Position numbers and translations under genes: made by a program. From the IMG/VR virus record IMGVR_UViG_3300031885_000106, positions 1 to 25,312 of that record: a stretch of 25,312 nucleotides of DNA; one strand, written 5' to 3'. The notes under the pieces are model-generated. The model searched no databases, was not told where the DNA came from, and saw nothing but the letters and a program-made list of their open reading frames with translations. Each line of letters opens with the position of its first letter. Within the stretch, counting starts at the first letter, position 1. This DNA is from a virus. Positions 1 to 25,312 of this stretch are shown in pieces.

Positions 1-69
1 AACTTGTGTTCCCTTCCCTGAGGTCGTCCAACGGGAGCTTTGTCTCGGGACATTGGGCTCTTCTACCAC
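1..69 (-). CDS. Partial hypothetical protein (5' end only, runs off left edge)
   Basis: An open frame reads leftward from a GTG at 67-69 to the window edge without a stop (23 codons, beginning VVEEPNVPRQSS). The start was chosen because an AGGAGG ribosome binding site lies at 77-82, seven bases upstream, and a strong promoter (93-122) ends just before it. A second possible start is an ATG a few codons further in, in another frame (MSRDKAPVGRPQ), with a poorer ribosome binding site. Too little is present to name a function. It should be the first gene of another leftward operon. Confidence 0.45.
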   Translation of the reverse strand, partial: MVEEPNVPRQSSRWTTSGKGTQV

Positions 70-92
70 GAACTCGCCTCCTCTCTGCCTAT

Positions 93-122
93 ATTATAAA
101 GGAAGTACCCTCACGAAGGCAA
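93..122 (-). promoter_or_regulatory. Sigma70-like promoter, GTTGCGG family
   Basis: Read on the minus strand: -35 TTGCCT (117-122), 18-bp spacer, -10 TATAAT (93-98). The element GTTGCGG lies at 130-136, exactly 7 bp upstream of the -35. The same arrangement recurs at five to six other promoters in the window. It would transcribe the partial gene at 1-69. Confidence 0.8.
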
Positions 123-154
123 CCGGGTTCCGCAACTGCTTTTTACGGGCGGTG

Positions 155-409
155 CTAGTTGCGATACGTCAGCATGTCCCTGGCAAGACTCGGGAAGAAC
201 CCCGTCGCTTCGTCGAGGCTTAGCTTGCAGCCGTGGCGGGCGGTCCAGCGCACAGTGTCCCACTCCGACGATGCGAGCTCGTCCGGCTGCGCCCCGATGT
301 AGGCGGCCCAGTCGCCGGCTCCGCCTCCCACAGCGACAACGGCAATTCCCATTCCGTTCGCGTTCCAGTAGCGGTGCCTCAAGTGTCCTGCCGGTCTTGG
401 ATCAGTCAC
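155..409 (-). CDS. Hypothetical protein, 84 aa
   Basis: GTG start at 407-409 preceded by AGGAGG at 6-7 nt spacing, and overlapping the stop of the upstream gene by 8 bp, so translation is probably coupled. The protein has a Gly/Ala-rich segment (residues about 20-36) and a C-terminal half ending in SLARDMLTYRN. I do not recognise a family. It is the last gene of the leftward operon that starts at 3146. The stop codon sits inside a CGCAACT/AGTTGCG inverted repeat (131-137 and 157-163), which may act as a weak terminator. Confidence 0.7.
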   Translation of the reverse strand: MTDPRPAGHLRHRYWNANGMGIAVVAVGGGAGDWAAYIGAQPDELASSEWDTVRWTARHGCKLSLDEATGFFPSLARDMLTYRN

Positions 410-731
410 GGGTGTCCTCCTTTACTATGTTGACCTCTTGGATCTCCGACGTAGTGACCACACGCGGGTGGCGTTGCAGTTCGAGATACATTCCCTTACC
501 GACCCACCAAGGCCGGATCATCGAGCCTCCAAACGTCGAACCGTTAACGCGGTAGCCATCGTACATCCCACCCACGATGTTGCCCTCGCGTGAGCAAAGG
601 TAGGTGTGGTTCTTGGTCTTCACCTCTGCTCGGTAGCCGACCGGTAAGTCGTTGAGGAACAAGCCAGTCATCGTGTCTAGCGACCGCAGGGCGGCGTTGA
701 TCTCTGGCGAAAGGTTAGGATGGTCTTCCAC
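402..731 (-). CDS. Hypothetical protein, 109 aa, small beta-rich
   Basis: The frame is open further upstream (to 857), but that part overlaps the zinc-ribbon gene at 733-1011. The best start is a GTG at 729-731 with GGAG eight bases upstream; a second GTG at 738-740 is also possible. The C-terminal half (GMYDGYRVNGSTFGGSMIRP, then GKGMYLELQRHPRVVTTSEI) looks like a compact beta-sheet domain ending in a VxTSxIxxV segment. From memory this resembles phage-encoded conserved hypotheticals, but no function is known to me. It sits between a zinc-ribbon gene and the gene at 155-409 in one operon. Confidence 0.75.
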   Translation of the reverse strand: MEDHPNLSPEINAALRSLDTMTGLFLNDLPVGYRAEVKTKNHTYLCSREGNIVGGMYDGYRVNGSTFGGSMIRPWWVGKGMYLELQRHPRVVTTSEIQEVNIVKEDTRD

Positions 732-732
732 G

Positions 733-1011
733 TTAGACACTCCGAGGTGGCGGCCCGCCCGATACAGGTAGCGGCCGTAGCGACTCGTCGACCTCCTGCT
801 TCCAACCACAGACACATGAGTGGGGGATCGATTGCAGGAATTGGTGCCCGTGACCACAGCGGTATGCTCGCTCCTCGTGGCTCTCGTCGTGGTGGTGTAG
901 CACGCCGTCGGGATCGTAGTACTGCTGCGTCGTCCAGCCAGATGAGGTCACGTACGTCGAGAAGAAGAAGTTGCTGCGACGACCTTCCCGCACACACTTA
1001 GGACACTTCAT
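733..1011 (-). CDS. Small zinc-ribbon-like protein, 92 aa
   Basis: Starts at the ATG at 1009-1011, preceded by AAGGAGGT, and not at an earlier in-frame ATG. The start overlaps the stop of the upstream gene (ATGA). The protein begins MKCPKC (C3, C6), has a central YYDPDGVLHHHD segment, then YRCGHGH (C52) and CVCGW (C66, C68). The paired cysteines suggest one zinc site holding a small beta ribbon. Similar CxxC...DPDG..HHHD...CGH proteins occur in phages as conserved hypotheticals (from memory). The target, whether nucleic acid or protein, is unknown. Confidence 0.8.
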   Translation of the reverse strand: MKCPKCVREGRRSNFFFSTYVTSSGWTTQQYYDPDGVLHHHDESHEERAYRCGHGHQFLQSIPHSCVCGWKQEVDESLRPLPVSGGPPPRSV

Positions 1012-1166
1012 CGGACCTCCTTCAACTCCTTTATTGCCTCTCGCACCTCCTCGATGGTCCTCTTCCCACAAATCTCCCGCCATGCCTGCACGAAGTCCGT
1101 GTCTGTCTCCCTGTGGAAACCGCCGTGCTTATGAGGTACGATACCTTCGCCCGTGTGGTTGCGCAT
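1008..1166 (-). CDS. Small hypothetical protein, 52 aa
   Basis: ATG at 1164-1166, four bases after the stop of the upstream gene; TGA stop overlapping the next ATG (ATGA). The protein begins MRNHTGEGIVPH and ends in an amphipathic basic helix (IEEVREAIKELKEVR), clearly protein-like with normal codon use. The ribosome binding site is weak, so translation probably depends on coupling to the preceding gene. It fills what would otherwise be an unexplained gap in the operon. Function unknown. Confidence 0.75.
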   Translation of the reverse strand: MRNHTGEGIVPHKHGGFHRETDTDFVQAWREICGKRTIEEVREAIKELKEVR

Positions 1167-1170
1167 CTGA

Positions 1171-1383
1171 CTACCCAATCTTGAACCGGAGGATGACGTT
1201 GCGGCTGTCGCGGTTCACGATCTCGATGACATCCGCCCCGTTCTCGTCTAGCTTGTAGTGAGTAGCTGTAAACGCACAAGCCTCGCTGAGCGTGTCTGCC
1301 TCACCCACGAGGGTGGTAGCTTCGGGGCCCTCCTCGAATGTGTCCCAGTGGTAGATGCCGTACTGCTTCGTTGGACGTTCCAC
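1171..1383 (-). CDS. Hypothetical protein, 70 aa
   Basis: GTG start at 1381-1383 with AGGAG eight bases upstream. The protein (MERPTKQYGIYHWDTFEEGP...) looks like a small alpha/beta protein: an aromatic N-terminal strand, a helix (EACAFTATHYKL) and C-terminal strands DVIEIVNRDS and NVILRFKIG. It begins one base after the preceding gene's stop. Family not recognised. Confidence 0.8.
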   Translation of the reverse strand: MERPTKQYGIYHWDTFEEGPEATTLVGEADTLSEACAFTATHYKLDENGADVIEIVNRDSRNVILRFKIG

Positions 1384-1384
1384 G

Positions 1385-1546
1385 CTAACTCTCCTGTGTG
1401 TAGTGCTCTCGGAGCCGTGCGTACAGGTAGTCGACGTAGCTCGACGAGGCGTAGCAGAGTAGCCAGTCGGCGAACTCTACGGCGGCTGGGGATGCCTCGT
1501 GGAGGACGAGCTCGAGACCCCTAAGCTCGACTCTGAAACCTCCCAA
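1385..1546 (-). CDS. Small hypothetical protein, 53 aa (TTG start or readthrough product)
   Basis: The open frame from TTG (1544-1546) to TAG (1385-1387) encodes GGFRVELRGLELVL, then a helical, aromatic C-terminus (AVEFADWLLCYASS...DYLYARLREHY). It is convincing as protein but has no good ribosome binding site. It lies in the same frame as the gene just upstream (1550-1720), separated only by its TGA and one sense codon. Either it starts at TTG by translational coupling, or the TGA is read through to make one longer protein of about 111 residues. Confidence 0.6.
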   Translation of the reverse strand: MGGFRVELRGLELVLHEASPAAVEFADWLLCYASSSYVDYLYARLREHYTQES

Positions 1547-1549
1547 GCC

Positions 1550-1720
1550 TCACACGGCGTCCAGGACGCTGAAGGGAACCTCGATCGTCAAGTCCGTTGG
1601 GATGGACAGGACGAACGGATCCTCAGGAGCTCGGCCAATGAGCTCTTCCTTGAGCCTCTCGTCGGCTTCGTCAATGCCGGCCGCATCGACCTCTATCTTG
1701 GCATGGTACGTATACTTCAT
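1550..1720 (-). CDS. Small hypothetical protein, 56 aa
   Basis: ATG at 1718-1720 with AAGGAGG eight bases upstream, and an ATGA overlap with the preceding gene. Sequence begins MKYTYHAKIEVDAAGIDEAD and ends PTDLTIEVPFSVLDAV: strand-helix-strand, possibly a small alpha/beta fold. It ends in TGA with the frame staying open afterwards (see 1385-1546). Function unknown. Confidence 0.75.
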   Translation of the reverse strand: MKYTYHAKIEVDAAGIDEADERLKEELIGRAPEDPFVLSIPTDLTIEVPFSVLDAV

Positions 1721-1914
1721 GTGTCCTCCTTCTCATGGACGAAGGCTGGGTGGGGACGAAAGCGCAGGAAGGCGATGCCGTCCAGACAGATCCAGACACG
1801 TCCGTCCTTCGCCACCTGGATACCGAAGTCTCCCGTGTAGGGGAAGCTCCCCTCTGGCGGCATGTTCTCGATGGTAACGATGCCGTACTGGTGCGTTTCG
1901 GGTAACTCCCGCAT
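1717..1914 (-). CDS. Hypothetical protein, 65 aa
   Basis: ATG at 1912-1914 behind an AGGGGGG ribosome binding site. Mostly short beta strands (YGIVTIENMP, DFGIQVAKDGRVWICLDG, AFLRFRPH), suggesting a small beta-barrel or SH3-like fold. Overlaps the next gene by ATGA. I do not recognise the family. Confidence 0.8.
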   Translation of the reverse strand: MRELPETHQYGIVTIENMPPEGSFPYTGDFGIQVAKDGRVWICLDGIAFLRFRPHPAFVHEKEDT

Positions 1915-1928
1915 GGTCGCCCCCCTAC

Positions 1929-1985
1929 CTACGGCTGACGTTCCCCTCTCCAGTTGTTAGCCGGAACCTCAACGTAGTATCCCAT
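1929..1985 (-). CDS. Candidate microprotein, 18 aa
   Basis: ATG at 1983-1985 with a near-perfect AAGGAGG ribosome binding site that overlaps the stop codon of the preceding 30-codon gene. Encodes MGYYVEVPANNWRGERQP and ends 14 bases before the next gene. The strong ribosome binding site and tight fit between two genes are the only evidence, and a leader role for the next gene is equally possible. Confidence 0.5.
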   Translation of the reverse strand: MGYYVEVPANNWRGERQP

Positions 1986-1994
1986 GTTGCCTCC

Positions 1995-2087
1995 TTACCA
2001 TGGCCACCTGACCAAGATCCACAGGAGCGTTGCGACTATCGTTGCGACAGCTCCGATGCCCGACCAGTCGCGGTGCTTTCGCCTCAT
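1995..2087 (-). CDS. Small membrane protein, 30 aa
   Basis: ATG at 2085-2087; its GGAGG lies inside the last codons of the upstream gene. The protein is a basic N-terminus (MRRKHRDW) followed by one hydrophobic segment (GIGAVATIVATLLWILV, about residues 11-27) and RWPW. This is a single transmembrane helix with positive-inside N-terminus. It could be a regulatory or inhibitory phage membrane peptide; no specific role can be read from sequence. Confidence 0.65.
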   Translation of the reverse strand: MRRKHRDWSGIGAVATIVATLLWILVRWPW

Positions 2088-2089
2088 GC

Positions 2090-2515
2090 TCAGTCCTCCA
2101 CGAAGATGACGTAGTAAGGCATTCCGCCTGGGAGGGTGCTCCACATGTCTCGAGGCATCAGGCACTTCGCGAGCTTCAGTCCGACCGCCAGGCAGAACAG
2201 CTGCTCCATCCGTAGGTGCAGTCCTGTCCACTGGCGTCCGTTCTCCTGGTTACAGGCGTTGAGGAAGCTCCAGCCATCCCCAACGTTCTGGCGGAACTTC
2301 TTCGGAAGTGCCCTGAGCCACATCGTCACCTTCGGCCGCTTGGCCTCCAGCCGTACGGGGTGGAACCCGAATGTGTTGACGATGCCCTGGACGACTACCG
2401 TCCCTTCAGGCGGCATCTTAGCCTGCGAGTCGAGTTCCTCATCTCTGTAGAGGCAGTCCCGAAAGGCCGCCTCGACCTCGCTGGGGTCTATAACAATTTT
2501 GTTATCGCTGGTCAT
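2090..2515 (-). CDS. Conserved-looking phage hypothetical protein, 141 aa
   Basis: Start set at the ATG at 2513-2515 because AAAGGAGG lies seven bases upstream, although the frame is open to 2560. Recognisable segments are AAFRDCLYRDEE (12-30), PPEGTVVVQGIVNTFGFHP (35-53), GWSFLNACNQENGRQWTG (95-115) and PRDMWSTLPGGMPYYV near the end. This pattern resembles a family of phage/bacterial hypotheticals I have seen without known function. No catalytic motif is evident. It is the second gene after the promoter at 3170-3199. Confidence 0.8.
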   Translation of the reverse strand: MTSDNKIVIDPSEVEAAFRDCLYRDEELDSQAKMPPEGTVVVQGIVNTFGFHPVRLEAKRPKVTMWLRALPKKFRQNVGDGWSFLNACNQENGRQWTGLHLRMEQLFCLAVGLKLAKCLMPRDMWSTLPGGMPYYVIFVED

Positions 2516-2538
2516 GTGACCTCCTTTCTTCGACCCTC

Positions 2539-2612
2539 GTCTAGAGACTGGGTAGTACACCGAGGTCCTCTCGTCGTCGTTTATGGCACAAAGCCTATTC
2601 CAGTCTCTAGAC
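2539..2612. repeat. 13-bp perfect inverted repeat with 48-nt loop
   Basis: GTCTAGAGACTGG (2539-2551) and CCAGTCTCTAGAC (2600-2612) are exact reverse complements. The pair straddles the stop codon of the gene at 2607-3146 and the leader of the gene at 2090-2515. It could form an intercistronic RNA hairpin affecting termination, processing or translation of the second gene, or be a protein-binding site. Confidence 0.7.
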
Positions 2613-3146
2613 CGGAGTCGAAGTCTCCTTCGGTGTGGGGTTCACCGTTTTGCTGGACGAACCGCCAGAGCTTCGGCTGTACAGCACTACTGGGCGCTGA
2701 CATCGGTCGGCGACGTTTTGAGCGATCTCGTCACCCCGATCGAACCTGCCGATAACACTTCCGGGGCGGTCGATGTAGAGGACGTTCTTGATCGTACGTG
2801 TCACACCCTCAAACTCCCAGCGCTCTCCGACCACTACGAACGTACGGTGCTTGTCGCGGACGTCGATGTCGGTGTCTGCGAAGAGGGCCTCCGAGTTGGA
2901 TTGCCACGGCCCTGTGAGTACCTTGACGCTCCCATCGACGAGGCGGAACTTCAACGTGTCACCGCCGAAGCCGCGTGGGTAATCCTTTGGGGAGCCCTCG
3001 ACGTAGATGTGGTCGGCCTCGCCCTCCATCGAGTCGGTGCTCACGAGCCACGTACGTCCCGTCTTGCCGACGACCTTACGGTACGTACGCTCTTCGGCCA
3101 TAGCCGCGGCCGAGACCATCCCTTGGTGAGGTACTACATAGTCCAT
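2607..3146 (-). CDS. Conserved-looking phage hypothetical protein, 179 aa
   Basis: ATG at 3144-3146 with AAGGAGA 7-8 bases upstream; first gene behind the promoter at 3170-3199. Recognisable blocks are WLVSTDSMEGEADHIYVEG (about 33-51), LKFRLVDGSVKVLTGPWQSN (65-84), ALFADTDIDVRDKHRTFVVV (about 87-106), and a C-terminal part with IGRFDRGDEIAQNVAD and YSRSSGGSSS. The blocks look conserved and globular, and resemble a hypothetical family found in phages of several hosts (from memory). No enzyme motif can be assigned. Confidence 0.8.
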   Translation of the reverse strand: MDYVVPHQGMVSAAAMAEERTYRKVVGKTGRTWLVSTDSMEGEADHIYVEGSPKDYPRGFGGDTLKFRLVDGSVKVLTGPWQSNSEALFADTDIDVRDKHRTFVVVGERWEFEGVTRTIKNVLYIDRPGSVIGRFDRGDEIAQNVADRCQRPVVLYSRSSGGSSSKTVNPTPKETSTPV

Positions 3147-3169
3147 TCGATGCTCTCCTTCCTGCCCTT

Positions 3170-3199
3170 ATTATAAATGGAGAGCTACGCTCAATGCAA
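3170..3199 (-). promoter_or_regulatory. Sigma70-like promoter, GTTGCGG family
   Basis: Minus strand: -35 TTGCAT (3194-3199), 18-bp spacer, -10 TATAAT (3170-3175). Upstream lies CCCGG, then TTTGCCA (3207-3213), which aligns with the GTTGCGG element of sister promoters at the same 7-bp distance. It drives the operon from 3146 down to 155. Confidence 0.8.
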
Positions 3200-3225
3200 C
3201 CGGGTGTGGCAAAAGTAGTTGCGGA

Positions 3226-3393
3226 CTACAGGTGGTCCCACTGATACGGCCTGTCGCATCGAGCACACCAGCCGTAAGCCGACGTCGCCCAGACACTACC
3301 TGGTGGAATAGCGACGGGTCCTACACGCATCGTGCCGAGTACGGTCACGACCGGCTGATGCAGTCCGAGCTTGCAGAGTATCCACCCTAGCAT
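3226..3393 (-). CDS. Small zinc-binding protein, 55 aa (DUF1660-like)
   Basis: The ATG at 3391-3393 was chosen because GGGAG lies seven bases upstream; the frame extends to 3462 but there it overlaps the gene at 3405-3602. The protein is MLGWILCKLGLH (C7, H12) followed by GWCARCDRPYQW (C43, C46). An N-terminal C-x4-H and a C-terminal CxxC are typical of the short phage/bacterial proteins grouped as DUF1660, which probably bind one zinc ion. The assignment is by pattern only. Confidence 0.7.
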   Translation of the reverse strand: MLGWILCKLGLHQPVVTVLGTMRVGPVAIPPGSVWATSAYGWCARCDRPYQWDHL

Positions 3394-3404
3394 GTCACGA
3401 CTCC

Positions 3405-3602
3405 CTATTCGACCTCTACGTACTCCATCGTGAGCTGAAGCAGTTCGTCGTACGAGTGGCATCGCGTCGCCTTCCCCATGTACTCGGTAGCTGCCTCTCG
3501 CATGTCGGCGTCCTTCAACGCTCGGGAAACGAGCCCCATGATCGTGAAGGCGTTCCCGTCCTCCCCCACGAGCTTACATGGGGGCTTCTCAGTACGGTCC
3601 AT
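3405..3602 (-). CDS. Conserved-looking hypothetical protein, 65 aa
   Basis: ATG at 3600-3602 with GGGAGG six bases upstream. Contains KLVGEDGNAFTIMGLVSRAL (about 10-29), then an Ala-rich helix and YDELLQLTMEYVEVE at the C-terminus. This pattern is one I associate with a small, mostly helical protein family common in phages and bacteria, function unknown. Part of the operon from 4135. Confidence 0.85.
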   Translation of the reverse strand: MDRTEKPPCKLVGEDGNAFTIMGLVSRALKDADMREAATEYMGKATRCHSYDELLQLTMEYVEVE

Positions 3603-3616
3603 TCGTTCCTCCCTTC

Positions 3617-3817
3617 CTAGTGCTCAACGAGCAATCGATCGGTAGGCCAAGATGTGACGCGTGCGCCCGTTAACGCGATGCGGCCGACGATCTTCCCGCC
3701 GTGCCAGCCCTCGAGCTTTGCGTCTGACGCCCCCGAGGTGTCGATGATCACTCCCTCAGACGGGAGTCCCACGTTCTCCGAGTAGAACTCCATGTGGAGC
3801 AGTCTTGGCTCCGTCAT
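3617..3817 (-). CDS. Hypothetical protein, 66 aa
   Basis: ATG at 3815-3817 with GGGAGG six bases upstream. The sequence (MTEPRLLHMEFYSENVGLPS...) shows alternating strands: VIIDTSG, KIVGRIALTGARV. The first 63 bases overlap the end of the upstream gene in another frame. Family not recognised. Confidence 0.8.
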   Translation of the reverse strand: MTEPRLLHMEFYSENVGLPSEGVIIDTSGASDAKLEGWHGGKIVGRIALTGARVTSWPTDRLLVEH

Positions 3818-3995
3818 GTCGCCTCCCTACCTTTGCGTCCTCCTTACGGAGGTGGTGGGCCACTGCGCCAGGGCGGGTGTTAACCTCGCGACCGCGTTTC
3901 CCTGCAACCCCAGCGCAGCGAGCCCATGTGTGCGGGCGTTTGGGCTTCGCCTCCACAGCGGGTTTTGTAACCCGAACGTATGGGTGCTTCCCCAT
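3756..3995 (-). CDS. Possible hypothetical protein, 79 aa, basic
   Basis: ATG at 3993-3995 overlaps the previous gene's stop (TAATG) and has GAGGTGA upstream, so initiation by coupling is likely. The protein is strongly basic (MGKHPYVRVTKPAVEAKPKR...) and rich in Arg, Lys and Gly with little predicted structure. It overlaps the next gene by 62 bp, which is unusual here; the true product may be shorter or affected by a frameshift. No family recognised. Confidence 0.5.
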   Translation of the reverse strand: MGKHPYVRVTKPAVEAKPKRPHTWARCAGVAGKRGREVNTRPGAVAHHLRKEDAKVGRRHDGAKTAPHGVLLGERGTPV

Positions 3996-4135
3996 TAGTC
4001 ACCTCGTCCCTTGCAGCCCACCTCGTGCTGCGTTATGTGTCGGCCGCAGATGGGTTGGTCGCACGCCTTACACCTGAGTGTCGTTAGCTGAACACACTCA
4101 GGCCAGCGGAGACACCTGATCAGTCTCTTCATCAT
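3995..4135 (-). CDS. Small zinc-finger protein, 46 aa
   Basis: Starts at ATG 4133-4135 (a second ATG follows at once), behind AAAGGGGG. The protein begins MMKRLIRCLRWPEC and continues RCKACDQPICGRHITQHEVGC: C22, C25, C30, H33, H37 and C41 follow C8 and C14. Eight Cys/His ligands in 46 residues suggest two zinc sites; CxxC-x4-CxxH-x3-H-x3-C recalls AN1/RING-type treble clefs. Such tiny zinc proteins in phages may act as transcription or protein-interaction factors (inference). First gene after the promoter at 4155-4185. Confidence 0.75.
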   Translation of the reverse strand: MMKRLIRCLRWPECVQLTTLRCKACDQPICGRHITQHEVGCKGRGD

Positions 4136-4154
4136 CTCGCCCCCTTTCGACTAT

Positions 4155-4185
4155 ATTATACCCCAGCCGTCCCCCGACAAAGCAA
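4155..4185 (-). promoter_or_regulatory. Sigma70-like promoter, GTTGCGG family (variant)
   Basis: Minus strand: -35 TTGCTT (4180-4185), 19-bp spacer, -10 TATAAT (4155-4160) followed by ATAG. CTCCCGG precedes the -35, as in the promoter at 7246-7275, but the upstream element is degenerate (GTGTAGG, 4193-4199). It would transcribe the operon 4135-3226. Confidence 0.75.
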
Positions 4186-4419
4186 CCGGGAGCCTACACA
4201 GTGGCTTCGGATCTGCGAGAGACAGTGAGAGAGAGAGTGAGTTAAAAAATATATACCCCCTTATATAAATTATTACTGCACAATCGATTTCGCAGAGCTT
4301 CTTCCGTTATAGTATATATTTTTTTGTACACTGTCTCTCTCTCTCTCTCTAATAGGTCGGCAGCTACTCTTTCTATTGGAGACAGTGTGCCGACCTCCGA
4401 GAGAGTGACTCTCTCAAAG
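4186..4419. other. Non-coding A+T-rich block with GA/CT inverted repeats (candidate replication origin)
   Basis: No convincing gene is seen. GAGAGACAGTG (4217-4227) is the exact reverse complement of CACTGTCTCTC (4329-4339), and both sit in GA or CT runs. Between them lies an A+T-rich stretch with long A/T tracts (4242-4328), unlike the G+C-rich genes around it. To the right are AGGTCGGCA (4354-4362) / TGCCGACCT (4388-4396) and a 7-bp hairpin with a TGA loop, GAGAGAG/CTCTCTC (4399-4415). A melting-prone core flanked by structured arms between two operons suggests a replication origin. A structured non-coding RNA is the main alternative. Confidence 0.45.
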
Positions 4420-4698
4420 CTACTGGCACTGGCAGAGACCCGCTGCGCACACCGGCCCCTTCCCCGCAGCGTCGTAGTTTGCCTCCGTAATAGCCCTACC
4501 ACAACAGCTGCAGGTGAACTCCGCCTGCGGCTCCGTATGGTCTCTGTCTCTCTGCCGGCGCTTGGCATTGTACTCCTGGTTGTACACTACCGTACGCCGT
4601 ACTATCTGCTCCTTGTTCTTGAGGTAGTAGCCCCTGTGGTAGAGCTTGCGCCGGCGTACCCGTTCCTGCTCCTTGGTCAGGACCTCCTCTGCTGTCAT
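4420..4698 (-). CDS. Basic protein with C-terminal Cys cluster, 92 aa
   Basis: The ATG at 4696-4698 was chosen because CAGGAGG lies six bases upstream; the frame also contains a GTG at 4761 with no good ribosome binding site. Residues 11-54 form a basic, Tyr-rich helical region (RVRRRKLYHRGYYLKNKEQI), of a kind often found next to zinc or HNH-type domains. The C-terminus holds C63, C65, C66, C84, C89 and C91, probably binding zinc. This suggests a nucleic-acid-binding protein; no nuclease motif is visible. The Y/K/R-rich region is loosely similar in style to the SEKGK-repeat proteins nearby. Confidence 0.7.
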   Translation of the reverse strand: MTAEEVLTKEQERVRRRKLYHRGYYLKNKEQIVRRTVVYNQEYNAKRRQRDRDHTEPQAEFTCSCCGRAITEANYDAAGKGPVCAAGLCQCQ

Positions 4699-4767
4699 GT
4701 CGGCCTCCTGCGCAAAGTGCCTCCGTACGAGTTCCCCCAATAGACTGTGCCTCTTTTGCACTGTCGT

Positions 4768-5208
4768 CTAGTTGTCTAGCCCCCTTTCGTCCCACATGAA
4801 GCCTCTGCCCCCACCAGCAGTAATACCTCCCGTAGTGACGTCAAGGATGACTTCGTGGTCTTCACCGTCGAACCAGTGAATGCTCACCTCGGTGTCTGGG
4901 AAGGCACACTTGACCAGCTCCAGCGTGATTAGGTTCATCCGGAGCTGCGGAAGGATCCCCTGGAGCTCCTTCAGCATCAGGCGTGCCTTCAGGTGCGACT
5001 CGGGAGGTAGTTCGTCGTCGAAGTCTTCTTCGGAGACGAACGTGTAGTCCTCGTGACTGACTCCGTCTGCTCCGTCCCAGGCGGTCTGGACGAGAACATC
5101 CAGTGCGTCTGCTCTGTCGTACGCGTCGAACTCTTCTGGAGTTTCGAAGTCGCACTCGACCACCTCGACTCCGAGGACCCGCTTGAAGTTGAACCGTTTG
5201 GCCCTCAA
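4768..5208 (-). CDS. Hypothetical protein, 146 aa, acidic
   Basis: TTG start at 5206-5208, five bases after a full AAAGGAGGT ribosome binding site. The N-terminus is basic and short (MRAKRFNFKRVLG), the middle strongly acidic (DFETPEEFDAYDRADALDV, FVSEEDFDDELPPES). The C-terminal half looks like an alpha/beta fold (MNLITLELVKCAFP, VSIHWFDGEDHEVILDVTTG) and ends in a Gly-rich tail. I do not recognise it. Second gene of the operon starting at 5470. Confidence 0.8.
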   Translation of the reverse strand: MRAKRFNFKRVLGVEVVECDFETPEEFDAYDRADALDVLVQTAWDGADGVSHEDYTFVSEEDFDDELPPESHLKARLMLKELQGILPQLRMNLITLELVKCAFPDTEVSIHWFDGEDHEVILDVTTGGITAGGGRGFMWDERGLDN

Positions 5209-5221
5209 TCGGTACCTCCTT

Positions 5222-5470
5222 TCACTCTGGGATGACTACCATCATCCCGAGGTACTCCCCGTAGTGGGTTACGCCACACGGCGATCCGTCCGCCTTCTCC
5301 GTGTGTCGATTACCCAAGCAGAGTGTGTTCGGGTTGTCAGCAGTCACTCTCTCCCCGCAACCGGGGCATGTCCATTTGATGAACACAAGAGCTCTCGGCT
5401 TTTCAGCCAGGAGCTTGTTCGCCCTCCGTATGAGGTCGTCCCTGTGAATGTCGTTCACCTTCTCGGGCAA
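5222..5470 (-). CDS. Zinc-ribbon protein, 82 aa
   Basis: TTG start at 5468-5470 behind AAAGGAGGT. After an N-terminal helical part (residues 6-24, DIHRDDLIRRANKLL) comes WTCPGCGERVTADNPNTLC (C35, C38, C51), H56 and C65, a plausible zinc-binding set. The IKWTCPGCGERV and HTEKADGSPCG blocks look like a phage hypothetical family I have seen annotated without function. First gene of its operon, with a leader nearly identical to that of the gene at 6947-7204. Confidence 0.8.
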   Translation of the reverse strand: MPEKVNDIHRDDLIRRANKLLAEKPRALVFIKWTCPGCGERVTADNPNTLCLGNRHTEKADGSPCGVTHYGEYLGMMVVIPE

Positions 5471-5476
5471 TGCCTA

Positions 5477-5518
5477 CCTCCTTTCGGTTTGTTACCTCTC
5501 TATCCTATCTATATTGTA
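5477..5518 (-). promoter_or_regulatory. Conserved transcript leader
   Basis: The leader from -10 to ribosome binding site matches that at 7211-7251: a 17-bp identical block, AACAAACCGAAAGGAGG on the minus strand, plus a matching TAGGATAG block. A shorter version precedes the gene at 7455-7733. Conservation beyond the ribosome binding site suggests duplication of the promoter-leader unit or selection on the leader. Confidence 0.6.
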
Positions 5519-5548
5519 ATTGTACTACGCCCTCGCCGACTATGTCAC
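5519..5548 (-). promoter_or_regulatory. Sigma70-like promoter, GTTGCGG family
   Basis: Minus strand: -35 GTGACA (5543-5548), 18-bp spacer, -10 TACAAT (5519-5524); a second TACAAT lies at 5513-5518. GTTGCGG (5556-5562) is exactly 7 bp upstream of the -35, which decides between the two -10 candidates. Drives the operon 5470 to 4420. Confidence 0.7.
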
Positions 5549-5569
5549 CCCACCTCCGCAACAAAGGTT

Positions 5570-5600
5570 GAGCCCACCTGCTGGGCCGACAGGTGGGCTC
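5570..5600 (-). terminator. Hairpin terminator after SEKGK-repeat gene 1
   Basis: GAGCCCACCTG (5570-5580) and CAGGTGGGCTC (5590-5600) form an 11-bp perfect stem with a 9-nt loop, just past the stop of the gene at 5638-6072. Only a weak T-rich tail (CCTTTGTTG on the minus strand) follows. Confidence 0.65.
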
Positions 5601-5637
5601 TGGGCGAGAGGGACGAGAAGTGGTGGCGGGATGGACG

Positions 5638-6072
5638 CTAGAACTCCTCGTCGGGCTCTTCGGTCTCGGACTCCTCAGGCTCTTCGGAGGCTGTCGCCTC
5701 TCCGGGTATGCTGGCCTCAGCCTTTGCGGCTGCCTTCTCGACGGCACGCTTGGCACGCCAGCGAGCCTGGGCTTCCTTGTACTTCGGCGACGTCATGTAC
5801 TTGGCCCGCGCCGCCTTGCCGGCCTCGGATTCCATGTACTTCTTCCGGGCGGCCTGGCCCTTCTCGGAGCTCTGGTAGGCCTTTCGGGCCTCCTTCGCCT
5901 TTTCCGACTGCATGTACCTGTCTCGGGCCTCCTTGCCCTTGTCGGACGTCATGTACTTGTTGCGGGCTGCCAGGCCCTTTTCCGACGCCTGATACCGCTC
6001 ACGGGCTATATCCGACTTGGTCTTGCCCTCTTCACCCTCCGTGGGGGTCTGGGTCTCACTCTCTGATGTCAC
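5638..6072 (-). CDS. SEKGK-repeat protein 1, 144 aa
   Basis: GTG start at 6070-6072, AAGGA nine bases upstream. Residues 30-107 are six back-to-back 13-residue units with consensus SEKGKxARxxYMx (for example SEKGLAARNKYMT, SDKGKEARDRYMQ, SEKGQAARKKYME), preceded by a degenerate unit. Units are 39 bp at DNA level with no indels. The repeat is highly charged, helical and basic on balance, and is followed by a basic segment and an acidic tail (125-144). Two paralogues lie at 6342-6791 and 8064-8315. Similar repeats occur in small phage and bacterial hypotheticals (from memory), with no function I know of. A nucleic-acid or protein-scaffold binding role is an inference from composition. Confidence 0.85.
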   Translation of the reverse strand: MTSESETQTPTEGEEGKTKSDIARERYQASEKGLAARNKYMTSDKGKEARDRYMQSEKAKEARKAYQSSEKGQAARKKYMESEAGKAARAKYMTSPKYKEAQARWRAKRAVEKAAAKAEASIPGEATASEEPEESETEEPDEEF

Positions 6073-6114
6073 GGGTCACCGTCCTTTCTACTTCCTAATT
6101 CAAATCCTACACCT

Positions 6115-6143
6115 ATCATACCCCATCTAGTCCCCACATGCAC
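6115..6143 (-). promoter_or_regulatory. Promoter for SEKGK-repeat gene 1
   Basis: Minus strand: -35 GTGCAT (6138-6143), 17-bp spacer, -10 TATGAT (6115-6120) followed by AGGTGTAGG. The -10 context resembles that of the divergent promoter at 6271-6300. No GTTGCGG element is present at the expected distance, so this call is weaker than the others. Confidence 0.5.
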
Positions 6144-6263
6144 GGTGTTTCCCCCTTATGATTGTTGCGGCTTCGCTGCCCGTGCGATTTACCGAGGGTT
6201 GTCAGTCACGCACAACCGTACGACGTTGGCGTGGATTTGTCACGTTGGCGAAATTCGTTGCGG
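6144..6263. promoter_or_regulatory. Divergent control region between SEKGK genes 1 and 2, with direct and inverted repeats
   Basis: Between two back-to-back promoters lie ACGTTGGCG at 6223-6231 and again at 6242-6250 (19-bp spacing), the inverted repeat GGTTGT/ACAACC (6197-6202, 6212-6217), and GTTGCGG at 6164-6170 and 6257-6263. The spaced direct repeats next to the -35 look like operator half-sites. No gene is seen here. Confidence 0.45.
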
Positions 6264-6270
6264 CCCCAGG

Positions 6271-6300
6271 TTGACGCGGTCGGAGTGGATAGGTTATGAT
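6271..6300 (+). promoter_or_regulatory. Promoter for SEKGK-repeat gene 2, GTTGCGG family
   Basis: -35 TTGACG (6271-6276), 18-bp spacer, -10 TATGAT (6295-6300). GTTGCGG (6257-6263) is 7 bp upstream of the -35, as in the minus-strand promoters. The gene starts about 40 bp downstream. Confidence 0.8.
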
Positions 6301-6341
6301 ATAGGTAGGTAAAGAGAAGAAGACCGGAAAGGAGGTGAATC

Positions 6342-6791
6342 ATGTCCAAGCGCAGAGGTAAGAAGGGTCACACAGCCCCAATCGAGGAGCCCGTCGAGAC
6401 GACGCCCGAGACCCCCGCTACCATGAGCCAGGACGAGAGGGGCCTGGACGAGATAGAGGAGGAGCTTCAGGCCTCCGAGACGGAGCTTGAAGAGGAGCCT
6501 GTTACCGAAGCCGCTGTGGAGGCCGTAGCCGTCGACAAGTCGAAGCTCAGCCACTACCAGCGGAACAAGGCCTCGCACGCCAAGTACCAGGCGTCCGAGA
6601 AGGGGAAGGAGGCCAGGACGAGGTACATGGCCTCCGACAAGGCGAAGGCGACCCGTGCATCCTACCACTCGAACCGCCGTGCAGCCCTCAAGCTCCTGAA
6701 GGAGGCCCAGAAGGCCGCTCCAGAGCTGATGGCCGCAGCGGCGATCATCGAAACCGCCGAAATCGGCTCGGAAGAGCCTATCGAGGCGTAG
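6342..6791 (+). CDS. SEKGK-repeat protein 2, 149 aa
   Basis: ATG at 6342 behind AAAGGAGGTGA, a near-perfect match to the anti-Shine-Dalgarno sequence. A basic start (MSKRRGKKGH) is followed by a long acidic region (15-60), then YQRNKASHAKYQA (72-84), SEKGKEARTRYMA (85-97) and SDKAKATRASYHS (98-110), and a hydrophobic Ala-rich helix (111-137). LSHYQRNKASHAKY aligns with VSHYKMYTAAHKKY of the third copy, so these two are closest relatives. The unit is monocistronic: own promoter (6271-6300) and a hairpin right after the stop. Acidic and basic halves may make it a scaffold or histone-like protein, which is inference only. Confidence 0.85.
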   Translation: MSKRRGKKGHTAPIEEPVETTPETPATMSQDERGLDEIEEELQASETELEEEPVTEAAVEAVAVDKSKLSHYQRNKASHAKYQASEKGKEARTRYMASDKAKATRASYHSNRRAALKLLKEAQKAAPELMAAAAIIETAEIGSEEPIEA

Positions 6792-6798
6792 TCGGACA

Positions 6799-6828
6799 GC
6801 CCCCGTACACAACCCGCCGTACGGGGGC
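6799..6828. terminator. Hairpin between convergent genes
   Basis: GCCCCCGTAC (6799-6808) and GTACGGGGGC (6819-6828) form a 10-bp perfect G+C-rich stem with a 10-nt loop, 8 bp after the stop of the gene at 6342-6791 and downstream of the convergent gene at 6947-7204. There is no good T-run on either side. The rest of 6829-6946 is rich in CCGTAC motifs but holds no gene. Confidence 0.6.
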
Positions 6829-6946
6829 GTCCCTCTGCCGTACTCTTGCGGTACCGTACCGTACTCCGACCGTAATAGGTAGGTTCGCCCCGTAGGACAG
6901 GTAAGGCCGGTCTCCGTTGTCGGCCGTCGTCGGTGTTTGTCGGTTC

Positions 6947-7204
6947 TTAGCTAGTCTTGCAGGCCTCGCAGTCACCCTCTTCAGGACACTGTGCGTCGTG
7001 ATCGTCTTCCCAGATGTTGAGGATGTCTGCTAGCATCTCCCGTATCAGCCCCTCCGTGCCGTTGTCGGCTTGTCCGTTCTGTACGAAGTGCCGACGGAGC
7101 GACTCTATTCTGACCGACAGGTCCTCTGGGAGGTCCAGTACGACCCGCCGTGTCGGCCCGTACGGCCCCCTCGGCCCCCCTTCCGTTCCCCTCTGCTCTT
7201 CCAT
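6947..7204 (-). CDS. Ribbon-helix-helix-like small protein, 85 aa (possible DNA-binding regulator)
   Basis: ATG at 7202-7204 behind AAAGGAGG. After a Gly/Pro-rich N-terminus, RRVVLDLPED (19-28) could be the ribbon strand, LSVRIESLRRHFV (29-41) helix A and GTEGLIREMLADILNIW (49-65) helix B. This matches the ribbon-helix-helix layout in order and length, with no invariant residue to prove it. The C-terminus adds CPEEGDCEAC (C73, C79, C82), a possible metal site. If it is a repressor, its own promoter and the sister promoters are natural targets (inference). Monocistronic, from the promoter at 7246-7275. Confidence 0.65.
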   Translation of the reverse strand: MEEQRGTEGGPRGPYGPTRRVVLDLPEDLSVRIESLRRHFVQNGQADNGTEGLIREMLADILNIWEDDHDAQCPEEGDCEACKTS

Positions 7205-7210
7205 TCCAAT

Positions 7211-7251
7211 CCTCCTTTCGGTTTGTTCTAATCTATCCTACCTATATTATA
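7211..7251 (-). promoter_or_regulatory. Conserved transcript leader (second copy)
   Basis: Nearly identical to the leader at 5477-5518, including the 17-bp block at 7211-7227 that holds the ribosome binding site, and the block next to the -10. Confidence 0.6.
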
Positions 7252-7275
7252 CGACACCGTAGCCGCAAACAGCAA
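7246..7275 (-). promoter_or_regulatory. Sigma70-like promoter, GTTGCGG family (variant)
   Basis: Minus strand: -35 TTGCTG (7270-7275), 18-bp spacer, -10 TATAAT (7246-7251) followed by ATAGG. CTCCCGG precedes the -35, and the upstream element is partly matched (GTTACTG, 7283-7289). Drives the gene at 6947-7204. Confidence 0.75.
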
Positions 7276-7380
7276 CCGGGAGCAGTAACAGTTGTTACGT
7301 GGCTCACCGTGCACCGACACACGCAGCATCGTATGTCGGCTGCTAACGTATGTCGTACTGTGCTCCGACAAAGCTGCGCA

Positions 7381-7427
7381 GCAGGAGGCAGACGAGCTAG
7401 GCGGGGGGCTCGTCTGCTGCTTCCTGC
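7381..7427 (-). terminator. Long hairpin terminator after lipoprotein gene
   Basis: GCAGACGAGC (7388-7397) pairs with GCTCGTCTGC (7408-7417). The stem continues with GCAGGAG (7381-7387) and TTCCTGC (7421-7427), apart from a 3-nt bulge and one G-U pair. It lies about 28 bp past the stop of the gene at 7455-7733 in its direction of transcription. Nothing else is seen in 7290-7454. Confidence 0.65.
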
Positions 7428-7454
7428 CGAAAGAAGGATGCCTACTTCATAGGG

Positions 7455-7733
7455 CTATTCTCCCTGCATCAGGTTGTCGAACGATACGCATCCACGTACG
7501 TCGTTGGCGATCCACCACCAGACTTCGTCTTCCTGGCAATCGCCTTTGCGTTCCAGACAGAACGCCGTCTCGTTCGCCTTGGAGACGAACAGGACGTCGC
7601 CGGCCTTGCACTTCGGACTGTCGGCTCCTTCGTCGTAGTTCGGTACGTACGGGAACGTACAGCCTACGACAGCGATCGTAGCTACGACTAGCGTAGCTAG
7701 GAAAGCTCTCCATTGCCATCTCCTACGGTGCAT
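7455..7733 (-). CDS. Putative lipoprotein, 92 aa
   Basis: Start set at ATG 7731-7733 (AAAGGAGA eight bases upstream), although the frame runs to 7757. The N-terminus is a lipoprotein signal peptide: MHRRRWQWR, a hydrophobic core (AFLATLVVATIAVV) and the lipobox VVGC with the lipidated Cys at 25. The mature part has four more Cys (KCKAGD, FCLERK, DCQEDE, GCVSFD), enough for two disulfides, so it should be surface-exposed and folded outside the membrane. Phage lipoproteins expressed alone from their own promoter often block superinfection (for example Ltp of phage TP-J34), which is a reasonable but unproven guess. Confidence 0.8.
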   Translation of the reverse strand: MHRRRWQWRAFLATLVVATIAVVGCTFPYVPNYDEGADSPKCKAGDVLFVSKANETAFCLERKGDCQEDEVWWWIANDVRGCVSFDNLMQGE

Positions 7734-7773
7734 CCTACTCTCCTTTCGGTTGTCCAACCCTATTCATACTTAT

Positions 7774-7803
7774 ATTATACTACACGGGATCCGCAAACAG
7801 CAA
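7774..7803 (-). promoter_or_regulatory. Sigma70-like promoter, GTTGCGG family
   Basis: Minus strand: -35 TTGCTG (7798-7803), 18-bp spacer, -10 TATAAT (7774-7779), and GTTGCGG (7811-7817) exactly 7 bp upstream of the -35. Drives the lipoprotein gene; its leader ends CAACCGAAAGGAGAG, like its sisters. Confidence 0.85.
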
Positions 7804-8009
7804 TACGGTTCCGCAACGTTTGTTTCGGGCCCTACCGTGTTAGGATGGGAAGCGTACCGTAATAGGCTGCCCTTAGTATCAGTAGTAAGCTTCTGAAGGA
7901 TGGAAGGATGCTTCTGATCGATTAGCAGCATACTACTTACTGTAGTGATAGGTAGTATACTTCCAATAGGGAGCTGAATGGCTCGGTAAAATTGGGGATG
8001 AATGCTCTC

Positions 8010-8039
8010 TTGTAAGTGGGAGTAGTGATAGGGTATAAT
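8010..8039 (+). promoter_or_regulatory. Promoter for SEKGK-repeat gene 3
   Basis: -35 TTGTAA (8010-8015), 18-bp spacer, -10 TATAAT (8034-8039) followed by TATAGGTAG, similar to the region after the -10 at 6295-6300. No GTTGCGG element is present. Confidence 0.75.
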
Positions 8040-8063
8040 TATAGGTAGAAAGGAGGGAGTGAA

Positions 8064-8315
8064 GTGACTAAGAATAAGTTGCAAGCTTCCATCAGCAAGA
8101 AGGCAGAAGAGGGATCGGCTCAGGTGAGCCATTACAAGATGTACACAGCAGCTCACAAGAAGTATGAAGGGAGTGAGAAGGGAAAGGCTGCAAGGTCCAA
8201 GTACATGAACTCCGAGAAGGGAAAGGTCGCTCGGAAGAGGTACCAGCAGAAGAGAAATGAGCTTGTGAAGGACGCTCTCAGGATGGTCAGGGAGTCTGGA
8301 GTTGAGCTAAGCTGA
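8064..8315 (+). CDS. SEKGK-repeat protein 3, 83 aa
   Basis: GTG start at 8064 behind AAAGGAGGG. Contains YKMYTAAHKKYEG (24-36), SEKGKAARSKYMN (37-49) and SEKGKVARKRYQQ (50-62), then a helical C-terminus (NELVKDALRMVRESGVELS). It is the shortest of three paralogues and lacks the acidic regions of the other two. Codon use is visibly less G+C-rich than in copies 1 and 2, suggesting a different history. It stands alone between its own promoter and a very strong terminator, the layout of a phage moron. The stop codon lies in the loop of a 9-bp hairpin (8304-8324). Function unknown. Confidence 0.85.
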   Translation: MTKNKLQASISKKAEEGSAQVSHYKMYTAAHKKYEGSEKGKAARSKYMNSEKGKVARKRYQQKRNELVKDALRMVRESGVELS

Positions 8316-8324
8316 GCTTAGCTC
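8304..8324 (+). repeat. Hairpin enclosing the stop codon
   Basis: GAGCTAAGC (8304-8312) and GCTTAGCTC (8316-8324) are perfect complements around the TGA stop (8313-8315) of the third SEKGK gene. It lies just before the main terminator hairpin. Confidence 0.6.
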
Positions 8325-8331
8325 GCAAGGG

Positions 8332-8369
8332 AAAGGAAGTGTAGAACAATCGTTCTACACTTCCTTTTT
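8332..8369 (+). terminator. Strong rho-independent terminator
   Basis: AAAGGAAGTGTAGAAC (8332-8347) and GTTCTACACTTCCTTT (8352-8367) form a 16-bp perfect stem with a 4-nt loop (AATC), ending in a run of five T (8365-8369). It is the clearest terminator in the window and insulates the upstream gene from the late region. Confidence 0.95.
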
Positions 8370-8406
8370 GTTTGAACGAAAGGAAGTATGCTTCTGATCT
8401 AAGCGG

Positions 8407-8534
8407 GATAGGGAGAAGAGTGATGTGTTGGGAGGAGAGTGATGAGTTGGGAGGAGAGTGATAGGATAGGAGGAGAGTGATAGGATAGGAGGAGAGTGAT
8501 GTGTTGGGAGGAGAGTGATGGGGAGGAGAGTGAT
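8407..8534 (+). repeat. Array of 19-bp tandem repeats, about seven units
   Basis: The core GAGTGAT occurs at 8418, 8437, 8456, 8475, 8494 and 8513, each exactly 19 bp apart, and at 8528 after a 4-bp shorter unit. Consensus is TGGGAGGAGAGTGATRDGT, purine-rich on the plus strand. Variable positions are mostly after GTGAT (GTGT, GAGT, AGGA). The array is non-coding and lies about 180 bp before the terminase small-subunit gene, where packaging sites are often found. It might also be an iteron-type protein-binding array. Confidence 0.9.
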
Positions 8535-8656
8535 GATTGGGGGGTGCGAAATAATCATGAGCCTTATTATAAGATTCATCGGCGGGGCCTCGTACAAATT
8601 ATGGGGGGTGGCCTGCGGCTTCTTTGCCCCCCTACATACCACGCCCGACAAGACCC
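8535..8656. other. Non-coding segment between repeat array and terminase promoter
   Basis: No gene is supported. It holds a G6/C6 inverted repeat (8603-8608, 8627-8632) and an isolated TATAAT on the minus strand (8566-8571) with no good -35. This is a plausible location for part of a packaging (cos or pac) site, but no cut site can be read from sequence. Confidence 0.35.
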
Positions 8657-8685
8657 TTGCCAATTACTCGCGTAGGGCCTAGAAT
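8657..8685 (+). promoter_or_regulatory. Probable late promoter
   Basis: -35 TTGCCA (8657-8662), 17-bp spacer, -10 TAGAAT (8680-8685), about 30 bp before the terminase small-subunit start. It is the only good plus-strand promoter seen upstream of the morphogenesis operon. Confidence 0.6.
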
Positions 8686-8714
8686 GAAGACAGAGACAGA
8701 GATCGGAGCTGCAC

Positions 8715-9392
8715 TTGGTAATCCCGAGAAGTCAGCTGGGGCGTAAGCCTTCGAGCCGTGTAGGTCTGCGTGGCTCGAATCCTGTCTACGACCCGTCCAA
8801 GGCGCAGCTTATCGACCCAGAGATCACGAAGTCGCGCCGCGCCCTAGTACGGCTGTTTTACTACCAGGGACTACGTGCCTACGCGATTGCCAACCGCATC
8901 CTCAAAGACCCGAAGACCGCTTACTTCCTCGCCCACACGAAGCATCCCGTCAACACGGTCGAGTGGGACATCAAGTACGTCAAGAAGTCTGACGGGCAGC
9001 AAGTCTCGGTCGCCACGGTAAACGAGGCACTCGCCGAGTACTGCTCCCGAGAGGACCTCCTCTTCCTAGAGTCCATACAGCGTTTCGAAGCCACTTCAAC
9101 CGTCGCGGAGTTCACCACTCTAGTTGAGCACGCTCAGACGGCCGCGCGTAACAAGGCCCGCGTCCTAGGTGTCAACCTCGATGGCCCTGTGATCGACCAT
9201 AAGGACGGCGACGAGGGTAGGCAGCCTAACCAGTTCGGGCCGAACATCAACATCTTTGGGAGCCCAGAAGCTTGGCTGGCACACCTGCAAGCTATTAGGC
9301 GTGTGCAGGAAGAGTTGGATGGTAGCAGTAGACCAGCTCTCGAGAGTGGAGCAGTTCCAGCAGACGAGCGCGATAGCCTTGAAGGCGCATGA
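8715..9392 (+). CDS. terS: Terminase small subunit (probable), 225 aa
   Basis: TTG start at 8715 with GGAG six bases upstream; the frame is closed just above by a TGA at 8685. The assignment rests mainly on position directly before the large subunit, with a 74-bp overlap. Residues about 42-66 (ALVRLFYYQGLRAYAIANRI) could form a DNA-binding helix-turn-helix, followed by an alpha-helical middle (100-150) and a flexible C-terminus. Small terminases bind the packaging site and hand DNA to the large subunit. The N-terminal coding region contains an 8-bp inverted repeat (8750-8757, 8772-8779), so the exact start deserves care. Confidence 0.7.
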   Translation: MVIPRSQLGRKPSSRVGLRGSNPVYDPSKAQLIDPEITKSRRALVRLFYYQGLRAYAIANRILKDPKTAYFLAHTKHPVNTVEWDIKYVKKSDGQQVSVATVNEALAEYCSREDLLFLESIQRFEATSTVAEFTTLVEHAQTAARNKARVLGVNLDGPVIDHKDGDEGRQPNQFGPNINIFGSPEAWLAHLQAIRRVQEELDGSSRPALESGAVPADERDSLEGA

Positions 9393-10692
9393 CGACGCCT
9401 GTTTCTTCGTGCGCAAGATTATCGGGGCTGAGCCTGATCCTTGGCAGTCGTCTGTCTTAACTGCTATCAGCTCACTCGATCGCATAGCCGCCCCCACAGG
9501 CCACGGTGTAGGCAAGACGGCCCTCGGTGCGTGGCTCACTTGCTGGTGGATATTCACTCGTCCCGGTAGCAAGGTCGTAACGACTGCGCCTACTTGGCGA
9601 CAGGTCTCGGACCTCCTGTGGTCTGAGGTGCACAAGTGGGTACGCCAAGCGAAGCTACACGAGATCGGCTGGGTCTGGCCCTTCAAGCTGCTTGACACGC
9701 GGCTCGAGATTGAGCAGGAGTGGTACGCGACAGGCGAGTCCACAGACGACCCGGAAAAGCTCGAGGGCTATCACGCCCCGTATATCCTTTATATAATAGA
9801 CGAGGCAAAGGGAGTGCCCGACAGCCATTTCGACGCTATGGAGGGTGGCATGACGACCGTCGAGGCGAAGATGGCGTTGCTGTCTACTCCAGGCGACCCA
9901 AAGGGTAAGCTCTATCGAGTCTGTACCGGTCAGGAGCCGGGGTGGGCTATCTTTCCTCTGTCGTCGATCGACTCGCCGCGCGTGACCCGCAAGTGGATTG
10001 AGGAGCGCAAGCTCCAGTGGGGTGAGGACTCGCCGATGTACAAGATGCGCGTCCTCGGTCAGTTCGCAGATCTCGCTGACGACTCGCTGATCCCAGTATC
10101 TCAAGTCGACGCTGCTGTGGAGCTCTGGAAGACAGGCACACCGCTAGGGGACAAGTCGGAGCACATATGTGGCCTCGACGTCGCACGCTACGGTAGCGCC
10201 AAGACGGTGTTCTGCATACGTGAGGGTAATCGTGTCGTGGATCTAATCGGCATTCACAACCGCGATACGATGCAAGTCACAGGCCGGCTGATCGCGTTGC
10301 AGGCTAGCCGCAAGTTCAAGAAGGCCTACGTTGACGCCGTGGGTATCGGCGGTGCGGTAGTTGATCGGGCAAAAGAGCTGAGGAAGCATTGGGTGGAGCC
10401 GATCAACGCTGGTGAGGCCTCAAGTGATCCCACCAAGTTCGCTAACCTGCGTGCAGAGATGTACTGGAACCTGCGGGACCTGTTCGCAGCTGGGGATATC
10501 GCGATTCCTGACGACCCTTACTTGACCGGGCAATTGACTGCGATCAAGTATAAGTACAACAGTAAGGGTCAACTGTTGATCGAGAGCAAGGAGGATATGC
10601 GCCGGCGACGCATGCCTAGCCCTGACGAGGCTGACGCTCTTGCTATGGCGTATAGGCCACATGTACCAGAAGGAATTGGTGTGTGGTTGTAG
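9319..10692 (+). CDS. terL: Terminase large subunit, 457 aa
   Basis: The packaging motor: an ATPase that drives DNA through the portal and a nuclease that cuts the concatemer. Start at ATG 9319 with AGGAAGAG just upstream; the frame is open to 9256 but that part lies deep inside terS. Walker A is GHGVGKT (61-67), then a TTAPTWRQV motif (88-96), Walker B YILYIIDE (155-162) and the coupling motif LLSTPGDPKG (187-196). The RNase H-like nuclease has the expected acids: D287 (GLDVARYG), D339 (AYVDAVG) and D436/D439 (SPDEADALAMAY). Length and motif order are complete, so it should be active. Confidence 0.95.
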   Translation: MVAVDQLSRVEQFQQTSAIALKAHDDACFFVRKIIGAEPDPWQSSVLTAISSLDRIAAPTGHGVGKTALGAWLTCWWIFTRPGSKVVTTAPTWRQVSDLLWSEVHKWVRQAKLHEIGWVWPFKLLDTRLEIEQEWYATGESTDDPEKLEGYHAPYILYIIDEAKGVPDSHFDAMEGGMTTVEAKMALLSTPGDPKGKLYRVCTGQEPGWAIFPLSSIDSPRVTRKWIEERKLQWGEDSPMYKMRVLGQFADLADDSLIPVSQVDAAVELWKTGTPLGDKSEHICGLDVARYGSAKTVFCIREGNRVVDLIGIHNRDTMQVTGRLIALQASRKFKKAYVDAVGIGGAVVDRAKELRKHWVEPINAGEASSDPTKFANLRAEMYWNLRDLFAAGDIAIPDDPYLTGQLTAIKYKYNSKGQLLIESKEDMRRRRMPSPDEADALAMAYRPHVPEGIGVWL

Positions 10693-10706
10693 TAGGCTAA
10701 GGGGTA

Positions 10707-11132
10707 ATGATGCCAGAGACCGCTCCTGAGCATACTCCTGATACCGTAGCGGTCGTTGCAGTGACGGCAGCCGCATCAGCGGCCGCACTCGTACACGGTG
10801 AGACGCTCAAAGTCATCGAGTCCTTGAAGGCCGACACCATCGGCGCGATCGATGCTCTAAACATATCAGGGCTTCGTGACGAGTTCCGCCGCTTCCGCGA
10901 TGTTGAGTTTGTCCAGTCGTGCAACAGGAACGACAAGAGCAACACAGAGATACTGGATCAGGTCAAGCGCATCAACAGCGATGTCAGTACACTCATGCTC
11001 TGGAAATCCAATCTGGAGGGCTTCGCCGCCGGCATGGGACTGACAGGCAAGGCAGCGTGGGCGGTCCTAGGCATGCTGGTAACGGTTGGCTGTGTGGTTC
11101 TAGGTGCTGCCCTGGCACGCGGGATGTGGTAA
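10707..11132 (+). CDS. Putative membrane protein with coiled coil, 141 aa
   Basis: Two ATGs in tandem at 10707 behind AAGGGG. The N-terminus is acidic and Pro-rich, followed by a hydrophobic Ala/Val segment (about 13-30, VAVVAVTAAASAAALV). A charged helical middle (33-98) contains DEFRRFRDVEF and EILDQVKRINSDVSTL, likely coiled coil. A C-terminal transmembrane helix (AWAVLGMLVTVGCVVLGAAL, about 117-136) ends in ARGMW. Its place between terminase and portal is variable in siphoviruses. A role in lysis or membrane association is possible, but no family is recognised. Confidence 0.75.
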   Translation: MMPETAPEHTPDTVAVVAVTAAASAAALVHGETLKVIESLKADTIGAIDALNISGLRDEFRRFRDVEFVQSCNRNDKSNTEILDQVKRINSDVSTLMLWKSNLEGFAAGMGLTGKAAWAVLGMLVTVGCVVLGAALARGMW

Positions 11133-11142
11133 GGAGGCTGAC

Positions 11143-11232
11143 ATGATTCTCTTGTTCACCAATGTTGACGTCTGCGCCACCAGTCTGGTGATCATAGCTG
11201 TCTGCTCCGTCGTAGCGCTGTTACGGAAGTAA
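11143..11232 (+). CDS. Small membrane protein, 29 aa
   Basis: ATG at 11143 six bases after AAGGAGG. Encodes MILLFTNVDVCATSLVIIAV followed by CSVVALLRK: one transmembrane helix with a positive C-terminal end. Second of three consecutive small membrane proteins. Its strong ribosome binding site supports translation. Confidence 0.65.
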   Translation: MILLFTNVDVCATSLVIIAVCSVVALLRK

Positions 11233-11271
11233 GCCGTCGCAGCAGCTACAATGGGAGGAGGGTACGCCACA

Positions 11272-11496
11272 ATGGTAGCACTAACATCTCGGAAGCTCGC
11301 AGCGATCGCAATCGGCGTTGTGGGACTGCTTATTCTCGGAGCACTCCAGGTCTTTGGGAACAAGCCTCTCACAGACCAGGAGTTCAACCTACTTGCTGCG
11401 GGTGTTTCAGCACTGTCGGGTGGAGGTACACTCGTTCAGGGAGTGATCGACTTCAGTCAGCAGTCGGCACTGACGAACGGTAGTGCCAAGAAGTAA
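11272..11496 (+). CDS. Small membrane protein, holin-like, 74 aa
   Basis: The ATG at 11272 is preceded by GGGAGGAGGG at 9 nt, which favours it over the in-frame ATG at 11251 that overlaps this site. N-terminal MVALTSRKL precedes one transmembrane helix (AAIAIGVVGLLILGALQV, about 10-27), then a NKPLTDQEF loop and an amphipathic helix with Gly-rich turn (LLAAGVSALSGGGTLVQGVI). This build, SRK-TM-loop-amphipathic helix, is common among small phage membrane proteins annotated as holin-like. A lysis role is inferred; no endolysin is in the window. Confidence 0.7.
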   Translation: MVALTSRKLAAIAIGVVGLLILGALQVFGNKPLTDQEFNLLAAGVSALSGGGTLVQGVIDFSQQSALTNGSAKK

Positions 11497-11511
11497 CCCG
11501 CTGAGAGAGTA

Positions 11512-12882
11512 GTGAGGCCGATGAGACTCCTCGACGCCGCACGTGTCGGGCTTTCGGCATTCAGCCGCTTTCGCCGTTCGGAGCTGGACGCGCGATCTGC
11601 TATGCAGCTGCTAGCTACCTGGCAGCAGAACGCTCCGCAGTATCCGCCATTCTCGTACGAGGCATACGCTGACTCCGGCTACCGCAAGAACGAGCTCATC
11701 TACGCCTGCGTCCGAGAGATCGCGACCTCGGCGTCGGAGCCAGCGCTTCGTGTTCTCTCGCGCACCCCAGAGGGTATACAGCAGGAGATCATCGATCACC
11801 CACTCCGACTGCTTATTGAGAACCCGAACGAGGACCTGACGGAGTACGAGTTCTGGGAGTTGGTGCTCACCCTCTTGAACGTGAGCGGCAACTGCTACAT
11901 CTGGAAGGAGCGCTCGGAAGCAGGCAGGCCAATCGCGCTGTGGACTCTGCGTCCGGATCGTGTCAAGATCTGGTCAGGGAAGTCAGCAGTCGTCGATCAC
12001 TACACGTACCAAGCAGGCGACACAGTATACAAGCTGCCGAAGCGTGACGTCGTACACTTCAAGTTCCCTGATCCCGCTGACGACTTCTATGGGCTGTCGC
12101 CGATCCGTGTCTGCTTACGGAACACTGTGCTCGACAACTCGGTGACAGACTACGCGAAGGTCTTCTTCGAGAACGCTGCCGTACCGTACGGCCTGATCAA
12201 GGTTAAGCGGCGCCTGGAGAACCAGAACGAGGCCAAGCGCCTCCGCGAGAAGTGGAAGCAGCAATACAGTGGCGTCGCTGGGTGGCACGCACCGGCCATT
12301 CTGGACGAGGACGCCGAATACAAGGAGCTGGGCTCACCGCTCGATCGCGTGGTTACGGATGCACTACGTAACATACCCGAGACGCGCATCTGTATGGTGT
12401 TCGGAGTGCCTCCGATCATAGTGGGTGCTAACGTAGGTCTGATGCGCTCGACCTACTCGAACTACCGAGAGGCACGTGCGTCCTTCTGGGACGAGACGCT
12501 GATCCCTACGTACAAGAGGCTAGCGGCTCGCCTCAACAAGACACTGATGCCTGAATTCCCAATGCGTGACAACCGGTCCAGGGTGTTTGCGAAGTTCGAC
12601 CTGAGCGAGGTCAGTGCACTCCTAGAGGACCAAGACCTCGTGTGGCGCCGTGCAGCAATCGCTCTGCGAGCCGGAGGTATCACGGTCAACATGTTCCTGA
12701 GGCATATCGGTGAGCAGCCAGTTGCCAATGGAGATGTGTTCTTGAGGTCGTCCAATGTAGACGCAGTCGCGGCCGAGGGTCTAACAGCTCCGCCAAGCCG
12801 TCAGATAACACACCTCGAACACATTCTGGGCGAGCAGGCTACTCGTCAGATAGAGGAGGCCGTCAATGCCGGTAGCAACTGA
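11512..12882 (+). CDS. Portal protein, HK97 type, 456 aa
   Basis: Forms the dodecameric ring at the packaging vertex. GTG start at 11512; an in-frame ATG at 11521 is a possible alternative with poorer spacing. Typical of the HK97/lambda-B-like portal family: N-terminal YRKNELIYACVREIA (58-72), the NPNEDLTEYEFWELVLTLLN block (104-123), GNCYIWKE, WTLRPDRVKIW, DVVHFKFPDP, GLSPIRVC, and VFGVPPIIVGANVGLMRSTYSN in the clip/stem region. Position between terminase and protease is canonical. It overlaps the protease by 17 bp. Confidence 0.95.
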   Translation: MRPMRLLDAARVGLSAFSRFRRSELDARSAMQLLATWQQNAPQYPPFSYEAYADSGYRKNELIYACVREIATSASEPALRVLSRTPEGIQQEIIDHPLRLLIENPNEDLTEYEFWELVLTLLNVSGNCYIWKERSEAGRPIALWTLRPDRVKIWSGKSAVVDHYTYQAGDTVYKLPKRDVVHFKFPDPADDFYGLSPIRVCLRNTVLDNSVTDYAKVFFENAAVPYGLIKVKRRLENQNEAKRLREKWKQQYSGVAGWHAPAILDEDAEYKELGSPLDRVVTDALRNIPETRICMVFGVPPIIVGANVGLMRSTYSNYREARASFWDETLIPTYKRLAARLNKTLMPEFPMRDNRSRVFAKFDLSEVSALLEDQDLVWRRAAIALRAGGITVNMFLRHIGEQPVANGDVFLRSSNVDAVAAEGLTAPPSRQITHLEHILGEQATRQIEEAVNAGSN

Positions 12883-13900
12883 GGAAAAGGTCGAGTACCG
12901 TGACTTCCCGATCACGGACTTCCGGGCGCTCGAGGAGAACGAGGTCGAGGGCTACGCTAATGTCTTCGACGTAAAGGACGCCTTCGACACGATCTGGGAG
13001 CACGGCGTTTTCAAGAAGAGCATTCGTGATCATGGCGATCGGATTCGCTTCTTGTGGGCTCACGACACTCACATACCGCTTGGGAAGCTTTCTGTCACTC
13101 GAGAGGATCAGAAGGGTCTGTACTTTCGAGCGAAGGTGAGCGACACCACCGCGGGGCGGGACATCATGACTCTCGTTCGTGACGGCGCTGTCAGCGACGT
13201 GAGCGTCGGCTTCAAGCCCGTACGCGTCGTCGAGGACGAGAGGGATCCCGAGAATGGTCCACTACACATCCTAGAGGTCGACCTCCGCGAGATCTCGCTT
13301 GTGTCGCTCGGTGCTGTTCCGGGAGCTGAGATCAAGAGCTTCCGAAGCAACGACGCGGAGGACGAGGATCCTTGTGGCTGCTACGGAGACGACGCGGGAG
13401 AGGCTGTCGAGGACGAGCCTGCGGAGGTGCGTCCCTATCCTAACGAGCATGCCTGTCGACTCAAGGATCCCGGACAGTTTGAAGCGGGGTCCTTCCGACG
13501 TGTGTCACGTAGTCACAACGGCAAGCGGTACAGCGTTATCATGGCGAAGCCCAAGAGTGGTGGAGGCATGCAGGAACAGGCCTATCGCTACCCAAAGGAC
13601 ACCTGGGACGCATCGGACGCTCGGGCACACTGCAAGAGTCACAAGGGGATTGAGTTCGCGCCTGCGACTGGTGGTGCAACCGCCGACGCGGACGTCAACA
13701 CCCTTGCCGTTTATCTCGAAACAGTCCAGAATATATTAGAAGCGATCGAGGCCCGTGCTGTGGAAGAGATACCGACCAACGAGCAGCGCGCACAGCTTCG
13801 GCAAGTTGCGGAGAGGTTGATCGGCGTCGCGAAGCCGCCGCGACAAGTAGGACGAATGGTGAGGGCGAAAGTCCTCGCACGAGAGATCAACCAGATCTGA
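12866..13900 (+). CDS. Prohead protease (peptidase U35-type) with C-terminal extension, 344 aa
   Basis: Cleaves the capsid delta domain during head maturation. Start ATG 12866, six bases after GAGGAGG inside the portal gene. The protease domain (about 1-165) has the family pattern: FRALEENEVEGYANVFD, WAHDTHIPLGK with catalytic His66, GAVSDVSVGF with catalytic Ser113, and LREISLVSLGAVPGAEI. It is longer than the usual 180-220 residues: after a Cys/Glu-rich linker (CGCYGDD) comes a second domain, NEHACRLKDPGQF, HNGKRYSVIM, DTWDASDARAHCKSHKGI, found attached to some phage proteases, then a helical C-terminus. The extension may aid scaffold interaction (inference). Confidence 0.92.
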   Translation: MPVATEEKVEYRDFPITDFRALEENEVEGYANVFDVKDAFDTIWEHGVFKKSIRDHGDRIRFLWAHDTHIPLGKLSVTREDQKGLYFRAKVSDTTAGRDIMTLVRDGAVSDVSVGFKPVRVVEDERDPENGPLHILEVDLREISLVSLGAVPGAEIKSFRSNDAEDEDPCGCYGDDAGEAVEDEPAEVRPYPNEHACRLKDPGQFEAGSFRRVSRSHNGKRYSVIMAKPKSGGGMQEQAYRYPKDTWDASDARAHCKSHKGIEFAPATGGATADADVNTLAVYLETVQNILEAIEARAVEEIPTNEQRAQLRQVAERLIGVAKPPRQVGRMVRAKVLAREINQI

Positions 13901-13913
13901 GGGAGGGGTTAGC

Positions 13914-15176
13914 ATGACAGTAATCTCGTACCAGGTGCTAGCCGAAGAGGCCGCTGCCCTCGTGCTCCAGGCTCGTGCGATCGTCGACGAGTGGGACACC
14001 AAGGGTGAAGCGATGCCGGCCGAGATCGAGGCGCAGGTCGACAGCATCCTCGCAGATAGCACCGCAAAGAAGGAAGAGGCCGACCGGCTGAAGAGAGCCG
14101 ACACCCGGCGCCAAACCACGAATGCGCTCTACGAGCACTTCCACGGCCGGCGCAACGGCGACGGTGACAGCGGAGGCGCTGGTGAGAGCCACGAGGAGCA
14201 TCCGGCCGGACAGACCGACGTAGCTCAGCTGAGCATGCGGGCGTTCGAGAAGATGATCCGATTCGGTCCGCCAGCTCTCACGCCAGAGGAGACTCGTACG
14301 CTCACCGAGGGTGTCGAGACCGCCGGCGGGTATCTCGTGCCGGAGCAGTTCGTCAACGAGCTGCTCCGCAAGATCCCCGGTCAGACGATCGTGCGTCAGC
14401 GAGCACGCGTTATCACGATCAGCGGCGACTCCGCTGTGCTGCCCACGGTGACCGGTGGCGACAACATGTACACCTCTGGTGTTCAGATCTCGTGGTCAAC
14501 CGAGACTCCGGGGGTCGACGAGGGCCTGACTGAACCGACGTTCGGACAGGAGAGGGTGCTCGTCTACAAGATGCTCGCCAAGACTCGGCTGTCCAAGGAC
14601 CTCCTGGAAGACAGCGTCATCGACATCGCAGGGCTTCTGATGGACCTGTACGCAGAGTCCTTCGCCCTCGCCGAGGACAACGCCTTCCTAGTAGGTTCGG
14701 GCGTCAATCGCCCTGAGGGCGTGATGACGAGCCCCGATATCGGCCACACACACTCGGGCGTGATCGACAACCTGACGGCGGACAGCATCATCGACCTGTA
14801 CTACGCCATTCCGGTGCAGTACAGGACGCAGGGCATCTTCGTCATGCGGAGCACCACAGAGCAGGTCATTCGGAAGCTGAAGGACGGTAACGGCCAGTAC
14901 CTTTGGCAGCCGGGACTGCAGGCAGGTGATCCGGGAGCACTCCTCGGGCGTGCCGTTCTCAACACGGACTTCATGCCGGCGCTAGCTGCGAACGCCGAGC
15001 CCATTCTGTTCGGTGACTTCCGCGGCTACTGGATCATCGACCGGCGTGGCATGGACTTGCAGCGGCTGAACGAGAAGTACGCAGAGCAGGGCATGATCGG
15101 TTTCGTGGCCGATCGTCGTGTCGGCGGTCGAGTCATGATGCCGACCATGTTCCGCAAGCTGCTGATCGCCGTCTAG
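13914..15176 (+). CDS. Major capsid protein, HK97 fold, with delta domain, 420 aa
   Basis: Forms the icosahedral shell. ATG at 13914 behind GAGGGAGGGG. Residues 1-100 are an Ala/Glu-rich helical delta domain (scaffold) ending in a Gly/Asp/Glu-rich linker (about 80-100). The mature protein probably begins at or after residue 100, before LTEGVETAGGYLVPEQF (130-146), a standard start of the HK97 N-arm region. Further family blocks are VITISGDSAVLPTV, LLEDSVIDIAGLL, ALAEDNAFLVGSG (E-loop to P-domain), GRAVLNTDFMP and GMIGFVADRRVGGRVM. Length and the upstream protease fit fully. Confidence 0.96.
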   Translation: MTVISYQVLAEEAAALVLQARAIVDEWDTKGEAMPAEIEAQVDSILADSTAKKEEADRLKRADTRRQTTNALYEHFHGRRNGDGDSGGAGESHEEHPAGQTDVAQLSMRAFEKMIRFGPPALTPEETRTLTEGVETAGGYLVPEQFVNELLRKIPGQTIVRQRARVITISGDSAVLPTVTGGDNMYTSGVQISWSTETPGVDEGLTEPTFGQERVLVYKMLAKTRLSKDLLEDSVIDIAGLLMDLYAESFALAEDNAFLVGSGVNRPEGVMTSPDIGHTHSGVIDNLTADSIIDLYYAIPVQYRTQGIFVMRSTTEQVIRKLKDGNGQYLWQPGLQAGDPGALLGRAVLNTDFMPALAANAEPILFGDFRGYWIIDRRGMDLQRLNEKYAEQGMIGFVADRRVGGRVMMPTMFRKLLIAV

Positions 15177-15245
15177 GACGGCTAGCAAGTCTCTCCCGCA
15201 CACGCGCAGGGAAGGGACCCACGCACACGAAGGGAGTAGAACGGT

Positions 15246-15674
15246 ATGCACAGTCTTATTGACGCCTTGCTAGTCCACAACGACATCGAGGCGGACGCCT
15301 ACGGGATCGCGACGACTGTGGGCGACATCATCGACACCCTCGGCTACGATGGAGTCATATGGATCCTCGACATCGGTGACATCACCGCCACTGGGACCAT
15401 CAACGCCTCTGTGTACGACGACGATGCTGTGGCGATGGGCACCGAGGCAGAGATCGTTGCTAGCCGCATCACTGCGCTGACGGCAGCTGGTGGCGACAGC
15501 AACGAGATGGTCGTGATCCAGATCCTGCGGCCGAAGAAGCGGTACTGTCGGATCAAGGTAGTCACCGGGACTGCCGGGGCCGATCTCGGTGTGATGTCTC
15601 TCCGGTGGAGAGGTCGTCGGGAGCCGGTCACGCAGGTCGCAGTGTCCGAGGCCATCAAGCTCGTCAGCCCGTAG
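15246..15674 (+). CDS. Putative head-associated structural protein, 142 aa
   Basis: ATG at 15246 with AAGGGAG upstream. The sequence is strand-rich: GVIWILDIGDITATGTINAS and VYDDD, then EMVVIQILRPKKRYCRIKVV, with VMSLRWRGRREPV near the end. Position right after the capsid gene and the beta-sandwich look fit a head decoration or minor head protein. This is a position-based assignment. The stop lies in the loop of a hairpin. Confidence 0.65.
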   Translation: MHSLIDALLVHNDIEADAYGIATTVGDIIDTLGYDGVIWILDIGDITATGTINASVYDDDAVAMGTEAEIVASRITALTAAGGDSNEMVVIQILRPKKRYCRIKVVTGTAGADLGVMSLRWRGRREPVTQVAVSEAIKLVSP

Positions 15675-15696
15675 TTGCCTCCTGTCTCGGGCTGAC
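15663..15696 (+). terminator. Hairpin enclosing the stop codon, possible attenuator
   Basis: GTCAGCCCG (15663-15671) and CGGGCTGAC (15688-15696) form a 9-bp perfect stem whose loop begins with the TAG stop (15672-15674). It is followed by a second hairpin at 15712. A pair of hairpins after the capsid genes could lower expression of downstream genes. Confidence 0.6.
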
Positions 15697-15711
15697 ATAT
15701 TGATTGGGTGT

Positions 15712-15741
15712 GGGCACCAACCTCTCCGCCGGTTGGTGCCC
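15712..15741 (+). terminator. Strong hairpin, probable partial terminator
   Basis: GGGCACCAACC (15712-15722) and GGTTGGTGCCC (15731-15741) form an 11-bp perfect stem with an 8-nt loop. No T-run follows (CCCCAACAAC), so it may act as an attenuator or RNA-stabilising end rather than a full terminator. A weaker AGGAGC/GCTCCT hairpin follows (15761-15785). Confidence 0.65.
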
Positions 15742-15841
15742 CCCAACAACAACAGAATAAAGGAGCAGCCGCCACCTCGGCTCCTCTGTGCGCAAGCTAA
15801 GTCGACAGGCGGCGTCGGCTGTAACCAGCGGAGGAGATGTC

Positions 15842-16279
15842 ATGGCAGACGCAACATATCAGCCCAAGGTTTTCCGAAAGCAGGGAGGCGACGAACTCGT
15901 CGTCGCTGCCGGCGGTAAGCTCACCCAGGAAGATGGTGGAGCTGTCGTCCGACCGGTCAGGATCGTCACGGCGAACGTTTCGTTGACGGCTGCCGCGAGT
16001 GGTCTGATCCTGATCTGCGACGCCGCCGATCTCGTGATCACTCTGCCAGCAACGGTGGCGGGTCTGATCTTCACGGTCGTGTGTGCTGCAGTATCTGCCG
16101 GAACCGGTCTGAGCCTCAGCCCGGCAGCAGCAGACAAGATCAACGAGGGGACTGCTAACAAGGACCTGATCAACTCTGGCGCCACCGACGTACTAGGCGA
16201 CTCGGTTACCCTTGTCAGCGATGGCGTCACCGGCTGGTACACCATTAACAAGATCGGTACCTGGGCGGCCGAGGGCTAG
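15842..16279 (+). CDS. Putative structural protein, 145 aa
   Basis: The ATG at 15842 was chosen for the GGAGGAG six to seven bases upstream; the frame opens earlier at 15788. It contains VRIVTANVSLTAAASGLILI, VITLPATVAGLIFTVV, a hydrophilic middle (AADKINEGTANKDLINSG) and a GWYTINKIGTWA end. The small-residue-rich strands look like a capsid decoration or fibre-like trimer domain. The role is inferred from position only. Confidence 0.65.
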   Translation: MADATYQPKVFRKQGGDELVVAAGGKLTQEDGGAVVRPVRIVTANVSLTAAASGLILICDAADLVITLPATVAGLIFTVVCAAVSAGTGLSLSPAAADKINEGTANKDLINSGATDVLGDSVTLVSDGVTGWYTINKIGTWAAEG

Positions 16280-16289
16280 GAGACCGACG

Positions 16290-16709
16290 ATGAGGCAGGG
16301 ACCATACCCTAACATCGTTGCACAAGCCGATTCTCTAGTTGACGACTCGGACAAGACCTTCACAGTGCCCGTTGGCAGGGAGTGGCGCCTGCAGATGCTT
16401 TCTACGTCACTCGTGTCGTCCGCAGTCGTCGGTAACCGACAGCTCAAGGTCGAGATCGGCGACGGTGCCAACCTGTTGTGGTCGAAGAGCTTTGGCGCTG
16501 TGCAGGCTGCGAGTCTGACACGCCGATACATGGGAGCTGCGGATCTGCCGGACGACGTCGCCTTCGACGCCGATGGCAACATTCGGATGCAGCTCAGCGG
16601 GTGGGTACTACCTACCGGCTGCACTGTGCGTGTCTACGACAGTGCAGCCATCGACGCGACCCACGACGACATGACTGTTCGTCTCCTAGTGGAGGAGATG
16701 CGAGAGTAG
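16290..16709 (+). CDS. Putative structural protein, 139 aa
   Basis: ATG at 16290, seven bases after AGGAG and 11 bases after the previous stop; the upstream extension of the frame overlaps the preceding gene. Strand-rich: KTFTVPVGREWRLQMLSTSL, RQLKVEIGDGANLLWSKSFG, NIRMQLSGWVLPTGCTVRVY, then MTVRLLVEEM. The pattern suggests a beta-sandwich virion protein, probably head-associated. No named family recognised. Confidence 0.65.
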   Translation: MRQGPYPNIVAQADSLVDDSDKTFTVPVGREWRLQMLSTSLVSSAVVGNRQLKVEIGDGANLLWSKSFGAVQAASLTRRYMGAADLPDDVAFDADGNIRMQLSGWVLPTGCTVRVYDSAAIDATHDDMTVRLLVEEMRE

Positions 16710-16716
16710 GGTAGAA

Positions 16717-16778
16717 GGGGGAGCTACCGCTCCTCTGCGGCTTGTAGCGGGTCACGCATTGACGGAGCGGGCTCCCCC
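16717..16778 (+). repeat. G-rich/C-rich inverted repeat in intergenic gap
   Basis: GGGGGAGC (16717-16724) and GCTCCCCC (16771-16778) are perfect complements 46 nt apart, with smaller pairings (GAGC/GCTC) inside. It follows the stop of the gene at 16290-16709 and may be a weak terminator or processing site. Confidence 0.4.
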
Positions 16779-16791
16779 CGTAGGAGGACGA

Positions 16792-16968
16792 GTGCTTACT
16801 AGGCATCAAGTAGCAGCGATCCTGAAGATGCCATTCAACACTGCCTTGGAGCACTCTCCCTTCACGAGGAGGAAGCAACATGACCAATTCGAAGCCGAAG
16901 AGACAGAAGGTCGACGAAGTGAGCTCCGTCGAACCTGCTGTTCCAAACCAAGGAGCCGGCGCCGTTGA
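16792..16968 (+). CDS. Possible small protein, 58 aa
   Basis: GTG at 16792 preceded by GGAGGACGA. The N-terminus LTRHQVAAILKMPFNTALEH could be a short helix-turn-helix. The later part is Arg/Glu-rich and overlaps another candidate frame (16880), which lowers confidence in its C-terminal half. If real, it lies between accessory head genes and the connector module. Confidence 0.4.
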   Translation: MLTRHQVAAILKMPFNTALEHSPFTRRKQHDQFEAEETEGRRSELRRTCCSKPRSRRR

Positions 16969-17185
16969 ACAGCCTACTAACGCCGACACGCGTGAAGAGA
17001 CAGGTGGAGACAGACCTCTCGGACTCGACGCTACAGGAGATCCTGGATCGAGAGGAAGCGGAGATAGTGCGGCGGTTCGGTCCCCACTCGGACGGGACGT
17101 CGAGCTCGAAGCAGACACTCCTCCTCCCAGGGCTGACGAGAGATGTCTTTGTGCCCCGGCCTTTCGTCACCGTCATCAGCGTTAG
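16880..17185 (+). CDS. Possible protein with disordered N-terminus, 101 aa
   Basis: ATG at 16880 behind GAGGAGG with good spacing. The start (MTNSKPKRQKVDEVSSVEPA) is polar and probably disordered. From codon 29 it overlaps the connector gene at 16965 in another frame, and the rest (PLGLDATGDPGSRGSGD...) looks like out-of-frame translation. Either a short real protein with a long overlap, or a translational lead-in to the connector gene. Confidence 0.35.
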   Translation: MTNSKPKRQKVDEVSSVEPAVPNQGAGAVEQPTNADTREETGGDRPLGLDATGDPGSRGSGDSAAVRSPLGRDVELEADTPPPRADERCLCAPAFRHRHQR

Positions 17186-17501
17186 GGAGGCTTTCACCGT
17201 CGGCGACCTCGCAACAGCTACTGTGCTGACGGCGAATACAGACTATGTCGCGTGGGCCGAGGAAGGACGTATCGAACGCCTTGGTGCACTGTTCACGACC
17301 TATGTACAAGTTGAGTATGTACCAATTGACGACCGAGATGAGCGGCGCCGCGTGTTGGTCGAACTGTGTCGACTGACGACGAACAATCAAGCACTCGAGC
17401 GGGAGTCATTTGGTGGAGGCGAGTACTCGTACGTACGTGGAAAGTATGAGGACGAGCGCTCCAAGCTGTTAAGCCAGTTAGCACACTTCGTTCCTCTTTA
17501 A
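16965..17501 (+). CDS. Head-tail connector/adaptor protein, 178 aa
   Basis: TTG start at 16965 with AAGGAG nine bases upstream. NSLLTPTRVKRQVETDLSD (2-20) followed by LQEILDREEAEIVRRFG resembles the helical start of HK97 gp6/SPP1 gp15-type adaptors, which form the first ring below the portal. A strand region follows (FVPRPFVTVISVREAF; TDYVAWAEEGRIERLG) and a helical C-terminus (DERRRVLVELCRLTTNNQAL). Position before the head-closure and tail genes supports the call. Confidence 0.75.
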   Translation: MNSLLTPTRVKRQVETDLSDSTLQEILDREEAEIVRRFGPHSDGTSSSKQTLLLPGLTRDVFVPRPFVTVISVREAFTVGDLATATVLTANTDYVAWAEEGRIERLGALFTTYVQVEYVPIDDRDERRRVLVELCRLTTNNQALERESFGGGEYSYVRGKYEDERSKLLSQLAHFVPL

Positions 17502-17513
17502 GGAGGGGGTAAC

Positions 17514-17858
17514 ATGGCAGCACGAACCGACATTCCTATCCAGCAACTGCCGGCTGAAGGAGCTGCGCTCACCTGGACGACCGTCAACATCACCGACGGT
17601 ATGGAGTTCCTGAACGATGGCAGCACGATCCTGGTGGTACGTAACCCGGACGCCGCCAACGCTCTCAACGTGACGGTCGTCAGTGTTGCGTGCTCCCACG
17701 GACGTGTCAGCAACATCGTGAAGGCCGTCGCCTTGACCACACTGGTGTATCTGTTCCGGAAGCTTCCCAAGGACATGTTCAACCAGGCCAGCGGTAAGGT
17801 GAACGTGGACCTCACCGGCTCCGCTGTGACGGCGCAGGTGGCCGCTCTGAGAGTCTAG
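17514..17858 (+). CDS. Putative minor structural protein, 114 aa
   Basis: ATG at 17514 behind AAGGAGGGGG. Contains ITDGMEFLNDGSTILVVRNP, ALNVTVVSVACSHG and KVNVDLTGSAVTAQVAALRV, a small beta-sandwich pattern (xFxNDGxTxLxVxN...VTV) that I associate with proteins encoded near head or connector genes in many siphoviruses, possibly decoration proteins. Function is inferred. Confidence 0.7.
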   Translation: MAARTDIPIQQLPAEGAALTWTTVNITDGMEFLNDGSTILVVRNPDAANALNVTVVSVACSHGRVSNIVKAVALTTLVYLFRKLPKDMFNQASGKVNVDLTGSAVTAQVAALRV

Positions 17859-17861
17859 AGT

Positions 17862-18248
17862 GTGAGCTATGCTAACGGGCTCATCCATGTCTGTACAATC
17901 CAGCGCAACACACAGGCAGCTCTGGACGAGTATAACAAGCCTGAGGAGCCTGTGTGGGGTGATCTGACCACGCTGCCGTGTCGACTAATCCCGATGATAA
18001 GCAACGTGCGAGGCATGGGTGGTCTCGTTGGTAAAGGCGGTAGCATAGGAGTTGTAGACACAGTGAAGCGGGTCTACTTGCTACTGCTGCCCAGAGAAAC
18101 GGATGTTACGGAGTACGACCGAGTAGTTAACGTGAAGAACCGCCGAGGAGGCACCGTAGAGACTGGGCCGCTAAGTCCCCTGCTAGTACGCACGGTAAGT
18201 GGGTGGACTGAGCATCACCGGAGCGTAATCCTGGAGAAGGTGACGTAG
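17862..18248 (+). CDS. Head closure / head-tail joining protein, 128 aa
   Basis: GTG start at 17862, three bases after the preceding stop; no strong ribosome binding site, so coupled translation is likely. The pattern IHVCTIQRNTQAALDEYNKP, VWGDLTTLPCRLIPM, then YDRVVNVKNRRGG matches the small beta-barrel head-tail adaptor family (Trp after 'Y-x-x-P', then PCR). These proteins plug the connector after packaging. Stop overlaps the next start (TAGTG). Confidence 0.8.
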   Translation: MSYANGLIHVCTIQRNTQAALDEYNKPEEPVWGDLTTLPCRLIPMISNVRGMGGLVGKGGSIGVVDTVKRVYLLLLPRETDVTEYDRVVNVKNRRGGTVETGPLSPLLVRTVSGWTEHHRSVILEKVT

Positions 18249-18685
18249 TGTCTGTTCACATAACTGCGGGCACACGCTTCGTCGGTGCAGGTGGTATCGG
18301 CATCCGCATGAACTTGGATATCGACTGGCGTCGCACCGAGGTCGAGCAGCAAGCAATGTCTGCTGCAGCCGAAAGTCTCAAGGCGGGTGCTAAAGCGACT
18401 CAAGACCAGGCGAAGGATGTCGTGCACGTAATCACGGGCACGTTGCAGAACTCTATCCATGTAACGAACAACCCAAACGAGGGCGACCGCACAGAAGAAG
18501 CGGCAATGCACGATCTAGCGGGTACTGTGCCCGACCCCGTTATGTCCAAGAGCAGGCTGTCTCTGTGGGTGATTGCCAACACGTTCTACGCCATCTATGA
18601 GGAAATGCGCCACCCATACCTGTATCCGTCGATGTCTGCTGCCGGTCCAGCAGCTCTCGCTTACATGCAGGAAAACCGCATATGA
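18248..18685 (+). CDS. HK97 gp10-like tail-completion protein, 145 aa
   Basis: GTG start at 18248 overlapping the previous stop by one base. Helical N-terminal half (EQQAMSAAAESLKAGAKATQ), VVHVITGTLQNSIHVT (TGxLxxSI motif of this family), FYAIYEEMRHPYLYPSMSAA (the HP-x-L-x-P motif) and a helical end. Members act at the head-tail junction during tail completion. The next gene's ATG overlaps its stop. Confidence 0.85.
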   Translation: MSVHITAGTRFVGAGGIGIRMNLDIDWRRTEVEQQAMSAAAESLKAGAKATQDQAKDVVHVITGTLQNSIHVTNNPNEGDRTEEAAMHDLAGTVPDPVMSKSRLSLWVIANTFYAIYEEMRHPYLYPSMSAAGPAALAYMQENRI

Positions 18686-19104
18686 AAGAGATCGCCGACC
18701 CTGTAGCTGCGCTCGTCGCCTATCTGCGATCGCAATCAGAATTCGCCGACCTTGTTGGAGCAGAGCACATCTACGGTGATAGCCTACCTTCGCAGGCCGG
18801 TATGCCGCGTAAGGCCGTTACTATACGCCACGCAGGCGGGGGCGGCAGAGAACTCTACTTGCCGATCATTCGTCCGAGACTTGAGGTCCGCTGTTACGGC
18901 GAGACCGATCGTGAGGCTTCCAGAGTGTTCTGGGCTCTGTACAGCATCTTGAACGGGCAGTGCAATCTCATTGCGAATGACACCCGACTCATGTCGGTGC
19001 TATTCGACGCGGGGCCGTCTGCACTACAGGACGAGACGCTGAACACCCCATTTAAGTTGGGATACCTAGAGGTTATCAGCCAACAGGAACTTGTGACCAC
19101 GTAA
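18682..19104 (+). CDS. Tail terminator protein, 140 aa
   Basis: ATG at 18682 overlapping the previous stop (ATGA). Begins EIADPVAALVAYLRSQSEFADLVG and continues IYGDSLPSQAGMPRKAVTI, PIIRPRLEVRCYGETDREA and FKLGYLEVISQQELVT. This is the order and length of the lambda gpU/HK97 gp11-type tail terminators, which cap the tail tube at its proximal end. Position before the major tail protein agrees. Confidence 0.8.
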   Translation: MKEIADPVAALVAYLRSQSEFADLVGAEHIYGDSLPSQAGMPRKAVTIRHAGGGGRELYLPIIRPRLEVRCYGETDREASRVFWALYSILNGQCNLIANDTRLMSVLFDAGPSALQDETLNTPFKLGYLEVISQQELVTT

Positions 19105-19114
19105 GGAGGTCATC

Positions 19115-19675
19115 ATGGCATACGAAGCGATCCTTGTCGGAAGCGGCGAGATATTCGTCGCGCCTGTGGGAGAGACGTTCCCAGCGGTCAACGCCGTACC
19201 CGCAGGCACCTGGTTGTCGTTGGGCGAGATCGACGGTGGTGTAACTGTCAATCACGAGCAGAAGCTCGATGAGCACTACGTCGACTCGGAGACGGCTCCC
19301 GTGAAGGTCACACGAAGCCAGGAGGGTGTCACGCTCACGTGCAACCTGGCCGACGCGACTCTCGAGAACCTGGCACGCCTGCTCAATAACCAGACCGTGA
19401 TCCCTGCGGTTGGTCCGCCAGCGACCAGGAAGATAGGAATGTACCGCGGGTTCCAGGTACAGGAGTTCTCGGTGCTGTTCCGAGCGAACTCTCCGTACGG
19501 TCCATACCCGGCGCAGTTCGAGCTGCCACGCGGATACGTCGGCGGCAACTTTGGGCGCTCCTTCGTCAAGGACACCAAGACGTTGACGCCCGTTGAGTTC
19601 CACGTGATGGTCGACGACAACGCCATAACCGACGCGGAGAAGTTCGGTCGGCTAGTCGCACAGTCCTCGGCGTAA
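19115..19675 (+). CDS. Major tail protein, 186 aa
   Basis: Tail tube subunit. ATG at 19115 with AAGGAGG six bases upstream. N-terminal AILVGSGEIFVAPVGETFP (5-23), TWLSLGEIDGGVTVNHEQKL (about 32-51), SETAPVKVTRSQEGVTLTCN and LEFHVMVDD-like end (TPVEFHVMVDDNA) match the tube-protein pattern of siphoviruses in which a G-x-V/I-F-VAP start precedes a beta-sandwich. Gene order (terminator, tube, chaperones, tape measure) is canonical. Confidence 0.88.
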   Translation: MAYEAILVGSGEIFVAPVGETFPAVNAVPAGTWLSLGEIDGGVTVNHEQKLDEHYVDSETAPVKVTRSQEGVTLTCNLADATLENLARLLNNQTVIPAVGPPATRKIGMYRGFQVQEFSVLFRANSPYGPYPAQFELPRGYVGGNFGRSFVKDTKTLTPVEFHVMVDDNAITDAEKFGRLVAQSSA

Positions 19676-19715
19676 GCCCACAGGGCCGTGCACAGAAGAA
19701 GAGAGGTGACCCGCT

Positions 19716-20081
19716 ATGAATGAGAACCATGAACTCGACCTCGACATACTGGCGCCCAAACCGCCAGGAGTCACAGTTGGTGGTGCCCGCTACAAGCTGC
19801 TGACAGCCGATCAGATCAGCCTAGCGGACGCCGCCAGAGCGCGGCAGATTACACGACGTGTTACGGCTATCACAAAGGACATCACCGACAGCGACGAGGA
19901 TCCAGACCCGGAGGCTGTTCAACGCCTAGAACAGTCGGCTGACGAGCTGCTCGCCCTGATAGTTCCGAGCATGCCGGAAGAGGTGCGGAGGGGCCTCAGT
20001 TTGCCGCAGCGACACGCGCTCATGCGTTTTTTTCAGGAGGAGACGTCCAAGGTGGGCTTAGCCTTCCCCGAGATCTCATAG
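19716..20081 (+). CDS. Tail assembly chaperone, short form (lambda gpG-like), 121 aa
   Basis: ATG at 19716 behind GAGGTGA. The product of normal decoding ends at TAG 20079-20081. Its role by analogy with lambda gpG is to coat the tape measure during tube assembly. Recognisable parts are the TVGGARYKLLTADQISLADA strand-helix start and an acidic helical middle. Near the 3' end the codons CGT TTT TTT contain a slippery heptamer (20027-20033), where some ribosomes should shift to -1 and make the long form. Confidence 0.85.
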   Translation: MNENHELDLDILAPKPPGVTVGGARYKLLTADQISLADAARARQITRRVTAITKDITDSDEDPDPEAVQRLEQSADELLALIVPSMPEEVRRGLSLPQRHALMRFFQEETSKVGLAFPEIS

Positions 20082-20410
20082 TCTGCATTGCGCGGAACTC
20101 CTACTATTACGGGCTAGGGTGGGACGAGCAGCTACGCATGCCGGCCCGAGCGTGGCTGCGATACGTGAGGCTCCTAAACAGGTTCACAGCAGAGGAGGCC
20201 TTGCTTGCAGAGCTCGTTGCGACCGCTCCTCACCTCGACAGGACGCAACACCAAGCATTCCGAGGAATGCTTAGCCGTCTCGCATCTCAAGATGAAGAAG
20301 GTGAGACGAGTGCGGTCACGCTCAGAGAGGCTGGTATGAGTCCAGCTGCTCACAAGGCTCGTCTGGCGCTGATAGGTATATCAGTGATAACGGTGCCGAA
20401 GGATGGCTGA
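19716..20410 (+). CDS. Tail assembly chaperone, -1 frameshift fusion (gpGT-like), about 231 aa
   Basis: After the heptamer T TTT TTT at 20027-20033 the -1 frame is open from 20033 to the TGA at 20408-20410. It encodes LPRDLIVCIARNSYYYGLGW, then MPARAWLRYVRLLNRFTAEE and a helical end, 125 residues after 106 shared ones. The T part has no convincing ribosome binding site at its in-frame ATG (20138), and sense-coding sequence continues above that ATG to the slip site, so it is probably made only by frameshifting, as in lambda G-T. It overlaps the tape measure start by 8 bp. Confidence 0.85.
20027..20033 (+). promoter_or_regulatory. Slippery site for programmed -1 frameshift
   Basis: Seven T residues in phase T TTT TTT with the upstream reading frame, followed by CAGGAGGAG. 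Shifting by -1 enters the frame that leads into the downstream chaperone segment. Confidence 0.85.
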
Positions 20411-23400
20411 TCTCGGTACGGGCGAACTCGAGCTAGACGCCGATACCACCGGTCTCGAAGCGGGACTGTCTCGAGGTGAGAAGTCCGTTTACGGCTTCGC
20501 GACGACCGTCAAGGGCGCCGGTATCACTATGCAGATGCTCGGCGACCAGATGGTGCGAGCTGTCGGCTCGGTTATAAACGTCTCCGTATCCTACGAGAAC
20601 GCGATGGCTGGCGTCCAGAAGGCTGCCGGCCTCTCTACTACTGATCTTCGAGCGCTCGAGACGGTTCTGATCGCCCTGTCAATGCGTATACCGGTCAAGT
20701 TCGAAGACATCGCCGGCATTGCACAGGCCGCTGCCGAGGCTGGCATCCAAGGCGTCGACAATCTCACACGCGTCACCGAAGCTGTTTCGACTCTGGCCGC
20801 CGTGACCACTATGACGGCGGATACTGCGACGAAGAACATCGCTCGGTTCTCTGCAATCATGGGCATGCCTATTGAGCAGGTCAACAACTTCGCGAACGCT
20901 CTGGTACTTCTCGCTGTTAAGACAGCCGCTACCGAGAACGAGATCGCCGACATGGCGCTGGCGCTATCGAGCACGGGAGCTGTTGTAGGACTATCTTACC
21001 AGCAAGTTCTCGGACTCGCTGATGCACTTGCCTCTCTAGGTATCTCCACGCAGAAGGCCGGCACTGCGATCCAGCGTACCTTCTCCGACATGGCAGACGC
21101 GACGGTTAAGGGCGGTGCTACTCTGCAAACCTGGGCGACCGTTGCACATATGTCCGCCGACGAGTTCGTCGCGGCGTTCAAAGATCGCCCGATGGAGGCT
21201 CTGCTCGCACTCGTCGCTGGGCTCAAGGGAGTTATCGATGCTGGCGGGAACGCTTATGAGGTTCTGGGAGCGCTCGGCATCAACGAGGTGCGCCAGCGTG
21301 AGGTACTCCTGCGGCTAGCAGCTGCCTACGACAGCGTTATCTCCGACATTAGCCTCGCCAGTGTTGGCTGGGAGCAGAACAACGCTATGACCCAGATGGC
21401 GGAGGTACGATTCGCCACACTGGGCTCACAGATGACCATTACGCACAATACCCTCAGTGCACTTGCACGCACTATTGGTGACACCCTAAAGCCTGCGATC
21501 TACATGGCAGCAGAAGAAGTGGCAAAGCTGGCGAGGAATCTTGGGTCGTTTGTAGCGGCCCATCCGCAGCTAGTTGCAGTCACCCTTGCTGCTGCGGCCG
21601 CTGCAGGAGCGCTCCTGATCCTTGGTGGTACCGGCCTGATCGCGTTCGCTGTGATAGCTACCGCGGGGCCGATACTGCTGGCGGCTGCTGGTAACATGGG
21701 CCTCTTCACGGTGGCGCTGATCGCTGTTGCCGTCGTCATCGGCAGCTTCATAGCGACTTGGGGTGACATGATGGACACCCTGAGCATGCTGCGCGATGTT
21801 GCCTCAACGGTCGTCGACGCACTGGCGGCGCCTGTGGAGGCTCTCGGAGGCTTGATTGACGTCGTTGGTGCTATAGGCGACGCCGTGATGAGCTCTGTTG
21901 ACGTCGTGGGCTCTGGCATATCTGCACTCGTAGACATCTTCTCTTCTGGACTGGGAGCTCTCGTCGACATCGTCGCCACGACTGCTGTCACGGTCTATCA
22001 GTTCCTGCAGTACCTGAACCCGTTTGCAATCTTCTCGCCCTCGTTGGTCGACGAGGTCACGCGTGGTATCGACTTAATCATCGCGAAGTACGGCACACTA
22101 ACCTACATCAAAGGCCCCCTAGAAGATGCGCGTGTTTCTATCGATGACCTGAAAGAGGCAGTAAAGGCTGTCTCTGACGTTATTCAGCAACGTCAGACAG
22201 ATGAACTCGATAAAGCACTAGCCCTCCTAGGGGAGCAGACGCCTGCAGCTTATGCGAAGGCAAAGGATGCAGTCGACACTCTCAAGGATGCCATCTCGAC
22301 TCTTAGTGACCAGATAAGCATCGAGCAGACGAGGCTCGACGACCTCGGGAGTGCTCTCGACCTCTCAAAGGCGGCACACCAAGCTATTAAGGACGAGATC
22401 GACAAGGTTAAGAGGTCTCTCCGAGACGCCACCGATGCTCTCCAGTTCTGGCAGGACGCGCAGCTAGTCGGGACGCAGGCGTTTACGGACCAGATGTTTG
22501 ACCTTGAACAGCAGATCGCACGCGTGCAGCTCGCACTGATCAACGTTCAGGAGTCTGCTTCCTTCCAGACGATACTGCAGCAGATATCGGATCTGGACGA
22601 CCAGATCGATGGTCTACGTGACCAGTTGAGTGGTGCGGAGGGCGACGCTCGAGACGCTATCCAAGCACAGGTTGACTCACTGACGGACCAGCGAGATGCT
22701 CTGCAGGCTGCAGCTGACGGTATGACCCAGCCACTCCAAGACGAGCTAGATCACCTCCAGAATAAAGCGGAGGCTACGCGACTCGAGGAGAGGCTTCAGC
22801 TCGACCCACTGAAGAAGAAGATCGAGGAGACAGCCAAGCCGATCAAGGAGTTCACGTTCGCCGAGATCATCCAGGGTGTCAAGGATGCTAATGACGGCAT
22901 AGGGACGTTCTCGGGATCTCTCGACACTCTACAACAGGCAGAGACAGATCATGCAGCGAGCCTCAAGGATCTCCAGGACGCCTACGATACACAGAAAGAT
23001 AAGGTCGACACCCTTAAGGATGCGCAGAAGGGTCTCAACGATGTCCTGAAGGACTTTCAGTCAACTCTCACTGACACAGCTTCCATTGCGCAGAGCGAGC
23101 TGCAGAAGTTGGAGAGCGCTACTGGGGGGGCCGGAAAGGCTGCAGCGAATCTGGATGCCGTCCGCAAGGCGATGGAGGGAATCGGTGATCCTGAGACTCT
23201 AGCTAAGCTAGACGAAGCTAAGAAGAAGTGGGAAGAGCAGCAGCAGTCGATTCAGGACTTCCAGAACAAGATCGAGGAGTTCAAGAAGAACCTGGACAGC
23301 TTCGTGAGCAAGGTCCAAACCGTCTGCGGGGTAGCGGCGGAGATCTTCCACTGGCTTGCTCTCTTCTTCGTAACGAGCTTCCTAAACCTCATCACCGCTG

Positions 23401-24167
23401 GGATTCTCGGCACAATCATCCTGTGGAAGATCATATGGGACAAGTGGGGCGACGACATCAAGAAGTTCTTCGGTGCTGTGTGGGGTGCCATAGCTTACGG
23501 AATAGGCTGGACGCTCAATCTCATTGGAGACTTGATCAAAGGTGCGTGGGAGGTTATCCAGACGGTAACTACGACGGTCTGGGGCGCCATCTCGGGTTTC
23601 TTCACAGGTTGGTGGGACACGCTGTACCGCACAGTTCAGACAGTTTTGGGCGATATCGGCAAACTGATCAGCGACACATGGGGCGGTATCGCCTGGCTCA
23701 CCGGAATCTCTTGGGGCCTGGTACAGACAGCTGTGATAGGTGTCATCGACGTTATCAAGGCTGCTTGGAACGGGCTAGGTACGGCCCTGAAGTGGACCTG
23801 GAACAACGTTATTCGGCCGGTACTCCAGGCCCTGTGTGACGCCTACAACAACACTATTGGGCTGCTTGCAGGAATACCAGGCATACCGGGGCCGGGGCAT
23901 ATCGGCCCCGTACCCTACGTATACGCTCAGGGAACGAACTGGTCTCCAGGAGGTCTTGCAATAGTGGGAGAGCTCGGCCCAGAGCTCGTTAACCTGCCAA
24001 CAGGTTCACAAGTACACACCGCAGACGAGACTCGCGACCTGCTGCGAGCAACGACTAACTACTACTTCCAGGAAGGATCGATAGTGATCCCGGCGAAGGA
24101 CCTTGACGAGATGCGCTCCGTTCAGGACTTCTTCGACAGACTGTCGAAGGTAGTGAGGACGCGATGA
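20403..24167 (+). CDS. Tail tape measure protein, 1254 aa
   Basis: Sets tail length and is ejected with DNA. ATG at 20403 overlaps the chaperone stop, so it is translationally coupled. Residues about 60-300 are a phage tail tape-measure core domain (SYENAMAGVQKAAGLS, AAAEAGIQGVDNLTRVTEAV, ALGINEVRQREVLLRLA). Residues about 389-454 are strongly hydrophobic. Residues about 575-970 are long coiled coil. About 972-1140 has another hydrophobic stretch and Trp-rich amphipathic repeats (VWGAIAYGIGW, VWGAISGFFTGWW, TWGGIAWLTGISWG). The C-terminus has the conserved LAIVGELGPELVNLPTGSQV (about 1180-1199). At about 1.5 Å per residue the tail would be near 190 nm (rule of thumb). Confidence 0.95.
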   Translation: MADLGTGELELDADTTGLEAGLSRGEKSVYGFATTVKGAGITMQMLGDQMVRAVGSVINVSVSYENAMAGVQKAAGLSTTDLRALETVLIALSMRIPVKFEDIAGIAQAAAEAGIQGVDNLTRVTEAVSTLAAVTTMTADTATKNIARFSAIMGMPIEQVNNFANALVLLAVKTAATENEIADMALALSSTGAVVGLSYQQVLGLADALASLGISTQKAGTAIQRTFSDMADATVKGGATLQTWATVAHMSADEFVAAFKDRPMEALLALVAGLKGVIDAGGNAYEVLGALGINEVRQREVLLRLAAAYDSVISDISLASVGWEQNNAMTQMAEVRFATLGSQMTITHNTLSALARTIGDTLKPAIYMAAEEVAKLARNLGSFVAAHPQLVAVTLAAAAAAGALLILGGTGLIAFAVIATAGPILLAAAGNMGLFTVALIAVAVVIGSFIATWGDMMDTLSMLRDVASTVVDALAAPVEALGGLIDVVGAIGDAVMSSVDVVGSGISALVDIFSSGLGALVDIVATTAVTVYQFLQYLNPFAIFSPSLVDEVTRGIDLIIAKYGTLTYIKGPLEDARVSIDDLKEAVKAVSDVIQQRQTDELDKALALLGEQTPAAYAKAKDAVDTLKDAISTLSDQISIEQTRLDDLGSALDLSKAAHQAIKDEIDKVKRSLRDATDALQFWQDAQLVGTQAFTDQMFDLEQQIARVQLALINVQESASFQTILQQISDLDDQIDGLRDQLSGAEGDARDAIQAQVDSLTDQRDALQAAADGMTQPLQDELDHLQNKAEATRLEERLQLDPLKKKIEETAKPIKEFTFAEIIQGVKDANDGIGTFSGSLDTLQQAETDHAASLKDLQDAYDTQKDKVDTLKDAQKGLNDVLKDFQSTLTDTASIAQSELQKLESATGGAGKAAANLDAVRKAMEGIGDPETLAKLDEAKKKWEEQQQSIQDFQNKIEEFKKNLDSFVSKVQTVCGVAAEIFHWLALFFVTSFLNLITAGILGTIILWKIIWDKWGDDIKKFFGAVWGAIAYGIGWTLNLIGDLIKGAWEVIQTVTTTVWGAISGFFTGWWDTLYRTVQTVLGDIGKLISDTWGGIAWLTGISWGLVQTAVIGVIDVIKAAWNGLGTALKWTWNNVIRPVLQALCDAYNNTIGLLAGIPGIPGPGHIGPVPYVYAQGTNWSPGGLAIVGELGPELVNLPTGSQVHTADETRDLLRATTNYYFQEGSIVIPAKDLDEMRSVQDFFDRLSKVVRTR

Positions 24168-25312
24168 CGACGATCACGACGGCCTGCGGGTACGCGTTCA
24201 GCTCGTCGAACGACATCTGTCTGCTCCGGAATCCCAGCAACGGTTACCTGTACGCCGTCTGCATCACGTGGGTCGATGGCGTCGTATTGGCGTACAGGTC
24301 TACGGACGACGGCACCACCTGGAGCAACCTTAGTGCTCCGACGTCGAAGCCCCCAAGGGACTACGACGTCTCCGCTTGCCTGGATGGCAGCGGGAACCTG
24401 TGCATCGTGTACGGCGGCACGGGCTCTCCGGCTGGAAGTCTCGACGAGATCTACTTCATGAAGTGGAACGGCTCGACCTGGACGGGCCCGACGCTGGTGG
24501 TACACGACCACGGGTACGCCCAGATGCGCTGCAAGATTGCTAGGGACGGCACTAATTTGCACGTCGTGTGGTGTGCTAGGGACGCCTCGCACACGCTGCT
24601 CGCCATTCCGAAGTATCGAAAGTCCACCGACGGCGGAGCAACGTGGTCTGCCACGACGAATCTGCCATGCCCATCGAGCGCGGGCTTCTTCGATGCGTTC
24701 CTGATGGTTACGGCGGCGGGCATGGTTCACGCGTTCTTCGTTGGTTATTCGTATGGCTATAGCGGCGTGCAGGGGTTGTACGAGCTCGTCTCGACCGATC
24801 ACGGTGCTAGCTGGCCTAGCTATTCGCTCCTGCTTGAACTCTGGCATCCCTGTCACGTCAACAGTCCGTTCGTCGTCGAGGACAGTTCCGGCCAGCTCCA
24901 CATGTGCTTCGCTGGGCTTCTCAGCTCGCCTGGACACTCGCCCGGCGTCTGTTACATGCGTCAGGTTTCGGGCTCTTGGGGGGCACCTGAAGCCGTCATC
25001 GAACGGCATACGGGTGGTTGCCAACTGGCCCTTTACACGGGCGCGGCGGCTGCAAATGTGCCTACGATCGTTTTCGTCGACTCCTCGGAGGTGATGAGCT
25101 GGACGATTAAGACGGTCCGCCGCGTCGGATCCGGCTGGAGTTCTCCGATCCAGCTGGCGGGCCCGCCGCCGACGTATCTGGGTCGCCCGAAGATCTCTGC
25201 TCAAGTGAGCGGCTGGAAGTTCCCGGTGTGCTGGGGCGGAGCCAGTCTTTGGACCTACAGCGAGCTGCTCATGGAGCACGCGCCCGGCCAGCCCACGATG
25301 CTGACGCGCTCG
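24164..25312 (+). CDS. Asp-box (BNR/sialidase-like) beta-propeller tail protein, partial (383 codons, 3' end missing)
   Basis: ATG at 24164 overlaps the tape-measure stop (ATGA), and the frame stays open to the window end. Three Asp boxes (S-x-D-x-G-x-x-W) are seen: STDDGTTW (46-53), STDGGATW (154-161) and STDHGASW (210-217), each after a strand, typical of sialidase-type propellers. Other blades repeat the pattern 'hydrophobic strand, V-W/V-F' (LHVVWCARD, MVHAFFVGY, LHMCFAGLL). Asp boxes are structural and do not prove sialidase activity; an Arg triad cannot be confirmed from this sequence. The position after the tape measure, where a distal tail protein is expected, suggests a tail-tip glycan-binding protein. 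Confidence 0.8.
   Translation, partial: MTTITTACGYAFSSSNDICLLRNPSNGYLYAVCITWVDGVVLAYRSTDDGTTWSNLSAPTSKPPRDYDVSACLDGSGNLCIVYGGTGSPAGSLDEIYFMKWNGSTWTGPTLVVHDHGYAQMRCKIARDGTNLHVVWCARDASHTLLAIPKYRKSTDGGATWSATTNLPCPSSAGFFDAFLMVTAAGMVHAFFVGYSYGYSGVQGLYELVSTDHGASWPSYSLLLELWHPCHVNSPFVVEDSSGQLHMCFAGLLSSPGHSPGVCYMRQVSGSWGAPEAVIERHTGGCQLALYTGAAAANVPTIVFVDSSEVMSWTIKTVRRVGSGWSSPIQLAGPPPTYLGRPKISAQVSGWKFPVCWGGASLWTYSELLMEHAPGQPTMLTRS

Follow-up and report, generated by a model that had tools for sequence, protein, structure and literature searches.

Do the GTTGCGG elements that recur ahead of small genes in this viral DNA mark the sites of a dedicated regulator, and if so, is that regulator the phage's own? 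The window is the whole IMG/VR record, 25,312 bases in length with 58% G+C, and is probably a fragment of a phage genome. From about 8.7 kb onward the plus strand carries an HK97-type structural set (terminase, portal, protease, capsid, tail terminator, tail protein and tape measure), and the first 8.7 kb is made up of small ORFs, mainly on the minus strand, almost none of which have family matches. Megablast found no match to the window among phage records, and a search for relatives of the portal found none. The relatives of the capsid, terminase and tape-measure proteins are distant (~29-39% identity) and point to no host.

A common promoter form in the non-structural arm

Seven promoters in the 8-kb arm share the form GTTGCGG-NN-CCCGG-TTGC-N18-TATAAT (Table 1), all of them ahead of small non-structural genes. 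The original prediction had placed perfect copies of GTTGCGG at 136, 5562 and 7817 on the minus strand and at 6257 on the plus strand, with degenerate versions at 3213, 4199 (19-bp spacer) and 7289, and each is found as described, all four perfect copies lying upstream of the -35 at a distance of 7 bp, with a spacer of 18 bp. The CCCGG said to be frequent in the intervening N7 is exact in four of the seven segments. The -35 is usually GGTTGC instead of TTGACA, with the -10 being the standard TATAAT. A weak promoter near 6120 has the left arm alone upstream, with GTTGCGG missing. In keeping with the earlier separation of the two kinds of promoter, the element is absent from the probable structural-gene promoter at 8657-8685, such that the structural genes would be timed separately.

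Table 1. Element promoters and related features of the window (arms as described in the text)
Feature	Coordinates	Strand	Left arm	Right arm	Core	Direction or gene
P93	93..148	-	CCGTAAA 148-142 (gap 5)	GTTGCGG 136-130	CCCGG 127-123, -35 TTGCCT 122-117, -10 TATAAT 98-93	off the contig's left end
P3170	3170..3224	-	CCGCAAC 3224-3218 (gap 4)	TTTGCCA 3213-3207 (degenerate)	CCCGG, -35 TTGCAT, -10 TATAAT 3175-3170	ahead of minus ORF 2607-3146
P4155	4155..4210	-	CCGAAGC 4210-4204	GTGTAGG 4199-4193 (degenerate)	CCCGGTTGC, 19-bp spacer, -10 TATAAT	
P5519	5519..5573	-	GCTCAAC 5573-5567	GTTGCGG 5562-5556	no CCCGG, -35 GTGACA, -10 TACAAT tandemly repeated TACAATTACAAT	ahead of minus ORF 5222-5470
P6257	6257..6300	+	clear arm absent	GTTGCGG 6257-6263	-35 TTGACG, -10 TATGAT	plus ORF 6342-6791 (SEKGKA-type repeat protein), downstream
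P7246	7246..7300	-	ACGTAAC 7300-7294	GTTACTG 7289-7283 (symmetric GTAAC-N4-GTTAC)	CCCGGTTGC, -10 TATAAT	ahead of RHH-like ORF 6947-7204
P7774	7774..7828	-	CCGAAAC 7828-7822	GTTGCGG 7817-7811	-35 TTGCTG, extra TTTGCGG 6 bp past -35 start, -10 TATAAT	ahead of lipoprotein-like ORF 7447-7719
Structural-gene promoter (probable)	8657..8685	+		upstream element absent	TTGCCA-N17-TAGAAT	
85-aa ORF, possibly ribbon-helix-helix	6947..7204	-				downstream of P7246; no other link to element

The motif count that had been proposed as a check favours the arrangement. Across the full window the pattern GTTGCGG-N7-[TG]TG-N20-22-TAnnnT has four matches against none in 200 dinucleotide shuffles. The heptamer GTTGCGG by itself is found 10 times where 3.5 would be expected, so that the significance lies in the fixed arrangement. 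The extended -10 TATAATATA was observed four times in the window against 0.01 expected. A matrix built from the 18-bp block and the -10, with the site under test left out of the training, recovers six of the seven sites at 25-40 bits, the shuffle maximum being 18.5; the site at 5562, with its duplicated TACAAT and no CCCGG, was not recovered, and the 17-kb structural region holds no score above 10.1 bits.

Within the 18-bp element the mean pairwise identity of the sites is 0.68, as compared with 0.38 for the spacer and 0.33 for the sequence beyond the element, further upstream, which argues for binding sites under selection and against recent copying. This bears on the improbable alternative that there is no regulator, the promoters being copies of one strong early-promoter cassette in which the upstream block is left over from duplication or is read by RNA polymerase itself. 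P7246 and P7774 have spacer sequence and ACAACCGAAAGGAGG-type leaders in common and are therefore probably copies of each other, such that at least some of the promoters would be duplicates; the other spacers, however, are unlike, and their divergence disfavours a duplicated cassette. The block is moreover G+C-rich, unlike an UP element, has dyad symmetry, and is found again in a second contig ahead of unrelated genes (see below).

Recurrence in a second contig and wider scans

A search of 2.9 million viral contigs for the perfect element with the extended -10 returned a single contig, IMGVR_UViG_3300031885_001671 (28 kb; G001). Since one match is about what a rough estimate of chance would give, this contig was tested further. 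The first G001 site, ahead of an HTH_17 gene, has CCCGG, TTGC, ATAAGCAG and a GGAGG leader at the proper positions and a spacer of 17 bp to its -10, and scores 40.3 bits with a matrix built from the window only; the second, ahead of a GTP cyclohydrolase I gene, scores 23.2 bits, with 300 shuffles reaching at most 20.5. Tetranucleotide usage in G001 correlates with that of the window at r = 0.911, whereas none of 58 other phage loci exceeds 0.566. No protein is clearly common to the two contigs because their contents differ, with replication and 7-deazaguanine genes in G001 and structural genes in the window; the contigs probably represent the two halves of related genomes.

With the G001 sites included, the distance from the site to the -35 is constant in nine of nine while the spacer is 17, 18 or 19 bp, indicating that the -35 determines where the element lies. 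Recurrence of the same site at several promoters, always at one distance from the -35, thus exceeds chance, and the suggestion that it is a phage-wide regulon site is well supported by this fixed geometry, by conserved elements beside diverged spacers and by recurrence in a contig of the same lineage.

Elsewhere the near-consensus unit was found in no other viral contig and in none of 84,980 species genomes. None of the matches to CCCGGTTGC-N18-21-TATAATATA elsewhere in viral and genome contigs, and none of 26 stretches with a looser form, has GTTGCGG with fewer than four mismatches at the proper distance, and further pattern scans of viral contigs and genomes returned only G001 or chance matches, as did BLAST of single promoters against phages (chance matches only). 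These genome scans disfavour the reading in which a host transcription factor recognises the site and the phage has joined a host regulon. Phages do exploit host regulators, and a host factor with weaker sites, or an unsampled host, may have escaped the scans, but we regard a host regulon as very unlikely.

In G001 a uracil-DNA-glycosylase domain is fused to a family A DNA polymerase (L091 4112-6499). This fusion, together with QueC, QueE and FolE homologues, suggests 7-deazaguanine in G001 DNA.

The upstream dyad and the predicted regulator

An inverted partner, CCGnAAC, overlooked in the original prediction, lies 4-5 bp upstream of GTTGCGG at six of the seven window sites with varying quality. 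The resulting 18-bp dyad CCGnAAC-N4-GTTGCGG, in which GTTGCGG is the usual right arm, has its centre 16.5 bp ahead of the start of the -35 (~-52.5). The -35 itself carries a third half-site, GTTGC, which follows the first by 13 bp rather than by the 14 bp given earlier for the TTGC repeat. The idea of two direct half-sites, one over the -35, was correct as far as it went but incomplete, the upstream half-site usually being a dyad arm as well.

Alignment of the nine sites (seven in the window, two in G001) places GTTGCGG in direct orientation at -14 from the -35 start in seven, a direct GTTGC-like copy at -1 also in seven, and inverted CCGCAAC at -25 in five, with at most two occurrences at each of the other scanned offsets. 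In an unbiased scan of 130 dyad centres, -16.5 ranks first with 0.508 complementary (mean 0.237, SD 0.068; ~4 SD), and the left arms are nearer to CCGCAAC than are random early-arm windows (P 0.0002) and closer to it than to permuted motifs (P 0.009). Taken together, these results point to CCGnAAC-N4-GTTGCGG-NN-CCCG-GTTGC as the likely unit. The left arm is one base further out at 93-136, is missing in two of the nine sites (6257 and G001 17026) and lies 4 bp too far upstream at G001 6329 (gap 8). A search for covariation between the arms found none, P7246, with GTAAC facing GTTAC, being the single suggestive case.

From the sites, their geometry and their recurrence we infer a dimeric, phage-specific protein that would bind beside the -35 and aid RNA polymerase at the element promoters, a reading to which we assign a probability of about 0.5. 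RNA polymerase carrying the main host sigma factor would read the promoters of the non-structural genes, with the predicted dimer occupying the dyad, reaching the half-site on the -35 and either recruiting RNA polymerase or replacing the contacts of sigma region 4, such that the non-structural gene set would be switched on together.

As to the direction of control, an activator is more likely than a repressor. A fixed upstream site combined with weak -35 boxes is typical of activator-dependent promoters, although a centre at ~-52.5 is not the commonest activator position and counts against this reading. The perfect -10 boxes and near-standard spacers mean that the promoters might work unaided, and the activator reading is further weakened by the missing and misplaced left arms and by the absence of the dyad in Bacillus phage BSP7 (see below). 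In the main rival, which we think unlikely although it is the least so of the alternatives, the dyad and the -35 half-site would be operators at which a phage repressor, acting in immunity or early-gene shut-off, blocks RNA polymerase. Dyad operators with a half-site over the -35 would fit a cooperative repressor, but 7 bp separate the end of the dyad from the -35 and the right arm is invariant in position, whereas repressor operators usually vary in place. The perfect -10 and near-standard spacer would also suit such a repressor, as would the extra TTTGCGG just past the -35 in two promoters, yet repressor operators tend to overlap the -10 or the start, and at 5519 and 6257 the -35 half-site is lost to TTGAC-like boxes while the outer site is perfect. 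The scanned parts of the two contigs, both of which are fragments, yielded no integrase or CI-like gene.

The product of ORF 6947-7204 had been put forward as a candidate for the regulator, a proposal that is unsupported. It has no Pfam or PHROGs match, its AlphaFold model from the single sequence has a mean pLDDT of 63 with two helices and the strand not formed, and it has no homologue in G001 (both contigs being fragments). Likewise, no regulator of the element was recognised in these two fragments.

Bacillus phage BSP7 and known promoter classes

The replication genes of G001 match those of a cultured relative, Bacillus phage BSP7, and of Weizmannia phage Youna2, with the order largely kept and ~25-45% protein identity. 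In BSP7, the word GGGTTGCC is followed by a -10 at promoter distance in four of four cases (0.01 in mononucleotide shuffles) and CGGGTTG in five of six (0.05 in mononucleotide shuffles). GGTTGC at the -35 together with a -10 occurs six times in BSP7, four times in the window and once in G001 against twice in 80 control phage loci (1.2 Mb), a ratio that is approximate because the control loci differ in G+C. The extended -35 is common to BSP7 and the window lineage well above background. The GGGTTGCC promoters of BSP7 resemble those of the window in the extended -35 GG(G)TTGC, the 17-18-bp spacer, TATAAT and their place in the replication region, but both GTTGCGG at -14 and the dyad are absent and the upstream flank is A+T-rich. 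Related phages therefore hold the unit to different extents, with two sites in G001 and the -35-proximal part only in BSP7; no GGTTGC-form promoter was found in Youna2. The half of the unit next to the -35 looks ancestral to a wider phage group that includes BSP7, and the upstream dyad looks specific to the window and G001 lineage. A tentative and rather doubtful extension is that a common, undescribed phage factor in the lineage including BSP7 would replace normal -35 reading with the extended GG(G)TTGC, the window and G001 branch having added the upstream dyad for a second, dimeric contact. A search for a regulator common to G001 and BSP7 or Youna2 showed that BSP7_044 (HTH) matches a Youna2 protein, with no match in G001 or the window. 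A literature search on BSP7 promoters found no paper. The BSP7 class with the extended -35 GGGTTGCC lies at 18961, 22780, 27457, 27548, 31096, 33771 and 34256.

Judged from their sequence, the window promoters are filed as a phage promoter class with its own predicted regulator site, in principle like the CII and P2 systems though failing the sequence tests of both. P2 late promoters, activated by Ogr or P4 delta, have a dyad near -55. The likeness lies in a dyad upstream of the -35 and in several operons being switched by one phage protein (here predicted). The P2 late promoter consensus, TGT-N12-ACA (PMC3931495), serves structural genes, whereas CCGnAAC-N4-GTTGCGG stands ahead of non-structural genes and is missing at the structural promoter. 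The element promoters have no TGT-N12-ACA dyad near -55, and no match to the zinc-finger Ogr family was found in the proteins scanned from these incomplete genomes. In T4 middle promoters (MotA box, AsiA), a standard -10 is combined with a phage box including TTGC that replaces the -35, the MotA box being centred near -30; here, TTGC stands at normal -35 spacing with the dyad upstream. The CII promoters of lambda and P22 (pRE, pI and paQ) are alike in their direct TTGC repeats at the -35, weak -35 and phage-encoded activator (here predicted). The CII site is TTGCN6TTGC (PMC2629481), in contrast to TTGC-N9-TTGC here, with a period of 13 bp instead of 10 and the second TTGC being the -35 itself; an extra inverted arm also creates an upstream dyad, and there are seven or more sites against three for CII. 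TTGC-N6-TTGC flanking the -35 was not found at the element promoters, and no Pfam CII match occurs among the proteins scanned from the window early arm and G001 (fragments).

The element provides a way to approach gene timing in an uncultured phage lineage, and contigs that belong together can be linked through the matrix, as was the case for G001. As the extended -35 is common with a Bacillus subtilis phage, the idea is testable in an ordinary laboratory host. It is otherwise one further example among known phage promoter classes with a dedicated regulator site, not a new kind of switch.

Several further features of the window were observed. Short tandem repeats GGAGGAGAGTGAT lie at 8400-8540, in the stretch that separates the early arm from the structural promoter, and a 12-pair terminator-like hairpin at 5600-5570 adjoins P5519, its downstream end being overlapped by the left arm of the dyad. 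The SEKGKA-type repeat proteins are small and basic, with three paralogues (5638-6072, minus; 6342-6791, plus; 8064-8315, plus), all weakly matching phrog_10829. Among them the copy at 6342 alone has an element promoter, that at 8064 having a strong promoter, TTGTAA-N18-TATAAT, without the element. The product of ORF 7447-7719 (minus), which is served by P7774, is small and has both a signal sequence and a lipobox-like VGC.

Follow-up and report, generated by a model that had tools for sequence, protein, structure and literature searches.

Introduction

Why would a phage carry three divergent genes built around the same short repeat, and what might that repeat do? The question arises in virus record IMGVR_UViG_3300031885_000106, of which positions 1 to 25,312 (25,312 nt, hereafter the window) were analyzed here. 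We see about an even chance that the products of the three genes are DNA-binding arms of phage HNH/endonuclease-VII type proteins that stand by themselves, with no cutter attached. Judging from the company that the repeat keeps in other proteins, the window proteins probably grip DNA.

Results and Discussion

Three genes with a common unit

All three of the predicted repeat genes are present as open reading frames (ORFs). Gene 1 (5638..6072, minus strand, GTG start) encodes 144 aa, with six 13-residue units (residues 27-106) and an acidic C-terminal tail (118-144). Gene 2 (6342..6791, plus strand) encodes 149 aa, arranged as an acidic N-terminal arm (14-64), a short unit, two 13-residue units and a C-terminal helix-like segment. 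Gene 3 (8064..8315, plus strand, GTG start) encodes 83 aa, with a 9-residue short unit, two 13-residue units and a C-terminal helix. A purine-rich, ribosome-binding-like sequence lies upstream of each start, and no frameshift or stop interrupts any of the three ORFs. The scan for unit-bearing ORFs in the window returned exactly these three, which are interspersed with other small genes of no known role. Copy 1 contains neither His nor Cys, and copies 2 and 3 contain no Cys.

In all three proteins the unit reads Y-x-x-S-[ED]-K-G-K-x-A-R-x-x and is repeated head to tail. The shared 13-residue repeat proposed originally is thereby borne out, with six in-register units in copy 1 and two full units in copies 2 and 3. 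A further unit in copies 2 and 3, which had been called degenerate, does exist, but from the alignment it reads as a 9-residue unit, one helical turn shorter than 13; the copy 3 model shows it as a separate helix (residues 29-36). Because pairwise scores among the three proteins lie 7.8, 9.0 and 13.9 standard deviations above 300 residue shuffles, their similarity is not a matter of chance composition. We define the SEKGK-unit family by at least two Y-x-x-[ST]-[ED]-K-G-K units spaced 9, 13 or 17 residues, and all three window proteins belong to it.

Conservation of the nuclease-free form

The best relative found was a 20.8-kb phage fragment (L041) with a copy-3 ortholog that is 59% identical. 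Codon positions 1, 2 and 3 of gene 3 and its ortholog are identical at 72, 72 and 37%, respectively. In this one ortholog pair the copy-3 protein is conserved and change is concentrated at third codon positions, a pattern opposite to the diversification suggested originally, and one which argues that selection maintains the protein without a nuclease. Shuffles and codon pattern together rule out low-complexity coincidence, an explanation that the original prediction had itself raised. Alignments of gene 3 and of the terminase for further close relatives returned only the L041 contig, and none of 80 loci encoding a related capsid protein had a unit ORF.

These observations bear on the idea that the three genes are decayed free-standing HNH/endonuclease-VII genes, drifting after loss of the catalytic part. 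Nuclease genes often adjoin packaging genes, and gene 3 lies directly before the packaging genes; its unit is also the same as that in nucleases. However, the third-position bias of the gene 3/L041 pair, the recurrence of nuclease-free forms in L041, L081 and L087, and three ORFs without frameshift or stop make decay highly improbable.

Promoters and hairpins

It was suggested that each repeat gene stands alone between its own promoter and a hairpin. Promoter-like sites were recognised before gene 2 (6271..6309, plus strand; TTGACG and TATGAT at a spacing of 18, then ATAGGTAGG) and before gene 3 (8010..8048, plus strand; TTGTAA and TATAAT at a spacing of 18, then TATAGGTAG). The scan recognised none before gene 1, where a -10 region with its flank (TATGATAGGTGTAGG; 6106..6120, minus strand) has no recognised -35. 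The hairpins after gene 1 (5570..5600, minus strand; 12-bp stem, T-rich tail) and gene 3 (8332..8369, plus strand; long, with a T-run) look like intrinsic terminators, whereas the one after gene 2 (6799..6828, strand unassigned; 10-bp stem) is stable and has no T-run.

The similarity claimed for the -10 flanks is real, with a variant in copy 3 (TATAATTATAGGTAG), but it is not specific to the repeat genes. Allowing up to 3 mismatches, TATRATATAGGTAGG occurs 7 times in the window compared to 0.31 expected in shuffles. Only 2 of the 7 sites lie upstream of repeat genes (6106-6120 before copy 1, 6295-6309 before copy 2); the other five precede 5222-5470, 6947-7204, 7455-7757, 2607-3146 and the left-edge gene. 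The TATRATATAGGTAGG-type flank belongs to the promoters of this phage in general, which rules out a promoter or operator peculiar to the repeat genes. Nor is standing alone particular to them, since a promoter of this kind also precedes each of the neighbours 6947-7204 and 7455-7757.

The unit in other phage and bacterial proteins

Using a two-unit DNA pattern, we found the unit in 83 other ORFs, which form 60 clusters (44 viral and 16 bacterial). An HNH or endonuclease-VII domain lies beside it in 20 of the 44 viral clusters, 19 by motif and L071 added by Pfam. No nuclease motif was seen in 25 of the 44 viral clusters (one being L071, a nuclease by Pfam) or in any of the 16 bacterial clusters, which are mostly Endozoicomonas proteins; this counts against the proposed link with nucleases. 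Pfam scanning of 48 unit proteins (L008, one representative of each of the 44 viral clusters, and the three from the window) gave HNH in 7, HNH_5 in 7, Endonuclease_7 in 3, Tn916-Xis/HTH_17 in 1, and GerE in 1, under its Pfam cut-off. Matches above the Pfam cut-off include Endonuclease_7 in L029, L044 and L071 and HNH in L047 and L064, and PHROGs matched endonuclease VII in 14 of the 48. Among ten proteins scanned individually, the nuclease domain came after the units in all six that matched a nuclease. In L012 the units are followed by a weak GerE match and then by Tn916-Xis (HTH and excisionase).

Phage HNH (PF01844, PF14279) and endonuclease VII (PF02945) proteins therefore carry the same head-to-tail 13-residue unit as the window proteins, from which the nuclease domain is absent: no Pfam nuclease matched any of the three at E 1. 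Two bacterial contigs, L081 and L087, carry the arrangement of copies 2 and 3, a short unit plus two units, without nuclease; among 286 genomes of the phylum of L087, the standalone form occurred just in L087's own. Ten unit proteins, most of them lacking a nuclease domain, had no PHROGs match at E 0.001. DNA compaction had been among the functions envisaged originally, and a nucleic-acid role is the best guess, given how often nuclease and HTH domains accompany the unit.

The window proteins matched no named family in Pfam, NCBIfam or PADLOC and no PHROG below E 0.01. A PHROG of no known function, phrog_10829, matched all three below threshold (E 0.011-0.029), a resemblance that is not significant. 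Searched by sequence against solved structures, neither gene 1 nor the three-protein profile found a match, and a profile of the 48 unit proteins found HNH enzymes only, chiefly through the nuclease part. With low-complexity sequence masked, which makes these negatives weak, gene 1 had no tblastn match among phage and plasmid records at E 0.01 or 0.1, L039 and L058 had none at E 0.01, and gene 3 had only matches of E 7-9. The SEKGK unit is not described in the literature searched, where papers containing the SEKGK string are unrelated. Nothing with known DNA-binding function matches the unit itself, and in nucleases it could be a linker or dimerisation arm.

Predicted structure and spacing of the units

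AlphaFold2 predicts one helix of 11-12 residues per unit, at pLDDT of about 98, with breaks at the conserved serine. In the gene 1 model the helices span residues 19-29, 31-42, 44-54, 57-68, 70-81, 83-93 and 96-120, with pLDDT of about 98 across residues 30-110; the gene 3 model, built on 5 alignment rows and weak at its ends, repeats the pattern with breaks at S37 and S50. Lys/Ala/Arg-rich sequences are readily predicted as helical. Overall shape is uncertain, since pTM is just 0.57 for gene 1 and 0.47 for gene 3. Foldseek against the PDB gave no credible match (one each, E 7.1 and 8.6), and VIA-align 2 of gene 1, run against its sole Foldseek chain only, gave Z 5.4 at rmsd 13.1. Each unit helix is predicted to be N-capped by its serine, and neighbouring helices to pack through a Gly-small-Tyr stripe (G7, A10, Y14) into a rigid rod or spiral.

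When units were scored without regard to spacing, all 91 viral and 66 of 69 bacterial distances of at most 40 residues came to 9, 13, 17 or a sum of 13s and 17s; insertions and deletions thus arrive one helical turn at a time. This is what a rigid spacer needs, and the units might accordingly be helical spacers or oligomerisation arms, with the window proteins as scaffolds that link other proteins through acidic docking arms. The well-ordered helical array of the gene 1 model would suit such a function, as would the place of the unit in several proteins, between an N-terminal zinc-ribbon-like part and the nuclease. On the other hand, K6, K8 and basic residues at positions 11-13 are conserved across units, more than a spacer needs, although K6 and K8 are partly due to scoring; an HTH fusion exists (L012), and the standalone form is conserved in another phage (L041). 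We consider the scaffold explanation unlikely.

Charge and possible modes of action

The acidic arms described originally were recovered: residues 118-144 form the C-terminal one of copy 1 (net -12), and residues 14-64, near the N-terminus, that of copy 2 (net -17). Copy 3 has none and a net charge of +12. The basic cores have net charges of +16 (gene 1, 18-117), +11 (gene 2, 65-130) and +10 (gene 3, 22-66), and the whole proteins 0 for copy 1 and -6 for copy 2, which counts against DNA gripping by these two. RNA is as fitting a target as DNA for short basic helices, and cores of this charge could bind structured RNA or ribosomes and modulate translation or transcripts. We find this quite improbable, however, as every fusion partner of named function is a DNA enzyme or DNA-binding domain.

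Counter-defence and host-protein mimicry had also been put forward. For mimicry nothing was found, and for counter-defence there was no match in PADLOC, which covers defence-related models only. Small early proteins, two of them acidic in part, could block a host enzyme or mimic DNA during host takeover, and small genes with own promoters and several divergent copies, set among others without known role, would fit. Yet the folded core is basic rather than DNA-mimicking, the unit is common to nucleases, and no anti-phage-defence model matched (inhibitors would not show), so that such a role also seems rather improbable.

If the three proteins are DNA-binding arms, the lysines and arginines of the unit would grip the DNA backbone, RNA being less likely. 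In copies 1 and 2 the acidic arms might damp non-specific binding or hold the basic core until DNA displaces them. HMGB-like nucleoid and chromatin proteins combine a basic core with an acidic tail. Copies 1 and 2 share with them a basic folded core and an acidic, probably disordered tail, but there is no sequence match, the helix pattern differs and copy 3 has no acidic tail. Least certain is a role during infection as architectural or regulatory DNA-binding proteins, in which unit number and tail charge would set the affinity of each copy.

There is a precedent, in working principle only, for a binding module that is repeated and occurs with as well as without nucleases. PMC10448857 describes repeated DNA-binding modules in phage homing endonucleases, and how such modules were co-opted to give plant AP2 factors and CapR, a repressor without nuclease. 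Unlike CapR and related modules, which are zinc fingers, the SEKGK unit has no zinc ligands. The window proteins matched neither CapR (CapR/DUF723/DUF4397 zinc finger) at E 1 nor any NUMOD or AP2 profile; among the 48 unit proteins, one gave a weak CapR match (E 0.0043) and none matched NUMOD/AP2 models at E 0.01.

A bolder proposal, decidedly unlikely as a whole, is that the unit forms an undescribed solenoid with one short helix per repeat, which would wrap or track DNA and vary in length by whole turns. Phages would use it as a nuclease arm and as a cutter-free, acidic-tailed, tunable DNA-coating set, one member of which, the gene 3 product, may have as its target the G-rich 19-bp tandem array that follows gene 3 at 8406-8535. 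If true, a repeat found beside many phage nuclease cutting domains, and in no library searched, would be a self-standing DNA-binding module, and a class of phage and bacterial proteins now labelled "hypothetical" would gain a function. Being a simple array in which unit number could be varied in vitro, it would also allow one to ask how binding grows with repeat number.

Results

The window, a 25,312-base virus record, has tailed-phage packaging and head genes right of about 8.7 kb; its terminase and portal have matches among phage families. The three open reading frames (ORFs) of the original prediction are all present, at 5638-6072 (- strand, copy 1), 6342-6791 (+ strand, copy 2) and 8064-8315 (+ strand, copy 3), and a scan of the window returned exactly these as ORFs with at least two of the 13-residue SEKGK units (Y-x-x-S-[ED]-K-G-K-x-A-R-x-x). 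The predicted repeat numbers held as well: in copy 1 six 13-residue units follow one another in register, and copies 2 and 3 have two full units. In the alignment, a Y/T/S-type segment with a K-[KR]-Y end, formerly called degenerate, precedes both full units in copies 2 and 3 and reads as a unit minus four residues. The basic cores carry net charges of +16, +11 and +10 (copies 1 to 3), and the acidic arms -12 (copy 1) and -17 (copy 2). The copies could have been unrelated low-complexity sequence; instead, their pairwise local alignments score 7.8, 9.0 and 13.9 standard deviations above same-residue shuffles, confirming the proposed relatedness. G+C content is 50% in gene 3 (region 7800-8550) versus 63-64% in genes 1 and 2 and a window mean of 58%, which suggests different recent histories.

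Only one close relative was found, a 20.8-kb phage fragment (L041) matched by 17 window proteins. All three repeat proteins match its single repeat gene, a 59%-identical ortholog of the gene-3 protein; for the terminase, portal and capsid the identity is 47-49%. Over 60 aligned codons, gene 3 and its ortholog agree at 72% of positions 1 and 2 versus 37% of position 3, so the gene-3 protein is being conserved.

For each copy a promoter-hairpin arrangement of its own had been proposed. The -10 flank is real (seven window sites at ≤3 mismatches versus 0.31 expected, gene 3 having a one-base variant) but general, as five of the seven precede non-repeat genes. The hairpins after copies 1 (5570-5600) and 3 (8332-8369) are terminator-like, whereas that of copy 2 (6799-6828) lacks a T-run. 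Because the flank is general and the neighbours at 6947-7204 and 7455-7757 each have their own promoter, the region is a series of separately promoted small genes, three of which carry repeats. An extended promoter flank, TATAATATAGGTAGG, lies upstream of several unrelated small genes (84-98, 3161-3175, 5504-5518, 7237-7251 and 7765-7779) and may contain an operator; in L041, TATAATATAAGTGAAGG also precedes a gene. A G-rich 19-bp tandem array of 6.8 copies (8406-8535) separates the gene-3 terminator from the packaging genes and could be an origin, a packaging site or a binding site. L041 has a short tandem array directly past the hairpin of its gene-3 ortholog (about 13050-13170), and GAGTGAT and TTGGG words occur in both arrays on the structural-gene strand.

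Searched at the DNA level with a pattern of two successive units, viral contigs yielded 63 stretches and bacterial genomes 20, for 83 ORFs in 60 clusters (44 viral, 16 bacterial). The unit is rare, since no unit ORF occurred in 80 control loci chosen by capsid similarity (1.2 Mb), while the same scan recovered 62 of the 63 pattern loci. Two unit ORFs shared a locus in three of those 63, and contig IMGVR_UViG_3300037247_001890 carries a pair at different loci, L028 and L064; among fetched loci, none except the window's own had three.

Spacings were measured up to 40 residues with a spacing-blind score. All 91 viral spacings equal 13, 17 or sums of these (13: 71; 17: 10; 26: 5; 30: 2; 34: 1; 39: 2), as are 66 of 69 bacterial spacings once 9 is included, the pattern having required one 13-residue spacing per ORF with the others free, and the bacterial clusters being partly related to one another. 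The four-residue steps correspond to one helical turn, in agreement with AlphaFold2 models that predict one helix per unit. In the gene 1 model each unit forms an 11-12-residue helix and the chain breaks at each conserved serine (pLDDT about 98 for residues 30-110); in gene 3 the helices span 29-36, 38-49 and 51-78, with breaks at S37 and S50. With pTM values of 0.57 (gene 1) and 0.47 (gene 3), the shape of the whole is uncertain. On a helical wheel G7, A10 and Y14 share one face, where a four-residue insertion leaves them, and this face could pack adjacent helices. Foldseek gave no credible match to solved structures; in the viral library the best matches were uncharacterised phage proteins (top 36% identity, E 8.7e-4).

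Discussion

Nuclease domains are frequent partners of the unit: by motif, with one more added by Pfam, they occur in 20 of the 44 viral clusters. Among 48 proteins searched against Pfam (the three window proteins, the 44 viral cluster representatives and L008, a further compared locus), HNH matched seven, HNH_5 seven and Endonuclease_7 three, with overlapping counts. In locus L012 the array precedes two matches, a weak one to GerE and a strong one to Tn916 excisionase. We give about even odds to the unit being a nucleic-acid (DNA) arm. The basic core would then bind the DNA backbone, the acidic arms would damp binding, and the repeat proteins would serve in infection as architectural or regulatory DNA-binding proteins. 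However, many unit proteins lack a nuclease or HTH domain, copies 1 and 2 as whole proteins have charges of 0 and -6, and Lys/Ala/Arg-rich sequence is readily predicted helical; the unit could instead be a spacer.

A DNA arm retained without its cutter would have a precedent, in likeness of logic only: phage homing endonucleases have repeated DNA-binding modules, co-opted into CapR and plant AP2 factors, according to PMC10448857. The SEKGK unit itself lacks zinc ligands and does not belong among the CapR modules. No library searched held a name for it, and a literature search, with subscription journals mostly outside its coverage, returned nothing. In the window, a small protein at 4420-4761 (- strand) has a basic stretch of Y-Y-x-K-N-K-E-Q-I type and a weak DUF6011 zinc-motif match, and by eye resembles a cousin of the nuclease linkers.

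Other unit proteins fall into groups. Small proteins (L018, L021, L022, L026, L032, L056, L058, L062, L070, L074 and L088) form a coherent group without a name; in many, a Cys cluster at the N-terminus (e.g., CxxCxxxxC) comes before the units, and an often basic, Tyr-rich end comes after. At E 0.001 no PHROG matched L018, L022, L032, L058, L062 or L074. No nuclease motif showed in the bacterial clusters, which are mostly Endozoicomonas. A large family of long proteins, each with 4 to 16 units, is encoded by contigs bearing Endozoicomonas or Salinisphaera sp. G21_0 labels (L075-L078, L080, L082-L086 and L089-L094; genomes G006 and G007), and its members often have in common a C-terminal segment rich in AxQA/ARxxG; the two genomes gave 27 and 33 unit matches, in places several per ORF. 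Related proteins of 270-290 aa that combine a conserved N-terminal region with 3-4 C-terminal units are found in 12 viral contigs (L020, L030, L031, L036, L045, L048, L049, L051, L053, L060, L061 and L073).
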